A stretch of 64,000 nt of DNA from positions 1,736,001 through 1,800,000 of the forward strand of contig NZ_CP119787.1 in assembly GCF_029338255.1 (NCBI RefSeq). Direction: 5' to 3'. The DNA comes from Haloarcula halobia. Lineage in GTDB: Archaea > Halobacteriota > Halobacteria > Halobacteriales > Haloarculaceae. The notes under the pieces are model-generated. The model made no database searches and was not told where the DNA came from. It worked only from the letters and a program-made list of their open reading frames with translations. Positions 1-64,000 of this stretch are shown piece by piece. Position 1 is the first letter of the stretch. Every line of letters starts with the position of its first letter. Made by a program: the position numbers and the translations under genes.

Positions 1-209
1 GCCCGTACTGCGAGAAGGTCGCCGACCGGCTGGACGAGCTCGACGTCGAGTACGAGACGGAGTGGGTCGAGGCGCTCCACTCGAAGCGCAACGAGGTCAA
101 ACGCGTCTCCGGCCAGCGGGGCGTGCCGGTCCTCGTCGACGAGGACCACGGCGTCACGATGGCCGAGTCGGAACGAATCCTCGAGTTCGCCGAACAGACC
201 TACGCCTGA
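1..209 (+). CDS. glutaredoxin-like thiol-disulfide protein, C-terminal part (5' end outside window)
   Basis: The visible 68 residues begin inside a CPYC redox motif; the first cysteine is inferred because the window opens with the last two bases of a TGC codon. A GVPVLVD segment (the cis-Pro loop that holds glutathione or the thiol substrate in this fold) and a final helix follow. This is the normal thioredoxin-fold order for a glutaredoxin of about 80 residues, so only some ten residues are missing. Its end overlaps the end of the convergent membrane-protein gene by 10 bp. Function as a thiol reductase is inferred from the fold and motif; the natural partner in haloarchaea is not evident. 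Confidence 0.8.
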   Translation, partial: PYCEKVADRLDELDVEYETEWVEALHSKRNEVKRVSGQRGVPVLVDEDHGVTMAESERILEFAEQTYA

Positions 210-940
210 TCGTCGTCGCCCGGTCCCGCGGTACCCGACTCGCCGCCGGCGTCGCCGTCGCCCGGTGGCCCGACCACGTCGTCAGTCGAGGACCGGCGGG
301 AGGCGGCCGTCGCTGCACCCAGGGTGACGAGCACCATCGGGAACAGGAAGAAGGCCACGAGCGTCACCGACAGCAGCGGGCGCTGTGTGGCCGTGCCGAC
401 CGTCTCTTCCTGGACCTCGAGAGCCCACCTCTGGACCAGGACGAACGTACCCACGACTCCACACAGGACGTAGCCGACGGTAACACCCGTTCCGACGAGC
501 GCGCTCTCTTCGAGGATACTCTCGGCGGGCGTCCCCGGTCGGTACGTCTCGAACAGCGCGCCGGCGGCGAAAAGCGCCACGACGGGCACGAGGAAGAACA
601 CGACCGGCGGGACCGAGGCCCCGGTCGCGAAGTAGAGGTCGTTCCCGAACGGCGACCCACCTATCTGGATGGTCGCGCGGGTCACCGTCGGCACGTGGTG
701 GGCGTTGAACAGGACGTGCCCGTACTGGATGGCGACGTCGCCAGCGGCGTTGATGGGCGCCGCGCCCCGGTCGACCGACGACGGGCCGACGACGAAGATA
801 GCCGCGATCACGAGGTACTCGACGAGGAGGGTGGCGACGGCCGCAAGCCCCGCCGGGAGCCACGGGAAGGCCCGGACCGATGGCGCGAGCAGGTGGTCGT
901 CGGTCGATGCGTCGGCTGGCTCGGCGTGGTCTGTGGTCAC
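200..940 (-). CDS. haloarchaeal membrane protein, about four TM helices, unknown function
   Basis: This 246-residue protein has an acidic N-terminus, then hydrophobic segments near residues 32-52, 109-130, 147-170 and 190-212, and a soluble Gly/Asp-rich C-terminal tail. No enzymatic motif is visible. It converges on the glutaredoxin gene with a short overlap and lies upstream of msrB with an 86 bp gap on the same strand. I do not recognise a characterised family. It is probably one of the conserved haloarchaeal integral membrane proteins without assigned role. Confidence 0.72.
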   Translation of the reverse strand: MTTDHAEPADASTDDHLLAPSVRAFPWLPAGLAAVATLLVEYLVIAAIFVVGPSSVDRGAAPINAAGDVAIQYGHVLFNAHHVPTVTRATIQIGGSPFGNDLYFATGASVPPVVFFLVPVVALFAAGALFETYRPGTPAESILEESALVGTGVTVGYVLCGVVGTFVLVQRWALEVQEETVGTATQRPLLSVTLVAFFLFPMVLVTLGAATAASRRSSTDDVVGPPGDGDAGGESGTAGPGDDDQA

Positions 941-1026
941 AGCGCAACTCTATCCCTGTGACCGTCACACACCACCGAAAGCGTTGCGGTGGATTCGGCG
1001 GCCTCCTGTCGGCCCCCCTGGTGGTC

Positions 1027-1437
1027 TCACTCGTCGTCGGGCACGAACTCCAGCGCGGCGCCGTTGATGCAGTACCGTTTGCCCGTCGGGTCGGGGCCGT
1101 CGTCGAAGACGTGTCCCAGGTGGCCCTCGCAGGTCGCACAGACGACCTCCGTGCGGCGCATCCCGTGGCTGGTGTCGCGTCGCGTCTCGACGGTGCCCGT
1201 CTCGAGCACGTCCCAGAAGCTCGGCCACCCGGTGCCCGACTCGAACTTCTCCCCGCTGTCGAACAGCTCGGCGCCACACCCCGCGCAGGTGAACACGCCG
1301 CCGTCCTTGACATCGAGCAGGTCGCTGCTGAACCGCGGTTCGGTACCCGCCTCGCGGAGGATGCGGTACTCCTCGTCGGTCAGCAGTTCGCGCCACTCGG
1401 CGTCGTTCTCCGGGAGTTCTCCCTCGGATTCACTCAT
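1027..1437 (-). CDS. msrB: peptide-methionine (R)-S-oxide reductase MsrB
   Basis: MsrB reduces methionine-R-sulfoxide in oxidised proteins. The 136-residue product carries two structural-zinc CxxC pairs (CAGC and CATC), the GTGWPSF signature, GHLGHVF, and the C-terminal catalytic cysteine in RYCINGAALEF. This is the complete single-domain layout of the family. The ATG at 1437 starts MSESEGELPENDAEW, directly upstream of the domain. An in-frame extension runs further upstream but is not acidic and overlaps the ABC transporter region, so it was rejected. The gene stands alone between the membrane protein and the peptide transporter operon. Confidence 0.95.
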   Translation of the reverse strand: MSESEGELPENDAEWRELLTDEEYRILREAGTEPRFSSDLLDVKDGGVFTCAGCGAELFDSGEKFESGTGWPSFWDVLETGTVETRRDTSHGMRRTEVVCATCEGHLGHVFDDGPDPTGKRYCINGAALEFVPDDE

Positions 1438-1534
1438 AGGACAGTATTGGTGCTGGGTGGACATAAGCGCCCGGCGAGTAGTGGCTTCTTTCCGGGGACC
1501 CCGGTCCCGGAATCGACCGACCGACACGCCTGAC

Positions 1535-2851
1535 TCACCGCTCGGGCGCGGACGTATCGGCCGGGCGGGTACTGTCCCCGTCGGACTCGACGAGGTGGCA
1601 CGCCGCCCGGTGGTCGTCGTCGACCCACGTCTCCGGCGGTGCCTCGCGGGCACACACCGTCGGGAACGCCTCGAGGAGGCGCTCGTGGGCCCGGTCGTCC
1701 GCCCCGTCGACGACGAGTTCGAGCGCGTCGCGCAGAACCGCGTCGGCCTCCGGGTCAGCGAGGCTGGCCGGAATGTCGAACTCCTCGCGGACGGCGTCGC
1801 GGACCTGGCCGTCGGTGACCGCCTCGACGGGGACTCCAGCCGACGCGGCGACGAACTCGCGGACGCCAGCCTGGTCGATCCCCACCGACGCGAGGCGCTG
1901 ACGGAAGTCGAGGACGGCCCGCCAGGCGGACTGCTCGAGGTCGTACCCCTCGGGCGGGATGACCTTCGGACAGCGGGTGTGGAACCGGCACCCGCTCGGA
2001 GGCGCACTCGCGGAGGGGACGTCCCCGGAGAGGCGGACGCGCTGGCCGCGCTCGCGCGGGTCGATGGTCGGTATCGAGGCGACGAGCACCTCCGTGTATG
2101 GGTGTCGCGGCGACGTGAACAGTTGCTCGGTGGGCGCCTGCTCGACGATCTCGCCTACGTACATCACGGCCGTCCGGTCACAGACCTCCCGGACGACGCT
2201 CATGTCGTGGCTGATGAGCAACAGACCCAGGCCGAACTCGGCCTGGAGGTCCTCGATGAGGGTCAGAATCTCGGACTTGACCGAGACGTCCAGCGCGCTG
2301 GTCGGTTCGTCGGCGATGAGCACGTCCGGATTGAGCACGAGCGCGCGGGCCAGCGCGATGCGTTGTTTCTGCCCGCCCGAGAACTCGTGGGGGTACCGGT
2401 CGACGTCGTCGGCAGACAGGCCCACCCGCTCCAGCAGGTCCTGTGTGACCTCCCGGCGGAGCGCGCGGTCGGCGACGCCGTGGACGACGAGCGGTTCGGC
2501 GACGGACTCGCCGATGGTCATCCGCGGGTCGAAGCTGGCGCTCGGATCCTGGAATATCATCTGGACGTTGCGTCGGTAGGCCTTGAGGTCGCTCCCGGTC
2601 ACGTCGGTGACGTCTTCCCCCTCGAAGCGGATGGCCCCACCCGTCGGTTCCTCCAGCCTGACCATCGTCCGGGCCGCCGTCGACTTTCCGCACCCGGATT
2701 CGCCGACGAGGCCGACCGTCTCGCCGCGTTGGACCGTCAGGTCGATGCCGTCGACGGCCCTGACCGCGCCGACCTGCCGCCTGAGCACGCCTTCGGTGAT
2801 CGGGAAGTGTTTCTCCAGGCCCTCGATTTCGAACAGCGGCGGGTCACGCAT
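1535..2851 (-). CDS. dppF: oligopeptide/dipeptide ABC transporter ATP-binding protein (DppF/OppF type)
   Basis: This 438-residue ATPase powers peptide import as the second nucleotide-binding subunit. It shows Walker A GESGCGKST, the signature FSGGQKQRIALARAL and Walker B VLIADEPTSALD. The C-terminal oligopeptide-transporter extension with CRFHTRCP is present, but about 85-90 residues of acidic helical sequence separate that Cys pair from the later VCA and ACH cysteines, where the usual family has a short linker. The ATG at 2851 overlaps the upstream dppD stop by 8 bp; the longer reading frame before it is a shadow of dppD. It is the last gene of a five-gene operon. Confidence 0.92.
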   Translation of the reverse strand: MRDPPLFEIEGLEKHFPITEGVLRRQVGAVRAVDGIDLTVQRGETVGLVGESGCGKSTAARTMVRLEEPTGGAIRFEGEDVTDVTGSDLKAYRRNVQMIFQDPSASFDPRMTIGESVAEPLVVHGVADRALRREVTQDLLERVGLSADDVDRYPHEFSGGQKQRIALARALVLNPDVLIADEPTSALDVSVKSEILTLIEDLQAEFGLGLLLISHDMSVVREVCDRTAVMYVGEIVEQAPTEQLFTSPRHPYTEVLVASIPTIDPRERGQRVRLSGDVPSASAPPSGCRFHTRCPKVIPPEGYDLEQSAWRAVLDFRQRLASVGIDQAGVREFVAASAGVPVEAVTDGQVRDAVREEFDIPASLADPEADAVLRDALELVVDGADDRAHERLLEAFPTVCAREAPPETWVDDDHRAACHLVESDGDSTRPADTSAPER

Positions 2852-3899
2852 CGTGCGCGCCCTCCTCGTGGCCGTTGCGGAGCACCTCGGGGTCGCCGTC
2901 GGGCCCGTAGTACACGCAGGAGGCGTCCTGCCCGTCGCCGACGTCGTACAGCGGGGGCTGGCCCCCGGCGTGACAGTCCTCGCGGGCGAAGTCACACCGA
3001 CCGGCGAACCGACAGCCAGGCGCCGGGTCGCGCAGGTCCGGGAGCGCCCCCTCGATAGCCCGGAGGTCCCGCCCCCGGCCGGGGAGACAGTCGAACATCG
3101 CCATGGTGTAGGGGTGGGCCGGCGCGTCGAAGACGTCGTAGACGCCCCCGCGTTCCATCACCCGGCCGGCGTACATCACGACCACGCGGTCGGCCAGCTC
3201 GGCGACCACGCCCAGGTCGTGGGTGATGAGCAGGATGGACATGCCGAACTCCGCCTGAATCTCCTCTAAGAGGTCCAGCAGCTGTGCCTGGATGGTGACG
3301 TCGAGCGCGGTGGTCGGTTCGTCGGCGACGAGCAGGTCCGGGCTCGAGGCCAGCGCCATCGCGACGACCACGCGCTGGCGCATCCCGCCCGAGAACTCGT
3401 GTGGGTACTCGTCGTACCGGCTCGTCGCGTCGGGGATGCCCACCCGGTCCAAGAGCGTTATCGCCCGCTCGCGGGCCGCCCTGTCCCCGACGTCCTCGTG
3501 GGTCTGGATGGCCTCCCGGATCTGCCAGCCGACGGTGAAACAGTGGTTCAGGGCGTCCTGTGGGTTCTGGAAGACGTGGGCGATGCGGTCACCGCGAACG
3601 TTCCGGAGCTCTCGCTCCGAGAGGTCCAGCAGGTTCCGCCCCTCGAGCTCGACCCTGCCATCGAGGATGCGCCCCGGCGGCGTCGGAATCAGCTTCGTGA
3701 TCGTCTCGGCGGTGACCGTCTTCCCGCTGCCGCTCTCGCCGACGATACAGACCGTCTCGCCGCGCCCGACGTCGAAGGAGACGTCGTCGACGGCCCGGAG
3801 CGTTCCCCGCTCGGTCTCGAACTCGACGGTGAGGTGCCGGACCGACAGCAGCGGGTCGTCTGTCCCCCGGTCGGCCCTCCGCTCTCGCTGTCCGCTCAT
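2844..3899 (-). CDS. dppD: oligopeptide/dipeptide ABC transporter ATP-binding protein (DppD/OppD type)
   Basis: This is the partner ATPase of dppF, 351 residues. Visible motifs are Walker A GESGSGKT, signature FSGGMRQRVVVAMAL, Walker B LLVADEPTTALD and the H-loop LLITHDLGV. The C-terminal peptide-transporter domain keeps its four-cysteine pattern (CRFAGRCDFAREDC), with no insertion, unlike dppF. The ATG at 3899 overlaps the dppC stop by 4 bp, which supports translational coupling. The longer in-frame extension upstream is a shadow of the permease gene and lacks haloarchaeal composition. Confidence 0.93.
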   Translation of the reverse strand: MSGQRERRADRGTDDPLLSVRHLTVEFETERGTLRAVDDVSFDVGRGETVCIVGESGSGKTVTAETITKLIPTPPGRILDGRVELEGRNLLDLSERELRNVRGDRIAHVFQNPQDALNHCFTVGWQIREAIQTHEDVGDRAARERAITLLDRVGIPDATSRYDEYPHEFSGGMRQRVVVAMALASSPDLLVADEPTTALDVTIQAQLLDLLEEIQAEFGMSILLITHDLGVVAELADRVVVMYAGRVMERGGVYDVFDAPAHPYTMAMFDCLPGRGRDLRAIEGALPDLRDPAPGCRFAGRCDFAREDCHAGGQPPLYDVGDGQDASCVYYGPDGDPEVLRNGHEEGAHDA

Positions 3900-5074
3900 C
3901 GGTCCACCTCCGAGCGCGGATCCAGCGCGTCGCGGAACGCGTCGCCCACGAAGTTGAAGGCGAGAATGGTCAAAAAGAGGAAGACGCCGGGGAGGGTCGA
4001 GACCCACCAGGCCGTCCGGAGGTCCGAGCGCCCGGCGGCGATGGTCTGGCCCCAGGAGGGAATCGTCGGGTCGCCCAGCGAGAGGAAGGCCAGGCCGGCC
4101 TCGAAGAGGATGAGGCCGGGAATCAGCAGTGTCAGGTTCGTGATGACCGTCCCGGAGACGTTCGGGAGGATGTGCCGGCGGATGACGTGTTTGGTGTCGG
4201 CCCCGGCCGCCCGCGCGACGGCGACGTACTCGTCCTCCGAGCGCTGGAGCGCCGCGCTGCGGACCAGGCGGGCGGTCCCGCCCCAGCTGAACAGGCCGAA
4301 GACGAGGATGAACATCAGGAGGCTCCCGCCGAAGAGAAAGATGAGCAGCAGGTACAGCAGGAAGGAGGGGAAGACCTGCTGGATGTCGACGTAGCGCATC
4401 AGCACCTCGTCGACGAGGCCGCCGACGTAGGCGGCCACGGTGCCGACCGTCGCGCCGATGCTGATGATGAGAAAGGAGGTGATGAGGCCGATGCGTATCG
4501 AGACGCGCATCCCGAGCACCACGAGCGCGAGGATGTCTTTGCCGTTGCCCGTCGTCCCCAGCGGGAACTGCCAGCTGCCCCGACACCGACCGCCGACTGT
4601 CTCGCCGACACACTGCAGCGGGATGGAACTGTCGACGGCGAACCCGACCGGCGGCTGGAAGCTCTGTGTCAGTTCGACGGACGGTTTCGTGACGACGAGG
4701 GGGCCGACGAGCCCCAGGACGACGACGACGGCCAGATATCCGAGGCTGACCACCGCCGCCCGGTTCTTGCGGAACTGCCGCCAGTAGTGGGCGGTCATCC
4801 GCCGGTGGGTCGCCAGCGGGACGACGAAGTAGAAGCCAAACAGCGCCAGCGAGAGCAGGAACAGCCAGTCCAGCTGGGTGAGATCCCAGCCGTTCCGGAG
4901 GACGGGGTTGGGCGAGAACAGCGGTGCCCCGCGGGTGTAGTCGTACGCGAAGGCCACGCCGAGTGCCGCGAGCGTCGCCAGGAAGCCCGCGGTCTGGCGA
5001 CTCATCACGACCCCCCGGTCTGCCTCCCAGTCGATGTCCTCGAACCGCCGTCTGGGGGTGTCCGAACCCATCAC
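3896..5074 (-). CDS. dppC: oligopeptide/dipeptide ABC transporter permease (DppC type)
   Basis: This 392-residue membrane permease forms half of the peptide channel. Two N-terminal hydrophobic segments (about residues 27-45 and 72-88) precede the usual OppC N-domain at MTAHYWRQFRKNRAAV and a further TM helix. The MetI-like core follows with several helices and the EAA loop around EYVAVARAAGADTKHVIRRH. The extra N-terminal helices make it longer than most DppC proteins (about 300 residues), a form common in haloarchaea. It overlaps dppD and dppB by 4 bp each. Confidence 0.92.
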   Translation of the reverse strand: MMGSDTPRRRFEDIDWEADRGVVMSRQTAGFLATLAALGVAFAYDYTRGAPLFSPNPVLRNGWDLTQLDWLFLLSLALFGFYFVVPLATHRRMTAHYWRQFRKNRAAVVSLGYLAVVVVLGLVGPLVVTKPSVELTQSFQPPVGFAVDSSIPLQCVGETVGGRCRGSWQFPLGTTGNGKDILALVVLGMRVSIRIGLITSFLIISIGATVGTVAAYVGGLVDEVLMRYVDIQQVFPSFLLYLLLIFLFGGSLLMFILVFGLFSWGGTARLVRSAALQRSEDEYVAVARAAGADTKHVIRRHILPNVSGTVITNLTLLIPGLILFEAGLAFLSLGDPTIPSWGQTIAAGRSDLRTAWWVSTLPGVFLFLTILAFNFVGDAFRDALDPRSEVDR

Positions 5075-6039
5075 CGATCACCGTAGTCGATTCGGGGGTC
5101 CAAGACCGTGTAGGCGATGTCCTGCAGCAGGTTCCCGACGATGGCGACGAACACGCCGATGAGCGTCGTCGCGAGCACCAGCGGCGTGTCCTGTGTCTGG
5201 ATGGCCCTGAAACTCAGCTGGCCGAGCCCCGGGATGCCGAAGACGACCTCCACGAGGTAGGAACTCGCGATGAACAGGCCAAGCAGGTCCGCGACCAGGA
5301 TGGTCGAGAGCGGGACTGCCGCGGGTCGCAGGACGTGCAAGAGCAGGATGCGGCGGTCCGAGACGCCCTTGGCCTTGGCCGTCTTCGTGAACGTGGCCTC
5401 GACGTACTCCAGGGCCTCCGCGCGGGTGTAGCGGGTCAGGCTGGCTATCGACCCCGTGGTGAGGACGAACACGGGGAGGACCAGCTGCCTGACGTTCTCG
5501 AGGCTGAAGACGGGCGCGTCCGGGTTGAAGACGATGGGCACCAGGTCGAGGTGGACCCCGAAGAGGACCAGCAGGATGATGCCGAACCAGAAGTTCGGGA
5601 TGGCGTACCCGAAGAAGGCGGCGAACGTCGCGGCGTAGTCGAACCGGGAGTGCTGGTGGGTCGCCGAGTACAGGCCGATGCCGAGACCGAACGCCACGGT
5701 CAGTATCGTCCACGGGACGGAGTACATCACCGTGTAGGGGAGCGCCTCCATGATGGCCTCGGTCACCGGCTGGCCCCGCGAGGTGCTGTAGCCCCAGTTC
5801 CCCGTCGCCATGTTCGTCATGTAACTGCTGTACTGTTCCCAGAGTGGCCGGTCGAGGCCGCGCTGGGCCTCGACGGCCTCTTTCGCGGCCTCGGCGTCCC
5901 CGCCGCCCGCGGCCGCCTGGAACTGGATTGACGCCAGCGCCTGCTGCTGTGTCACGAACAGCAGCGCCCAGGTGATAGAGAGGATGATGAACGTTGCGAC
6001 GACCGCCCACAGCAGGCGTCTCGCGACGTACCACCTCAT
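5071..6039 (-). CDS. dppB: oligopeptide/dipeptide ABC transporter permease (DppB type)
   Basis: This 322-residue permease pairs with DppC. It has a TM helix at the very N-terminus (RRLLWAVVATFIILSITW), a large extracytoplasmic loop, and the binding-protein-dependent transport core with an EAA-type loop around EALEYVEATFTKTAKAKGVS. I chose the ATG at 6039, which forms a 4 bp overlap with the stop of the binding-protein gene. A start ten codons upstream would lie inside the preceding gene. The order binding protein-B-C-D-F is the classic peptide transporter operon. Confidence 0.92.
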   Translation of the reverse strand: MRWYVARRLLWAVVATFIILSITWALLFVTQQQALASIQFQAAAGGGDAEAAKEAVEAQRGLDRPLWEQYSSYMTNMATGNWGYSTSRGQPVTEAIMEALPYTVMYSVPWTILTVAFGLGIGLYSATHQHSRFDYAATFAAFFGYAIPNFWFGIILLVLFGVHLDLVPIVFNPDAPVFSLENVRQLVLPVFVLTTGSIASLTRYTRAEALEYVEATFTKTAKAKGVSDRRILLLHVLRPAAVPLSTILVADLLGLFIASSYLVEVVFGIPGLGQLSFRAIQTQDTPLVLATTLIGVFVAIVGNLLQDIAYTVLDPRIDYGDR

Positions 6040-7928
6040 CTGTCGAAGTAGTACGTCTGTGAGTTCCACCCGCTGGCGAAGGTCTCGGACGGGCCGACGA
6101 GCTCGTCCTGGGCGCCCGTGATGTCCGACTCCATGATGAGGAAGCCGAAGGGCTGTTCGCGGGCGAGTCTCCGGAACACCTCGCCGTAGAGTTCACGGCG
6201 CGCCTCCTCGTCGACGGTCCGGGAGGCCTCCGCGTACAGTTCGGGGATGTTCGACTCGGGGACGTAGCCGAAGTAGTTGACGCTGCCCTGCTCCTGGAAG
6301 AAGACGGCGCTGGAACTGGGCGTCCGCGGGTAGGTGTTGAACCCGAGCACGATGGACATGTCCCACGGTTCCTGGCCGACCGAGACGTCCCGGGGGCCGC
6401 CGTTGAAGAGTCCGGCGCTCCAGGGCACCTCCTCGCCCTCCGGCGGACTGTTCGCGGCGTAGTTCTGCTGGAAGGTGTTGCCCGGGACCGTCTGTATCTC
6501 GACGCCGACGCCGAGGTTCCGTTCGACCTCCTGTTTGATGAGCTCGGCGAGGGTCTGGTTGGTCTCGCTCGCGGAGCTGGCAAACAGGGAGAGCGACACG
6601 TCCTCCCCGTCGGGGCCGACCAGCGTGTCGCCGTCGTAGCGGTAGTCGGTATCCTCGATACCCCGACGCATCCGCTGCCTGGCGACCTCGCTGCCGTACA
6701 GGTCGCCGGTCCCGAAGGTGTACTGGTCCATCCCCTCCGAGACGTACCACTTCGAGAACTGCGGTTGCATGGTGTAGGCCGGTTCCGCGTACCCACGATA
6801 GAGGTTCTCCGCGAGCGTCTGCTTGTTGATGGCCATCGCGAACGCCTGCCTGACCGGAATCTCGCGGAACAGCTCCCAGCCGTTGGCCCGCATGTTGTAC
6901 TTGATGGCCTGGACGAACGGCTGTGGCTGGACGTAGACGTCGACGCTCCCTAACTCCTGGAATTCCGTGGCGTTCTTCGGCGGGATGCCGACCGACGTGA
7001 CCTCCCCTTCGCGCAATGCGTTGAGCCGGGAGGACTCCTCCGGGATGACCTGTATCCGGTAGGACTCGAAGTACGGGACGTTCGACCACTCCTCCCCCAG
7101 CCCCTCGACGTCGCGGAGATAGTAGTCCTCGTTGCGCGTGGTGCGGAACTGCGACTCCCGGTTCCACTCCTCGAAGGTGTAGGGCCCGAGGTTCCCCGTA
7201 TACTGGAGGTTCAGTAACTCCTCGTCCTGCTGGAGGCCAACCGCGTCCTTCTCGGGGACGTACTTCTCGAGGAGTCCCTTCGGCAGGCAGTTCTGGCCCC
7301 ACAGAATCGGTTTCAGCGGGAACGTCGGGTCCACCTCCGGCAGCCGAATCTCGAAGGTGAGCTCGTCCACCTGCTCGACAGGTATCGGCTCGCCCTGGCG
7401 GAACCAGTCGGTGGCGCTGGTGTAGCCCGCCCAGTTGTCCTCGCCCTGGAACACGTTGCGGATCATGTACACCCAGTCCTCGGCGGTCATCTGCCCGTAG
7501 CCGCCGCCCCACTGGAGGTTGTCACGGAGCGTAATCCGGTAGGTCTGCCCGTCCTCCGTCGAGGGTTCGGCCCACAGCGGGAACACGTTCTGGTCGTCGT
7601 CGACGGCCCACGCCCCGTCGAGCGTCAGATCCACGTACGCACCCGAGGTTGTGTCGTTCGTGTAGAGCCAGTTCAGGCCGTTGGCGTCCGACCCCGCGAC
7701 GCCGACGAACTCGCCGGAGGGCTGACGCGCCCCCGACCCGTCGGTCGAACCGCCGTTGCCAGACTGCTCGGTCTGGGTCGGCCGGGCGTCGCCACCACTA
7801 TCGCTCTCGCCACCGCCGAAGAGTCCACAGCCGGCGACGGACGCCGTCGCGCCGACCCCGAGCGTTTTTAAGAGGTCACGCCGATTCGGTCGGTAGAGCG
7901 ACGACGGTTCCGAATCCCTGCTTGACAT
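6036..7928 (-). CDS. dppA: ABC peptide transporter substrate-binding lipoprotein (family 5)
   Basis: This 630-residue extracellular receptor captures peptides and hands them to DppBC. The N-terminus has a Tat motif (NRRDLLKTLGVG) followed by the lipobox ASVAGC, so it is exported folded and probably lipid-anchored. A low-complexity Gly/Ser/Asp linker follows, then a complete SBP_bac_5 domain. It is the first gene of the leftward operon and ends overlapping dppB. The closest substrate (peptide, nickel or sugar oligomer) cannot be decided by reading; the dpp naming rests on operon structure. Confidence 0.92.
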   Translation of the reverse strand: MSSRDSEPSSLYRPNRRDLLKTLGVGATASVAGCGLFGGGESDSGGDARPTQTEQSGNGGSTDGSGARQPSGEFVGVAGSDANGLNWLYTNDTTSGAYVDLTLDGAWAVDDDQNVFPLWAEPSTEDGQTYRITLRDNLQWGGGYGQMTAEDWVYMIRNVFQGEDNWAGYTSATDWFRQGEPIPVEQVDELTFEIRLPEVDPTFPLKPILWGQNCLPKGLLEKYVPEKDAVGLQQDEELLNLQYTGNLGPYTFEEWNRESQFRTTRNEDYYLRDVEGLGEEWSNVPYFESYRIQVIPEESSRLNALREGEVTSVGIPPKNATEFQELGSVDVYVQPQPFVQAIKYNMRANGWELFREIPVRQAFAMAINKQTLAENLYRGYAEPAYTMQPQFSKWYVSEGMDQYTFGTGDLYGSEVARQRMRRGIEDTDYRYDGDTLVGPDGEDVSLSLFASSASETNQTLAELIKQEVERNLGVGVEIQTVPGNTFQQNYAANSPPEGEEVPWSAGLFNGGPRDVSVGQEPWDMSIVLGFNTYPRTPSSSAVFFQEQGSVNYFGYVPESNIPELYAEASRTVDEEARRELYGEVFRRLAREQPFGFLIMESDITGAQDELVGPSETFASGWNSQTYYFDR

Positions 7929-7948
7929 TATCTAGCGGAAAAGAACCG

Positions 7949-7964
7949 TACGATTATTAATTGT
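7949..7964 (-). promoter_or_regulatory. probable TATA element of the peptide transporter operon
   Basis: Read on the minus strand, the segment contains AATTAATAATCG in otherwise GC-rich DNA, centred about 29 bases before the dppA start codon. That distance fits a haloarchaeal promoter giving a leaderless or near-leaderless transcript. The call rests on composition and position only. Confidence 0.5.
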
Positions 7965-8036
7965 CGGTCTGTGTCGCCACCTGCGCGGCCGCGTCGGCCC
8001 CGTGACCCGCCTCCTCCAGCAGATCCCGCGTCGGCG

Positions 8037-9137
8037 TCACCGGAAGTCGTCGAGGCGCAACTGGTCCGGCGCAACGCCGCCGGGTTCGTCGGCCCCCAGG
8101 AGCCGCGGGAGGGCCGTCGTCGCGAACGTGAGGCCCACGACGAGCAGTATCGGCGCGAAGAAGAGCCCGTAAAAGCCCAGCACGACCGGGCCGAGGGTGT
8201 ACGCGAGCATCAACAACCCGACGTGCGTGTTCTCGCCGCTGAGCAGCGGTCGCAAGAGCAGGTCCGGGACCGTGTCGACCACGACCACGGCGACGGCGAG
8301 GAAGACGAGCACGAACACCAAAAGCGACGAGTCGCCGCCAAGCACGACGGGGAGCGCGGTGATGCCAGTAAGCGGGAGGTAGACGACTTTCATGCCCACG
8401 ACGGGGACCAGACTCGCGATGCCGGTCAGGGCCCCCGCCAGGGCCGGGTACGGGACCTCGACGGACGCCGGGGCCAGCGCGTTGTACCCGGAGAACGCGG
8501 CGATGGCGATGAGCGAGATGGCGACGACGTTCAACAGGTTCCCAAAGAGGACCGCCTCGAGTTCCGCGTCGACGGCCTCCAGGTACTCCCGAATCACGGC
8601 GTCGTCGTCGAAGCGCAACAGCCACTCGCGGATGCGCCCGCCGTCCACCAGGAGGTAGTAGGTGACGATGACGCTGATGAAGAGGTTCAGGAAGAAGTTC
8701 GAGACCAACGACGTCACCAGCGCCGCGTGGTCGCCGACGAACTTGATGACCGGTGAGAACTGGCCGGACTGGTAGGCTCCGTAGAGCCCCTCGATGGTCA
8801 GGTCCGGCATCGTCCCCACGTCGTCAAGCCAGGCGACGTGCGTCGCGGCCACGGTCAGGAGGTCGTACTGTTCGACGAACTGGCGGGATTCGATGACGAG
8901 CAACACGCCGGCGTAGGTCACGAGCACCAACAGCGGGAGCACGAGCGACGCCATGACGATCACCGCGCGGACGCGTGCCGGCAGTCGGAGCCGCCGCAGT
9001 GACTTGTAGAACCGCCGGGTCGAGTAATAGAGGAACACCGAAACCGTCAGCGCCGCGATGAACTGGTAGGCGAGCACCCCGATGACCAGTGTGACGAGGA
9101 CGCCAAAGAGGGCGACAACGAACCGTTTCTCGTCCAT
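8037..9137 (-). CDS. AI-2E family transporter (PerM/UPF0118)
   Basis: This 366-residue polytopic membrane protein has hydrophobic segments grouped in the family pattern: two close N-terminal helices (about 8-45), a third at about 60-80, a long soluble loop containing the ALVTSLVSNF region, then four or five C-terminal helices around SLVPVVGMKVVYLPL and LMLAYTLGPVVLGFYGLFF. The GxxxG-rich C-terminal half is typical of the family, whose members export small molecules or sodium; the substrate here is unknown. The ATG at 9137 follows a TATA-like GATAAAG segment by a short distance. The upstream in-frame extension is not acidic and was dropped. Confidence 0.88.
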   Translation of the reverse strand: MDEKRFVVALFGVLVTLVIGVLAYQFIAALTVSVFLYYSTRRFYKSLRRLRLPARVRAVIVMASLVLPLLVLVTYAGVLLVIESRQFVEQYDLLTVAATHVAWLDDVGTMPDLTIEGLYGAYQSGQFSPVIKFVGDHAALVTSLVSNFFLNLFISVIVTYYLLVDGGRIREWLLRFDDDAVIREYLEAVDAELEAVLFGNLLNVVAISLIAIAAFSGYNALAPASVEVPYPALAGALTGIASLVPVVGMKVVYLPLTGITALPVVLGGDSSLLVFVLVFLAVAVVVVDTVPDLLLRPLLSGENTHVGLLMLAYTLGPVVLGFYGLFFAPILLVVGLTFATTALPRLLGADEPGGVAPDQLRLDDFR

Positions 9138-9283
9138 ATCATCTCCTGCAGGGGGGTAGAGATAAAGTTGCGGGCGACGCGTGAGATGGTCGGAACCACG
9201 AACGGACAGTGCGCTGACAGGTCGGGCCGCGAACGCGCCGACGAGCACTGCCCGGGCGAGGCTTCGATGGCCGTCACCGGTCG

Positions 9284-10801
9284 TTACTCTGCGAACGACT
9301 CCGAGAGCTGTTTCAGGTCCGACGTGATCTGGAAGACCTTTGCCGACTGCTGTTCGCTGGATTTCGCGATCTCGTGTATCTCCTCGTCAATTTCGGCTAC
9401 TCGTTCGGCGGTCTCGTCGACCTTCGTGGCCACCTCCTCTGCGGACCGGGCTTGTTGGTCCGTTGCTTGGGACACCTCTGCCGTCCCATGTGCGGCATCC
9501 TCAACGACCTCGGCAATCTCGTCGAGTTGATTCATCACCTGTTCAGCGTTCTCGACGCCGTCGTCTATCGTCGCGATAGTCGCCTCGGCATTCCTGACCG
9601 TCTGGTCGATCGTATCCTGGATATCGGCTATCGTCGCGTCAATCTGTTGTGCCTGTTCCTGTGACTCCTCGGCCAGCGACTTCACCTCGTCGGCGACGAC
9701 GGCGAACCCACTACCGGCTTCCCCCGCTCGGGCGGCCTCGATGGAGGCGTTCAACGCCAGCATATTCGTCTGGTCGGCAATGTCGTTGATGACCTCTGCC
9801 ACGCCGCTAATCTGTTCCGTCCGCTCCTGTAGTTCGATGATACTCTCCTTGATCTTCTCGCCTTCTTCCTCGATTGACTCCAGATCCTCGACCGCTTCCT
9901 CGGCTGACTCTTGTCCCTCCGATGCGGCCGTCGAGGCACGTTCACTGACCGACTCCACGCGGTCGGCAGTCGCGGCGATCTCCTCGATAGTCGCACTCAA
10001 GTTCGACATCTCTTCTTGGATCTGCGAGACGTTCTCCGCCTCCAGCTCGGTCAAATCCGCGATTTCGTTGCTTCCAGAGGTCACCTCTCCAGCCAATTTC
10101 TTGAGTTCCTCGACACCATCGCGTGTGTCTTCGGCGATCTCCCGGCGGCGTTCCAGCTCATCCTCGTACACCGCTTCTCGATTACGAACGAACGACTCGA
10201 CAATCGCCTGTCGGTCCAGCGTGAGCAACTTCGCCGCCGACGCCAGCGTTTCGTTATTGGTCTGGATCTCGTCTCGCACCGCTTCGACGGTCGATTCTGC
10301 GACACCCGCTTCACTGAGAATCTCGCTCACCGCTTCCTCGGTTCGGTCGGATGTCGCCTCCGCGAGAATCTCGAAGTTGGTGTGTTGCTGCCCGAGATAG
10401 AACGGGACCGGTATCTCGGATTCATCGAGGAACGTGCCGAGACCGGCCCGTGTCATGAAATAGGACTCGTCGTAGTCTCCGTAGACGAGCGAATCGAGAT
10501 ACGCACGCTGAATCTCCGCAAAGTCATCACTCTCAATCGAGGACTCGTCGACCGCAGTAGGGACGGTCTCATCTGCGCTCTCACTCGGACGGATCTCTTC
10601 GTCGAGGGCGTCGATCGCGGGAAGGAACGAAGCAAGCGCCCGAAGCCGCCTCACATCGCCGTCATCGAATCCGACAGCCTCTTTCAACCGCTGTATCTCG
10701 CCAGGAGAGAAATCGAGTTCTTCGACTGTCTCTCCCCCCTCGAAGTGTTCGCGCAAAGCATCCTCCCCCGTTATCTCGTCTTCTTCCAGATTCGAGCTCA
10801 T
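9284..10801 (-). CDS. globin-coupled chemotaxis transducer (HemAT-like) lacking the proximal histidine
   Basis: This 505-residue soluble transducer has an N-terminal globin-like sensor (about 30-210) and a C-terminal methyl-accepting signalling domain with the hairpin tip [21 protein letters not shown]. There is no HAMP domain and no TM helix. Compared from memory with the Halobacterium HemAT sequence, the segment [20 protein letters not shown] lines up without gaps to the heme-binding helix, but the proximal histidine is Leu125 here. Classical heme coordination is therefore doubtful. His140 lies nearby and is a possible alternative ligand. The gene follows bacteriohemerythrin by 51 bp on the same strand. 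Two hand-counted 60-base lines inside it are 53 and 55 per cent GC, below neighbouring genes. Confidence 0.88.
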
Positions 10802-10852
10802 AAAAAATGATGGTGGGTTCTGTGTTCCTTCTGTTTGCTTGTCGCGACCGAA

Positions 10853-11323
10853 TTACTGGAAGGTCGATTCGTCGATGTCGTGGGAGCCGAAGTCGTAGGT
10901 GTCGACCTCAGAGTCGTAGTACTCGCCGTAACTCTGGTCCTGTTCGCCGCCTGCGATATGGGAGTCCAGCCAGTCGCGGGCGAACTCGAGGACTTCCATC
11001 GTGATGTACTCGCCGTTCTCGTGCTTTTCACGCAGCTCGGTGACTTTCGCTGCGAACTCCTCGTGCATCTCCTGGTGGCCAAAGAAGCACTCGGAGCAGT
11101 CGTCTGCGAACCCACAGCCCTCCATGAACTCTTCCTCGTCACTGAAGTGGTACTCCGTGTATCGCTCCAGCTCCCGCAGGACGTCGCCGAGTTCTTCCTC
11201 TGCTCGGCCCTCCTCCATCGCTTCGTGAAGCTCGTTCAGCACCTCGAAGAGCCGCTTGTGCTGCTTGTCGTATCGTTCGACCCCGGTACTGTAGCGTCGG
11301 TCGTCCCACTCGATCAGGGGCAT
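10853..11323 (-). CDS. bacteriohemerythrin, non-heme di-iron O2-binding protein
   Basis: The 156-residue protein has a full hemerythrin four-helix pattern. Iron ligands visible are His22 (DKQHKRLF), His59 and Glu63 (HFSDE), His83 and His87 (HQEMH), and His122 (WLDSHI). The last bridging carboxylate, normally Asp five residues after this histidine, is Glu127. A tail of about 30 acidic and tyrosine-rich residues follows. Such proteins bind O2 reversibly for storage, delivery or sensing. It is upstream of, and probably co-transcribed with, the globin-coupled transducer, which suggests a role in oxygen taxis. The ATG at 11323 lies 18 bases from a palindromic promoter-like element. Confidence 0.92.
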   Translation of the reverse strand: MPLIEWDDRRYSTGVERYDKQHKRLFEVLNELHEAMEEGRAEEELGDVLRELERYTEYHFSDEEEFMEGCGFADDCSECFFGHQEMHEEFAAKVTELREKHENGEYITMEVLEFARDWLDSHIAGGEQDQSYGEYYDSEVDTYDFGSHDIDESTFQ

Positions 11324-11340
11324 ATTTGGAACGTCATGAC

Positions 11341-11355
11341 TGTTTTAGTAAAACA
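11341..11355 (-). promoter_or_regulatory. palindromic TATA-like promoter element of the hemerythrin gene
   Basis: The 15 bases TGTTTTAGTAAAACA form a 7+1+7 inverted repeat centred 25 bases before the hemerythrin ATG. That is where a TATA box for a leaderless haloarchaeal transcript is expected. It may act as promoter, as operator for a repressor, or as both. An adjacent GTCATGAC palindrome lies between it and the gene. Confidence 0.5.
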
Positions 11356-11948
11356 CCTGCCCGGGTTCCCAGTCGATGAGAAAATTTGGCATTCTAACAA
11401 GTCTTCGGACGGTGGTAAAAAAGGAAGCCGGCTCAACGTCGACGGGCCAATCGAATCCTCAATGCGGAAGCCAGACCACCGTCTCTCGTCCCCACGAACG
11501 ATGGTGTGCGCCGTATCTGCCGGGAGACTCTGCCTTACCCGGCCACCCAGTATCGGTACAGCCAGACCGCCGACTGTCCCAGCACGCTTCCCCGCTGGTG
11601 ATGGACCAGGGCGAGCATCCGTGCCGATCGCGCTCACTCTGGTTGCAAGAGGGGGACACGGTCCTCGTGAATGATAGGCAGCGACCATTGCTGTCGTCGA
11701 TAGGCACGAGCGGCAACCATCCCCGTCGACGTGGAAACGGCGCGGCGAAGACACGCCTCACACTGTCATCGAACTCGAGGGAACGGGACCGAGTACCACC
11801 TGCTTTGCCCGGGCGGGGTCGGACACGGACCGATACGCTACAAAGAACCTGACTGGGATGAGGATAAATCGACCCGGATCGGTCTCTGTCGGTCTTGGTG
11901 AAATCCGCAGAAACAGGGTCGTTTCGGGCTTTGGGGAGAACGACTGAG
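11356..11948 (+). other. about 590 bp without a convincing gene
   Basis: The stretch lies between the hemerythrin promoter and tRNA-Thr. Open frames exist on both strands, but their products are rich in Arg, Ser, Pro and Cys and poor in Asp/Glu, unlike every real protein here, and one runs through the tRNA. Base composition is visibly less GC-rich than the flanking genes, with A/T runs near 11378-11430. I saw no transposase remnant, tRNA or clear hairpin. It could hold an RNA gene or be a decayed region. Confidence 0.5.
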
Positions 11949-12022
11949 AGCCAGGGGTGGGATTTGAACCCACGAACTCTCGATTACAAGTCGAGTGCTT
12001 GGACCACCCAAGCTCCCCTGGC
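11949..12022 (-). tRNA. tRNA-Thr (anticodon UGU)
   Basis: The minus strand folds into a 74-base cloverleaf: acceptor GCCAGGG pairing CCCTGGC with a U discriminator, D-arm GCTT/AAGC, anticodon stem CTCGA/TCGAG with loop CTTGTAA giving anticodon UGU, and T-arm GTGGG/CCCAC with loop TTCAAAT. No intron is visible and CCA is not encoded. Confidence 0.96.
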
Positions 12023-12054
12023 GCGTTCGCGTACGGTGATTGCGGGGGGACCGT

Positions 12055-12522
12055 TTAGAGAGTATCGTTTTCTACCGACTTCTCCAGTTCGACGCGGTGG
12101 TCGGTGTAGCCGTGCCGTTGGTAGAACCGGCGCGCGCCCTCGTTGCTGGCCATCATCTCGAGCGTGACCGTGTCGACGTCGTCGTCGGCCAGTCGGCCCT
12201 CGGCGGCCGACAGCAGCGCCGACCCGATGCCTCGTCCGCGGTTGCCCGGCCGGACGTAGATGTTCTCGATCGAACCCTGCGTGACGTCCTGACGGTAGCG
12301 CCCCTGGCGGACGGTGAACATCACGAACCCGACGATATCCTCGTCGACGGTCGCCACCAGCACGGACTCGTCGAAGATCCGGCCGGCGATGGACTCGCGG
12401 ATAGTCCTCCGGTTGGCCGCTGCCAGCAGGTGGGACCCGTGGGCTCGCTGGTCGCTCGCGAGTTCGACCCACATGTCGACGACGGTCTCGCTCTCGCCCG
12501 TCGTGGCGGTCCGGATTTCCAC
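12055..12522 (-). CDS. GNAT family N-acetyltransferase
   Basis: This 155-residue enzyme would transfer an acetyl group from acetyl-CoA to an unknown amine. The GNAT core is clear: the ENIYVRPGNRGRGIGSALL stretch holds the acetyl-CoA pyrophosphate loop (motif A, R-x-x-G-x-G/A), and EMMASNEGARRFYQRHGY is motif B. The GTG at 12522 starts VEIRTATTGESE directly before the first strand. A GTG 24 codons earlier would overlap the CBS gene and add a basic, non-halophilic peptide, so I prefer the shorter form. It ends 32 bp from tRNA-Thr. Confidence 0.82.
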   Translation of the reverse strand: MEIRTATTGESETVVDMWVELASDQRAHGSHLLAAANRRTIRESIAGRIFDESVLVATVDEDIVGFVMFTVRQGRYRQDVTQGSIENIYVRPGNRGRGIGSALLSAAEGRLADDDVDTVTLEMMASNEGARRFYQRHGYTDHRVELEKSVENDTL

Positions 12523-12571
12523 ACGCTGAGTGCGTGTCGAACGCGGAAAACGATTTGGTCGGCTGGGGACC

Positions 12572-13147
12572 TCAGACGTCACGACAGTCGGCACAGAGCA
12601 ACTGGCCGTTGAACGACGAGAGGTTCTGGGTCAGCGTCCCACAGGCCGAACAGATGCCCTGGTCGTCGAAGTTGTCCTCGGCGATAGAGTCGGTCCCGTC
12701 GGTGGTCGCTGCCCGGCCCGTCGTCGCCATCTGTTCGGTCGTCTCGACGAGTTCGGTCGTCTCGCCCTCCAGCATCGACGTCGAGAGGATGTCGCTCGCG
12801 GTCAGCGTGCCCAGCGGTTCCCCCTCCTCGACCACGAGCAACCAGGACGCTGCGAGCGTGACCATCTTGTCCCGCGCCTCGGGGAGCTGTGCGTCCGGTC
12901 CGATGGCCGGCAGAGACTCGTTCATCACCTCGCCGACTGTCGCCGAGTCCGTCGCCGCCTCGCCCACGACGTGTGCGAGGATGTCGTCGCGGGTGACCCA
13001 GCCGACGGGGTCGTTCCCCCGCAGGACCAACACCGCCTCGTCGTCGCTCTGTACCAACAACTCGGTCGTCTCGAGAAGGTCGTCGGACTCGCTCGCACCG
13101 AGGAATTCCCGATCCATCACCTCCCGGACGGTCACGGAACCGTTCAT
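12572..13147 (-). CDS. tandem CBS-domain protein with C-terminal zinc ribbon
   Basis: This 191-residue protein contains two CBS repeats (about 5-65 and 70-130), which usually bind adenosyl nucleotides and sense energy state. An acidic linker follows, then a short zinc finger with CSAC and CADC pairs. The layout resembles other archaeal CBS-zinc ribbon proteins, which are thought to be regulators with no catalytic activity; the target is unknown. The ATG at 13147 starts MNGSVTVREVM at the first CBS repeat. Confidence 0.85.
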   Translation of the reverse strand: MNGSVTVREVMDREFLGASESDDLLETTELLVQSDDEAVLVLRGNDPVGWVTRDDILAHVVGEAATDSATVGEVMNESLPAIGPDAQLPEARDKMVTLAASWLLVVEEGEPLGTLTASDILSTSMLEGETTELVETTEQMATTGRAATTDGTDSIAEDNFDDQGICSACGTLTQNLSSFNGQLLCADCRDV

Positions 13148-13226
13148 GCGAGGGTGTACCACATGGCGAGTCTAAAAGATACCCCCAGTACGCTTATCAC
13201 GCGCCCATCCCTAGTAGGGCAGACGT

Positions 13227-13988
13227 TCAGTCCTCTATGGTGACCGGCTCGCCCGTCGCCCGACAGTGTTCCAGGGCGTGTTTGGCGTCCATGCCGGCAT
13301 CGGCGGCCGTCCGGCCATCGCCGACCCCGACCTTGAGCTCGACGTCGACCGTCTCCCGGACGTGCTCGATCGCGTCCTCGTAGTCGCGCCGGCCGAGCGA
13401 GGGGCAGACGGCGATGACGTTGTCGCCGCCGACGAAGAAAGACAGCGAGTCGTGGCTCTCGCGCATGTACTTCATCAGCGCGGCGTAGCCCTGTTCGATG
13501 CGGATGAACGTGTCGAACTCGTTGAGCTGGTCGGTGTACTTCTCGGTGGCGTCGTCGACGTCGAAGTGCGCCAGCTGGACGTCCGTCCCGGTCCGGAACT
13601 CCTCGTCGATGGTCTGGCCGCGCAGGACCTCCCGGCGGCCCTTGTCCTGTGCACTCCCGGCCGCCTGGAGCTGTTCCGTCGCCGTGCCGAGCGCCGAGGC
13701 GGGCGTCGTCCCCGTCGCGACGGAGAGGCTCATCGAGACGGGGTAGCGGTTCCCCACGGACTCCTGGATGAGGGCGTGGTCGTCCATGTCGAGACCGTTC
13801 GTCACCGCTATCATATTGTCGAACCTGGAGAAGAAGATGTAGCCGTCCCGGTTGCCAAACAGCTGCGCGAGGTCGGCATAGAGGCGCGACTGCATCGTCT
13901 GGAGGTCGACTTCGCGCCGCGGTTCCGGCGTCACCGTCCACGGGCCGTAATTGTCGATCTGAATGTGCGTAACCTGCGTATTCGTCAC
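13227..13988 (-). CDS. gch3: GTP cyclohydrolase III (IIa), riboflavin/F420 precursor synthesis
   Basis: The enzyme converts GTP to 2-amino-5-formylamino-6-ribosylamino-pyrimidinone phosphate, the first step toward archaeal riboflavin and coenzyme F420. The 253-residue protein matches my recollection of the Methanocaldococcus enzyme over its whole length, starting with QIDNYGPWTVTPEPRRE. It contains two copies of a nucleotidyl-cyclase-like fold with FFSRFDNMIAVTNG and FFVGGDNVIAVCPS, the metal-binding turns of each half. It stands as a single gene between the CBS protein and a small DUF7344-like gene. Confidence 0.95.
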   Translation of the reverse strand: MTNTQVTHIQIDNYGPWTVTPEPRREVDLQTMQSRLYADLAQLFGNRDGYIFFSRFDNMIAVTNGLDMDDHALIQESVGNRYPVSMSLSVATGTTPASALGTATEQLQAAGSAQDKGRREVLRGQTIDEEFRTGTDVQLAHFDVDDATEKYTDQLNEFDTFIRIEQGYAALMKYMRESHDSLSFFVGGDNVIAVCPSLGRRDYEDAIEHVRETVDVELKVGVGDGRTAADAGMDAKHALEHCRATGEPVTIED

Positions 13989-14015
13989 TGTCGGTAGCCG
14001 CTTGTCCTCGCTCGG

Positions 14016-14369
14016 CTATTGGTCTGTCGGAATCGGTCTCTGGCCGTCGGGGAGCACTTCCGGGCAGCGCAACTCGACCGTGCCGACCATCGAGTCGTAG
14101 GCCACGACGCCAGTGGCGGTCAGCTTCGGGAGGTGGTCCCGGTACAGCTCCGCCCGGACCGCGTCGACCTCGTCGTCCGGTATCGCCGACTCGCGCACGT
14201 TCCGCTTTGCCGCGAGCACCGCCCTGGCGAGGTCGCCGACGACCACCGGCCCGTCGAACCGGTCGAGCATCTCCAGCGCCCGCCGTCGCCGCTCGTCCCC
14301 GAGCAGGTCAGCGACGACGTCCGGCGGTAGCGGTCCGTCCCGTTCCGTCTCGGAGTCGTGTGTCGCCAT
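14016..14369 (-). CDS. DUF7344-like small helix-turn-helix type protein
   Basis: The 117-residue product has the look of a haloarchaeal winged-helix regulator: LLGDERRRRALEMLDRFDG at the start of the fold, a helical segment, and LPKLTATGVVAYDSMVGTV at the wing. This matches the DUF7344 pattern as I remember it. A DNA-binding role is inferred and no target is evident. The gene lies 27 bp downstream of nothing on its own strand and 27 bp before the gch3 promoter region, so it is probably transcribed separately or read into gch3. Confidence 0.75.
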   Translation of the reverse strand: MATHDSETERDGPLPPDVVADLLGDERRRRALEMLDRFDGPVVVGDLARAVLAAKRNVRESAIPDDEVDAVRAELYRDHLPKLTATGVVAYDSMVGTVELRCPEVLPDGQRPIPTDQ

Positions 14370-14429
14370 AGAAACAGCTACAACGTACCGGAATAAGTAT
14401 GTGGTGAGGTCACATGACCCACGAGAGTA

Positions 14430-14942
14430 TCACCCGGTCAGCTGTTCCAGACGGTCCGTCGTCATCGCGTAACAGGTGCGCGTCTCGCCGTCGAGCATCG
14501 CCGCGGAGGCGCGGAAGTGAATCGCCCGTCCGGGCTGGATGAGCGCTTCCTCGGGGCCATCGATAGCGGTCGCGTGCCCCCGGATGAGCCGCGCGGGAAT
14601 CTCCCACTCCAAGTCGCCGTCGTGCGTCCGCACCAGTGGCGTGGTGGTCACCTCCCGGTAGTGCTCGCGCTCGATGGGCCCGTTCGCCATCACGAGGACG
14701 TTCGCGTCCTCCCGGAGGTGCCAGTAGAGGCGCTGGTCGTCGGCCAGGTCGCGCTCGAAGAGCGCGTCGGGGAGTTTCGGCGGCTCGGGCATCGACTCCG
14801 TGAGCGTCGCTTCGACGTCCTCGGAGGTCACGGCGGCCGGGTCCATCTCGGCGACCGTCTCGGAATCGATGGCGTCGGCAGCCGGCGACGGGTGTGCCCA
14901 CTCCCCGCTCTCCTCGGCGGCGTCGGCGGGCGGTTCGTCCAT
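14430..14942 (-). CDS. haloarchaeal hypothetical protein, 170 residues
   Basis: The ATG at 14942 starts MDEPPADAAEES, an acidic disordered N-terminus of about 55 residues, followed by a folded domain with RLYWHLREDANVLVMANGP and an Ile/Ala-rich C-terminal part. No TM segment or catalytic motif is visible. The composition is typical of real haloarchaeal proteins. I do not recognise the family. The upstream in-frame extension starting at 14996 is not acidic and was excluded. Confidence 0.7.
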   Translation of the reverse strand: MDEPPADAAEESGEWAHPSPAADAIDSETVAEMDPAAVTSEDVEATLTESMPEPPKLPDALFERDLADDQRLYWHLREDANVLVMANGPIEREHYREVTTTPLVRTHDGDLEWEIPARLIRGHATAIDGPEEALIQPGRAIHFRASAAMLDGETRTCYAMTTDRLEQLTG

Positions 14943-15042
14943 GGGGGTACCTGTGGCCAACTGGGAAATAAATCCACCTGCCACAACCCGGGGCACGGGT
15001 CGCGGGGTGCACGTCGAGAGGCTTCGCCCAGAGAGACGCTTT

Positions 15043-15342
15043 TCAGGCGTGTTCGAGCCGGTAGGGCCACCAGTCCGCCTCGCGGAGCGCCCGGCCGACG
15101 GCCTTGTGGAAGTCCGGGAAGTCCTCGAAGGACCCCTGGTCTACGTACTCGAAGATGTCTTCGACGCTGACGACCGTCTCGTAGTCGATGCGGACCGGGT
15201 GGTCGCCGTACTCCTCGACGAACGCCGCTGCCTCGAGCGGGAAGTCCTCGTCCTCGTCGATTTTCTTCGCAAGCACTGCGTGGCCGTACTTGCGTCGTCC
15301 TTCGCTACCCTCGTCCCCGTCGGGGTCGTGCGGCCAGTCCAT
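15043..15342 (-). CDS. DUF5785-like small acidic protein
   Basis: This 99-residue protein begins MDWPHDPDGDEGSEG and contains YGHAVLAKKIDED and a C-terminal GRALREADWWPYRLEHA, which I associate with the haloarchaeal family DUF5785. It is soluble, acidic and without cysteine motifs. Function is unknown. The ATG at 15342 was chosen because the frame upstream of it has non-haloarchaeal composition and overlaps the next gene. Confidence 0.8.
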   Translation of the reverse strand: MDWPHDPDGDEGSEGRRKYGHAVLAKKIDEDEDFPLEAAAFVEEYGDHPVRIDYETVVSVEDIFEYVDQGSFEDFPDFHKAVGRALREADWWPYRLEHA

Positions 15343-15394
15343 ACCGGACGGTAGGACACCGGCACAAAAAGGATTTCTCTCCCGCGGTCCGGGT

Positions 15395-16780
15395 TCAAAG
15401 CTCGAAGTCCGAGCCGCCTGGCCCGTCACCGCTTCCACGTCGCAGCACGGCGAGCGCACCGAAGAACACGAGCAGTGCGACCGCCACGCCGCCCGCGACG
15501 AGCGCCGTGTCGATGCCGAACACGGTCGCGGGCAGACCGGCCGGGAGGCCATCGCCGTCGGCGTCGCCGTCGCCGTCACCGTCGCCCCCTGGTTGCGAGG
15601 CCGTCCCGGTCTCGGTCCCCGGCTGTTCTGTCGGCTCGTCGCCGACCTGTGCCTCCGTGATGACGACGCTCCCGACGCTTCGATCGTTCAGCGCGACACG
15701 GTACTCGCCGGCGCTCGTGACGTCGGTCGCGAGCGTGAGGGTCCGCTGCTGGCCCGCCGGAATTCTCGTGACGGAGGCGTTGGCCGACTCGCCGTTGACG
15801 GTAATCGTCGCCTCGTAGTCGCCGGCGACGCTGCCGCTGTTCGTCACGGCGGTCTCCACGACGATCCGGCGTCCGTCCGCCGTCTGGACGGTCCTGAGGT
15901 TCGTCTCCCCGACGTCGAAGACCGGCTGGATGGTCCCGAGTGCCAGCGCGTCGAAGCTCGTCGCCCGGGCCTCGTAGACCACGGCGTCGGTCCGCTCGTC
16001 GACGACCGACGTCTCGAGCTCGGTCCAGGTCGACCCATTCTGTGCGTACAGGGCGAGCGCGTCCGTCTCGATACCGGCGTCACGGAGTGCCGTCCGATTC
16101 ACCTCGATCCGCATCCGCACCGCGTCGACGCCGCCGCTCGACCCGACGGTCACGACGCCCAGCACCGAGGTCCCCTCGTCGTCCGGCAGCGTCACCGACG
16201 ACGCCGACGGGCTTGTGTATTCTGTCACCCGCTGGGTGAACCGGTCCTCGCTGGCCTCGACGGTCCAGCGCTCGATGGCGAACGAACGGTTCTCGGCCGC
16301 CGGCATGTCGATGTCGTAGGGGTCGGTCGTCGGGATGCCACCGGTCCGTATCTCGACCGTCCGGCTCCCGTTGGTCTCGCTCGTTACTCGCGACGTCGCC
16401 CGTCTGGCGGTCACCTCCCCCAGTTTGCGGTCGTTGGCCTTGATGACGTACTTCCCGGGCTGGTCGAACTGGATTGCCTTCGTGATGCGTATCTCCGAGT
16501 CGGACTCGACGACCACCCGCTCGCTCGTGACCGTCGTGCCGTTGCGCCTGATGTTCACCGTGAGCCCCCCGCCGTCGCCACCGGTGTTTTTGACTCTGAC
16601 CGTGACGTTGAGGTCGTCACCGACCAGCGTCTCCTTGGCCTCGAGACTCCCGCCGGGGATGAACAGGCGAGGCTCGGCCGCCGCCGGCCCGGCGACGGCG
16701 CCGGTGACCATCGCTACGACCAGGGCGAGTGCGAGGAGGCGCGTCCCAACGCCTGCAGGGGACCAATCGTGTCGCTTCAT
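15395..16780 (-). CDS. secreted cell-surface protein with CARDB-like domains and C-terminal anchor
   Basis: The 461-residue product has a Sec-type signal peptide (LLALALVVAMVTGAVAG, cleavage after AAAE), two Ig/CARDB-like beta domains (about 45-105 and 300-370; VRVKNTGGDGGG and ETAVTNSGSVAGDYE), and between them a domain rich in Ser/Thr. The end is a Gly/Asp-repeat linker and a single TM helix (TALVAGGVAVALLVFFGALAV) with a short basic tail. N-x-S/T glycosylation sites are frequent. It is probably an envelope-anchored protein; no enzymatic motif is visible. Confidence 0.85.
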   Translation of the reverse strand: MKRHDWSPAGVGTRLLALALVVAMVTGAVAGPAAAEPRLFIPGGSLEAKETLVGDDLNVTVRVKNTGGDGGGLTVNIRRNGTTVTSERVVVESDSEIRITKAIQFDQPGKYVIKANDRKLGEVTARRATSRVTSETNGSRTVEIRTGGIPTTDPYDIDMPAAENRSFAIERWTVEASEDRFTQRVTEYTSPSASSVTLPDDEGTSVLGVVTVGSSGGVDAVRMRIEVNRTALRDAGIETDALALYAQNGSTWTELETSVVDERTDAVVYEARATSFDALALGTIQPVFDVGETNLRTVQTADGRRIVVETAVTNSGSVAGDYEATITVNGESANASVTRIPAGQQRTLTLATDVTSAGEYRVALNDRSVGSVVITEAQVGDEPTEQPGTETGTASQPGGDGDGDGDADGDGLPAGLPATVFGIDTALVAGGVAVALLVFFGALAVLRRGSGDGPGGSDFEL

Positions 16781-16837
16781 CAGCTATTTCTGTCCCGTAC
16801 CAGGCGTATAAAACTGCGTGGTTGTCTCAACCGGTGT

Positions 16838-17151
16838 TTGAGAGCGCCGCGACTCTGGGGGTCACATTCAGGTGGACCGTGTACTGCTCACTGTCGGTCG
16901 CTGGAACACGGTGGGACCGGGATTTGAACCGAGCCGAGACGGTCCTGCTCGCGTCGCTGCGCGGGCTGCGACTCGTCGGCTTCAAACCCCAGATTACGTA
17001 TTTGCCACTCGCGAGATGCTTGTGGCAAAATACGGTGGGGCTGGGATTTGAACCGGAGGGAGACGGTCGCACTCACACCGTTCGTGCGCTGCGACTCCCA
17101 GGGCTCAAATCCAGGTGCACCGCTCACTACTCACTGTCGTTCGCAGCAAAA
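16838..17151. repeat. tandem tRNA-Ser-3'-end-derived repeats with inverted arms
   Basis: Two degenerate units of about 120 bp lie just beyond the 3' end of tRNA-Ser, with a further partial one. Each begins with a copy of the tRNA 3' end: 17033-17054 matches 17152-17173 over 22 bases, and 16909-16930 matches with two differences. Each continues through a GAGACGGTC block and a TGCGACTC block to a reversed T-arm-like CAAATCC or CAAACCCC segment (17105-17112 and 16983-16990). A third remnant with CGCGACTC and CATTCAGGTG lies at 16850-16875. Similar TCACTGTCG blocks precede copies one and three. No integrase gene is nearby. Confidence 0.75.
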
Positions 17152-17235
17152 CGGTGGGGCTGGGATTTGAACCCAGGAATCCGTGAGGATACCTGCTTTC
17201 AAGGCAGGCGCAATAGGCCGCTCTGCCACCCCACC
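17152..17235 (-). tRNA. tRNA-Ser (anticodon UGA)
   Basis: The minus strand folds into an 84-base class II tRNA: acceptor GGTGGGG pairing CCCCACC with G discriminator, D-arm closing GCA/TGC, anticodon stem CCTGC/GCAGG with loop CTTGAAA giving anticodon UGA, a long variable arm ATCC-TCAC-GGAT, and T-arm CTGGG/CCCAG with loop TTCAAAT. CCA is not encoded. Its 3' end is duplicated in the adjacent repeat array. Confidence 0.95.
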
Positions 17236-17261
17236 GCAGTCGGTGCTACTGGACGATTCCT

Positions 17262-18014
17262 CTAAGGCCTGTCGGTCTCCCGGACGAGTTCGGGGCCCAC
17301 GCCCTCCTCGCGGACCTCGAGCCCGTACTGCTGGACGAGTGTGGTGGTCCGTGGCGGGACGACGCGACCGGCCTGCCGCCGGGCCCGAAGAATCGGCACC
17401 GCGGTCCGGAGGTCAGTGCGCGTCCCGGCGACGGGGTTCGTCGGCAGGAAGTCGACGTCGAGGCCGGCGTCGCGCGCTCGACCGGTCAGCGTCTGGACGC
17501 TCGGCGTCGCGTAGGCGTCCTCGAAGTCCACCGGGTCGCCGAACCCGGCGAAGTACACCCGGCCGTCGATCGTCGGACCGAGGACGACGTCGCTGGAGCG
17601 CAGTTTCATCGCGGCGCTGTCTATCTGCTGGCGGGCGAGCAGGGCGGCGGTCGGTTCGACGGCCGCGGCGGTGGCGACCGACTCCCGTTCGAGCAGGTGG
17701 GTCACGGTGTTCCCGACGCGACCCGCGAACGTCGACCCGACCTGGACCTCGTAGCGGGCGTCGGCCGGCGACTCGAGCTCGGTCTCCAGCGTCTCTCGAA
17801 TCGCGGCCTCGGGGTCGTCGACATCAGGCACCTGGTCGGCCGGCCGGTAGTTGACCAGCAGATCGGCGCCGCTGGACTCGACGGCCCGACAGACGTCGGC
17901 AAGCATGGCCGCGTAGAGGTCCGCGGCCTCGCGTTCAGACAGCAGTCCCCCAGTGAGGTCCTCGAGGACGGCGCCCTCGGCAGGCGGGTCAGCGAGGACT
18001 GCGACAGTGGTCAT
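17262..18014 (-). CDS. DUF2064-like GT-A-fold glycosyltransferase/nucleotidyltransferase
   Basis: The 250-residue protein starts MTTVAVLADPPAEG, the nucleotide-binding strand-loop of this family, and has VVLGPTIDGRVYFAGFGDPV, which resembles the LGPxxDGGY signature of DUF2064 proteins. The usual acidic residue pair at the core is represented by the DG. These proteins resemble glycosyltransferases, but their reaction is unproven. The ATG at 18014 is preferred over GTG/ATG three codons upstream because it begins the beta strand. It diverges from the CBS gene by an 80 bp gap that likely holds both promoters. Confidence 0.75.
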   Translation of the reverse strand: MTTVAVLADPPAEGAVLEDLTGGLLSEREAADLYAAMLADVCRAVESSGADLLVNYRPADQVPDVDDPEAAIRETLETELESPADARYEVQVGSTFAGRVGNTVTHLLERESVATAAAVEPTAALLARQQIDSAAMKLRSSDVVLGPTIDGRVYFAGFGDPVDFEDAYATPSVQTLTGRARDAGLDVDFLPTNPVAGTRTDLRTAVPILRARRQAGRVVPPRTTTLVQQYGLEVREEGVGPELVRETDRP

Positions 18015-18094
18015 ACCCGTCACTGGGACCCTCTCTCGTTTGTCGTTTGCGTTCGGCCCCCACTCTTTTTCGTCGTCTCCGCCGTTGTCCAGCC

Positions 18095-18523
18095 ATGCAG
18101 GTTCGTGACCTCATGTCGACCGACGTCGTGACGGTCCCGGTCGGTGCCACGCTCGCAGACGCCGTCCGCCGGTTGCTCGAGGAGGAGGTAGGCTCCGTGA
18201 TCGTCGTCGACGGCGAGGGGGACCCCGTCGGTATCGTCACTGAATCGGACGCGCTGGGACTCGCGCTGGAGACCGACGACCCGCTCTCCTCGCTCTCCGT
18301 GGAGGCCGTCGGTCATCGGCCGGTCGTGACGACGACCCCGTCCACGGCCGTCTCGACCGTTGCACGGACGATGACCGACGAGGGCGTCAAGAAAGTGCCC
18401 GTCGTCGACGGCATCGACCTCGTGGGTATGGTCACGCTCTCGGACGTCGTCTGGCACCTCACGGAACTGCGGACCGAGCTCTCCAACGCCGCCTCGCTCC
18501 GGGCGGAGTGGGACCCGACCTGA
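18095..18523 (+). CDS. CBS-domain pair protein
   Basis: This 142-residue protein consists of two CBS motifs (1-58 and 72-130) and little else. The strand-turn pattern VRDLMSTDVVTVPVGATLADAV with GIVTESDALG, and VPVVDGIDLVGMVTLSDVVWHL, is canonical. Such proteins bind AMP, ATP or SAM and regulate partners. No fused domain reveals the partner, and the neighbours do not either. The ATG at 18095 begins the first motif; upstream codons are basic and were dropped. Confidence 0.9.
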   Translation: MQVRDLMSTDVVTVPVGATLADAVRRLLEEEVGSVIVVDGEGDPVGIVTESDALGLALETDDPLSSLSVEAVGHRPVVTTTPSTAVSTVARTMTDEGVKKVPVVDGIDLVGMVTLSDVVWHLTELRTELSNAASLRAEWDPT

Positions 18524-18787
18524 CACGGCACGACCGGGCAGAGGGGTCGCCCACGGCGAAACGTTGAAGTCGAATCGTGAGATATGTCACCGCGGAGCAG
18601 TCGACGCTCCGGGCGGGAAGGACCGCTGACGCACTCCGGAATCGCCATCGACGGACGACCAGGCGTCGGGGCGGCGCGGCCGCCCCCGGCCGTCGAACGA
18701 CGCGATCGGTTCTGTGAGCACAACCGATTCAGGACCGACAAGTCCGGCCGACGCAGGGGTTTTCACGCCCCGCGTAAACGTAGACGT

Positions 18788-20116
18788 ATGGACGCCGCGC
18801 GACTTCCGGGCACGGGCGGCCCCGACCAGGTGGTCGCGCACGTCGACGTGGACTGTTTCTACGCCGCGTGCGAGCGCCGCCGGGAACCCGCACTCGAGGG
18901 CGAACCCGTCGTCGTCGGGATGGGCTACGAGGCCGACGAGGCCCACGGCGCGGTGGCGACCGCGAGCTACGAGGCCCGCGAGTACGGCGTCGAGTCGGCC
19001 ATGCCTATCTCACAGGCGCTCTCGGCCCTGCCCCGGAAGGTGGACGCCGCGGGCGATCCGGACCTGGACGTCGATGAGGCGGGCTTTTACCGCCCCGTGG
19101 ACATGGAGGTCTACGAGTCGGTGGCCGACGAGGTCCGCGAGATAATCCACGACGAGGCGGCCGTCGTCCGCGAGGTGAGCATCGACGAGGCGTACCTCGA
19201 CGTGACCGACACTGTCGGCTGGGACGGGGTGGACGCGTGGGCCAGCGACCTGAAGGCACGGATCCACGACGAGGTTGGCGTCGTCGCCAGCGTCGGCGTC
19301 GCGCCGACGATGAGCGCCGCGAAGGTCGCCAGCGACCGGGAGAAACCCGACGGCCTGGTCGTCGTCCGCCCGGGCGAGGTACGCGGGTTCTTCGCCGACC
19401 TCCCCGTCGAGGAGGTCCACGGCGTCGGCCCGGTGACCGCGCGCGAACTGGGCGAACTCGGCGTCGAGACGGCGGGCGACCTCGCGACGGCCGACCCCGA
19501 GGTGCTCGAACGGCGCTTCGGCGAGCGTGGGCGCGAGATCCGCCGGTTCGCCCGCGGCGAGGACGAACGCCAGGTCACGCCACGCGGGAACCCCAAGAGT
19601 CTCTCGCGGGAGTCTGCGTTCACCGACGCGACAGCGGACGCCGAGACGGTTCGCCGCCGTGTCCGGACGCTCGCGGAGGCCGTCGCCGACCGCGCCTCGC
19701 GGAAGGCGGCACAGTACCAGACCATCGGCATCAAGGTCGTCGTCCCGCCCTACGACGTCAACACGCGGGCTCGGTCGCTCCCCGGGCCCGTCGACGACCC
19801 GGAGCTCGTCGAGTCGGTGGCGCTGGACCTGCTTTCGGAGTTCGAGGACACCGCCGTCAGGAAGGTGGGCGTCCGCGTCTCGAACCTCGATTTCGCTGCC
19901 GGCGAACAGGCCAGTCTCGACGGGTTCGACGGCGACGGGACGGGGAGCGACCGATCTGTCGGTGACCCCGAACGGAAGCCCGACCAGCCTTCGCTCGACG
20001 CGTTCTCCGACGGGGGCGAATCCGCGGAGACCGGTGCCGACCACCAGGCGTCGGACTCCGACGCGTTCCCGGGACGCCGCCCCGACGGACAGACGACGCT
20101 CTGGGAGTTCGTCTGA
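18788..20116 (+). CDS. dinB: DNA polymerase IV (Y-family, DinB/Dbh)
   Basis: Translesion DNA polymerase of 442 residues. The catalytic carboxylates are seen in HVDVDCFYAACE and SIDEAYLD, with YEAREYGVESAMP for the fingers, helix-hairpin-helix VHGVGPVTARELGELG, and a little-finger domain to about residue 370. The C-terminal tail carries three PCNA-interaction-like QxxLxxF motifs: QASLDGF (374-380), QPSLDAF (400-406) and terminal QTTLWEF (435-441). A single terminal motif is usual. The ATG at 18788 starts a normal family N-terminus; the longer in-frame upstream extension is Arg-rich and not credible. Confidence 0.95.
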   Translation: MDAARLPGTGGPDQVVAHVDVDCFYAACERRREPALEGEPVVVGMGYEADEAHGAVATASYEAREYGVESAMPISQALSALPRKVDAAGDPDLDVDEAGFYRPVDMEVYESVADEVREIIHDEAAVVREVSIDEAYLDVTDTVGWDGVDAWASDLKARIHDEVGVVASVGVAPTMSAAKVASDREKPDGLVVVRPGEVRGFFADLPVEEVHGVGPVTARELGELGVETAGDLATADPEVLERRFGERGREIRRFARGEDERQVTPRGNPKSLSRESAFTDATADAETVRRRVRTLAEAVADRASRKAAQYQTIGIKVVVPPYDVNTRARSLPGPVDDPELVESVALDLLSEFEDTAVRKVGVRVSNLDFAAGEQASLDGFDGDGTGSDRSVGDPERKPDQPSLDAFSDGGESAETGADHQASDSDAFPGRRPDGQTTLWEFV

Positions 20117-20132
20117 CACCCCGACGCGGTCG

Positions 20133-20480
20133 TCAGGCGACGCCGTTCTCGAGGTTCTCCAGCAGTTTGCCCACCAGCAGGCCGGCCCGGGGCGATATTT
20201 CGTCCTCGGCCTGGACCGTCGTCGGATGGGCGGCCAGCGTCTGGACGAACTGTTCGCCGTGGGTCATGGCGTTGAGCATGTCGACGACGTCGACGACCAG
20301 ACCCTCGTCGCTCGTATCCATCCGGGGGTAGCGCTCCTTCTCGGCGTCCGTGTAGCGGATCGTCCAGGCCGGGCCGCCGACAGCGTCGACGACGTCCTCG
20401 AGGGGTGCCACCTCGATGGGGCCCTCGCTGCTGCCGACGTAGACGACGCCGTCCTCGACACTGGTCTCGTATCGGGCCAT
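20133..20480 (-). CDS. small haloarchaeal hypothetical protein
   Basis: The 115-residue product begins MARYETSVEDGVVYVG and is acidic and soluble, with a beta-rich first third and a helical C-terminus ending LLVGKLLENLENGVA. It has no cysteine, TM or known catalytic motif. It converges on dinB with a 16 bp gap. I do not recognise a characterised family. Confidence 0.75.
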   Translation of the reverse strand: MARYETSVEDGVVYVGSSEGPIEVAPLEDVVDAVGGPAWTIRYTDAEKERYPRMDTSDEGLVVDVVDMLNAMTHGEQFVQTLAAHPTTVQAEDEISPRAGLLVGKLLENLENGVA

Positions 20481-20627
20481 GCCCACGTATCACCCTCTGT
20501 ACGTGCTAGCGCGTGCCAGGCCAATAGCCGTTGCCCTCCCAGCGACGGCCCCAGGTCGTGTAACTCGTGTGACCAGCGTCTGACTGAAGGTTATGAGGCG
20601 AGGGCCGCGTAGCTCCGTCAGAAACGT

Positions 20628-22421
20628 ATGGGAGAGACCGAAACGATAACCGTCGCGGACACGAGCGCCGGCCCGGGCGGGTCCGACGACCCTGGACAAT
20701 CCGTCGACATCCCCGTGGTCGAACTCCTCACCGGCCGCGGGTTCATCACGGGCAAGAGCGGGTCGGGCAAGTCCAACACGGCAAGCGTCGTCGCAGAGAA
20801 GCTGCTCGACAACGGATTTGGCCTGCTCGTCGTCGACATCGACGGCGAGTACTACGGCCTCAAGGAGGAATACGAGATACTCCACGTCGGGGGCGACGAG
20901 GAGTGTGACATCCAGGTCACCGAGGAACACGCCGGGAAGATAGCATCGCTCGCGCTCGAACAGAACGTCCCCATCATCCTCGATGTCTCCTCGTACCTCG
21001 ACGAGGACGAGGCAGAGAGCCTGCTGACCGAGGTGTCCAAGCAGCTGTTCGCCAAGGCGAAAAAGCAGAAACAGCCGTTCCTGATGCTCGTCGAGGAGTG
21101 CCACGAGTGGATTCCCGAGAAGGGCGGTATGGGCGAGGTGGGCAAGATGCTCATCAAGATCGGCAAACGGGGCCGCAAGCACGGTCTCGGCATCGTCGGC
21201 ATCAGCCAGCGCCCGGCCGACGTCAAGAAAGACTACATCACGCAGTGTGACTGGCTGGTCTGGCACCGTCTGACCTGGAACAACGACACGAAGGTCGTCG
21301 GGCGCATCCTCGACAGCCAGTACGAGAACGCCGTCGAGGACTTGAACGACGGCGAGGCGTTCATGATGTCCGACTGGTCCGAGCGGGTGCGCCGGGTCCA
21401 GTTCCACCGCAAGCAGACCTTCGACGCGGGGGCGACGCCGGGCCTGGACGACTTCGAGCGCCCCGAACTGAAATCGGTCAGCGAGGACCTCGTCTCGGAA
21501 CTGGAGACCATCAGCGAGGAGAAACAGGCTACCGAGAGCCGCATCAAGGAGCTGCGCGAGGAGCTGGACAAGAAGAACTCCCGCATCGCGGAACTGGAGA
21601 CCGAACTCCAGGACGCCCGCGACCTCTCGCGGATGGCAGAGCAGTTCACCAGCGCGCTCATCGACCACGTCGACGACTACAACCCCGGCAAGACCGAGCG
21701 AGAGCGGATGCGCGAGCGCCGTGGTCGGTTTGCGGCCTCAGCAGACGAGGCCCCCGACAGCGAGGATGCGGGTTCCGAGACCGCGAGCGACCAGGACCCG
21801 CCGGCCGCGGACCGGACGTCCGGCGGCGGGTTCGGCGACGCCTTCAGTGCCTTCGAGGACGACGGCCCCGCGATGAACGGCGGTGCCGACGCCGTCTCGG
21901 CCAACGCCTCGGGGCCGACGGCGGACGGGCAGGGTGGCACCGCGTCGGCCGAGGAGAGCGGTGCCGACGCCGACGCCGCCTTCGCCGCCGCGATGGCGAA
22001 CGCCGCTGACGCGCAGACGGTCTCCACCAACGGGCACGCCGACCCGTCGGACACCGAGGCCGACGCGACAGCGACGGGTGACGAATCTGCGTCGGACGAA
22101 CCGGCCGTCGTCGCCGACATCGTCGCGGACGTCGCCGAGATGGAGACCAAGACCCGGCGGATGCTCTCGTACTACCGCGAGCAGGGGCCGGGGACCCCGC
22201 TGAACGCACACTTCTCCTCCGGTGGCTCGGGCGACCGGACGGCGGCCTACGCCCGGAACCGGACGCTCCGCCTGCGCGGGCTCATCGAGCACGTCGGGCG
22301 CGGGGCCTACGACTACCGCCTGCGCGAACTCGTCGCCGAGGAGAGCGAGGCGGACCCCGACGACATGCGTATCGAGGAGTACGCCTCGCGCATCGAGCGC
22401 GAGGTCTTCGAGGACGACTGA
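20628..22421 (+). CDS. HerA/DUF87-type ATPase with coiled coil and C-terminal winged-helix-like domain
   Basis: This 597-residue protein has a P-loop NTPase of the HerA/FtsK superfamily at 30-250: Walker A TGKSGSGKSN (41-50), Walker B FLMLVEECHEW, and the QRPADV segment. A coiled coil (about 285-330), an acidic disordered Ala/Asp linker (about 365-500), and a helical C-terminal domain with LSYYREQGPGTPLNAHF follow. HerA pairs with NurA in DNA end resection, but no nurA is here, and halophiles have several DUF87 paralogues, so a specific role is inferred only weakly. It is convergent with tpiA. Confidence 0.88.
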   Translation: MGETETITVADTSAGPGGSDDPGQSVDIPVVELLTGRGFITGKSGSGKSNTASVVAEKLLDNGFGLLVVDIDGEYYGLKEEYEILHVGGDEECDIQVTEEHAGKIASLALEQNVPIILDVSSYLDEDEAESLLTEVSKQLFAKAKKQKQPFLMLVEECHEWIPEKGGMGEVGKMLIKIGKRGRKHGLGIVGISQRPADVKKDYITQCDWLVWHRLTWNNDTKVVGRILDSQYENAVEDLNDGEAFMMSDWSERVRRVQFHRKQTFDAGATPGLDDFERPELKSVSEDLVSELETISEEKQATESRIKELREELDKKNSRIAELETELQDARDLSRMAEQFTSALIDHVDDYNPGKTERERMRERRGRFAASADEAPDSEDAGSETASDQDPPAADRTSGGGFGDAFSAFEDDGPAMNGGADAVSANASGPTADGQGGTASAEESGADADAAFAAAMANAADAQTVSTNGHADPSDTEADATATGDESASDEPAVVADIVADVAEMETKTRRMLSYYREQGPGTPLNAHFSSGGSGDRTAAYARNRTLRLRGLIEHVGRGAYDYRLRELVAEESEADPDDMRIEEYASRIEREVFEDD

Positions 22422-22445
22422 GCCCGCGAGACGCAGTCTCTCCCG

Positions 22446-23093
22446 TCAGACGAGCGGTTCGACGAGGTCTTCGAGCGCCGCCCGCGGGTCGTCGGCCTTC
22501 GCGACGCCGCTGGCCAGCAGGACCCCGGTCGCGCCGAGGTCGCTCGCCGAGACGAGGTCCTCGCCCGTCGAGATGCCGGCACCACAGAGGACGTCGACGT
22601 CGCCGTCGACGCGTGCCGCGGCGTCGACCGCACCGGTCACGACGTCCGGGTCGGCCTTGCTGACCGGGGTGCCGGTGCCGATGAGCGCCGGAGGCTCGAC
22701 GGCGACGGCGTCCGGACCGAGCGCGGCGGCCGCACCGATCTGTGCGGGGTTGTTCGCACAGACGATGGTCTCTAGGTCCGCGCGGTCGGCGGCGTCGAGC
22801 GAGGCGTCGATGTCGGCCAGCTTCAGGCGGTTCTCGGAGTGGTTCAGCATCGTGCCGACGGCGCCGGCGTCGGCGACGGCCTCGGCGATCGTGCTGCCGG
22901 TGTGGCTGCCGTGCTCGTTGGGGCTGACGTGCTGGGCCCACGTCTCGACGCCCGTCTCGGCGACGGACTCGATGTGGGCCGCCTGCGGGGCGACGGCGAC
23001 GCGGACGCCCGACTCGTCGCTGACGTCGGCAGCGGCGGTCGCTACTTCGACCGGATCACACGGGTAGGCCTTGAGGTTGACCAGAACGAACAT
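22446..23093 (-). CDS. tpiA: triosephosphate isomerase
   Basis: The enzyme interconverts dihydroxyacetone phosphate and glyceraldehyde 3-phosphate in glycolysis and gluconeogenesis. The 215-residue length and sequence fit the compact archaeal form: substrate lysine in VNLKAYP, catalytic histidine in TMLNHSENR, catalytic glutamate in [11 protein letters not shown], and phosphate loops [10 protein letters not shown] and LLASGV. The ATG at 23093 starts [11 protein letters not shown] directly. The long in-frame upstream extension is a shadow of the response regulator gene, and the two genes are divergent. Confidence 0.96.
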
Positions 23094-23189
23094 GCGCGAA
23101 TCAGCGATGGCCGCCCGCAAATAGGTTGTGCAATCCGGTCGACGCGTAGTGAAGGTTAAGGCCGCCCGGACGGAACGCACAGTCGAACC

Positions 23190-23750
23190 GTGACCCCCGG
23201 GGACTCGCCCGTGCCGACCGTGCTCGTCGTCGAAGACGAACAGCACCTCGCGGACCTCTACACCGACTACCTCGCGGACCGCTACGAGGTCCTGACGGCC
23301 TACAGCGGCGAGGAAGGTATCGCGCGACTCTCGAACGACGTCGACGTCGTCCTGCTGGACCGCCGGATGCCGGTCGTCTCGGGCAACGAGGTGCTGGCCG
23401 AGATCGAGGAGCGGGGGCTGCGCTGTCGCGTCGCCATGGTGACGGCCGTCAACCCGGACTTCGACATCATCGGCATCGGCATCGACGACTACCTGGTGAA
23501 ACCTGTCACCCGCGACGACCTGTGCTCGGTGGTCGAGCGTCTCTCGAAGATCGCGACCTACAACGACAAGCTCCAGACGCTGACCAGCAAGAAACTGAAG
23601 CGGAACGTCCTCCGGGTCGAGAAGTCGCCCGCCGAACTCGAGGACAGCGAGCGCTACCAGCAACTGGAGGCAGACATCGAGGCGATAGCAGACAGCGTCG
23701 ACGATCTCGCGACGGACCTGGACGTCGAGAAGTCGGATCTCAGGCTCTAG
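23190..23750 (+). CDS. HalX-domain response regulator
   Basis: The 186-residue protein has an N-terminal receiver domain: acidic pocket VVEDEQ, phosphoacceptor Asp in VVLLDRRMP, conserved Thr in AMVTAV and Lys in YLVKPV. A C-terminal HalX domain (about 120-186) follows. HalX is a haloarchaeal helical domain of unknown output, so this is a two-component receiver whose partner kinase is not in the window. It starts with GTG at 23190; an in-frame ATG for a credible N-terminus is absent. It is divergent from tpiA. Confidence 0.93.
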
Positions 23751-24274
23751 TCTTTGCGCTTGACGACGTCGCCGAGCGTGTACTCGCCGCTGCTGGACCC
23801 GCTGGACCACTCGGTGTCGTCGCTGCTCCCGCCCGCGCTGAGGTTGATGCCGAGTTCCTTCTCGAGTTTCTTCTGGACGTCGTCGCTGGGCAGCGAGTCA
23901 CCGTGTTCGAGCTTCCGGATGAGACTCGCCTTCAGGTTGAGCTTCTGGGCCAGCTCCTTCTGGCTGAGGCCCTGTGACTCGCGACCATCACGGATGAGCT
24001 GGTCGTAGTCCTGTGCGAGCTCGTCCATCTCGTCGAACATGTCCCGGCGGCGCGTGCTCCCGCCCGAGGACGACCCGCCCGACGACGAGGACGACGAACT
24101 GCTGGACCCGCTCGAGGACGTCGAATACTTCGTGGAGGTCGAAGACGAGCTCTCCTGGGTCTTGACCTCCGTCCCGAAGTCCGTACACTCGTCACAGACG
24201 TCGAGTTCGGCCCCCTCGATCTTGACGCGGTTGGGGGAGGCGACATCCTTCCCGCACATCTCGCATTGAACCAT
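23747..24274 (-). CDS. MBF1-type multiprotein bridging factor homologue
   Basis: This 175-residue transcription cofactor has an N-terminal zinc ribbon ([11 protein letters not shown] with CDEC), a serine-rich linker of about 35 residues, and a C-terminal Cro/C1-type helix-turn-helix (about 95-150; [23 protein letters not shown]). This is the archaeal MBF1 layout (TIGR00270). Archaeal MBF1 is linked to transcription and to the small ribosomal subunit. The long Ser tract is more extreme than in most relatives. The ATG at 24274 precedes the zinc ribbon; its 3' end overlaps the HalX stop by 4 bp convergently. Confidence 0.92.
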
Positions 24275-24320
24275 GTTCCCACGGTAGACGGGCCGGCGGT
24301 ATAAATGGTGCGCTGGCCCG

Positions 24321-24929
24321 TCAGTCCAGGGCCCGCATCGCGTAGTAGAACCGCTGGACAGCGGTGATGTGTCCCACGACGGCAAAGACCACGAGCAGCC
24401 AGCCGACGAGCGTGACCCCCAGCAGGTCCGGGTTGACGAACGCGGCCACGCCCGTCGTGAGGCCGACGAGCGCCAGCCGGTCGGCCCGGCCCAGCAGGCC
24501 GCCGTAGACACGGTCGAGCCCGACGGCCTCGGCCTGGGTCCCGAGGTAGGAGGTCATCAGGACGCCCGTGACGGCCGCGACGCCCAGTGCCCAGCGGTCC
24601 AGGCCCGCCGCCAGACCGACGATGATGACGAGGTCGGCGTAGCGGTCGAGGACGTGGTCCAGCAGGTCGCCACCGGCAGAGGCGACGTCGAGTTCTCGCG
24701 CCAGCGCGCCGTCGACGACGTCGAGCCAGCCGTTGAAGAAGACCAGGAGGGCGCCGGCGAAGTACAGAAGGGGGGTTCGCGCGGCGAACGCGTAGACGAC
24801 GCCGGCGCCGACGGCAAGCAGGAACGCGATGACGCTGACGCCGTTGGGCGAGAGGCCGGCGGCCCGGGCGGCGCTGACGAAGGGCACGAGGGCGCGGTCC
24901 GCCAGCGAGCGGTACTGGTCGAGCGTCAT
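24321..24929 (-). CDS. CDP-alcohol phosphatidyltransferase family membrane enzyme
   Basis: The 202-residue integral membrane enzyme carries the family signature DGxxAR(x8)GxxxDxxxD at DVVDGALARELDVASAGG and DHVLD, plus about six hydrophobic segments. It would join CDP-diacyl- or CDP-archaeol with an alcohol such as serine, inositol phosphate or glycerol phosphate. The specific polar head group is not readable. It overlaps the adenylate-kinase gene by 4 bp, forming the end of a hisC-adk-cdp operon; the link to histidine or nucleotide metabolism is probably only transcriptional. Confidence 0.93.
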   Translation of the reverse strand: MTLDQYRSLADRALVPFVSAARAAGLSPNGVSVIAFLLAVGAGVVYAFAARTPLLYFAGALLVFFNGWLDVVDGALARELDVASAGGDLLDHVLDRYADLVIIVGLAAGLDRWALGVAAVTGVLMTSYLGTQAEAVGLDRVYGGLLGRADRLALVGLTTGVAAFVNPDLLGVTLVGWLLVVFAVVGHITAVQRFYYAMRALD

Positions 24930-25432
24930 AGCCAGTCGATGAAGGAGACCTCGCCCGCGCTGGGCTCGCGCTCGCCCGCGACGACGGCCTCGATGGCCGC
25001 CGCCACTTCGTCCGGGCCACGGTCGGTCGTGTCTAGCTCGTAGACCGCCTCGCGGCCGTGGCGGTCGACGGCCTCCGAGAGGACGACGTCCAGTGCCTCC
25101 GCCTCGGCGTTCTCGTAGGCCTTGGCGTCTGAATCGCCCCGCTCGCGCAGTCGCTCGACGATGGCGTCGGGGTGGGCACGGAGCACGACCACCCTGTCGG
25201 CCGGGAAGTGGTGGGCGAGGTGGGACTCGAAGACGATGTCGTCGCGGCCCTCGAGCCACCCCTCGACTGCGTCCAGGTCGGCCACGAGACTCCCCCGGTC
25301 CTCGTCGACGCCGGTCGAGAACCCCTCGGCTTCGATGACGTCGTTGAGGTGACCGACCTCGAGGTCGGTGTCCAGCCGGTCGGTCGCCGTCGTCTTGCCG
25401 GTCCCCGGGGTCCCGGTGACGGCGACCCTCAC
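24926..25432 (-). CDS. adenylate kinase-like NMP kinase (Fap7/archaeal type)
   Basis: This 168-residue P-loop kinase starts VAVTGTPGTGKTT (Walker A) and contains ESHLAHHFPADRVVVLRAHP, the NMP-binding and Walker B region typical of the Fap7/hCINAP family. In eukaryotes and archaea these proteins act in ribosome 30S maturation as well as nucleotide metabolism. It begins with GTG at 25432, overlapping the hisC stop by 4 bp, and ends overlapping the CDP-alcohol transferase. The upstream ATG in frame lies within hisC and was rejected. Confidence 0.9.
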   Translation of the reverse strand: MRVAVTGTPGTGKTTATDRLDTDLEVGHLNDVIEAEGFSTGVDEDRGSLVADLDAVEGWLEGRDDIVFESHLAHHFPADRVVVLRAHPDAIVERLRERGDSDAKAYENAEAEALDVVLSEAVDRHGREAVYELDTTDRGPDEVAAAIEAVVAGEREPSAGEVSFIDWL

Positions 25433-26511
25433 GCCTCGATCACCTCGATGACGTCGTTGAGCACCGCGACGGCCCGCTTCGTGTCGTCTCTGGTCCCGCA
25501 GGTGACGCGGATGCACTCGGGCAGGCCGAAGGAGGAGCAGTCACGGACGATGATGCCCTCCTCCTGGGCGGCCTCGGCGACCGCCGACGCGTCGCCCACC
25601 TCCGCGAGCACGAAGTTCCCCCCGCTCCGCCAGGTGTCGGCGGCCAGCTCCTCCCGGATGTACTCGCGGGCCCAGGCGGCCGTCTCGACGGACTTCTCGA
25701 TGTGTTCGTCGTCGTCCAGTGCCGCCAGCCCGGCCCGGCAGGCGAGTTCGCTGGCCGCGAAGGGCGTGTTGATGCGCGCGTAGGCATCGGCCCACCCCTC
25801 GGGGACCAGGGCGTAGCCGAGGCGGACCCCGGCCAGGCCGTAGGCCTTCGAGAAGGTCCGCAGGATGGCGACGTCGTCACGCTCGTCCAGCAGCGGGCGC
25901 ACGCTCTCGGATTCGCTGAACTCGCCGTAGGCCTCGTCGACGACGACCAGCGTGTCGTCGCCGGTCCCCGCGGCGATGGCCTGGATGGAGGCCGTCGAGA
26001 ACTCCGCGCCGGTGGGGTTGTGGGGGCTCGTCAGGTAGACGATTCGCTCGCCGTCGTAGTCTTTCAGGACGGTGTCGGCCGTCTGGGCGAAGTCGAGCTC
26101 CTTCGAGAGGGTGTAGGCCTCGACGCCGCCGTGGTGGTAGCGGGCGCTCATCGGGTAGTAGGCAAAGCCCGGGTCGGGGACGAGCACGTCGTCGCCCGGT
26201 TCGAGCATCGCCCGGGCGAGGTAGTCCAGCGCGCCGTCGCCGCCGTTGGCCAGCCACACCTGCTGGGAGGTACAGTCCCACTCCGCCGCGATGGCGGCCA
26301 CCAGGTCGGTGTGTGAGGCCTTCGGGTACGCGTGCATCCGCTCTGCCGACGCCCGGATGGCCTCGACGGCCCGCGGGCTGGGGCCGAACATGTTCTCGTT
26401 CGACGCCAGCTTCACCATGTCGTCGGGGTCGAGACCGAGCTCCCGGGCGACTTCCTCGATACCGCGACCCGCCCGATAGACCGTATGCGACGAGAGGTCC
26501 CGTGGTTCCAT
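25429..26511 (-). CDS. hisC: histidinol-phosphate aminotransferase
   Basis: The 360-residue PLP enzyme transaminates imidazole-acetol phosphate in histidine biosynthesis. Visible features are the N-terminal KLASNENMFGPSP, ASNAxxxx-type cofactor contacts, SPHNPTGAEF, VVVDEAYGEF, and the PLP lysine in RTFSKAYGLAG. The ATG at 26511 starts MEPRDLSSHTVYRAG, the usual haloarchaeal start; the upstream extension reads through the promoter. It leads a three-gene set of overlapping genes. Some homologues also act on aromatic substrates, which cannot be excluded. Confidence 0.94.
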   Translation of the reverse strand: MEPRDLSSHTVYRAGRGIEEVARELGLDPDDMVKLASNENMFGPSPRAVEAIRASAERMHAYPKASHTDLVAAIAAEWDCTSQQVWLANGGDGALDYLARAMLEPGDDVLVPDPGFAYYPMSARYHHGGVEAYTLSKELDFAQTADTVLKDYDGERIVYLTSPHNPTGAEFSTASIQAIAAGTGDDTLVVVDEAYGEFSESESVRPLLDERDDVAILRTFSKAYGLAGVRLGYALVPEGWADAYARINTPFAASELACRAGLAALDDDEHIEKSVETAAWAREYIREELAADTWRSGGNFVLAEVGDASAVAEAAQEEGIIVRDCSSFGLPECIRVTCGTRDDTKRAVAVLNDVIEVIEA

Positions 26512-26633
26512 GGCTGACTCAAACGGGTGGGACGGCATAAACGTGGCCACATGTCCGTTCTGGCCGCCCCGGCGGCCGGGTGCCGGCAGGTCGATTCCCA
26601 GAGGTTCAAGAGGGGGCCGTCCTACCACCGGAT

Positions 26634-27089
26634 ATGAGCGTCGTCGACGCTGGCATGTTCGGTGTCCACCTGGTGTTCGCCGGACTCTGGTCGGGAAGCG
26701 TGTTGTTCACAACCTACGCCGTCTTGCCCCTGGCGATGGACGGCGAGGCACGTCCGGGACCGCTCTCGGCGATGACCGGGAAACTCCGGACCGTCTCGCG
26801 GGCCAGCGCGCTCCTGCTGTTGCTCACCGGCGGGCACCTCGCCGCGACCCGCTACACCGCCGAGTCGTTGACGGGGTCGCCCCGTGGCCATCTCGTCCTG
26901 ACGATGGTCGCGCTGTGGTTCCTGCTGGCCGGCCTCGTCGAGGTCGCCGGGTCGAAACTCGAGGACGGGTTCGACGCACAGAAGGTCCGCGAACCGGCCC
27001 GCGAGGCCCGCCCCTTCCTGCTCGGAGCGTCGCTGGTCGCCGTGCTCCTGTTGCTCGACGCCGGCGCGATTCTCGGACTGTTCAGCTGA
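26634..27089 (+). CDS. CopD-like small membrane protein, four TM helices
   Basis: The 151-residue protein has TM segments at about 9-30, 55-74, 81-100 and 125-145, with conserved-looking features MFGVHLVFAGLWSGSVLFTTYAVLPL and LLTGGHLAATRYT. The pattern of a His in the first and second helix (H12, H66) recalls CopD/DUF2269-type proteins that bind metal or heme. Function is not demonstrated. The ATG at 26634 follows a short spacer from the divergent hisC promoter region. Confidence 0.72.
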   Translation: MSVVDAGMFGVHLVFAGLWSGSVLFTTYAVLPLAMDGEARPGPLSAMTGKLRTVSRASALLLLLTGGHLAATRYTAESLTGSPRGHLVLTMVALWFLLAGLVEVAGSKLEDGFDAQKVREPAREARPFLLGASLVAVLLLLDAGAILGLFS

Positions 27090-27251
27090 CGGTCGGTCAC
27101 TTTTGCAACCACTGAGGTCGAGATATATCCCGCTTAGCGGCGCTGAAGCGCGCGATCATGTTCTGGGCATCTGCCTCGTGGCTCGGCCCGATTATAGTAA
27201 CTGATAGCCGGAGGGGAACAGTTTTTCTCGGGGTGTTTGATTGACCAAGAT

Positions 27252-29201
27252 ATGTCACAATCGGCTGCGACCGGCACGACCCGTTCGGGCGAAACAGGGT
27301 TGGAACACTCCGTGCGCGAGTTCCTGCATTACATCCCCGCTGGTGACACGATCCCCGACGAGACGTGGCGGCGTCGCCACCGAAACATCGTCGCCGTCGT
27401 CCTGGCGCACGTCCCCGTTCTCCTCTTGCTCGGACTCTACGAGGGGACCGAGTCGCTCGTAACCGGCGCGACGATACCGGCGATTCCGCTCTCGACGATT
27501 CTCCTCGAACTCGCCGTCGTCGTCGCCATCGCCGGGCTATCGGTGATCCCGAAACTGGACCGACGCGTCCGGACCGCGCTGGCCTCGACGAGTCTGCTCT
27601 CGTGTTCTGTCGTCCTCGTTCACTTCTCGGGCGGGTTCATCGAGGCACACTTCCACTTCTTCGTCGCGATGGCCGTCATCGCCATCTACGAGGACTGGGT
27701 CCCCTTCGCGCTCGGTATCGGCTACGTCGTCCTCACGCACGGCGTCTTCGGGATGATAAATCCGGAACGGGTATACAACCACACGGCCGCGATCAACAAC
27801 CCCTGGGTGTGGGGACTCATCCACGGCGTCTTCGTCCTCGGTCTGGCCGCCGCACTGATGTCCCACTGGTACTCGACCGAGCGGTCCCGCGAGGAAGTGC
27901 AGTCGCGCCTGGCCGAGGTACAGGACAAGACGGCCGAGATAGACGACCTCGAGGCGCGGCGGGAGGAAATCGAGGCCGAGAAGGCCGAGGCCGAGCGGCT
28001 GAAGGCCGAAGCCGAGGCACGACAGGAGGAGGTCGAGGCGCTGGTCAGCCACCTCGAGGCCAAGGCCGACGCCTACAGCGAGGGGATGTCCCGGGCTGCC
28101 GAGGGCGACCTCACCGTTCGCCTCGACCCCGACAGCGAGAGCGATGCGATGACACAGATCGGCGAATCGTTCAACCAGATGCTCGACGAGACGGCCGAGG
28201 CGATGCGGGAGATACAGTCCTTCGCCGACACTGTCGCCACCGCCAGCGAGGAGGCCTCCGCCGGCACGGAAGAGGCCCGTGACGCCAGCAGCGAGGTCAG
28301 CGAGTCCATCCAGACCATCGCCAGCGGGGCCGACGAACAGCGCGAGATGCTCGAACAGGTCTCCGACGAGATGACCGACCTCTCGGCCACCGTCGAGGAG
28401 GCGGCCGCCTCCGCCTCGGAGATCGCAGAGCGGTCCCGCGAGATGACCGACGTCGCCGAGGAGGGCCAGTCGACGGCCGAGGACGCAATCGCCGACGCCC
28501 GCGAGGTCCAGGCCGCCATCGACGAGACGGTCGCGAACGTCGAGTCGCTCGACGACCAGATGGCCGAGATCGGCGAGATAATCGGTCTCATCGGCGACAT
28601 CGCCGAGCAGACCAACATGCTCGCGCTGAACGCGAACATCGAGGCCGCGCGAGCCGGCGACGGCGGCGGTGGCGACGGTTTCGCCGTCGTCGCCAACGAG
28701 GTCAAGCAACTGGCCGAGGAGACCCGGCAGTCGGCGACCGAGATCGAGCAGCTCATCCAGGAGACCCAGTCCCAGACCGCCGAGACCGTCGAAGAGGCCC
28801 GGGCCGCCGAGTCGTACATGGCCGAGAGCGTCGGCGCCGTCGAGGACGTGGTGGCGGCGTTCGACACGGTCGCTGACAACGCCCGGGCGACCGACAGCGG
28901 CATCCAGGAGGTGCGCGACACCACCGACGACCAGGCCGCGAGCACCGAAGAGGTGGTCGCGATGGTCGAGGAGGTGGCAGACATCAGTCGTTCGACCGCG
29001 GGCGAGGCCCAGCAGGCGTCCGCCGCCGCGGAGGAACAGACCGCGTCCATCTCGCAGGTCACCAGCAACGTCGATTCGCTGCGCGACCAGGCGACGCGCC
29101 TCCAGGACCTCATCGAGACGTTCGACGTCGGCGGAGTGGAGGGCGCCGTGGCGTCCGGGGGGCGCGGAGCGAACATCGTCGACGGCGGCCGACTGGAGTA
29201 G
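27252..29201 (+). CDS. membrane methyl-accepting chemotaxis transducer with HFHFF-type 6-TM sensor
   Basis: This 649-residue transducer has an N-terminal membrane sensor (about 45-205, about six hydrophobic segments) containing [19 protein letters not shown] and [12 protein letters not shown] with several buried histidines. A coiled coil follows (215-275), then HAMP-like [15 protein letters not shown] and a full signalling domain with [21 protein letters not shown]. Predicted methylation-helix E/Q pairs flank it. The sensor resembles an uncharacterised 6-TM module seen with kinases and cyclases in bacteria; the ligand is unknown. It is probably a motility receptor. No CheW/CheA lies nearby. 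The ATG at 27252 is preferred to TTG at 27237. Confidence 0.92.
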
Positions 29202-29205
29202 CGCC

Positions 29206-30837
29206 CTACAACCGTTCTGCGACGTGGTCGGCGCCTTTCAGTGCGAGCGCGGCGATGGTGAGCGTCGGGTTCATCGACCCGCTGGTGACGAACGCCGACG
29301 AGGAGGCGACGGTGAGGTTCGCAAGGTCGTGTGTCCGCAACTGCGGGTTCACGACGCTCGTCTCGGGGTCGGTCCCCATCCGGGTCGTCCCCATGTGGTG
29401 GTAGGCCGGGCCGGTGTTCTCGGGCCCGACAGTCCAGGAGACGTCGGCGCCCAGTTCGCCCAGAACCGCGTGCTGGATCCCGTTGGCCCGATCGAGCGAG
29501 CGCTCGAGCCGGTCGCCGAAGGACCACCGAATGTCGGGGACTGGGTTGCCGTGGTCGTCGGTGGTGGTGGTATCGAGCGTGACCCGGTTCTCGCGTCGCG
29601 GCGGCTGGCCGACCAGGCCGCCCATCGCGATGCTGGTGCCGTAGTCCGCCCGGAGGTCCTCGAGCAGCGCGTGGCCCCAGTCGTCGGCGTCGAGGGCCAG
29701 TTCGACCGGTGAGGGGCCGGCGTAGTTCAGGAACTCCAGTTTGATGGGCGAGAGTCGCTCGCCGGACGACGGGACGACGGTCTCACCGGTCTCGACGCGT
29801 TCGACAGTCTGTCCCGGGTCGTCGTAGAACTGGTGACACTCGCTGGTGATGAACCCGACGTGGTTCTGTCTGGTCTCCCGGTCGAGGGTCCCCCCGGCAC
29901 CCGCAAAGAGGTGGTCCATGAAGTACCGGCCGACCAGGCCCGAGGCGTTCGCCAGGCCGTCGGGGTGGGCCTCTGACCGAGACAGCAGGAGGAGACGCGG
30001 AATCTCGACGCCGCCGGCCGCGAGGACGAACTCGCGGGCCGCCTGTCGGTGCTCGGTCCCGTCGGGGGTGGCGTAACGAGCGGCGGTCACACGCCCGTCG
30101 CCGTCCGTCTCGAGACGCTGGACCGGGACGCGGTCGACGACCCGGGCGCCCGCGGCCTCCGCGTCCTCGATGTGGACGCTGGCGTCGTACTTCGCGCCGG
30201 AGGGACAGACCGGCTGACAGGTGCCGTAGCCGACGCAGGCGCTGCGGCCGTCGTAGCCCTCGGAGTTGCGGGCGTTGGGAACCGCGTGCGTCGTGATACC
30301 GAGCGCCTCGCAGGCCTCGGCGAACAGCGAGTCGCTGTAGGACGGCGGGAACCCCGGGAGCGGGAACGGTCCGTCGCGGGCCGGCGCGAAGGGGTTGTCG
30401 GCGTCACCCGCCACCCCCAGCGCCCGTTCGGCCTCGGCGTAGTACGGCCGCAGGTCGTCGTACCCGATGGGCCAGGCGGGGTCCTCGTTCCCGTGGTCGC
30501 CGTCGAAGTCTGCCGGATGGAGTCGCATCACCATCCCCTGCCAGTGCAGCGTCGACCCGCCGACGCCCTTCACGCGGGCGACGTTGAGCGGGTAGTACTG
30601 CTCGCCGGTGGCGCTGAACGCGTCTCGCTCGCCGCCCATCTCCCACACCGACCCGCGGTGGGCGGGGCGGATCGCCTCCTCCATGCGCCGCCGGCGACTC
30701 TCGAAGTCGAACCGCGGGCCCGCCTCGAGGACGACGACGTCGTGGCCGTCGCTGGCGAGCGTGCTCGCGGCGAGTGCCCCTGCCGGTCCGGCACCCACGA
30801 CACAGACGTCGACGCGCGCTGACGGTTCCCGCCCCAT
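29206..30837 (-). CDS. GMC-family flavin oxidoreductase (gluconate dehydrogenase-like)
   Basis: This 543-residue flavoprotein starts with the FAD-binding GxGxxG motif CVVGAGPAGALAAS, then GGSTLHWQGMVMRL for the flavin-contact region, a cysteine cluster ACVGYGTCQPVCPSG typical of gluconate 2-dehydrogenase large subunits, and the C-terminal active-site H-H pair in YHHMGTTRMG and NPTLTIAALALKGAD. It would oxidise an alcohol or sugar, delivering electrons to an unknown acceptor. No small subunit gene is adjacent; it ends 4 bp from the chemoreceptor stop in convergent orientation. Confidence 0.9.
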   Translation of the reverse strand: MGREPSARVDVCVVGAGPAGALAASTLASDGHDVVVLEAGPRFDFESRRRRMEEAIRPAHRGSVWEMGGERDAFSATGEQYYPLNVARVKGVGGSTLHWQGMVMRLHPADFDGDHGNEDPAWPIGYDDLRPYYAEAERALGVAGDADNPFAPARDGPFPLPGFPPSYSDSLFAEACEALGITTHAVPNARNSEGYDGRSACVGYGTCQPVCPSGAKYDASVHIEDAEAAGARVVDRVPVQRLETDGDGRVTAARYATPDGTEHRQAAREFVLAAGGVEIPRLLLLSRSEAHPDGLANASGLVGRYFMDHLFAGAGGTLDRETRQNHVGFITSECHQFYDDPGQTVERVETGETVVPSSGERLSPIKLEFLNYAGPSPVELALDADDWGHALLEDLRADYGTSIAMGGLVGQPPRRENRVTLDTTTTDDHGNPVPDIRWSFGDRLERSLDRANGIQHAVLGELGADVSWTVGPENTGPAYHHMGTTRMGTDPETSVVNPQLRTHDLANLTVASSSAFVTSGSMNPTLTIAALALKGADHVAERL

Positions 30838-30901
30838 CTGGCCCCGTCTTAGGCGGGCCTAAACTTATCCGTTGTCATCTCCGCGGCCGCCGCCCGCCCG
30901 G

Positions 30902-31675
30902 TCAGGGAATCTTGACCGAGTGTTCGAGCGTGCCGATACCCTCTATCTCGACTTCGACCTCGTCGCCGGTCGACAGCGGGCCGACGCCGGCGGGCGTCCC
31001 CGTCGAGATGACGTCGCCCGGTTCCAGCGTCATGTAGGCGGTTATCTCCGCGATGAGCTCGGGGATTGAGAAGATCAGGTTGTCACGGGACGAGGACTGC
31101 TTGGTCTCGCCGTTGACGCGCAGTTCGATGCTCGCGTCCTCGGGCACGTGCTCCGGCGTGGCCACCACCGGGCCGATGGGCGCGGCGTTGTCGAAGGCCT
31201 TCCCGCGCACCCAGTTCTGTTCTACGTCCTGGTCGTCCCGGTTCGAGATGTCGTTCACGCAGGTGAACCCGGCGACGACGTCCATCGCGCCCGACTCGCT
31301 GACGTTCTTGCACTGTTCGCCGATGACGACGCCCAGTTCCGCCTCGTAGTCGATCCGCTCTTTCCCGGACAGCAGCGTGAGGTTGGTGCCGTGGGAGGCG
31401 ACGGAGTTGGGCGCCTTGAGGAACAGCATCGGCCGGTCCGGAATCTCGCTGTCGGTCTCTTCCGCGTGGTCGACGTAGTTCAGGCCGATACAGACGATCT
31501 TCGTCGGCTCACACGGCGGGAGGATGTCCACCTCGTCGGGGGAGTACATCTCGTCGCCGAACGCGATGCGACCGTAGGGGCCGGCAGCGGCGGTGACCTT
31601 GGGTTCGCCGTCCTCGACGGTCCAGTGGCCGCCTCGGACGTTCCCCGCGGAGTCACGGAATCGGACGCGCTTCAT
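30902..31675 (-). CDS. fumarylacetoacetate hydrolase family protein
   Basis: The 257-residue protein has the FAH/MHPD fold motifs KIVCIGLNYVDHAEE, PMLFLKAPNSVASHG, the metal-binding YEAELGVVIGE, FTCVNDISNRDDQ and the C-terminal PGDVISTGTPAGVG. Enzymes of this family cleave C-C bonds in aromatic or pyruvate-type acids or decarboxylate oxaloacetate; the particular reaction cannot be read. It follows the GMC gene by a 64 bp gap on the same strand, with the GMC gene downstream. Confidence 0.93.
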   Translation of the reverse strand: MKRVRFRDSAGNVRGGHWTVEDGEPKVTAAAGPYGRIAFGDEMYSPDEVDILPPCEPTKIVCIGLNYVDHAEETDSEIPDRPMLFLKAPNSVASHGTNLTLLSGKERIDYEAELGVVIGEQCKNVSESGAMDVVAGFTCVNDISNRDDQDVEQNWVRGKAFDNAAPIGPVVATPEHVPEDASIELRVNGETKQSSSRDNLIFSIPELIAEITAYMTLEPGDVISTGTPAGVGPLSTGDEVEVEIEGIGTLEHSVKIP

Positions 31676-31903
31676 GGCTTTGCGGACTCGCGCGCGAGGG
31701 ATAAGCGTTTAGGAGGCGGCCCCTTCCAGCAATCTGTTCGACGACTGTCTACCGCATCTACGTCGCCTGGGGTATCGCCACGTGGCTGAGTCCGGTCTGT
31801 CTCTTCGCGGTTGCTGGCCGCTCGCTCCCGATGTCTCGCACCGACACACCACCGGTGATAGGTGACCGAACCGCTTTTGAGACGTGACGGGCTACGGCCG
31901 GCA

Positions 31904-32632
31904 ATGAACGTCCTCGTCGTCGGTGCTGGCGGGATGGGGCGCTGGTTCGCCCGGACCGTCCGGGACGTGGCGTCCGTCGCCTTCACCGACACCGACCCGG
32001 CCGTCGCCCGCGCCGCCGCCGAGGCCGTCGACGGGCGTGCGGTGCCGACCGACACGGACGAGCGGTTCGAGGTGGTCTGTGTCGCCGTCCCGATGCCGGC
32101 CGCCCGCGTGGCTATCGAGCAGTACGGCCCGCTCGCTGCCGACGCCGTCGTCGACGTGACCGGGAGCATGGCCGCTCCGGTCGAAGCGATGCGCGAGGCC
32201 GCGCCCGACGTCGCCCGGATGAGCCTCCACCCGCTGTTCGCGCCCGAGAACGCCCCCGGGAACGTCGCCGTCGTCACGGACAGCGGCGACGAGGCGACCG
32301 AGGCGGTGCTCGCGGTGCTCCGCGAGGCCGGCAACCACTGCTTCGAGACGACGCCGGCCGAACACGACGCGGCCATGGAGACGGTCCAGGCCGGGGCCCA
32401 CGCGGCCATCCTCGCGTTCGCCCTGGCCGCCGACCCGGTGCCCGACGAGTTCCAGACGCCGGTCTCGGCTGGGCTGTTCGACCTCGTCGAGCAGGTCACC
32501 GGCGGCGACCCGCACGTCTACGCCGACATCCAGCGGGCGTTCGACGGCGCCGAACCCGTCGCCGAGGCCGCCCGTCGCATCGCAGACGCGGACTACGACG
32601 ACTTCCAGCAGCTCTACGACGACCTCTCATGA
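31904..32632 (+). CDS. tyrA: prephenate dehydrogenase
   Basis: The 242-residue enzyme oxidises prephenate to 4-hydroxyphenylpyruvate on the tyrosine branch. It has the Rossmann motif VLVVGAGGMGRWFA and ARMSLHPLFAPENAPG for substrate binding. The separate chorismate mutase and shikimate kinase genes at 53.2-54.4 kb supply the upstream steps, so this one lacks a fused mutase. The ATG at 31904 starts MNVLVVGAGG; the longer frame adds a basic leader. It overlaps the downstream Rsm22-like gene by 4 bp. Confidence 0.9.
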   Translation: MNVLVVGAGGMGRWFARTVRDVASVAFTDTDPAVARAAAEAVDGRAVPTDTDERFEVVCVAVPMPAARVAIEQYGPLAADAVVDVTGSMAAPVEAMREAAPDVARMSLHPLFAPENAPGNVAVVTDSGDEATEAVLAVLREAGNHCFETTPAEHDAAMETVQAGAHAAILAFALAADPVPDEFQTPVSAGLFDLVEQVTGGDPHVYADIQRAFDGAEPVAEAARRIADADYDDFQQLYDDLS

Positions 32633-34032
32633 ACCAGGCGACGCGCGACCAGATCCGGGACAACGCCCGGTACCTTCGGAACGTCCGCCCCGTCGATCCC
32701 GAGGAGATATTCGAGTACGTCGAGGGCCATCCACACCCCGCCGTCGTCCGGCAGGTGCTGCGCGAGGAGGCCGTCGACCTCGGACTGCTCGAACGGGACG
32801 ACGGGACGTTCGTGCCGGCACCGGAGGGCCCCCTCGAGGTTTCCTTCCACGGCGTCGACCGATTCCCGGCCGCGTACGAGTCGCGCCTCGACGACCTGCT
32901 GACCGACGCGTACGGCCCACACTGGGAGCGCGGCGACAGCGGCACCCGTCTCCGCGAGCGGATTCGCGACGTCAAGGAGGCGTACCTCCACGGAGCCGAC
33001 GTGGAGTACGGCGCCCTCACCGCCCACGGGTACGCCGTCTACCACCTCCCGGATTACTACGCCGCGACCCAGTACCTCCTCGCTGCCCTCGTGGCCGACG
33101 GCCTGCTTCCCTCGCAACTGCGCGTACTGGACGTGGGCGCCGGCGTCGGCGGGCCGGCGCTCGCCCTGGTCGACCTGCTCCCCGACGACACCCTGCTGGA
33201 GTACCACGCCGTCGAACCCAGCGCCGCCGGGGACGTCCTCGAGACGCTCCTCGAGTCGACGGGCGCGAACATTCAGTGGACGGTCCACCGTGACCGCGCC
33301 GAGACGTTCGCCCCCGACGGCGAGTACGACCTCGTCGTCTTCGGCAACGTCCTCAGCGAGCTCGACGATCCTGTCGCGGTGGTCGAACGCTACCTCTCGG
33401 CGCTCGCCGCGGCCGGGACGCTGCTGGCGATGGCCCCGGCCGACCGGAACACGGCGACACAGCTCCGGACGGTCGAACGCGCCGTCACCGACGACGGGCC
33501 CGCGACGGTGTACGCCCCGACGGTCCGCCTCTGGCCCCACCAGCGACCGACCAGCGAGTCGTGGTCGTTCGACCGCAAGCCGGACATCGAGGTGCCCGAG
33601 ATACAGCGGCGTCTCGACGAGGCCGGCGGCGGGACCGGCGAGTTCGTCAACGTCGACGTCCAGTACGCCTTCAGCGTCCTGCGGACCGACGGCCGGACCC
33701 GCATCGAGCTGACGCCCGACCGGGGCACCCACGCGCCGATGGCCGACGCGGAGCAGTACGTCACCGGCCGGGTGAACCTGCTGGCGGTCAAGCTCAGCCA
33801 CGACCTCTCCGACAGCGAGGCTGCCAACCCGCTGTACCTGCTCGGCGACGGCAGCCAGTCGGTCGACCACTTCGCCGTCCGCACCGACCCCTCGATGCTC
33901 AACGAGGACCTCCGGACGGCCGACTACGGCGACCTGCTGTCCATCCAGAACGCGCTCGTCCTGTGGAACGACGACGAGGCGGCGTACAACGTCGTCGTCG
34001 ACGGCGAGACGACCGTCGACCGGGCGCGGTGA
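32629..34032 (+). CDS. Rsm22-like small-subunit ribosome-associated methyltransferase
   Basis: This 467-residue protein contains a SAM-dependent methyltransferase core (about 145-300) with LRVLDVGAGVGGPALALVDLL as motif I and DLVVFGNVLSELDD further on, preceded by a helical domain with ATQYLLAALVADGLLPS. These match the Rsm22 family, which in mitochondria and bacteria assists small-subunit assembly. The characteristic C-terminal iron-sulfur cysteines are not visible. A 4 bp overlap with tyrA suggests co-translation, though no functional link is evident. Confidence 0.82.
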   Translation: MNQATRDQIRDNARYLRNVRPVDPEEIFEYVEGHPHPAVVRQVLREEAVDLGLLERDDGTFVPAPEGPLEVSFHGVDRFPAAYESRLDDLLTDAYGPHWERGDSGTRLRERIRDVKEAYLHGADVEYGALTAHGYAVYHLPDYYAATQYLLAALVADGLLPSQLRVLDVGAGVGGPALALVDLLPDDTLLEYHAVEPSAAGDVLETLLESTGANIQWTVHRDRAETFAPDGEYDLVVFGNVLSELDDPVAVVERYLSALAAAGTLLAMAPADRNTATQLRTVERAVTDDGPATVYAPTVRLWPHQRPTSESWSFDRKPDIEVPEIQRRLDEAGGGTGEFVNVDVQYAFSVLRTDGRTRIELTPDRGTHAPMADAEQYVTGRVNLLAVKLSHDLSDSEAANPLYLLGDGSQSVDHFAVRTDPSMLNEDLRTADYGDLLSIQNALVLWNDDEAAYNVVVDGETTVDRAR

Positions 34033-34096
34033 ATCCCGGGAGCACCGAACCGCGAGGAGACGGTGGGCTTTTCTCGGCCACGGCCCGACGGGGGGT

Positions 34097-34894
34097 ATGG
34101 ACGACCCGGCAATCCTGTTGACGAACGACGACGGTATCGACAGCGCTGGACTCCGGGCGGTGTACGAGGGCCTCTCGGACGTCGGCGACGTCACCGTGGT
34201 CGCTCCCGCGACGGACCAGAGCGCCGTCGGGCGAGCTATCTCCCACGAGGTCGACGTCCACGAACACGACCTGGGCTACGCCGTCGAGGGGACGCCGACG
34301 GACTGCGTCGTCGCCGGCCTGGAGGCGCTGGTCCCCCAGACGGACCTCGTCGTCGCGGGCTGTAACCGCGGGGCCAACCTCGGCGCGTACGTCCTCGGCC
34401 GTTCGGGCACGGTCAGTGCCGCCGTCGAGGCGACGTTCTTCGACGTCCCGGCCGTCGCCGTCTCGATGTACATCCCGGTGCGCGAGGACGCCGCGTTCAC
34501 GGACATCGAGGCCAACGGGGACAGTTACGACGAGGCTGTGCGGGCGACGCGCTACCTCGCGGACCACGCCCTCGACGCCGGCGTCTTCGAGCAGTGCGAC
34601 TACCTGAACGTCAACGCGCCCGTCGCCGAGTGGGGGCCCGCCGACATCGAGATCACCCGCCCCTCGCGACTCTACGAGATGGACGCCGTCCACGAGAACG
34701 CCCACGTGACCCTCCACGACCGCATCTGGGAGCGCATGGCCGACGGCGACATCCCCGACCCGGACGGGACCGACCGCCGCGCCGTCGTCGACGGGAAGGT
34801 GAGCGTCTCGCCGCTGACCGCCCCGCACACGACCGAACACCACGAGGCCCTCGACGCGCTGGCGTCGACGTACGACCCCGAGGCCAGCCCCTAA
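34097..34894 (+). CDS. surE: 5'-nucleotidase SurE
   Basis: The 265-residue metal-dependent phosphatase has the signature ILLTNDDGIDSAGL with metal-binding Asp pair, APATDQSAVGRAIS for the Ser/Asn ligands, GTPTDCVVAGLEAL, and SGCNRG-like VVAGCNRGANLG. SurE hydrolyses nucleoside monophosphates and, in some species, polyphosphate. It is downstream of the Rsm22-like gene by 64 bp and followed by a flippase-like gene, all on the plus strand. Haloarchaeal acidic residues are frequent on its surface. Confidence 0.94.
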   Translation: MDDPAILLTNDDGIDSAGLRAVYEGLSDVGDVTVVAPATDQSAVGRAISHEVDVHEHDLGYAVEGTPTDCVVAGLEALVPQTDLVVAGCNRGANLGAYVLGRSGTVSAAVEATFFDVPAVAVSMYIPVREDAAFTDIEANGDSYDEAVRATRYLADHALDAGVFEQCDYLNVNAPVAEWGPADIEITRPSRLYEMDAVHENAHVTLHDRIWERMADGDIPDPDGTDRRAVVDGKVSVSPLTAPHTTEHHEALDALASTYDPEASP

Positions 34895-34928
34895 CTTCAT
34901 AGTCGTCGGTCGCCCCACGTTAGGTTGG

Positions 34929-35978
34929 ATGGCGACGGCCCTTCGATACCGTTCCGGCCGGGTGCGTGCACTGGTCGGTGTCGTCCTGGCCGTCGTTTTG
35001 TTGCACCTGCTCGTCTTCTCGCTCGACACCGACGCGATATCGACTGCACTGCTCGAGGCGGACCTGCGGATGCTCGCGCTCGCGGCGGCGGCGGCGCTGT
35101 TCGCCCAGCTGTGCTGGAACCTGATGACGGTCTGGATACTGCGGACTGTCGACGACTCGCTGCCCCGGTATCGGCTGTTGCTCGCCGCGCTCGCCGGGAC
35201 CTTCGGGAAACTCGTTCTCCCGCTGGGGAACCTCGGCGGCGCGGCGATCATCTCCTATGCCGTCACGGAGGACCTGGATCGGCGGTTCGGCGAGGTGTTC
35301 CCGCCCGTCTCGGCTAGCGAACTGCTCCGGTTCGGGAGTTCGCTCGGCGTGACCAGCGTCGGCCTGGCGGGGCTTGTCATCTCACCGGTCGCCGGTATCG
35401 AGGGCCCGTACGTCGTGGCGCTGCTCTCGACGGTCACCGCCGGGCTGTTCGCCGGCGCCGTGACCGTGGTCTACCGTCGCCAGGGTGTCGCCAGTCTTGT
35501 CGTACAGTTCGCGGCGCTGTTGCACCTGGTACTCGGCCGCGTATCGGCCCGCGCCACGCGGCGCCTGGCTCCCGAGCGCGTGGCCACGGGGGTCGAGTCG
35601 TTCCTCGAGTCCTTCGAGCGGGCGACCGCGGACCGCCGCCGCCTCGCCGTCGCCGGGACGCTCGGGATAGTCGGCTGGCTGGCCGTCGGCCTCGCGCTCT
35701 CGCTGTCGTTCTCGGCCGTCGGCGTCACCCTGCCGCTGGCGCTGGCGCTGTTCCTGGCGCCGGCGAGCGGCGTCGCGACGCTGCTGCCGACGCCGGGCGG
35801 CCTCGGAACCTCGGAGGTCGCGCTGACCGCGGCGGTCGTCGTCCTGGTGGTCACCTCGGCGGAGGTGGCCGCCGCCGCCGTCCTGCTCTACCGTCTCGTG
35901 TCGTACTGGCTGGTCGTCGCCGTGGGCGCGCTCGCGTCAGCCTACCTCTCGGCGTCGGTCTGGCGGGCACTGGAGTAG
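34929..35978 (+). CDS. flippase-like membrane protein (LPG synthase TM/UPF0104)
   Basis: This 349-residue integral membrane protein has about eight hydrophobic segments and family signatures LLLAALAGTFGKLVLPLGNLGG and TPGGLGTSEVALTA. The family includes MprF TM domains and archaeal AglR/AglD-like flippases, so lipid-linked glycan or phospholipid translocation is likely. Its substrate is unknown. The ATG at 34929 follows surE by 34 bp and a TTAGG spacer. Confidence 0.85.
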   Translation: MATALRYRSGRVRALVGVVLAVVLLHLLVFSLDTDAISTALLEADLRMLALAAAAALFAQLCWNLMTVWILRTVDDSLPRYRLLLAALAGTFGKLVLPLGNLGGAAIISYAVTEDLDRRFGEVFPPVSASELLRFGSSLGVTSVGLAGLVISPVAGIEGPYVVALLSTVTAGLFAGAVTVVYRRQGVASLVVQFAALLHLVLGRVSARATRRLAPERVATGVESFLESFERATADRRRLAVAGTLGIVGWLAVGLALSLSFSAVGVTLPLALALFLAPASGVATLLPTPGGLGTSEVALTAAVVVLVVTSAEVAAAAVLLYRLVSYWLVVAVGALASAYLSASVWRALE

Positions 35979-36057
35979 GGGCCTGGCCGGGCACGCTGCA
36001 CCGTCGAACCGGCCCGGTTAAATCCGGGCCCCGACAGTCTCCTACCGACGCCCCGCC

Positions 36058-36972
36058 ATGAGATTCAGAAACGCGCTCCTGTTCCTCGCGCTGGCCGTCG
36101 CCTGGGGCAGTGCGTTCACGGCCATCAAGTCCGGCCTGGCGTACTTCCCGCCCGTCCTCTTTGCCGCCCTGCGCTACGACCTCGCCGGCGTCCTGATGCT
36201 GGCGTACGCCGGCTACGCCACGGACCGCTGGCGCCCCCGGACGGGCGACGAGTGGCGCGCCGTCGTCGTCGGCGGCGTGTTGCTGATCGCGGCCTACCAC
36301 GCCTTCCTCTTCGTGGGGGAACGCGGGACGACCAGCGCGACGGCGGCCATCGTCGTCAGCCTCTCGCCGATACTCACGACGGCGTTCGCCCGGGTCTTCC
36401 TGCCCGACGAACGCCTCACGCCGGTCGGCGTCGCGGGCCTGCTCGTCGGCTTCCTGGGGGTCGGTATCCTCAGCGCCCCGGACCCCGATACCGTCGTCAC
36501 CGCCCGGACCGTCTCACTCGCGCTGGTCTTCCTCGCTGCCGCCTCGTTCGCCCTCGGGAGTGTGATCACTCGTCGCATCGACGCCCCGCTCCCCGTCGAG
36601 ACGATGGAGGCGTGGTCGATGGTGCTGGGTGCGCTGGTGTTGCACGGTGCGAGCGCCGCCATCGGCGAGTCCCCGGCGGCGATTCGCTGGACGCCGGAGG
36701 CGTTCGTGGCGCTGGGCTTCCTTGTCGTCGTCGCCAGCGCGCTGGGCTTCCTGATATACTTCGACCTGCTGGACCGCCTCGGTCCCATCGAGATCAACCT
36801 GGTCTCCTACGCCGCCCCCGTCGTCGCCGCGGTGACCGGCTTCCTCGTCCTCTCGGAGACGCCGACGGTGCTCACCGCCACCGGGTTCGCGTGTATCGTC
36901 GTCGGGTTCGTCCTGCTGAAACGGCGCGCGATCCGGGACGAACTCCGCCGGCTCCCGGTCACAGCTCTCTGA
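36058..36972 (+). CDS. EamA/DMT superfamily transporter
   Basis: The 304-residue protein has ten predicted TM helices in two EamA repeats. The first includes ALAVAWGSAFTAIKSGLAYF, the second begins near SLALVFLAAASFALGSVITRR. A charged C-terminal tail follows. Such proteins export amino acids, nucleosides or other metabolites. The 3' end overlaps convergently with the sugar acetyltransferase gene by 14 bp. Confidence 0.92.
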   Translation: MRFRNALLFLALAVAWGSAFTAIKSGLAYFPPVLFAALRYDLAGVLMLAYAGYATDRWRPRTGDEWRAVVVGGVLLIAAYHAFLFVGERGTTSATAAIVVSLSPILTTAFARVFLPDERLTPVGVAGLLVGFLGVGILSAPDPDTVVTARTVSLALVFLAAASFALGSVITRRIDAPLPVETMEAWSMVLGALVLHGASAAIGESPAAIRWTPEAFVALGFLVVVASALGFLIYFDLLDRLGPIEINLVSYAAPVVAAVTGFLVLSETPTVLTATGFACIVVGFVLLKRRAIRDELRRLPVTAL

Positions 36973-37513
36973 CGACGCTCGCGGGGTTCCCCTGGACGAC
37001 GACGCCGGCCGGGACGTCCTCGGTCACGACGGCGCCGGACCCGACGACACTGCCGTCACCGACGGTCACGCCCGGGTTGAGCACGGCCTTGCCGCCGATC
37101 CAGACGTCGTCACCTACGGTGACGGGTTTCCCGTACTCGGCGCCCGCGGACCGCTCGGCCGCGTCGAGCGGGTGGGTTGCCGTGTAGACGTGGACGCCCG
37201 GGCCCAGCATGCAGTCGTCCCCGAACTCCACGCGACAGACGTCGAGTATCACGCACCCGAAGTTCGCGTAGAAGTCCGCCCCGACGCGGATGTTGTAGCC
37301 GTAATCACAGCGGAAGGGCGGCTCGATCTTCACCTCGCCACCGATGGATCCGAACAGGTCCTCGACGAGTTCCTCCCGCCGTTCCGTCTCGCCGGGGCTG
37401 GTCTCGTTGTAGGTACTGGTCCGCTCTCGCGCCGCGCGGCGCTCGGCGACGAGTTGCGGATCGCTCGGGTCGTACAGCTCCCCGGCGAGCATCTTCGCTT
37501 TCTCGGAAGGCAT
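36959..37513 (-). CDS. maltose/galactoside O-acetyltransferase (LbH family)
   Basis: The 184-residue enzyme starts MPSEKAKMLAGELYDPSDPQ, the Mac N-terminal domain, and continues with hexapeptide repeats (VTVGDDVWIGGKAVLNPGV, VGDGSVVGSGAVV) forming a left-handed beta helix. The catalytic histidine is in YTATHPLDAAERSAG. It transfers acetyl from acetyl-CoA to a sugar hydroxyl. The ATG at 37513 is directly before the Mac domain; the longer in-frame extension is a shadow of the small zinc-ribbon gene. Confidence 0.93.
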   Translation of the reverse strand: MPSEKAKMLAGELYDPSDPQLVAERRAARERTSTYNETSPGETERREELVEDLFGSIGGEVKIEPPFRCDYGYNIRVGADFYANFGCVILDVCRVEFGDDCMLGPGVHVYTATHPLDAAERSAGAEYGKPVTVGDDVWIGGKAVLNPGVTVGDGSVVGSGAVVTEDVPAGVVVQGNPASVVREL

Positions 37514-37575
37514 CGATGGCGCCTCGTACGCTCGGTCGCGGAATAAAAGTACGCTGCCCACCTCCGTCTCCGCTT

Positions 37576-37752
37576 TCAGATGGTGTATCGCACGATGTCG
37601 ACCCGTCCACAGTCGGGACAGACCTCTCTGTCGGCGGTCGTGGAGGTCCCGCAGTGACGACACTCGTGAACGACCGTCTCGACGCCCGCACATCGGGGAC
37701 ACTCACGCTCGTCGCACGCGTGGTGCTGGCGCAATCGAGCGAGGGATAGCAT
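37576..37752 (-). CDS. small zinc-ribbon protein, 58 residues
   Basis: A short frame from an ATG at 37752 encodes MLSLARLRQHHACDERECPR and onward, with three CxxC pairs (CPRC, CRHC, CPDC) plus Cys13. This is enough for one complete zinc ribbon and a half-ribbon or a second site. It lies on the same strand as the acetyltransferase, 62 bp upstream, so it may share its transcript. Small two-C-motif proteins are common in haloarchaea and some regulate stress, but the target is unknown. Confidence 0.7.
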   Translation of the reverse strand: MLSLARLRQHHACDERECPRCAGVETVVHECRHCGTSTTADREVCPDCGRVDIVRYTI

Positions 37753-37844
37753 CGCTATCGTACCCCTGGCCCGCTGTTCTCGTTGCTGGTCTCCGGTCGG
37801 GGCTGTCGGGTCTCGTGGTGTCTCATATCGTGTGTGCTCCTGTC

Positions 37845-39644
37845 TCAGCTGCCGGACTCGACTCGAATCTGGTGTTCGGTCACGTAGAGGGCTTTCAGCG
37901 TCGAGAACGGCGAGTCGATGCCGTCCGTGTTCTGCAGGCCGTAGTCGTAGTGCGCGGCCCCGTACTGGCCGACGGTCAGGTTGCCGGTGACGGCGAGGCC
38001 GTACAGGTCGCCCTGCTTGATGTAGAGGAACCCGGACCCGGTATCGCCAGCGGGCGCGTACACCAGCCCGTCGAACGACGCCCGGTTGTTGTTGGACCCT
38101 GCGATGGTCATCGTGAACTCACGCGGGGCGAACACGCTGAGCTGACTCGACTTCTCGCCGGGCACGTGGACGGCCGCGTTCTTGCCGACGTGGAAGTTCA
38201 CGTCCTGGTTGCCGAGCCCGGTCGGCGAGACGGTCGTCGTACTCTCGCTCTCGACGATGATCTGCACGTTGCCGTCGCCTTCGACGGTGATGTTGCCGCC
38301 TTTGGTCAACTTCACGTAGTCGCGGACCACGATCGCCACGTCGCCACTGGTCGTATCTAGGACGAGCTCCTCGTCGTCGTCGAGCTCGATGTCGTGGACG
38401 TAGTACCTTCCGGCGTCCAGCTCGGCCGTCGATCCGTCCATGGTGAACTCGTCGGCCGTGATGAGCGGCGTGGCGCCGTTGTCGTTGTTTTGCTCGACTT
38501 CTGTCGCGACCCGGTCGACGAACGCGTCGATGGGGTCGACCGCCGTGACGCCGGATATCTGCTCGACGTCGCCGGCGATCTTGGTCTCCTCGGTGGAGTC
38601 GGGCGCCGGGTCACTGGTGTAGTCGACGCTCCCGTTGATATACGCGCTGCCCTGGACGTCGACGACGCCGCCGGACCTGACGTCTCCGTCGACGAGCGAG
38701 TCACCGCTCCCCTTGAAGTCACCCGCGGCCTGGATCAGGCCGTTGGCCGCTCTGGTCTCCGTGTAGTTGCCTTCGGAGGAATCGTAACTGTTGACGTACG
38801 CGCCCGTCCCCGCGATGGCGAGTTCGCCGTTGTTCGACGTCGCGATGAGGCCCGCGTCCACCGACGTGCGTCGCGGGAGGACGAGGAACAGTGCCGACAC
38901 CTGCTCGTTCGCGTGGTCGTAGGCCACGATGGCGGTCGTCTCGTCCTCGAAGTACCGCCCCCAGGCCTCGTAGTACTCGCTCTGGACGGTCACGGTGATG
39001 GTTCCGCCAGCGGGCTGGTTCAGGAACCCGTCGGTCGCGTTGGGGTAGTGGCGAACCGGTTCGCTCCTGCGGGTGATCTGGACGTCACTGGTCAGTCCCT
39101 GATCGCCGTCGACGACGACCAGAGGCATCGTGAGCGTATTCTCGCGGTAGTGGAACTCGGGCCGCGAGAGCATCACGGAGCCCTCTCCGTCGCTCCGCCA
39201 GATGCCGCCGCCCTCCGAGGCGACGGTCGTCTCCCCGTTGACGTACTCGACCGTCCCGAGCGTGGCGTTCACGACCTCCGCGCTCGTGCCGTCGCTATCG
39301 TTGTACGCGTCCACGCGTATCCAGCTGGTCTCGTGGTGTCGAAGGTCGCCGTCGTTGGCGGTGAGTCCGAGGTCGACCGCTCTGGACGGCGAGTTCCCGA
39401 GCGCGACCGCGCTCGCCTCGCTGTCGAACGACGCCAGTGCGTTCTCCGCTGCCGAGACCTCCGCGTCAGTCTGTAGTTCTGCGATGACTGCAGACCCACC
39501 CACGACGACCGCGAGTACACCCAAAATGACGACCGAGAGCAGCAGGACCACACCGAGTACTTCCGATTGGCCGCGGCTCGCGGTTCGCCCGCCCGACAGC
39601 GGGGCGGTCACACGGTCGATCAATCGGTCGGGTTCTGCGTTCAT
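37845..39644 (-). CDS. large pilin-like surface protein (DUF7289 type)
   Basis: The 599-residue protein has a short charged start, RGQSEVLGVVLLLSVVILGVLAVVVGG as an N-terminal TM helix resembling pilin-like helices, and a long Thr/Ser/Asn-rich exterior. A repetitive part at about 300-360 (VDGDVRSGGVVDVQGSAYI) suggests a beta-helical stalk. The helix lacks the SPVIG processing site, so type IV pilin processing is not assured. It follows the true pilin gene on the same strand after a 138 bp gap containing a hairpin. A surface or adhesin role is inferred. The ATG at 39644 is chosen over GTG/ATG upstream. Confidence 0.82.
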   Translation of the reverse strand: MNAEPDRLIDRVTAPLSGGRTASRGQSEVLGVVLLLSVVILGVLAVVVGGSAVIAELQTDAEVSAAENALASFDSEASAVALGNSPSRAVDLGLTANDGDLRHHETSWIRVDAYNDSDGTSAEVVNATLGTVEYVNGETTVASEGGGIWRSDGEGSVMLSRPEFHYRENTLTMPLVVVDGDQGLTSDVQITRRSEPVRHYPNATDGFLNQPAGGTITVTVQSEYYEAWGRYFEDETTAIVAYDHANEQVSALFLVLPRRTSVDAGLIATSNNGELAIAGTGAYVNSYDSSEGNYTETRAANGLIQAAGDFKGSGDSLVDGDVRSGGVVDVQGSAYINGSVDYTSDPAPDSTEETKIAGDVEQISGVTAVDPIDAFVDRVATEVEQNNDNGATPLITADEFTMDGSTAELDAGRYYVHDIELDDDEELVLDTTSGDVAIVVRDYVKLTKGGNITVEGDGNVQIIVESESTTTVSPTGLGNQDVNFHVGKNAAVHVPGEKSSQLSVFAPREFTMTIAGSNNNRASFDGLVYAPAGDTGSGFLYIKQGDLYGLAVTGNLTVGQYGAAHYDYGLQNTDGIDSPFSTLKALYVTEHQIRVESGS

Positions 39645-39709
39645 GTATGGTAAATCGTTGTGTTGTCGGTTTTCGTTGCTGGTGTGGCCCCGCATTCCCG
39701 GTCTAGACC

Positions 39710-39732
39710 GACCCGATCTTCGAGGTCGGGTC
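39710..39732 (-). promoter_or_regulatory. hairpin between pilin and the downstream surface-protein gene
   Basis: GACCCGATC pairs with GGTCGGGTC (one T-G pair) around a TTCGA loop, giving a 9 bp stem. A separate 12 bp palindrome CGGTCTAGACCG lies directly beside it at 39699-39710. In the minus-strand transcript it lies after the pilin stop and before the downstream gene. It could protect the pilin mRNA 3' end or tune expression between the two. Confidence 0.45.
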
Positions 39733-39782
39733 CGCCACAGGAATCAGGGTAGCGTGTCGAATGTCTGAATGGTCAGTCGCGA

Positions 39783-40199
39783 TTACGGTGCTTCAGAGGA
39801 GGCCAGAGTGGCGCTCTTGTCGTTGTTCGGGTTGTTGTAGACGACTCGGATGGTCTCGCCTGAGGTGACGGCTTGGCCCGAAACGAGTTCGACACCCGCT
39901 GAGACGCTCGTACCGTCAGCGACGGATTTTGGGATCGTATCCGAGGACGACCCCTTGACAGTCAGGTCATCCTCGGGGATGGTGTCACCACCGTCGTGCG
40001 TGACAGTCACGTCGCCACTGTCGTAGTCGAACTCGAAACTCGCCTGTGGCGTGGCGCTCGTCGAGCTACCGAGCCCGAGTACGAACGAACCGATGACGGC
40101 CGCGAGAATGACTGTGATCGCGACCATCAGGACGACCCCGATGACTGGCGACACTGCGTTTTCTTCGTCGAACATCGCTTTGAAGTTGCGTAGTTGCAT
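39783..40199 (-). CDS. pilA: type IV pilin (PilA family)
   Basis: The 138-residue protein has the haloarchaeal class III signal sequence: DEEN then [20 protein letters not shown], where the prepilin peptidase cuts before AVSPVIG, and the following hydrophobic stretch builds the pilus core. The short Ser/Thr-rich C-terminal domain has no cysteines. It is the first minus-strand gene of the pilus region and precedes a second surface protein. A large leader with hairpins lies upstream. It probably encodes the major subunit for the ATPase and platform encoded at 41.9-46.9 kb, though haloarchaea have many paralogues. Confidence 0.93.
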
Positions 40200-40315
40200 G
40201 GTTCTGTTGGTTGTTGCTCGATGACCCCCGGGCGTGTTCGCGACACGATCGTCGACCCCCCGCGGTTTTCGTCAGTCTCTGGCCCGACCCGCTGTCAGCC
40301 CCGACACCCCGTCGC

Positions 40316-40364
40316 TGCCCTGCTGTCGTCAGCAGGGCACTCATCTGGTACCGGGATTCCGGTA
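40316..40364 (-). promoter_or_regulatory. two consecutive hairpins in the upstream leader of the pilin gene
   Basis: The first is a perfect 10 bp stem, TGCCCTGCTG and CAGCAGGGCA around a TCGT loop (40316-40339). The second is TACCGG-GATT-CCGGTA (40349-40364). Both lie 117 to 165 bases upstream of the pilin ATG in a 484 bp gap without a gene. A candidate promoter for pilA lies further away near 40480, so the hairpins would be in an untranslated leader if that is right. Confidence 0.45.
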
Positions 40365-40683
40365 ACCCCGGCCGTATGTCACTGCGACTCCGCGCACCCT
40401 ATCGGCCATCTCTGCAAGTTCTCCAAGCCGTCATGGGGTCATTGTTATTCGAGTGATAACGGAACGTTACTGGAAAGTAGAATACTTATTCCGGTGTATT
40501 AGTGGCCTAGTTCCGGTTTTTAACAGGCTCCTTCCGAGATGTTCTCGAGGGTTTGTGACAGTGTAACAACGAGTCCTGATTACGAACCGGGAGTCAACGC
40601 ATGCCACTAGCAATCCGAACAGAAGACGGCACCGCGGCGACTCGCGCGTGTGAGCGCGGACGAGAACAGCTCGGAGGGTGTCG

Positions 40684-41307
40684 ATGACGGACGTTCTCTC
40701 GACAGGGATCGACGTCCTCGACCGGAAGCTCGAGGGCGGCCTGCCGGCCGGGAGCCTCGTGCTCCTCTCGGCGGACCCCGCCAGCCAGTCCGAGCAGATG
40801 CTCTACGAGCTGACGGTCCCACGGTCGATGCTCTACCTCACGACGGCCCGCTCGCCGTCGGCCGTCATGGCGGCGGTCGAGAACGCTGGTGGCAACCTCG
40901 AGTCGACGAACGTTCACGCGCTGGGCGAACGACCGCTGAACGAGGCCTTCACACTCATCAGCAACTGTCCCCCGAACTCGACGATCATCATCGACACCAT
41001 CGACATGCTCGAGACCCGGCAGACCCAGGAGTACCTCCACTTCCTGAACGACGTCCGCAGCGAGCTGCTGGCGAAAGACAGCTACGCCGTCCTCCACGGA
41101 CTTGACGGTCGTCAGGTACAGGCCCAGCGAGACATCACCGAGTACCTCTCGGACGTCATATTCGAACTGTCGACGGAGATCCGCGGAGAGAACATCGAGA
41201 ACCGGCTCATCGTCCCGAAGTTCCGCGGCGGCGTGCCCTTCGACGAGACGGTGAAACTGGAACTGACAAAGGAGGTCGCCATCGACACGAGCCGTGACAT
41301 CGCCTGA
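40684..41307 (+). CDS. RecA-superfamily KaiC/RAD55-like protein with no Walker A lysine
   Basis: The 207-residue protein follows the KaiC/ArlH pattern (LSTGIDVLDRKLEGGLPAGSL, then hhhhD strand STIIIDTIDMLETRQ), but where the P-loop should be it reads LLSADPASQSEQM, with no glycine-lysine. It is therefore unlikely to hydrolyse ATP in the ordinary way. ArlH, the archaellum regulator that caps ArlI, is also a KaiC relative, so a structural or moderating role next to the pilus ATPase is plausible. It lies upstream of pilB by 550 bp in the same orientation, probably on its own promoter. ATG at 40684; GTG at 40678 is an alternative. Confidence 0.8.
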   Translation: MTDVLSTGIDVLDRKLEGGLPAGSLVLLSADPASQSEQMLYELTVPRSMLYLTTARSPSAVMAAVENAGGNLESTNVHALGERPLNEAFTLISNCPPNSTIIIDTIDMLETRQTQEYLHFLNDVRSELLAKDSYAVLHGLDGRQVQAQRDITEYLSDVIFELSTEIRGENIENRLIVPKFRGGVPFDETVKLELTKEVAIDTSRDIA

Positions 41308-41857
41308 CTCTGTTGGCCTGCCACCGATTCTTCGTTCGTGGGTAGAGTGCGCTTCGGTTTCTAGTCTACTTCGTTCGTCGGCGCTCGTCCCGTCCCATCC
41401 GTCTCTACGCTCCCCCGTTTCAGTTGGCGGCTGCGTCTCTCTGGACCTCGTGTCCTCACACGAGTCCGCTCATTTGGGCCACGATTACCGCGAAGGAACT
41501 CCTTTATCATTCCAACGTCGCCTATCTCCGGGTCGTATCTGCCCATATAATATCATCTAATAGAATAACGAAAATAATGGCACTGCAGCCTGGTAGGTAA
41601 TATCTTCTTACTCGGTGCGAGTCGTTTTCTGCGACCGTCAGGCCCTGCCTTCGTGGTAGCTGGTAGATACCGCCAGTTACACGAGTTATTACCAATTGGA
41701 TCCCGGTCCTGTTAGGATACGTAAACACACGTAACGGGCGCAAGGGATGGCACCGGTGACTCGGTGACCGGGAACCGTAGCCGACGTGTGTTCAGGAGCG
41801 ACACAATGAACGAACATACGATTGGAGCAGGGGCAGAATCGCGAGGTGGGGTCCACG
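41308..41857 (+). other. 550 bp gap upstream of the pilus operon, with an AT-rich core
   Basis: No gene is supported: frames here yield Arg-rich, non-acidic peptides. The middle (about 41540-41620) is unusually A/T-rich for this genome, with AATATC-type and ATAATAT words, and a second AT patch occurs near 41690-41735. These may be promoters for the pilus operon, whose ATG at 41858 is preceded by a plausible GGTGGGG ribosome-binding sequence. If the promoter lies in the core, the leader would be at least 200 bases long. Confidence 0.5.
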
Positions 41858-44482
41858 ATGGCTGCTGAGCAGCAGACAGCCACAGATGAGGGACCACAGG
41901 CGAAACCGGTGGTCGTCGGGACCTACACCTGGGACGACCTGATGGCAGAAGTCGGCTACGCCGACGACATCCCCTCGGTCGTCGAGACCGAACGGGACGA
42001 ACAGGCGGACGACGACGGATTCCTCGGCTTCCTGGGACGAAAGAATCGGTCCAGTGGGACTGGACGCGTGCGGGCCTGGGACGCCACGGAGTTCTCTCCG
42101 GAAGCGTACCTGGGGTTCCACCCGGACGAACTCCCGGAGGTGCTCGGCCACGGCATCGCGTCGGCCCTTCGATTCCGGGCGCAGTTCGCTGCGTGGATCG
42201 AGAACACACCCGTGGTCAAAGACGAGTACACCTGGGAGCACTTCAAGTGGGAGTACTACTACGACGACCAGGGTGAGAAGCCGCGGGACGAGAACGGCGA
42301 GGTCGAACCGTTCGACCCCGAACAGTTCCTCGGTTTCGCCCCGGAGGAACTCGACTCGCGTCTCGCACGCGGAGCCGCGTTCGCCGAGACGCTCGACGAC
42401 GTCTTCGAAGAGCGGACGGTCAACGTGAACCCGGATATCGACGAGGACCTGTTCTTCTCGGACGTCGACGGCGTCACGACCCTGGCGAACCGGTACGACC
42501 TCGAAAAGGCGGTTTCGATGGCCAAGAAGCGACATTTCGTCGAGATCGAACGCTACTGGGTCAACAAGCCCTACGCGTTCGTCGTCGTCTTCCACTCGAT
42601 CAAGGAAAACGAGAAGAAGTACTACCTGATCGAGCCGTACCTGAACGACATCGAGGTCAACGTCAAGGACTACCTCACCGGTCGCCTCCGCAACGCCATC
42701 AAGTACTCGGAGGACGACGCGCTCATCGACGGGTCCGACGAGGACCGCTCGGTCATCATCGAAGACGAGACACTCCGGCTCTTAGACCAGTACGACCTCC
42801 TCGAGGGGAGCGACGACGACAGCGTCACGAGCCAGTTCAAAGCGCTCCTCTCGGACAGCGTCGAAATCGAGGAACACGACGGCGAACTCCGCGGTCTGAA
42901 AGCGCGACCGGAACCCGCAGTGCTCGCGGAGGACTCGGGCACGCTCACCGAAGCGCAGGTCGAACGCCTGCTCTACGAGCTCCAGCGCGACTTCCTGGGC
43001 TACGAGCGCATCGACGGCATCAAACACGACGTCAACGTCGAGGACATCTCCTGTGACGGGTACAACTCGCCGGTGTTCGTCTACCACTCCGAGTACGAGA
43101 ACATCATCACGAACGTCTCCCACGACGAGACCGGACTCGACAACTTCGTGGTGAAACTCGCCCAGCGCTCGGGCAAGGGCATCTCGAAGCGCCGCCCACA
43201 GGTCGACGCCACGCTCCCAGACGGGTCGCGTGCACAGTTGACGCTGGGCCGCGAAGTCTCGGACCACGGGACGAACTACACTATCCGGCAGTTCAAGGAC
43301 GTTCCCTACACCCCGATCGACCTGATCAACTGGAACACCTTCTCCCTCGACGAGATGGCGTTCCTCTGGCTCGCGATCGAGAACAACCGCAGTCTGGTCT
43401 TCGCCGGGGGGACCGCCTCGGGCAAGACGACCAGTCTGAACGCCGTCTCGCTGTTCATCCCGTCGAACTCCAAGATCGTGACCATCGAGGATACGCGCGA
43501 GGTGGAGCTGCCCCAGCGCAACTGGGTCGCCAGCGTCACTCGCCCCTCGTTCGGTGACGACGACACCGGTGACGTCGACGAGTTCGACCTGCTCGAGGCC
43601 GCACTCCGACAGCGCCCGGAGTTCATCGTGATGGGCGAGGTTCGGGGTGAAGAGGGTCGCACGCTGTTCCAGGTCATGTCCACCGGGCACACGACCATGA
43701 CGACCTTCCACGCCGACTCCGTCGGCGAGGTCCTGAAGCGGTTCACCACCGCGCCGATCAACGTCTCGAAGACGATGTTCACCGGGCTCGACCTGGTGTC
43801 GGTCCAGACCCAGACCCGCGTGCAGGGCCGCAAGGTCCGGCGCAACAAGACCATCACCGAGGTCAACCACTACGACCCCGAGAACGACGAGATCAACGTC
43901 CGGGAGATATACGAGTGGCAGCCCGAGAGCGACGAGTTCCTGAAACTCGGCCGTTCCAACACGCTCGAAGACATCAAGTTCGACCGCGGCTGGGACAGCG
44001 ACCAGCTCGAAGACGAGCTGTTCAAGCGCAAGACGGTGCTGGCCTACCTCATCGACAACGGCTTCTCCGACTACTCGGAGGTCGCCGCGACGCTCCAGGC
44101 GTTCATCAACGACCCGGACGCGATCCTGGGACTGATGGCCCGTGGCGAACTCGGCGAGAGCCTCGCTGACCTCCGCGAGATGGAGAGCGTCCAGATCGAC
44201 ATCGACCCCGAGAAGGAAGCACTCGTCCCCCGTCCGGAGCCGGACGACGAGACGGCCGAACTTGCGCGGGAGATCCTCGACACCGCGGAGTCGACGATAC
44301 TCGGAGACTACCGAGAACAGGAGGCAGGGACGCTGTTCGGCGCGTTACCCGAAGCCATCCGTGCGGCGGGCGCGGAGATTCGGAGCGGACTGGCGACCGA
44401 CGGCATGGGCGACGTGGACTCACAGCACTCCAGCGTCGTGGAACTGAGCGACGAACGAGCGGACGCGGAGCACACGGAGTAA
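41858..44482 (+). CDS. pilB: type IV pilus assembly ATPase (PilB/TadA/ArlI superfamily) with duplicated N-terminal domain
   Basis: This 874-residue ATPase drives pilus assembly. The C-terminal engine has Walker [10 protein letters not shown] (517-525), Asp box [13 protein letters not shown], Walker [13 protein letters not shown] and His box [15 protein letters not shown]. Preceding it are N-domains with ECPD-like features. The first 190 residues contain two clear copies of a module: [19 protein letters not shown] (23-120) and [19 protein letters not shown] (124-188). A further 150 residues follow the ATPase, ending in an acidic tail. The ATG at 41858 follows GGTGGGG. It is first in an operon with the P1-like gene, pilC and five pilin-like genes. 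Confidence 0.93.
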
Positions 44483-44486
44483 GACG

Positions 44487-44879
44487 ATGGAATACGTTTA
44501 CGCAGCGCTCATGCTGCACGAGACTGGCACCGAGATCAACGAACAGAACCTCACCGCGACCGTCGAGGCGGCCGGCGGAGACCCCGAGGCGTCCCGCATC
44601 AAGGCTATCGTCGCGGCGCTCGAGGACGTCGACCTCTCGGCGACGGAAGCGGCGACGACGGAGTCTGCCGGGATGGACCTCGCACTCGAACGCGACGACT
44701 CGGACGACGGGTCGGACACGGAGCGCGACGAGTCCGACCGACTCGATGCGCTGTTCGACGTCGAGAACGACGCCGAAAGCGGGGGGCTTGAAGACGAAGA
44801 CGACTCCCTCGAGGGAGGTGCACGTCCCAGTGACCCCGACGGCGAGGCCGAGGAGTCGAGCGACGAACCGGAGGCATAG
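44487..44879 (+). CDS. paralogue of ribosomal stalk protein P1/L12 in the pilus operon
   Basis: The first 50 residues ([20 protein letters not shown], then [26 protein letters not shown]) follow the archaeal P1/L12 dimerisation domain almost residue for residue from memory. After it comes a long acidic Ser/Asp/Glu region of 75 residues. The ribosomal tail motif ending GLGxLFG, which recruits elongation factors, is not at the C-terminus, although RLDALFD (about 88-94) slightly resembles it. It is 4 bp after pilB and its stop directly adjoins the pilC ATG. Real L12 is normally in the L11-L1-L10-L12 cluster, which is not here. Pilus function is inferred from location only; it might bind PilB, PilC or ribosomes. 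Confidence 0.85.
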
Positions 44880-46916
44880 ATGAGTACGAAGACTGGTCAA
44901 TCGCAATCCGTCCGCACGTTCGAGGGGAGTGCAGACCGGTTAGGGAACCTGTTCTATCCGGTCTACGAGTTCCTCTTCGACGACTCGGACGCGTTCGTCC
45001 AGTCCGTCGAGACGAAGCTCGCTGAGTCGCGGATGCCCGACACCGTCGAGATGTATCTCTCGCACGCCATCGCGGTCGGATTCCTCACGGGAACGGTGTT
45101 CTGGCTCCTCGGTATCGGACTGGGGTACGTCCTCGCCTCGCTGGGCTTCCTGGCCGGACCGTTACTGGGCGTTCCACTGCCGGACAGCGGCGTCCTCGTC
45201 GAGCTCGTGCGAACTCTCAGAGCGCCCTTCGTGGTCCTCTTGCTGGGGTTCGTCCTCGGCGGACTCGGCTTCGGGGCCGGGTTCGGGACCGTCGTCGGGA
45301 TCCCGTACCTCCGCGCCAACGAGCGCAAGCGCGAGATCAACATGCTCCTGTCGGACTCGGTGTCGTTCATGTACGCCCTCTCGCTGGGCGGGCTGAACCA
45401 GCTCGAACTGCTCGAGGCGATGGCGAAAGCCGACGACACCTACGGCGAAGTCGCTCGCGAGTTCCAGGCCATCGTCCGTGAGACCAAGACACTCGACGTC
45501 GACTACCGGACGGCCATCAAGAACCAGATGGACCACTCCCCGAGCGACGAGTTCCGCGAGTTCCTCGTGGACATGCTCTCTGTCATCCACAGCGGTGGGA
45601 ACATGACGCAGTTCCTCGAGGACAAGAAGCACAAGTACATGCGCACGGCGAAACAGGAACAGGAACAGACGCTCGACGTGCTCGAGCTCCTGGGCGAGAT
45701 GTACATCACCATCTCCCTGTTCCCGCTGTTGCTCATCATCATCCTCGTGGTGATGAACATGCTCGGAAACGCGTCACAGATGATGCTGTACGTCACTGTC
45801 TACGCGCTCATCCCGATCATCGCGCTGGCGTTCCTGGTGCTGGTCACCACGGTCAAGCGCGACGAGTTCGGCGACGGGGTCATCAAGCCACGCGACGCGA
45901 GCATCTGGCTGGACACCGAGAACCAGTCCGGCATCAGCAACCTCGGGTTCATTTCCTCTTTCAGAGGCACGTACTACATCTTCGACCGCATCGCGGCGAA
46001 GCGAGGGCTCGAAGAGACCGTCGAACTGCTGTCCAAGCCACACCTGTTCTTCAGGGACAACCCGCTGTACACGTTCGCGCTGAGCGTTCCGGCGTCCGTC
46101 TCGCTGGTCGCAGCGGCGGCGCTGTCCGGTGCCGTGCCCACCTCGTGGGCCGACGTGGTCCAACAGCCGGTCTGGTCGACGTTCGTCTACGTCTACATCC
46201 CGCTGTTCCTGGTCGTGACACCGATGGCCGTGTTCCACACCTGGAACCAGCGGTCCCGGCGCGCGATACTCGGGAACCTCTCGGACACGCTCCTGAAGCT
46301 ATCTTCCGTCAACGCGACGGGGGCGACCGTCCTCGAGTCGATCAAGACCGTCTCGGAGACGTCGTCGGACAAGCTCGCAGAGGAGCTCCGGATCATCCAC
46401 CACAAGGTGCACTTCGGGATGAGCCTCAAGGAGTCGCTCATCGAGTTCAACAACAAGTACCAGATGCCGCAACTCGCGCGGACGGTGAAACTCGTCACGA
46501 AAGCTCAGGAAGCGTCCAGCCACATCGCTGTCGTCCTCGCGACGGCCGCGCGTGCCAGCGAGAACGCCGACGACCTCCGACGGGAGCGACACTCCCGCTC
46601 GATGATGCAGGTGGCGATCGTGCTCATGACCTACGTGACGCTGCTGGGCGTGATGGCGCTACTGAAAGTGCAGTTCATCGACGTCATGGCGGACTTTGGC
46701 TCCGCTGGGACCACGGGGAACGCAGGCGGGATGTCACTCGGCGGCGCCGTCGACGCGGACCTGCTGTCGTTGATGTTCTTCCACGCCGTGACCATCCAGG
46801 CCGTGTTCGCCGGCCTCATCTCCGGATACCTCCGTGAGGCGACCCTCCGCGCCGGCGCGAAGTATATCGTCGTGCTCCTCGCGCTCTCCCTGACCGTCTG
46901 GGCGGTGGTGGGATAG
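44880..46916 (+). CDS. pilC: type IV pilus platform protein (PilC/TadC, T2SSF family)
   Basis: The 678-residue membrane protein anchors the ATPase and pilus. It has two copies of the T2SSF domain (about 160-280 and 460-580; SVSFMYALSLGGLNQLELLEAM and DTLLKLSSVNATGATVLESI) and about nine TM segments in three groups. The ATG directly adjoins the P1-like gene stop. The acidic N-terminal 50 residues and the split arrangement match the archaeal PilC/ArlJ form. It would bind PilB and pilin-like subunits coded in the same operon. Confidence 0.93.
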   Translation: MSTKTGQSQSVRTFEGSADRLGNLFYPVYEFLFDDSDAFVQSVETKLAESRMPDTVEMYLSHAIAVGFLTGTVFWLLGIGLGYVLASLGFLAGPLLGVPLPDSGVLVELVRTLRAPFVVLLLGFVLGGLGFGAGFGTVVGIPYLRANERKREINMLLSDSVSFMYALSLGGLNQLELLEAMAKADDTYGEVAREFQAIVRETKTLDVDYRTAIKNQMDHSPSDEFREFLVDMLSVIHSGGNMTQFLEDKKHKYMRTAKQEQEQTLDVLELLGEMYITISLFPLLLIIILVVMNMLGNASQMMLYVTVYALIPIIALAFLVLVTTVKRDEFGDGVIKPRDASIWLDTENQSGISNLGFISSFRGTYYIFDRIAAKRGLEETVELLSKPHLFFRDNPLYTFALSVPASVSLVAAAALSGAVPTSWADVVQQPVWSTFVYVYIPLFLVVTPMAVFHTWNQRSRRAILGNLSDTLLKLSSVNATGATVLESIKTVSETSSDKLAEELRIIHHKVHFGMSLKESLIEFNNKYQMPQLARTVKLVTKAQEASSHIAVVLATAARASENADDLRRERHSRSMMQVAIVLMTYVTLLGVMALLKVQFIDVMADFGSAGTTGNAGGMSLGGAVDADLLSLMFFHAVTIQAVFAGLISGYLREATLRAGAKYIVVLLALSLTVWAVVG

Positions 46917-47447
46917 ATGCCGTCGTCCCGTACCGCTCGCGGCCAGTTGACCCTCGACTTCCTGACGGGGATGGCGGTTTTCTTCGTCGTCGTCGGGTTC
47001 GTCTTCATGTTCGTCCCCGGACTCGTCTCGTCGGCTCCGGACGACCAGGAGGCACCGTTGGTCGCCGATCGGGTCGCGAACCAGCTCGTCGACTTCCACC
47101 TCGGCGAGCCATCGACTGCGGCGCTGGAGCCGACCTGCACGGCCGACTTCTTCAGCCAGAGCAGCCCCGATTCGTGTGGGACGCTCGATACGAGCCAGCC
47201 ACTGCACGACCGGTTAGGTATCGACGACCGGTATCGAGTGAACGTCTCGATCCGGCCCGACGACGCCGGTAGAACCGACAGCACGGCCCTCTGTACGAGC
47301 GGTGGGTCAGTCGGCCCGTGTTCGGGCAGCGGCACCCCCCTCGTCGTCGGAGACACGTACCAGTCCGGCGAAGGCACGGTCGTAACTGTAGAGCGCCACG
47401 TCTCGATAGACGGGACAGACGCGCTCCTGGTGGTGGAGGTCTGGTGA
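46917..47447 (+). CDS. pilin-like protein, DUF7287 type
   Basis: The 176-residue product starts with RGQLTLDFLTGMAVFFVVVG, a pilin-like positively charged neck and hydrophobic helix without an SPVIG site, then a soluble domain with several cysteines (TCTADFF, CGTL, CTSGG, PCSGSG) that may form disulfides outside the cell. It begins one base after the pilC stop and ends two bases before the next gene. It is probably a minor pilin or pseudopilin. Confidence 0.82.
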   Translation: MPSSRTARGQLTLDFLTGMAVFFVVVGFVFMFVPGLVSSAPDDQEAPLVADRVANQLVDFHLGEPSTAALEPTCTADFFSQSSPDSCGTLDTSQPLHDRLGIDDRYRVNVSIRPDDAGRTDSTALCTSGGSVGPCSGSGTPLVVGDTYQSGEGTVVTVERHVSIDGTDALLVVEVW

Positions 47448-47449
47448 CG

Positions 47450-48064
47450 ATGAGTGACAGAGCACAGGTGTTCACACTCGAAGCGCTGGTCTCCGGGATG
47501 CTCCTCCTGGGCGCGGTTATCTTCGCGCTCCAGGCGACGGCCGTCACGCCACAGAGCGCGACGACGGCGAGTTCCCACTCGGTGACCCAGCTCGAACGGG
47601 TCGCCGCCGGCGTCCTCGAGGACGCCGCCGAGGACGGCTCGCTCAAGCGGACCGTCCTCTTCTGGGACCCGTCCGAGGAAGCGTTCCGCGGGCTCGAATC
47701 GTACGAGTCGGGCTACCAGAACGGTGATCTCCCGACCACGTTCGGCGAGCAGCTCCGCCGGAGCTTCGCGACCGGTGGCGTGGCCTACAACGTCAACGTC
47801 CGGTATCAGGTGCCCGGAGACGACCCCGAGACCGTGACCGTCGTCGACAGCGGGACGCCCAGTGACGACGCCGTCCGCGTCGCGACGCTCGTGACGCTCT
47901 ACGACGACGATCCCCTGTACTACGACGACGACGACAACGACTCGACTGCGGCAGTCCCGAGCGCGGACACCGTCTCGTCGGGGTCGTTCTACGCGCCGGA
48001 CGATTCACCCGGAAGTGGCGTGTACAACGTCGTCTCCGTGGAGGTGGTTCTGTGGTCCACCTGA
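47450..48064 (+). CDS. pilin-like protein, DUF7288 type
   Basis: The 204-residue protein has RAQVFTLEALVSGMLLLGAV as an N-terminal pilin-like helix, and an acidic, beta-rich outer domain with an Asp-rich stretch (YDDDDNDST). A GGAGGT sequence nine bases before the ATG at 47450 decides the start. It overlaps the next gene by 13 bp. Function as a minor pilus subunit or priming-complex component is inferred from its place. Confidence 0.82.
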   Translation: MSDRAQVFTLEALVSGMLLLGAVIFALQATAVTPQSATTASSHSVTQLERVAAGVLEDAAEDGSLKRTVLFWDPSEEAFRGLESYESGYQNGDLPTTFGEQLRRSFATGGVAYNVNVRYQVPGDDPETVTVVDSGTPSDDAVRVATLVTLYDDDPLYYDDDDNDSTAAVPSADTVSSGSFYAPDDSPGSGVYNVVSVEVVLWST

Positions 48065-49047
48065 TCTCGGTGCGAGACGCCACGGACCGCGGACAGGTCC
48101 TCCTCGTGACGACGTTCGGTATCGCCGTCCTGCTCGTCGCCCTGACGCTGGTGTTGAACGCCTCCGCGTTCGCCCAGACGATGGCGACGACCAGCAGCGA
48201 CGACAGTCGAGCGGCAGTCGGCTTCACGACCGCCGCCACGGACGGCGTCGCGGGCTCGATAGCCTACGCGAACGAACACCGCAACGAGAGTCAGGTTGCA
48301 CTCCGATCCGAACTCGAAACGAGCGTCGCCGACTGGAGTGCCAGTGCTGACGACGACGCAGCGATGCGGGGCGGTCGTACGAACGTGACCCTGACCGGGT
48401 CGACCCACGAGACCCGCATCTCACAGACCGTCTCGACGCGTGACTTCCGGAGCGGCGCGACCAGCCCCGAGGACGACTGGACGCTCGCCAGCGACGTCTC
48501 CGAGGCGAGAGATCTTCGACTGAACGTCTCCGAGAGCGCGCTCGTCGAGTCCGACCCCGACGGTGACGTCGGCACGCTGACCGGCGACGATGTGTTCCAT
48601 GTGCTCGTCACCGAAGACGACGGCGACACCTGGCGGCTGTTCGTCTACACGAACCAGTCCGACGTGGTCGTCAGGGTTGAGGACACGAGCGGGACCCTGT
48701 ACAGCGCGTGTACGGTCGACCCCGCGTCGGGCGAATCTGTCACCGTCGACCTGGTCGACGGGAAGTTCGACGGGAGCGACTCGTGCAGTGGTTTGGACAC
48801 CTTCGGTGACGTCGACAGTCCGTACAGCCTCGCGTTCCGCTCGGCAGCCAACGTCGAGGGGACCTACACGATGCTCGTCGAACACGGTCCGACCGGCGTC
48901 GACGACAGCAACTACGCGGACGACGAGACCAGCGGCCCGACCGCAGAGGGCCAGATCTCGTCGGCCTCTATCCGACTCACGTACGTGAGTTCGAGCGTGG
49001 AGTACGTCACCGAGACGACGGTCGAGGCAGGTGATGGCGATGCGTGA
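48052..49047 (+). CDS. pilin-like protein, DUF7261 type
   Basis: The 331-residue protein starts with GTG at 48052, with GGAGGTG a few bases upstream deciding it. RGQVLLVTTFGIAVLLVALT is the hydrophobic N-terminal segment, followed by a long Thr/Ser/Asp-rich ectodomain of repetitive beta character containing only two cysteines (CTV and CSG). It overlaps both neighbours, which fits tight co-translation. Its size suggests a tip or adhesive subunit, which is an inference. Confidence 0.82.
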   Translation: MVHLISVRDATDRGQVLLVTTFGIAVLLVALTLVLNASAFAQTMATTSSDDSRAAVGFTTAATDGVAGSIAYANEHRNESQVALRSELETSVADWSASADDDAAMRGGRTNVTLTGSTHETRISQTVSTRDFRSGATSPEDDWTLASDVSEARDLRLNVSESALVESDPDGDVGTLTGDDVFHVLVTEDDGDTWRLFVYTNQSDVVVRVEDTSGTLYSACTVDPASGESVTVDLVDGKFDGSDSCSGLDTFGDVDSPYSLAFRSAANVEGTYTMLVEHGPTGVDDSNYADDETSGPTAEGQISSASIRLTYVSSSVEYVTETTVEAGDGDA

Positions 49048-49498
49048 CCGAGGCGTCTCGCCGGCAGTCGGCTTCGTGACGACGCTGGCCATCACCCTGC
49101 TGCTGGTCGTCTCGCTTTTCACGTCGACGGGCACGCTCGTGGCGTCTGAACGCGACCAGACCGTCCAGGCGGAACTGTCTGTCCTCGGCAACGAGTTCGC
49201 GAACCAGCTGAGCAGCACGGACACGCTGGTCCGTGCGAACGGTTCCCCCACGACGGTCCGCGTCACCGACCGACTCCCCGAACGCGTCGGCGGTGAACAG
49301 TACCGCATCGCCATCGAACAGACCGGTACCAGTGGCGACGCCTACCGATACCGACTCATCGTCACGAGCGCATCGGTGGACGTCTCGGCGGTCGTCGACC
49401 TCAAGACGGGCACGCCCGTCGAAGAGACGACCGTCGACGGTGGCGAGGTCACCGTCTCGTACGACGAGGCGACGGGGACTCTGGAGGTGAACGGCTGA
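49034..49498 (+). CDS. pilin-like protein, DUF7266 type
   Basis: This 154-residue protein has MRDRGVSPAVGFVTTLAITL, the closest of the five to a real prepilin site (SPAVGF compared with SPVIG), so it may be processed. A beta domain and acidic tail follow. ATGs at 49034 and 49040 are both possible. Its stop overlaps the start of the next gene by one base. It is probably a minor pilin. Confidence 0.82.
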   Translation: MAMRDRGVSPAVGFVTTLAITLLLVVSLFTSTGTLVASERDQTVQAELSVLGNEFANQLSSTDTLVRANGSPTTVRVTDRLPERVGGEQYRIAIEQTGTSGDAYRYRLIVTSASVDVSAVVDLKTGTPVEETTVDGGEVTVSYDEATGTLEVNG

Positions 49499-50232
49499 TG
49501 GACCGCGGCCAGAGCACGACGATCGGCTTCGTCGTCATCTTCTCGATGGTCCTCCTGATGGTGGCACTCATCAGCGCCAGTGGCTTCGCGACGCTCGACC
49601 ACGTCCAGGACTCCGAGCGCGTCAACAACGGCGTGCGCTCGTTCGAGATCCTCTCGGACAACGTTGACGACGTGGTCGGCGACGAGGTCCCGAGCCGGAC
49701 GACGACGGTGAAGCTCTACGACTCGCAGCTCTCGGCGGCCGGGACCACCACTATCGAAATAGACGTCCCCGCGGACGGATTCTCCCACGCGTTCGAGGTC
49801 GCTCCGATCGTCCTCGACGCGGGAGCCGGGACGGACGTCGTCTACGAGAACGGCGCGGTCATCCGGTCGGACCCCGACGGAGAGGTGATGGTCGACGAAC
49901 CGGCGATGCTCCTGACCACCGACTACACCGTGCTCCCAGTCGTCCGGACCGAGACCGTGTCCTCGACGGCCGTCGGCGGGCAGTCCAGTGCCACGATCCG
50001 CACCACGCGCGCCGGTACGACCGTCCTGCGGACTGACACCGAGAGCGGTGGCGTCTACGACGACGTCACGCTCACGGTGACCAGCCCGCGCAGCGAGGCG
50101 TGGTTCCGGTACCTTGACGCGCAGTCGGCGACCGACACCTGCACTCGCAGCGGAGACACCGTCACCTGTACGCTGACCACCAGCGAGGTGACGGTCTCCG
50201 TGACCGACGTCGACGTCCGATTCGACACCTGA
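49498..50232 (+). CDS. pilin-like protein, DUF7289 type
   Basis: The 244-residue protein has DRGQSTTIGFVVIFSMVLLM as N-terminal helix, then an Ig-like outer domain with VDEPAMLLTTDYTVL and two cysteines near its end (CTRSG and CTLTT). It resembles the large minus-strand surface protein at its N-terminus and general layout. A GGAGGTG before the ATG decides the start. It is the last gene of the pilus operon. Confidence 0.82.
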   Translation: MDRGQSTTIGFVVIFSMVLLMVALISASGFATLDHVQDSERVNNGVRSFEILSDNVDDVVGDEVPSRTTTVKLYDSQLSAAGTTTIEIDVPADGFSHAFEVAPIVLDAGAGTDVVYENGAVIRSDPDGEVMVDEPAMLLTTDYTVLPVVRTETVSSTAVGGQSSATIRTTRAGTTVLRTDTESGGVYDDVTLTVTSPRSEAWFRYLDAQSATDTCTRSGDTVTCTLTTSEVTVSVTDVDVRFDT

Positions 50233-50370
50233 ACTACGCCCGTCGAGTGTAATCGCTGTCCGGTCACCCCCCGAACGCGCTCCCGACTGCTCCCGGCGTT
50301 CTCTCGTCCGGGAGCTGGCTTGGTTGGTGGTCCGCCGTGCCGTTGTACGCTTCCAGTTCCGAATCATCAA

Positions 50371-50381
50371 ACGATTTATTC
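50371..50381 (+). promoter_or_regulatory. TATA-like element of the carbonic anhydrase gene
   Basis: ACGATTTATTC lies about 27 bases before the ATG at 50403, which fits a leaderless haloarchaeal promoter. The call rests on position and composition only. Confidence 0.5.
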
Positions 50382-50402
50382 GAGCCACTCTCGCTATCCG
50401 GT

Positions 50403-51083
50403 ATGAACCAGACTGTCCAGACGCTGCTCGAAGGTAACGCCGAACACGCTCGCGAGTTCGCCGGCCGCTTCGACGACGTGCAGGACGCCCAGTATCCGGC
50501 TGCCGTCACGGTCTGCTGTTCGGACTCGCGGGTACTGCAGGACCGGATGTGGGACAACGACCAGCCCGGCCATCTCTTTACCGCCGGGAACATCGGGAAC
50601 CGCGTCGTCCAGCAGACGGCGTCGGGCCCGGCCGTCTCCGGCGACGTCCTCTACCCGGTCGCCCACACGGGCACCGACACCGTCGTCGTCGTCGGCCACA
50701 CCGGCTGTGGCGCCGTGACGGCGACCTACACCGCCCTGACCGACGGCGTCGACGAGGCCCCGGGCATCCAGCACTGCATCGACATCCTGCAACCGCACCT
50801 CGAACCCGGCGTCGAGGCGCTGCCCGACGATCTGACCGACGGCGAGGCGGTCAACCACCTCGTCGAGTACAACGTCGACCGCCAGGTCGAGTTCCTGCGA
50901 GAGAGCGAGGACGTGCCCGAGGACACCGACGTCGTCGGCGTCGTCTACGACTTCCAAGATGTCTACTCCGAGACCCGCGGGGAGGTCCACGTCATCAACG
51001 TCGACGGCGAGACGGACGTCGAGGCGCTGCGAGCGGAACACGCCGAGGTCGCGGATCGGATCGCCCGTCTCTGGACGTACTGA
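50403..51083 (+). CDS. beta-class carbonic anhydrase
   Basis: The 226-residue zinc enzyme hydrates CO2. It has the two conserved metal and active-site motifs: CxDxR in VCCSDSRV and HxxC in GHTGCGAV. The fold also shows FTAGNIGNRVV and a helical N-terminus that starts MNQTVQTLLEGN. The ATG at 50403 was preferred because a TATA-like element lies 27 bases upstream. It is a separate transcription unit after the pilus operon. Confidence 0.95.
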   Translation: MNQTVQTLLEGNAEHAREFAGRFDDVQDAQYPAAVTVCCSDSRVLQDRMWDNDQPGHLFTAGNIGNRVVQQTASGPAVSGDVLYPVAHTGTDTVVVVGHTGCGAVTATYTALTDGVDEAPGIQHCIDILQPHLEPGVEALPDDLTDGEAVNHLVEYNVDRQVEFLRESEDVPEDTDVVGVVYDFQDVYSETRGEVHVINVDGETDVEALRAEHAEVADRIARLWTY

Positions 51084-51299
51084 GCGGGACGCGCCCGCCG
51101 GAGCTCCGCTGGGGACCTCGCAGCTATCGCTCACCGGTTCTCGCTGCTCAGGTAGCTGACATCCACGGTTCGCTGCACGTATCAAGGACACATGTCAGGG
51201 AGTCGTACGATCACCGCAGGAATCGACAGCCGGCAGACAAGTCCCTGTTCGTTATTATAAGAGTACTTATACAGATACCGCACCCTGTACCACTCGAAG

Positions 51300-53198
51300 A
51301 TGAATTCGAAAGCAGCGTACAGTTCGACGCGGGGCGTGCCGGCTACCGGAACGACCCGCCGACAGATACTCGCTGCGAGCGGTCTTGTGGCGGTCGGTGC
51401 ATTCAGTGGTTGTCTCGGCAGAGTCGCCAGTGCGACGACGAACACGGATGCATCGCCAGCAGCGCCGTTCGCAGGCATGGGCGAGTACACGGGCCCATCG
51501 CCCGCCGGCGAACCCGCCGTGTACAAACTGACCCCGACCGTTTCCGGAGATATCGGCCCCATCTCCGACGACATCGAGCTCGAAGCGTGGGTGACCGCGA
51601 CCGCTATCGCAGCCACCTGTTGCTTCGACTATAACGATGACGATGAGAGTGGAAGCAACCGAGCCAACTACAACAACACTCGGAGCAACAGGTCGACGAT
51701 CCGCGGCCCGGTCGACGCCGACTCGGACGCCGACGGCCTCGACGACGCGGTCGAACTCCGCTCGAACGCACTCGACCTGGAGAACCAGCTGCTCTCCCAG
51801 ACGAAAGCAGCGGCCGACTCCATCAGCAAGCGCTCCGCACGCACGGGACGGAACCACCTCGCAGACATGGGCGACACCATCGAAGACGTACGAGCCACGC
51901 TCGAACGCTGCTCCGACGACGTGTGCGTGACGGTTCGAGAGCACGCAGACGGACGGACGAAACTAACCCAGCAGGCGGCAGCGCACATCGATAACGGCGA
52001 GTGGGACGCCGCCAGTGAGAACGTGCAGGAAATACAGGCCATCGTCGAAGGTGACATCGAACTGCTCGAATCCTCGGTGAACGACCCAAACACCTCGGAA
52101 GTGACCGGAGAAATCATTCTCGGGGAAGACAGAGATATGGTGATGCCGGGGGACAATATCAAAGCCCTGTACGGGTACCTCGCAGCCGAACCCATACTCA
52201 GCGAGCAGTTCACCATCACGGTGCCCGACGCTCGCGTCCCGGGTCGGGACCTCGCCATCGTTGACGAACTCACTCCACGCCGCATCATCGAGTACGTGAC
52301 CGGCCGAGCCGACGACGATGGACACGTCTACGCGTGGGGTGACTCCATGCGTGCGTCCAACAACAGCCCCATCTACGAGGGCGACGCGGTCGGCGGTCAG
52401 AGCGCGATTTACCGTGGCTCACTCATGAATCCCGGCGGTGACGACGAGTCCCCGCTCTCCGACTCAGACGTGTGCCTGTCCGCCCTCTCCGGTCCCGTCG
52501 ACACGGGCATCCACCTCGAAGCGCACGTCGTCGACGGGCGAGTCACCGTTCGTCCGGTGAACGACCCACCACAGGCCACGGAGACGACCCCGGCCCTCGC
52601 GGTCAGCGGGGACGGGACTGCCGAGCCCGCCGACTTCGACGAGTGGGGGCCCGAAGTCGGTGCGAGTTCGTCCACGTCGACGCTCGTGTGTCCGATTATG
52701 GTCGCGCCACCGGACTGTCCGACGCCGTTCCCGGCGCTGCTGTACGTTCGCCGCTGCAAGCACGCCGACCAGTACATCTACACGGGTGGGTGGGTCATCG
52801 ACGACGGCAGTCTCTACGAGGGCTCGACGACGCTCGTCGCCGTGGGCGGTCCGACGGACGTCGTCGGTGTCGGAGCCGGTGATCTCGATGGAGACGGGTA
52901 CGGCGACGTGATGGCTCGCCGACTGTCGGGAGAGGAAGCGCGACGAGGAGCGCGACTGTTCGACGGGACGGTCTCGGATGCGGTCGCCGAGGGTGTCCTC
53001 TCGGAAGCGCAGGGGAACGACAGGGTGGTCCGAAAGAAGCCGGGGCGAACGACGCGCGGAGCGGCGGGTCCCAACGATGGGGTGCCGGTGGTAATCGCTC
53101 AGCAGGGACGCCTGCCGATCGTCCACTTCACGGAGACAACCGCATCCGATACGGTGAAGTTCAAAGCTGGGGCGGAACTCTCGAAGAGCGTCAACTGA
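51300..53198 (+). CDS. large Tat-exported lipoprotein, unknown function
   Basis: The 632-residue protein has TRRQILAASGLVAVGAFSGC at its N-terminus: a Tat twin arginine and lipobox. The mature part has a DADSDADGLDDAVE segment and DLDGDGYGDVMA, which are EF-hand/thrombospondin type 3-like calcium loops, a helical segment (180-270), and a beta-rich rest. Several cysteines could form disulfides. I do not recognise a family for the whole. A TATA-like GTACTTATAC lies about 30 bases upstream. It is a single-gene unit opposite chorismate mutase. Confidence 0.8.
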   Translation: MNSKAAYSSTRGVPATGTTRRQILAASGLVAVGAFSGCLGRVASATTNTDASPAAPFAGMGEYTGPSPAGEPAVYKLTPTVSGDIGPISDDIELEAWVTATAIAATCCFDYNDDDESGSNRANYNNTRSNRSTIRGPVDADSDADGLDDAVELRSNALDLENQLLSQTKAAADSISKRSARTGRNHLADMGDTIEDVRATLERCSDDVCVTVREHADGRTKLTQQAAAHIDNGEWDAASENVQEIQAIVEGDIELLESSVNDPNTSEVTGEIILGEDRDMVMPGDNIKALYGYLAAEPILSEQFTITVPDARVPGRDLAIVDELTPRRIIEYVTGRADDDGHVYAWGDSMRASNNSPIYEGDAVGGQSAIYRGSLMNPGGDDESPLSDSDVCLSALSGPVDTGIHLEAHVVDGRVTVRPVNDPPQATETTPALAVSGDGTAEPADFDEWGPEVGASSSTSTLVCPIMVAPPDCPTPFPALLYVRRCKHADQYIYTGGWVIDDGSLYEGSTTLVAVGGPTDVVGVGAGDLDGDGYGDVMARRLSGEEARRGARLFDGTVSDAVAEGVLSEAQGNDRVVRKKPGRTTRGAAGPNDGVPVVIAQQGRLPIVHFTETTASDTVKFKAGAELSKSVN

Positions 53199-53209
53199 GC
53201 CACCGCCGC

Positions 53210-53497
53210 TCAGCGGTTCTCTCTCTGTTCGACCTTGTTCAACTCGATGAGCAACCGGAAGACGGCCTTCACCAGGTTCGAATCGACGTCGAACCGTTCG
53301 GCGTTCTCGCCGGCGCGGTCCATGACGGCCTGCTCCTGGGCCTCGTCGGTGGTCGGCAGGCCCTTTTCGGCTTTGACCTGTGCGATGGTGTCGGCCACGT
53401 AGGTCCGCTGGGCGATCTTCTCGACGATCTCCTGGTCTATCGTCCGGATCTCCTCGCGCAGTTCCTCGAGCGACATGTCCTCGGGGTTCGTGCTCAT
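53210..53497 (-). CDS. chorismate mutase
   Basis: The 95-residue all-helical AroQ-type enzyme rearranges chorismate to prephenate. Its sequence pattern LREEIRTIDQEIVEKIAQR with VADTIAQVKAEKGLP matches helix 1 and the Arg/Lys-lined active site. The ATG at 53497 overlaps the upstream shikimate kinase stop by 4 bp. It supplies the substrate of the prephenate dehydrogenase coded at 31.9 kb. The upstream in-frame Arg-rich extension is a shadow. Confidence 0.93.
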   Translation of the reverse strand: MSTNPEDMSLEELREEIRTIDQEIVEKIAQRTYVADTIAQVKAEKGLPTTDEAQEQAVMDRAGENAERFDVDSNLVKAVFRLLIELNKVEQRENR

Positions 53498-54372
53498 ACT
53501 GTCTGTGTTCCCTCCGTCTGTGTCGTGGTCAGTAGCGTGTGGCCGTCCCGTCGGTCCCAGTACTCCCTTACCTGCTCGAGCGCCCGCCGGTCGCCGACGG
53601 CCGTGAACGACGGCCCGGTGCCCGAGAGCGAGACGCCGTCGACCTGACTCATGGCCTCGACGAGCGGTTCCGTCTCGAAGCCGAGCGCGGCACAGAAGGC
53701 GAGCCCGTTGACCGTCATCGCCCGCTGGTAGTCGCCGTCCAGCGCCAGGTCCTCCACGAGGCGAGCCATCGGCGCGATCTTGCGGCATCGCTCGACGTCG
53801 GCGTCCGCGCTGAACGATTGCTCCGGCGGCGTCCAGACGAGCACGTCCCATTCGACCTCGTCGCGGGCCAGCAGCTCGTCGGCGTCGTTGTCGGTGACGG
53901 TGACGCCGCCGAGCATCGACGCGGAGGCGTCGTCGAACGCCCCGGTCACGGTCACGCCGGCGTCCCGGGCAGCCATGACGCCGAGGCGCGCGACGTCCTC
54001 GCGGGTCATCCGCTCTGTCGCGTCCAGCGCGTCCAGCGTCGCGAGCACCGTCGCGTTCGCCGCCGCGCTCGAGCTCTTCAGCCCCGAGGCCATCGGGACG
54101 TCGCTCTCGGTGCGGACGTGGCCGCCCGACACAGCGGGGAACCCGACCGTCTCGGGGCCGCCGTGGGAGTCGATGACGTACTCGACGCACCGTTCGATCA
54201 GGCGGGTGTCGGCGTCGGGCGCGCCGGCCACCTCGCCCGTGACGCCCTCCTCGTCCTTCGACAGCTCCACCGTCGCGGTGGTGTACTCGTCGATGGCGAA
54301 CGCCGAGCCCCGGCCGGTCGCGAGCGCGTTCAGGACCGTTCCGGCGGCGGGCGCGGCTGCCTTTCCTTCCAT
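53494..54372 (-). CDS. aroK: archaeal shikimate kinase (GHMP family)
   Basis: The 292-residue enzyme phosphorylates shikimate. Unlike bacterial AroK it belongs to the GHMP kinases; the ATP loop is DVPMASGLKSSSAAANATV and the C-terminal motif is SLSGTGPSFTAVG. Family size is normal. The ATG at 54372 starts MEGKAAAPAAGTVLNAL, the usual archaeal start. It is coupled by a 4 bp overlap to chorismate mutase. The pair serves aromatic amino acid synthesis. Confidence 0.95.
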   Translation of the reverse strand: MEGKAAAPAAGTVLNALATGRGSAFAIDEYTTATVELSKDEEGVTGEVAGAPDADTRLIERCVEYVIDSHGGPETVGFPAVSGGHVRTESDVPMASGLKSSSAAANATVLATLDALDATERMTREDVARLGVMAARDAGVTVTGAFDDASASMLGGVTVTDNDADELLARDEVEWDVLVWTPPEQSFSADADVERCRKIAPMARLVEDLALDGDYQRAMTVNGLAFCAALGFETEPLVEAMSQVDGVSLSGTGPSFTAVGDRRALEQVREYWDRRDGHTLLTTTQTEGTQTV

Positions 54373-54471
54373 CGCTCCCTACTCCCGCCTGGGAGTATTT
54401 ACTACCTGCGGAAGCGGCCACCGCCCCGGCCACAACGCGCAGTTTTTGGGCCAGGGGCCGAATGACCGGGT

Positions 54472-54903
54472 ATGAGCAACCGGTCCGACATCGCACCCTC
54501 GACGCTGTCCGTGGAACTGACCGAGGACGGCGTCGCCGTCGAGTATCTGGACGGCCGGACGGCGTTCTACCACGGCGTCCCGTCGAAGGTCGAAGAGAGC
54601 GTCCGAACCGCCCCGGGCAAGGACACCCACGTGCTGATAACCGACGAGACTGAGACGACGGGCATCCTCGTCTACGTCAACGACCTGCGGACACACGACG
54701 ACATCATCGAGGAGAGCGGCGTGGGCCGGGTCATCCTCCAGGACGGCACGGAGGACGAGCTGTTCCCCGGCGTCACGGTCAGGGACCACCAGATGCGCGT
54801 CGAGGTGGACGTCGACTTCGAGGTCGCGGACGGGCGCGTCTTCGTCTTCGAGGAGGACGAGATGGGCGAGCGGAGCTTCGAGGTCGTCCCGGAAGGCGCC
54901 TGA
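54472..54903 (+). CDS. DUF5796-like haloarchaeal protein
   Basis: The 143-residue acidic protein has the sequence STLSVELTEDGVAVEYLDGR and the region DELFPGVTVRDHQMRVEVDV, which fit the uncharacterised haloarchaeal family DUF5796. It is beta-rich, without cysteine or TM. Its ATG at 54472 lies 99 bp from the divergent shikimate kinase. Function is unknown. Confidence 0.82.
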   Translation: MSNRSDIAPSTLSVELTEDGVAVEYLDGRTAFYHGVPSKVEESVRTAPGKDTHVLITDETETTGILVYVNDLRTHDDIIEESGVGRVILQDGTEDELFPGVTVRDHQMRVEVDVDFEVADGRVFVFEEDEMGERSFEVVPEGA

Positions 54904-54950
54904 ACGACTGGGCCGGGCACCGCGCGGCCCTCACAGCACACCGCGCTCGC

Positions 54951-55085
54951 TCACTGGATGTACGACGGGTCCTCGTCGTCGCAGTTCGACTCGTGCTGGC
55001 GCGCGTCGTCCTGGTCGTCGAACATCAGCCCACAGGTCTCGCACTTGTACCAGGTCATGTCGTCTCGCTCGGTCGTGACCACCAT
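54951..55085 (-). CDS. small zinc-finger protein (DUF7128-like)
   Basis: The 44-residue protein has a C2H2-type finger: YKCETCGLMFDDQDDARQHE and a later SNC, i.e. C-x2-C-x12-H-x3-C. The ATG at 55085 is given; an internal ATG at residue 10 is an alternative. It matches the haloarchaeal DUF7128 family of tiny finger proteins. Such proteins are often regulators, but no target is known. It is divergent from the CDC48 gene. Confidence 0.8.
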   Translation of the reverse strand: MVVTTERDDMTWYKCETCGLMFDDQDDARQHESNCDDEDPSYIQ

Positions 55086-55170
55086 ATGACACCCTCTGAC
55101 GTGCGCCCGTATATTGTTTTCCCGCGACACGAAGGGAATCCTCAAGGGCGTCCGAGCGCTACGATCCGGC

Positions 55171-57297
55171 ATGAGCGGGTCCAGCGACGAGGGAATCGAA
55201 CTGACGGTCGAGGGGGCACACAAGCGTGACGCCGGACGCGGTATCGCCCGCCTCCCCGAGTCCGCCCGGAGCCAGCTGGGCGTCCTGAGCGGGGACCCCG
55301 TCATCGTCGAGGGCGACCGGATGACCGTCGTGAAGGTCTGGCCCGCAGACGAACAGGGCGAGTTCGTCCGCATCGACGCCGATACCCGCGCGAACGCCGG
55401 CGTCAACATCGGCGAGACGGTGACCGTCAGCCAGGGGTCCGTGGTGGCGGCCACCGACATCGCCGTCCAGCCGGTCGATCCCATCCCCGGGACCGACGAG
55501 TACGAGTACACCGTCCGTGACCGCCTCGTAGACCGGATGGTCCAGGCCGACGAGCGCGTCCACGTCGAGGGACTGGGCACCTTCCTGGTCCGGCAGACGA
55601 CGCCGGCCGGCTCCGTGCAGGTCACCGACGAGACGCGCGTGACGGTCCTCGACCGGGAGGGAGAGGGAACGAAGAAGCGCCAGCAGTCCTCGCCCGCGCC
55701 GTCCGGGGCCGACCGGGTGACCCCCGACGCCACAGAGACCGAGACGGGCATCAGCTACGAGGATATCGGCGGCCTCGACGAGGAACTCGACCGTATCCGC
55801 GAGATGATAGAGCTGCCGCTGTCAGAGCCCGAGCAGTTCCGACGACTGGGCATCGACCCGCCCAGCGGCGTCCTGCTGCACGGGCCGCCGGGCACCGGGA
55901 AGACGCTCATCGCCCGCGCCGTCGCCAACGAGGTCGACGCCTACTTCGACACCATCTCCGGGCCCGAAATCGTCTCGAAGTACAAGGGTGAAAGCGAGGA
56001 ACGCCTCCGTGAGGCGTTCGACCGCGCGGAGGCCAACGCCCCCGCTATCCTGTTCGTCGACGAGATCGACTCCATCGCGGGCTCGCGCGACGAGGACGCG
56101 GACATGGAGAACCGCGTCGTCGCCCAGCTGCTGACGCTGATGGACGGCTTAGAGGAACGGGGCAACGTCGTCGTCATCGGGGCGACCAACCGCGTCGACG
56201 CCGTCGACCCCGCGCTCCGGCGGGGCGGCCGGTTCGACCGCGAGATCGAGATCGGCGTCCCCGACGAGGCGGGCCGGCGCGAGATTCTCGACGTCCACAC
56301 GCGGGAGATGCCAATCGACGACGACGTCGACTTCGACAGCATCGCCGCCCGTACCCACGGGTTCGTCGGGGCGGACCTGGCGTCGCTGACGACGGAGGCC
56401 GCGATGGTCGCCCTCCGCCGGGACCGCGACAGTCCGTCGGTGACGAAAGCCGACTTCGACGAGGCGCTGGCGAGCGTCGAACCCAGCGCGATGCGGGAGT
56501 ACGTCGCCGAATCGCCCGACACGACCTTCGAGGACGTGGGCGGTTTAGAGGCGGTCAAACAGGTCCTCACCGAGACCATCGAGTGGCCGCTGGCCTACGG
56601 CGACCTGTTTACCGCGACGAACACAGACCCGCCGAGCGGCATCCTGCTGTATGGCCCCCCTGGCACCGGCAAGACACTCCTTGCCCGCGCCGTGGCCGGC
56701 GAGAGCGACGTGAACTTCATCCACGTCGCCGGGCCGGAGATCATGGACCGCTACGTCGGCGAGAGCGAGGAGGCGGTCCGGAAACTGTTCGAACGGGCCC
56801 GCCAGACCGCGCCGAGCATCATCTTCGTCGACGAGATCGACGCCATCGCCAGCCACCGCGGGCAGGGCAACGAGGTGACCGAGCGCGTCGTCTCGCAGCT
56901 GCTGGCCGAACTCGACGGTATCACCGAGAACCCCAACCTGGTCGTGCTGGCCGCGACGAACCGCCGGGACATGATAGACGACGCGCTCCTGCGGCCCGGA
57001 CGCCTCGAACAGCACGTCGAGGTTCCCAATCCCGACTCGACCGCCAGGGAGGCGATCCTCGCGGTCCACACCCGGCAGAAACCGCTCGCGCCGGACGTCT
57101 CGCTCGACGACCTCGCGGCCGAGACGGCGGGGTTCTCAGGGGCGCAACTCGAGGCCGTGGTCCGCGAGGCGTCGATGCTCGCCATCCGTGAGGCCGCCGC
57201 CGAGCTGGGGCCCGAAGCCGCGAGCGAGCGGGCCGAGGAGGTAGTCGTCACCCGCGAGCACTTCGAGCGCGCGCTCGAACGGCAACGGGAGCGGTAG
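55171..57297 (+). CDS. CDC48/VAT family AAA+ ATPase
   Basis: The 708-residue protein unfolds or extracts proteins in ATP-driven quality control. It has the CDC48 N-domain (1-170) and two AAA modules: Walker A GPPGTGKT at 238 and again at 495, each with Walker B (LFVDEID and IFVDEID) and arginine fingers. It lacks the long C-terminal extension of p97. The N-terminal DPBB and beta-clam are acidic. Haloarchaea have several CDC48 paralogues, so the exact role is open. The ATG at 55171 starts [16 protein letters not shown] palindrome lies 73 bp downstream. Confidence 0.95.
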
Positions 57298-57369
57298 TCG
57301 TCGAACCGGCGGTGGGACTCGACGGTGGCGTTGACGACCGTAGCACGCGAAAGACGGGTGGATGAGGAG

Positions 57370-57391
57370 AAAGGCTGTCCGGACAGCCTTT
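57370..57391. repeat. perfect 22 bp palindrome downstream of CDC48
   Basis: The half AAAGGCTGTCC is followed immediately by its reverse complement, with no spacer. It lies in a 223 bp gap between the CDC48 stop and the end of the convergent DUF4349 gene. It may be an operator, a methylation or recombination site, or the basis of a hairpin in both 3' ends. No second copy was noticed in the window. Confidence 0.6.
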
Positions 57392-57520
57392 GGCGGACGA
57401 GCGACGCCGTGTGGCCGAGCAGCGAGACGGGCGTTAGGTACCGGCGTGACGTGAAAAGCGCCGTGCCGGCGGTTACGATTACAAACCCCACCCTCAAAAA
57501 ACGCCCGGTGTCGGCCGTAT

Positions 57521-58567
57521 CTACCCGCTGCTGTCTCCGGATTCGCCGTCGTCCGTGCCCGACTCGTGCGCTCCGGCCTCGTCGGCGGTCTCGTCAGCCG
57601 TTCCGTCGGCGGTCCCGTCAGCCGCCTCCTCCTCTTCCGACCCGGAAGCACGGATGGACGGCAGCGAGAGACTGCGGCCTTTGAGCAGGCGCCGGACGCC
57701 CAGGGCCGGGACCGCGAGGACCGCCAGCCACGGAAGCGCCGCCGCGGCGGTCACCATCGTGGCCCGCCCGAAGACGTAGACGTCCTCGACGGACCCGAGG
57801 AAGACGGCCACGAGCGACTGCTGGTGGTACTGCGTCTGTATCTCGCTGGCGCCGGGGGCGGGTTCCCGGAGTTCGATCCGGAGCGTCGAGAACGAGACGC
57901 GCTGTTCGAGCGAGCGGCGCTGGGCTTCCAGGCGCTCGATCTCGCCCTGGACCTCCGAGAGCTGTTCCTCGATGCGGAGCAGCTCCTCGGTGTCGTTGGC
58001 GCGACTGTAGAAGGTCCGCAGGCGGTCGCGCCGCTGGCGGAGGTTCTCGAGTCGTGCCTCGAGGTCGACCAGCTGGTCCGTGACGTCTTTCGTCTCCGTC
58101 TCCTCGGAGACGACGGTGCCTTCCTCCGCGGCGGCCTCCTGCATCGTCTCGTAGTCCTCGCTGGGGACCCGGACGACGACGTGGCCGGTGTGCCAGGTCG
58201 CGTCGCCGGTCCGGTGGAGCTGCTGGTTGGAGTCGCTGACGTACCCGCCCATGCTCCGGGCCTCGCTGGCGACGGCGGTCCGGCTCGTCGAGAAGTTCTC
58301 GACTTCGACGACCATCCGGCCGGTCTTGATGATGGCTCGCTGCTGGCGCAACTGGTCTGCCTGCGCGACGCTCCCGCCGTCGCCGCCGTCACCGCCGCCG
58401 GACTCCGCTGCCTCTGGGACCGATTGCTCTGCACCGGCGTCACCGGCGCTGGCAGCCAACTCGGCGCCGTCGCCACCGTTCGCGCTGACCGGGTTCCCCG
58501 TGCCGGCACAGCCGGCGAGCAACAGCGCCGCGGCGACGAGGAGGGCGGCCGTCGTTCGTGAGGGCAT
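57521..58567 (-). CDS. DUF4349 domain lipoprotein
   Basis: The 348-residue protein has a Sec lipoprotein signal (LLVAAALLLAGC), a Gly/Ser/Asp linker, the DUF4349 domain (about 85-250; RAIIKTGRMVVEVENF, VVRVPSEDYETMQEAAA and the coiled-coil ARLENLRQRRDRLRTFY), a TM helix (about 280-300) and an acidic disordered C-terminus of about 40 residues. The lipid anchor and TM enclose a surface coiled coil. Function of the family is unknown. Confidence 0.9.
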   Translation of the reverse strand: MPSRTTAALLVAAALLLAGCAGTGNPVSANGGDGAELAASAGDAGAEQSVPEAAESGGGDGGDGGSVAQADQLRQQRAIIKTGRMVVEVENFSTSRTAVASEARSMGGYVSDSNQQLHRTGDATWHTGHVVVRVPSEDYETMQEAAAEEGTVVSEETETKDVTDQLVDLEARLENLRQRRDRLRTFYSRANDTEELLRIEEQLSEVQGEIERLEAQRRSLEQRVSFSTLRIELREPAPGASEIQTQYHQQSLVAVFLGSVEDVYVFGRATMVTAAAALPWLAVLAVPALGVRRLLKGRSLSLPSIRASGSEEEEAADGTADGTADETADEAGAHESGTDDGESGDSSG

Positions 58568-58645
58568 GGTGCCCTCTCCTCGCCCCGGGGATAAAGTGCT
58601 CCGGGACGCTCAAAACGCGTCTTTTGTCAAAGAGCCGCTGTACAT

Positions 58646-59461
58646 TCACCAGTCGCTACGGGCGTCTTCCAGCGCCGGGAACTCCTCGCGGACCCGCTCG
58701 ACGTGGCCGGGCTCGACGTCGGCTGTCACCAGCGCCGGTTCGTCGCTGGAGCTCGCGAGCGTCGTCCCCCACGGGTCGTAGATGGTCGACCGGCCCAGCA
58801 GTTCCGCCTCGTCGAACGTCCCGACACCGTTGGCCGCGGCGACGTACAGGAGGTTCTCGACGGCACGCGCTCGCGGGAAGAGCTTCCAGTGCTCGACCCT
58901 CGGGTAGGGCCAGGCGCTCGGTACGAGCGTCAGCGTCGCGCCCTCGTCGACGAGTCGCCGGTACAGCGCCGGGAACCGCAGGTCGTAACACGTCGTGATG
59001 CCGACGGTGAAGCCCTCGTACTCGACGGTCGGCACACGCTCGCCGGGTGCCAGCAGGTCGGACTCGGCCGACCCGTAGCCAAAGAGGTGGTGCTTGCGGT
59101 ATATCGCCCGCCGCCGGCCGTCCCGATCGAAGAACACCGCCGTGTTCGCGAGCCCCTCCTCGGCCGGGACGGCCAGCCCCGCCGCCGCGCTCGACTCGAG
59201 GTCCTCGACGATGCTCCCGGCGAGGACGGCGACCCCGTGGTCCGTGGCAGCCTCGCGAATCGTCGAGAGCGTCTCGCCGTCCAGTGCCTCCGCACGGCGA
59301 CCGTACAGTTCGAACGCGAAGTAGCCGACGTTGAACAGCTCGGGGAGCACGACCAGGTCCGCCCCGTCGGCGGCCGCCCGCTCGATGGCGTCGGTCGCCC
59401 GGTCGACGTTGCCCTGGACGCTGCCGGGGTCGACCGAGATCTGGGCCAGCGTGAGCCTCAT
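58646..59461 (-). CDS. nitrilase superfamily carbon-nitrogen hydrolase
   Basis: The 271-residue protein has the catalytic triad: Glu in VVLPELFN, Lys in YRKHHLF and Cys in ITTCYDLRFP. The family hydrolyses or condenses amides and nitriles. The exact reaction is not readable; this size and shape resembles omega-amidase or N-carbamoyl-type amidases. It overlaps the SRPBCC gene by 4 bp and both are on the minus strand, suggesting coupling. Confidence 0.92.
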   Translation of the reverse strand: MRLTLAQISVDPGSVQGNVDRATDAIERAAADGADLVVLPELFNVGYFAFELYGRRAEALDGETLSTIREAATDHGVAVLAGSIVEDLESSAAAGLAVPAEEGLANTAVFFDRDGRRRAIYRKHHLFGYGSAESDLLAPGERVPTVEYEGFTVGITTCYDLRFPALYRRLVDEGATLTLVPSAWPYPRVEHWKLFPRARAVENLLYVAAANGVGTFDEAELLGRSTIYDPWGTTLASSSDEPALVTADVEPGHVERVREEFPALEDARSDW

Positions 59462-59889
59462 GCTGTGACTTCGAGGTCAGCGCGGAGCGCGGCTTCGAGG
59501 TTCTGCATCTCCGCGTCTAAGTTCCGCTTGAAGAACCGCTCGACGCCGGGGAGGCGCCCGTCGACGACGAACCGGTTCGTCAGCGCGGTCCCGCCGTCCT
59601 CTGTCTCCTCGAGTTCGTGTTCGCCCTGGACGCGCATCACCTTCGACTTCCCGACGAACCTGACGTATTCCGGATGGCGCCGCTCGACGTCCCTCGTCTC
59701 GACACACAGCGTCCGGTTTACGACCGGAATCGGGAGTTCGAGGTACCAGTTGGCCCGCTCGTCGTCGACGACCTCGAAGTCGGTGACGACACTGATGGGG
59801 CGCGCTCGCTTCTCCGGGTCGGCGATGAACTCCCAGACGCGTTCCGGCGGTGCGGAGACGGTGATCGTGCGTTCGACCCGGACAGTCAT
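59458..59889 (-). CDS. SRPBCC/START-like (CoxG-type) protein
   Basis: The 143-residue protein begins MTVRVERTITVSAPPERVWE, the standard first strand and helix of the SRPBCC hydrophobic-ligand-binding fold, and ends with a helix NLDAEMQNLEAALRAD. A lipid- or polyketide-binding cavity is expected. It is upstream of, and overlaps, the nitrilase gene. No ligand is evident. Confidence 0.88.
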   Translation of the reverse strand: MTVRVERTITVSAPPERVWEFIADPEKRARPISVVTDFEVVDDERANWYLELPIPVVNRTLCVETRDVERRHPEYVRFVGKSKVMRVQGEHELEETEDGGTALTNRFVVDGRLPGVERFFKRNLDAEMQNLEAALRADLEVTA

Positions 59890-59927
59890 ACCTGTGAGTG
59901 GGGTCTACTCCCGCAATAATCCACCGA

Positions 59928-60152
59928 CTAGCCAGTGGTGACTCGCCAGGTCGTCGACCGAGCGCGGCCCCACTTTTCGATTTCTACCTCGTCGGCTTCC
60001 TCGGCGAGTCGGGGGAGGCGCGCACCGACCTGTTTCGCCGAGAGGCCGATCTGTGAGGCGATGTTCTTCGCGCGGAAGTAGCTCTCGCCGCGGGAGACCC
60101 TGTCACGGAGGAACTCCAGGATACGCTGGTCTTCCTCGCTGAAGTCGGCCAT
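59928..60152 (-). CDS. small winged-helix protein (DUF7123-like)
   Basis: The 74-residue protein is a single winged helix: DQRILEFLRDRVSRGES, then helix-turn-helix YFRAKNIASQIGLSAKQVGA, then the wing VEIEKWGRARSTTWRV. It is like haloarchaeal DUF7123 proteins, which probably bind DNA. The gene lies 38 bp upstream of the SRPBCC gene on the same strand, so they may share a transcript. Confidence 0.85.
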   Translation of the reverse strand: MADFSEEDQRILEFLRDRVSRGESYFRAKNIASQIGLSAKQVGARLPRLAEEADEVEIEKWGRARSTTWRVTTG

Positions 60153-60218
60153 ACTTCGAGTTGGGCCTGAGCAAATTTAACGGTTGCTCTTGCAGCCGAG
60201 CCGGCCGCCAGCGTACGA

Positions 60219-60434
60219 TTAGGCGTCGTAGACGTGGATGGCGACGATTGACAGCCCGGCCGCCAGCAGGCCGACGCCGAAGACGATACCGCTGGTGACC
60301 CGGACCGATGCGACCCCGTTGAGCGCGTAGGCGTAGCCGTTGGCCGCGGTCAGGACGACGGCCGCCAGCGCGACGATTCCGAAGACCAGGCCGAGACCGA
60401 TTCCCATGTCGGTCCCGGGCGAGTTCGATGCCAT
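60219..60434 (-). CDS. small membrane protein (DUF7525-like), two TM helices
   Basis: The 71-residue protein starts MASNSPGTDMGIGLGLVFGI and has two hydrophobic helices (about 12-32 and 43-67) with a small turn. Haloarchaeal DUF7525 proteins look like this. No charged residue in the membrane suggests transport or catalysis. It is 66 bp upstream of the winged-helix gene. Confidence 0.75.
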   Translation of the reverse strand: MASNSPGTDMGIGLGLVFGIVALAAVVLTAANGYAYALNGVASVRVTSGIVFGVGLLAAGLSIVAIHVYDA

Positions 60435-60521
60435 TGCCGGTGGTACCGCGGTAGCCCACTTAGTTCATTCGGGGTCGGGGAGGCCACACAGCAGTTATCG
60501 CCGCAGCATAGCGGGGTCACG

Positions 60522-60797
60522 ATGGCAGGGAAGCTGAAGCTACTGGTCGTCGCCGGCCTCGCTGTCGCCACACTCCTCGGGGCCGGCGTCGCGTTCGGCG
60601 TGCCGGGTGCGACGAGCGTCGAGTCGGCCGAGAACCACTTCGGGAGCGTCTCGGAGACCACCACGGCCGTCACCACGGACCTCCGGGTGTCGAACCCGAA
60701 CCCCGTCCGGGTCCAGCTGGGCGGCGTCTCGGCGAACGACACGGTCGGGACGAACGGTATCAGGATGCCCTCGTGGACCAGGGGTGCCCGGCCGTAG
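60522..60797 (+). pseudogene. truncated LEA14-like (water-stress/hypersensitive) protein gene
   Basis: The first about 70 residues follow the N-terminus of haloarchaeal LEA14-like proteins, from memory: a signal or anchor MAGKLKLLVVAGLAVATLLG, VESAENHFGSVSETTTAV, then LRVSNPNPVRVQLGG. Full homologues have over 300 residues with two such domains. Here a stop follows after RMPSWTRGARP, and another frame continues to 60899 with sequence of more protein-like composition. Deletion plus frameshift is the simple explanation. It might still produce a short peptide. Confidence 0.5.
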
Positions 60798-60891
60798 CGC
60801 GGGCATCGAGCGCGGCCGCGGAACAGCAGGAGGGGACGGCCACGCCGACAGAACTGCGACAGACGACGACGGCCTGCTCCAGACCCCCCGC

Positions 60892-61926
60892 CTACTGAAT
60901 TTTCGTGTGTTCGGACTGCTCGTTGAGGGCGAGGTTCGTCGCTATCTCGGCGTTCCTGACGGCGTACTCGGCGGTCTGTTGGAGGCTGACCAGCACCTCG
61001 CGGACCTGCAGGAGGTCCTGGTTGTCCATCTCCGGGAGGTCGTTGAGTATCTCGTGTTCCTTGTCGCCGATCTCGCGGTACATCTTTCGGACCTCGATGG
61101 TCGTGTCGTAGTCGCGCTCGACGGCCGACTGCACGGCGAGTTCGGTTATCTCGTTGACCTGGTCGGTGAAGTCGCGGATGCGTCGCATGGTCGAACTGTC
61201 GACGGCCAGCGAGTGGTCGGTCGCCTCCAGGGCGATCTCGGCGATGTCTTCGGCGTTGTCGGCGGTCAGTTCGAGGTTCTTCGCGATGGAGCGGTAGCCG
61301 ATGAGCGGGAAGCCGTCCTCCAGGCCGACCGCGCGCGCCAGGTTGGGGTTCTGGTAGGCGGTGAAGATGAGGCGAAGCAGGAGGACGAATATCTTGTTTG
61401 CCTGGCGCTCCCGGTTGAGCGCACGCTGGGCGAGGTCGGGGTTGCCGTGGGCCAGTGCCTTGATGGCCTCGTTTCGCATCGTCGAGCCGGTCGACTCCAG
61501 GCGCTCGAGCAGGTTGTCGAGCGTGAAGTCCTCGGGGTCGACCGAACAGCGGATGGCGATGCGCTCGGGCGTCTCCTCGATGACGCCCAGTCCCATCAGC
61601 TGCGTCTCGGCGTTGTAGACGGCGTTGATGTGGGCCGAGTCGAGGGTCCCGCCCTCGGGAGCCTCGACGTGGATGACTCGGCGGCCGAGCACGTACTGGG
61701 CGACGATGGCCCGTTCGACGGCGTCGGCGTCTAAGTTCTCCGCGTAGATGATCGCCTCCGATTCCTCTGTCTGGACGGACTCGGGCATGACCGTCAGCGT
61801 GCCTTTGCCGCCCATCCGGAGCGAGACTTCGTCGCCCTTCTCGACGTCGTGTGCGCTCGCCCACTCGGCGGGGAGCGTCATCGCGAGCGTCGAGGGACCC
61901 AGTCGCTGGACCTTCCGCGTTTCCAT
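60892..61926 (-). CDS. AbrB-PhoU family regulator
   Basis: The 344-residue protein starts with a SpoVT-AbrB-type DNA-binding fold (1-46; METRKVQRLGPSTLAMTLPA) and continues with two PhoU-like helical repeats (about 120-210 and 225-320). PhoU proteins regulate phosphate uptake, and this fused form is a known archaeal variant that may bind DNA and metal clusters. No pst or phosphate kinase genes are in the window. The ATG at 61926 is followed by the canonical N-terminus. Confidence 0.92.
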   Translation of the reverse strand: METRKVQRLGPSTLAMTLPAEWASAHDVEKGDEVSLRMGGKGTLTVMPESVQTEESEAIIYAENLDADAVERAIVAQYVLGRRVIHVEAPEGGTLDSAHINAVYNAETQLMGLGVIEETPERIAIRCSVDPEDFTLDNLLERLESTGSTMRNEAIKALAHGNPDLAQRALNRERQANKIFVLLLRLIFTAYQNPNLARAVGLEDGFPLIGYRSIAKNLELTADNAEDIAEIALEATDHSLAVDSSTMRRIRDFTDQVNEITELAVQSAVERDYDTTIEVRKMYREIGDKEHEILNDLPEMDNQDLLQVREVLVSLQQTAEYAVRNAEIATNLALNEQSEHTKIQ

Positions 61927-62032
61927 ATCCCCTTGGTTAGCGACACTCGACCTTAATCTTGACTATACACAACTTAATCTCCGGGAAGGCATACAATCAT
62001 ATCCATAGCGGTGACTGTCTGGGCGGACGTGG

Positions 62033-63103
62033 TCATCGGACCTCGACGAGTCGGCGTTCGTGGCGTCCAACCCGCACCTTCAGCCACCCCCGCAGCTCCT
62101 CGTCGAGGGTCGGATCGCCGGTGTCGACGCGCACGGTCCCGATGGTGTCGAGCTTCCGCCGTGAGGCGACCACTTCGAGGTCACACCGCCGGATGACGTC
62201 GGGCGAGAGCTGCTGGTTGCCACGGCCGAAGACGAACCCCTGGCCGCCGATGGGTGAGACGACGACGACGTTCCGGTCACCCAGGGCGGTGAGGATGTCG
62301 GACTCCGCGGCGTCTTCGACCAGGACCTCCCCGTCGCGCCAGACGTCGACGCCTAGTGTCGTCCCCTGGAACCCGAGCGCCGCCTTGATGGCGCCGACGG
62401 TGCTCCCCGGGCCGAGGACGTAGGTGACGCCCGGTTCGACGCCGTCGGCGACGCCCTCGGCCAGCGTCTCGACGGTTCCCCCGCCCAGTTGCTTGGCCGA
62501 CTGGCGCTGCTCGGCAACCGGGACGGTGGCCACTGCCCTGAGTTCGGTCACCACCTCGCCGCCGCGGAAGGCGTCCTCGTCGATGTCGTTGACCTCTGCC
62601 CGCTCGGTCTCGGAGAACGTGGCGACGATGCGGCCGGCCGCCCGCGGCGAGACGCCGAACACCGACGAGTACACCTTGACGCCGGCCGGGACGCCGAGTA
62701 TCGGCGTCTCGTCGTCCAGCTCCTCGAGCGTCTCGGCCACGTCGACGGCCGTCCCGTCCCCGCCGACGAACAGGACGACGTCGACGCCGGCCTCGACGAA
62801 GGCCCGGACGGCCGCCCGGGTGTCCGCGCCGGTCGTCTCCTCGGGGTCCCGCGGGTCGCCGACCACCTCGGGGTCGAACCCGGCCCCGCGGACGAGCGAC
62901 GCGCCCATCGGGTCTCCGTAGGTTACCAGCGCCACCCCGTCGGCCACCTCGGCCAGCGACTCCAGAGCGGCCGCGGCCCGGTCGGGGGCCCGCGGTTCCG
63001 CACCTCGTTTGCGCGCCTCGGCTACTTTCCCGTCGGTTCCCTTCAGGCCGACGCGGCCGCCCATCCCCGCGATGGGGTTGACCACGACACCGATTTTTCG
63101 CAT
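62033..63103 (-). CDS. ATP-NAD kinase family protein (AcoX-like)
   Basis: The 356-residue protein has the diacylglycerol/NAD-kinase fold: IGVVVNPIAGMGGRVGLKGTDG, then VVLFVGGDGTAVDVAE (GGDGT) and GVPAGVKVYSSVFGVSP. It looks like the AcoX/ATP-NAD kinase-like subgroup, not the classical PpnK. It may phosphorylate NAD or a lipid-like substrate. It lies 106 bp downstream of a gap from PhoU, with the PhoU start between. Its identity beyond the family is open. Confidence 0.88.
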   Translation of the reverse strand: MRKIGVVVNPIAGMGGRVGLKGTDGKVAEARKRGAEPRAPDRAAAALESLAEVADGVALVTYGDPMGASLVRGAGFDPEVVGDPRDPEETTGADTRAAVRAFVEAGVDVVLFVGGDGTAVDVAETLEELDDETPILGVPAGVKVYSSVFGVSPRAAGRIVATFSETERAEVNDIDEDAFRGGEVVTELRAVATVPVAEQRQSAKQLGGGTVETLAEGVADGVEPGVTYVLGPGSTVGAIKAALGFQGTTLGVDVWRDGEVLVEDAAESDILTALGDRNVVVVSPIGGQGFVFGRGNQQLSPDVIRRCDLEVVASRRKLDTIGTVRVDTGDPTLDEELRGWLKVRVGRHERRLVEVR

Positions 63104-63181
63104 CTGGTCACTCTAGCGCAACCAACGGCAAAAGGGACCCGGGAACGTGCCTTTGAAGCCACCCGCCACGCAACCCTTGGT

Positions 63182-63298
63182 ATGGTCACGTTGCTCTCGA
63201 GTCACGTCCAGCCAGGCGTCATCAACGCCGCCGGCGCAGCCATCTTGCTCGGCGGTCTGCTGGTGACGTTTCTCTGGCTCCAGTACCTCTACCGGTAG
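63182..63298 (+). CDS. small single-TM membrane protein, 38 residues
   Basis: An ATG at 63182 opens MVTLLSSHVQPGVINAAGAA and ends LLVTFLWLQYLYR. The middle and end form one hydrophobic helix. It is flanked by a promoter-sized gap from the divergent NAD-kinase-like gene. Such short proteins are usually uncalled; its existence is inferred from a sensible start, helix and basic C-terminus. Confidence 0.55.
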   Translation: MVTLLSSHVQPGVINAAGAAILLGGLLVTFLWLQYLYR

Positions 63299-63316
63299 CC
63301 GGTCGGGCCCGACCAG

Positions 63317-64000
63317 TCACTGGGCGTCCGGTCGCTCGACGCGGTCTTCCAGCCACGCCGCCGCCTCTTCGACGACGGCCTCGTCGCCGCCCTCGAACCG
63401 GATACGGACGTTGTCGCCGGGGTAGCTCCCGACCTTCACCGGGAACCGCTCCTGGACCTCCGCGAGACGGTCGAGCAACGCACTCTCGGGTTCGGCCGCG
63501 TCGACGGTGGCGACGTACCGGCTCTCGCCGGCGAACTCGTCGGCCACCTCCTCGAACATCCGCTTCATCTCCGCGGGGACGCCCGGAAGGACGTAGCAGT
63601 TCTCGACGACACAGCCGGGGGCGACCCCCGCGTGGTTCGGCAGGACGCGCGCCCCCTCGGGGACGTCGCCGGTACCCTCGGTCAGGTCGTCGCGGGTGTA
63701 GCCACCGTTCTCCTCGAGCCACGCCAGGGCCGCCTCGCTCTCGACGACGTCCCGGCCGAACGCGGCGGCGACGCCGTCGATGGTAACGTCGTCGTGTGTC
63801 GGCCCCAGGCCACCGGTGACGATGACGGCGTCGTACTCGGCGTGGTACTCGTTGACAACCCGGGCGATGTCGGCGAGGCGGTCGGGTATCGTCGTCACTC
63901 GCTCGACGGTGACGCCGCGGGCCGCCAGCTGCTGGCCGAGCCACGCCGCGTTCGTGTTGACCGTCTCGCCAGAGAGCAGTTCGTCGCCGACCGTTACCAC
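63317..64000 (-). CDS. CinA-like molybdopterin-binding domain protein (5' end outside window)
   Basis: The visible 228 residues start in VTVGDELLSGETVNTNAAWL, which is the MoCF/CinA nucleotide-binding strand and loop, and include VIVTGGLGPTHDDVT and LPGVPAEMKRMFEEVADEF. This is the typical molybdopterin-binding domain family (CinA N-terminal or haloarchaeal stand-alone form), probably a nucleotide pyrophosphatase or hydrolase. Only a few start codons are missing, since usual proteins begin with about five residues before VTVGDE. It ends 18 bp from the small membrane gene stop in convergent orientation. Confidence 0.9.
   Translation of the reverse strand: MVTVGDELLSGETVNTNAAWLGQQLAARGVTVERVTTIPDRLADIARVVNEYHAEYDAVIVTGGLGPTHDDVTIDGVAAAFGRDVVESEAALAWLEENGGYTRDDLTEGTGDVPEGARVLPNHAGVAPGCVVENCYVLPGVPAEMKRMFEEVADEFAGESRYVATVDAAEPESALLDRLAEVQERFPVKVGSYPGDNVRIRFEGGDEAVVEEAAAWLEDRVERPDAQ

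Follow-up and report, generated by a model that had tools for sequence, protein, structure and literature searches.

Introduction

The archaeal ribosomal stalk protein P1/L12 (aP1; TIGR03685; PDB 3a1y) is one of the closest described systems for the gene considered here; P1 dimers clasp the spine helices of P0 (PMC4379515), and the true P1 of archaea carries at its C-terminal end a hydrophobic LF(G) motif that is required for EF1A binding (PMC6791870; PMC4379515), such that deletion of the last three P1 residues abolishes this binding (PMC6791870). Another is the PilB3-PilC3 type IV pilus module of haloarchaea (Makarova clade 2); in the loci examined, the canonical pilB and pilC genes overlap or have a few bp between them. 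Bacteria are known to control PilB through small proteins (PMC11656802), such as PilZ, a PilB cofactor of about 120 aa. No description of a P1-like component of pilus motors was found in the open-access literature searched, and the main text of Makarova et al. 2016 does not mention "ribosomal", "L12" or "stalk".

The window analysed here is a stretch of 64,000 nucleotides of the Haloarcula halobia genome, and the name P1L is used for the 130-aa protein that it encodes at 44487–44879, as listed in Table 1.

Results

P1L lies in a secondary pilus locus

The P1L reading frame opens with ATG on the forward strand, the TAA stop codon of pilB (44480–44482) leaves a gap of 4 bp before it, and its own TAG stop codon (44877–44879) directly abuts the ATG of pilC at 44880, so that the spacing given in the earlier note (4 bp behind pilB, 0 bp ahead of pilC) agrees with the codon positions on both sides. 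The PilB and PilC proteins of this accessory locus are homologous to the canonical pair of the same genome and 53–63% identical to it; the canonical pilB3 and pilC3 are separated by 3 bp (L073), whereas the accessory locus has an intervening gene, a KaiC-like DUF7125 gene and pilins of its own. The other P1L loci are likewise secondary pilus loci, with DUF7125, usually a Pilin_N gene, and the pilin-like genes DUF7287, DUF7288, DUF7261, DUF7266 and DUF7289. Nearly every accessory pil locus examined, whether it has P1L or not, has a linked DUF7125 gene, which is absent near the canonical pilB3 locus of the window genome.

P1L is an optional member of such loci, being absent from related accessory loci in three genomes (G065, G020 and G066). 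Among the loci without P1L, three (L112, L115 and L118) carry PilB reading frames with very long acidic C-terminal extensions (total length 1199–1323 aa) directly before pilC, and the PilB of L117 has a shorter acidic extension.

Table 1. Features of the accessory pilus locus, in positions of the window.
Feature	Position	Strand	Evidence
Large pilin-like protein (DUF7289 + DUF7305)	37845..39695	-	
PilA-like pilin (Pilin_N)	39783..40199	-	8.3e-26
KaiC-like ATPase DUF7125	40678..41307	+	DUF7125 2.6e-61
pilB of the accessory locus, second PilB3-like ATPase of the genome	41858..44482	+	T2SSE 2.8e-30, PilB3_C 3.7e-6; paralogue of the canonical copy at G000:C1:2521413
P1L, tailless ribosomal-stalk P1 paralogue, 130 aa	44487..44879	+	TIGR03685 4.5e-18; 3a1y 2.1e-15; orthologues in 11 other pilB-pilC loci
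P1 N-terminal dimerisation / spine-binding domain, aa 1-51	44487..44639	+	Profile and PDB matches; L107 orthologue model; dN/dS
Acidic tail without C-terminal GLGxLFG, net charge -28	44640..44876	+	Sequence
Internal LDALF, aa 86-90, LxxLF-like putative remnant	44742..44756	+	Sequence; putative functional role
pilC platform protein	44880..46916	+	T2SSF 6.3e-24
Pilin-like DUF7287	46917..47447	+	
Pilin-like DUF7288	47438..48064	+	
Pilin-like, DUF7261 just under threshold	48052..49047	+	
Pilin-like DUF7266	49031..49498	+	
Pilin-like DUF7289	49498..50232	+	

P1L is a paralogue of the ribosomal stalk protein P1/L12

P1L is a genuine paralogue of the archaeal ribosomal stalk protein P1/L12. A profile search of its N-terminal residues against the P1/L12 families, set beforehand as a possible refutation of the homology, returned NCBIfam TIGR03685 with E = 1.4e-19 for residues 1–56 alone and 4.5e-18 for the whole protein, and residues 1–51 match the P1 of P. 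horikoshii (PDB 3a1y, E = 2.1e-15), which upholds the earlier proposal that the N-terminal 50 or so residues follow the archaeal P1/L12 dimerisation domain. The match to Pfam Ribosomal_60s is sub-threshold (19.9 bits, cut-off 28.1). With 65.5 bits P1L stays below the TIGR03685 equivalog cut-off of 100 bits, whereas the true P1 of the same genome scores 125 and two tail-bearing second copies score 122–125. This true P1 is encoded at G000:C1:2482767, directly downstream of L10/P0 and about 700 kb from P1L, while P1L itself is not adjacent to rpl10/P0.

The fold was examined in an AF2 model of a PilB-P1L chain of the L107 locus, which belongs to a close relative; in this read-through construct the stop codon was treated, purely for the modelling, as a residue. 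The P1L domain of this chain is modelled with pLDDT 88–94 over most of its length and fits 3a1y_A with a TMt of 0.86 at 1.3 A, and the same domain also matches human P1/P2 chains. Across ten P1Ls the positions M1, Y3, A6, L10, E19 and R37 are invariant, many positions of the P1 domain are identical to true P1 and most of its hydrophobic positions stay hydrophobic, a conservation that is compatible with a homodimer on a P0 spine helix; surface drift from true P1 is seen at positions 31–35 and 50–53.

The factor-binding end is lost

P1L has no counterpart of the GLGxLFG at the C-terminus of true P1; its tail is acidic (41% D+E, net −28) and ends in DEPEA. The C-terminal LF(G) end is missing from all 11 complete P1Ls and is present in the true P1 of the window genome as well as in 15 of 15 tail-bearing second P1 copies. 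The earlier statement that the elongation-factor-binding tail is missing at the C-terminus is hence accurate, with the nuance that an internal LDALF (residues 86–90) resembles the LxxLF core of the factor-binding end. Two congeners (G021 and G024) have this internal segment as LDTLF, and sequence comparison found no internal LxxLF in the closest relative (G023) or in the more distant P1Ls; the LDALF/LDTLF segments may be remnants of the factor-binding end. Compared with aP1, P1L accordingly shares the sequence and fold of the N-terminal domain and an acidic low-complexity tail, but it lacks the C-terminal LF(G) and is encoded in a pilus operon, in a genome that has an intact rpl12 at another site. 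A DEPTSEAM repeat array was observed at the PilB C-terminus of another P1L locus (L084, G160, 5162–8838), with a DPAME repeat array in the neighbouring P1L tail.

Distribution among haloarchaea

In a sample of about 490 haloarchaeal genomes, at least 11 complete tailless P1Ls linked to pil genes were detected, the window genome (G000) included; this count and that of second P1 genes are lower bounds, as the class-wide scan scored the best ten candidates per genome. The carriers belong to family f1 (5 of 146 genomes: G000, G021, G023, G024 and G118), family f4 (5 of 170: G160, G208, G343, G430 and G458) and family f2 (1 of 26: G419), and a twelfth P1L was found in a Halococcaceae MAG immediately behind pilB, on a contig that ends 12 codons into the gene. 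At least four families are thereby represented among the P1L loci. Among the carriers with a name are Halomicroarcula sp. SYNS111, Halomicroarcula rubra, Haloarcula pellucida, Halogeometricum pallidum and Haloferax marinum.

The gene order is strict: 12 of 12 P1Ls directly follow pilB and 11 of 11 complete P1Ls directly precede pilC. The gap between pilB and P1L is 2–6 bp in the window and nine checked loci (the frameshifted L087 left out), and the junction of P1L with pilC is contiguous, overlapping, or spaced by a few bp to tens of bp. The coupling to pilus assembly genes claimed for this one locus therefore generalises to twelve pilB loci, and in the survey of haloarchaeal pilB-pilC loci the relatives carry P1L only between these two genes, so that the second refutation set beforehand, occurrence unrelated to pilB-pilC in nearly all relatives, did not apply; none of the 11 complete P1Ls is linked to rpl10/rpl12. 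One copy (G343) is shortened and diverged. In L087 (G430, Halogeometricum pallidum contig) the pilB frame is broken near residue 700, at about position 9080 of the locus, with an unresolved base, and the near-identical pilB copy of G458 is open; the break is probably an assembly error.

A scan of the genome contigs with the PilB N-terminal region as query recovered the P1L loci, and a scan of the same contigs with P1L itself gave no matches. No P1L relatives were found in viral contigs, and the sampled non-haloarchaeal genomes of the phylum contain a single P1 each, except one fragmented MAG with three. Weak P1L matches in three genomes (G051, G136 and G138) fall inside thioredoxin-reductase-like reading frames and were set aside as chance.

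Other extra P1 genes

At least 15 tail-bearing second P1 genes were also observed, mostly in family f3 (L081, L086, L088, L089, L091–L093, L095–L097 and L099–L103), all away from rpl10. Like P1L they are second P1 copies in their genomes; unlike P1L they keep GLGxLFG, have a full P1 score (two tested) and are never near pilB. Three of them used as neighbourhood queries revealed no neighbour recurring across the set, and it is possible that these genes give rise to stalk heterogeneity.

Outside pil loci no tailless P1 copies were found, except a reading frame of G422 with tandem P1-like domains and no LFG tail (L085, G422:C5, 8861–9300 and 9168–10109). It overlaps a protein-kinase-like reading frame in another frame, the opposite strand has close by a second similar kinase-like reading frame that includes a PQQ-like repeat region, and transposase-like reading frames flank the area. 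The tandem reading frame may be a further case of a co-opted P1 domain, or a fusion that has been frameshifted.

Selection and evolutionary history

The P1 domain of P1L is under purifying selection, with dN/dS of about 0.25–0.31 over residues 1–51 in five pairs and no amino-acid change over the same residues in a sixth (L087/L151). The PilBs accompanied by P1L fall in an accessory region of the PilB tree where resolution is poor. Their grouping as a single clade was rejected (AU p = 0.012, in a tree that scored L139 as a PilB without P1L), which implies losses or transfers. The P1L tree is too short for resolution and is compatible with a single origin.

Search for a binding partner

The read-through models gave no usable docking, each containing a single P1L copy: the PilB-P1L chain of L107 reached a pTM of 0.34 and left the greater part of the ATPase region unmodelled, and in the P1L-PilC chain of the window PilC was modelled well with the P1L domain at pLDDT of about 50–58. 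Profile comparison of the P0 spine with PilB and PilC returned no significant match (probability 0.3% and 0.1%) and no P0-spine-like segment. A clade-specific insert in the PilB N-terminal domain was considered as a docking site and rejected, as it is present in PilBs without P1L (L072, L111 and L112, and mostly in L115) and missing from L139, which has P1L; the earlier suggestion of PilB residues 1–190 as the partner is weakened by the same distribution.

Discussion

The reading favoured here, which we hold to be evenly poised between right and wrong, sees in P1L a dimeric adaptor or accessory subunit of the PilB-PilC motor at the secondary locus, derived from a tail-losing duplication of rpl12/P1. 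The stalk gene would have been duplicated in haloarchaea, the copy would have lost its C-terminal factor-binding end, and it would then have become fixed in a secondary type IV pilus locus, with pilB on one side and pilC on the other. Its N-terminal domain has probably kept both dimerisation and helix binding, in the manner of P1 dimers on P0 spine helices (PMC4379515), and it is by analogy with these that we infer dimerisation, a partner on PilB and/or PilC and a mechanical role. As a small accessory subunit of the motor, the P1L dimer could bridge or stabilise PilB and PilC, or it might modulate PilB in the manner of small bacterial cofactors such as PilZ. The likeness to PilZ, which is likewise small and soluble and presumed to act on the ATPase of pilus assembly, is an analogy between unrelated families in which no sequence relation was seen. 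The acidic tail would stay disordered, serving solubility in high salt or offering short contact motifs. In favour of this reading are the strict order pilB-P1L-pilC, the distance of all tail-bearing second P1 genes from pilB, the purifying selection and invariant positions of the domain, its P1 fold, and the pilins and KaiC-like ATPase that the locus has of its own; the missing docking signal in the chain models, the lack of a P0-spine-like segment in PilB and PilC, the accessory loci without P1L and the shortened G343 copy speak against it.

Action at the ribosome is the main rival, where P1L would form mixed dimers with true P1 or occupy the P0 spine, and, lacking the factor-binding end, would lower or re-tune stalk function or hold ribosomes close to the membrane while they translate the pilus operon. 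So highly conserved a P1 domain may indeed have kept the ability to bind P0 and to heterodimerise, and three Haloarcula copies keep the internal LxxLF, but the surface drift from true P1 described above, the lack of linkage to rpl10/rpl12 in every complete copy and the unvarying place of the gene between pilB and pilC across several families, which better fits a pilus component than a general translation modulator, make this reading rather unlikely. Less probable again is a regulator that works with the KaiC-like DUF7125 or a pilin and not directly with PilB or PilC; DUF7125 and usually a Pilin_N gene do accompany the accessory locus, but accessory loci that lack P1L have DUF7125 too (L072 and L074–L078), and its position relative to pilB varies whereas that of P1L is constant. 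That P1L is a nearly neutral leftover of duplication in a mobile pilus locus, or that its translation matters only for the coupling of pilB and pilC, would suit a rare and optional gene with one degenerate copy, but is very improbable given the purifying selection on the P1 domain, its retention across divergent PilB lineages in at least four families and the scarcity of tailless copies elsewhere.

The adaptor of the PilB-PilC motor also has a bolder form, in which a stalk protein was recruited as the dimeric subunit of a secretion-ATPase/pilus-platform motor, possibly holding ribosomes or P0/P1 and coupling pilin synthesis to pilus assembly; we regard this as a long shot.

P1L is a real and conserved instance, maintained under selection, of a ribosomal stalk domain put to another use within the pilus operon of an archaeon, and its function there is a matter of inference. 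The proposal is directly testable, as strains in culture are among the carriers (Haloarcula pellucida, Halogeometricum pallidum, Haloferax marinum) and Haloferax is a genus amenable to genetics. P1L points to a haloarchaeal pilus-motor component not found described so far, and, archaeal ribosomal stalk domains being known from translation, it is a clean case of the re-use of a part of the ribosome outside its usual place.
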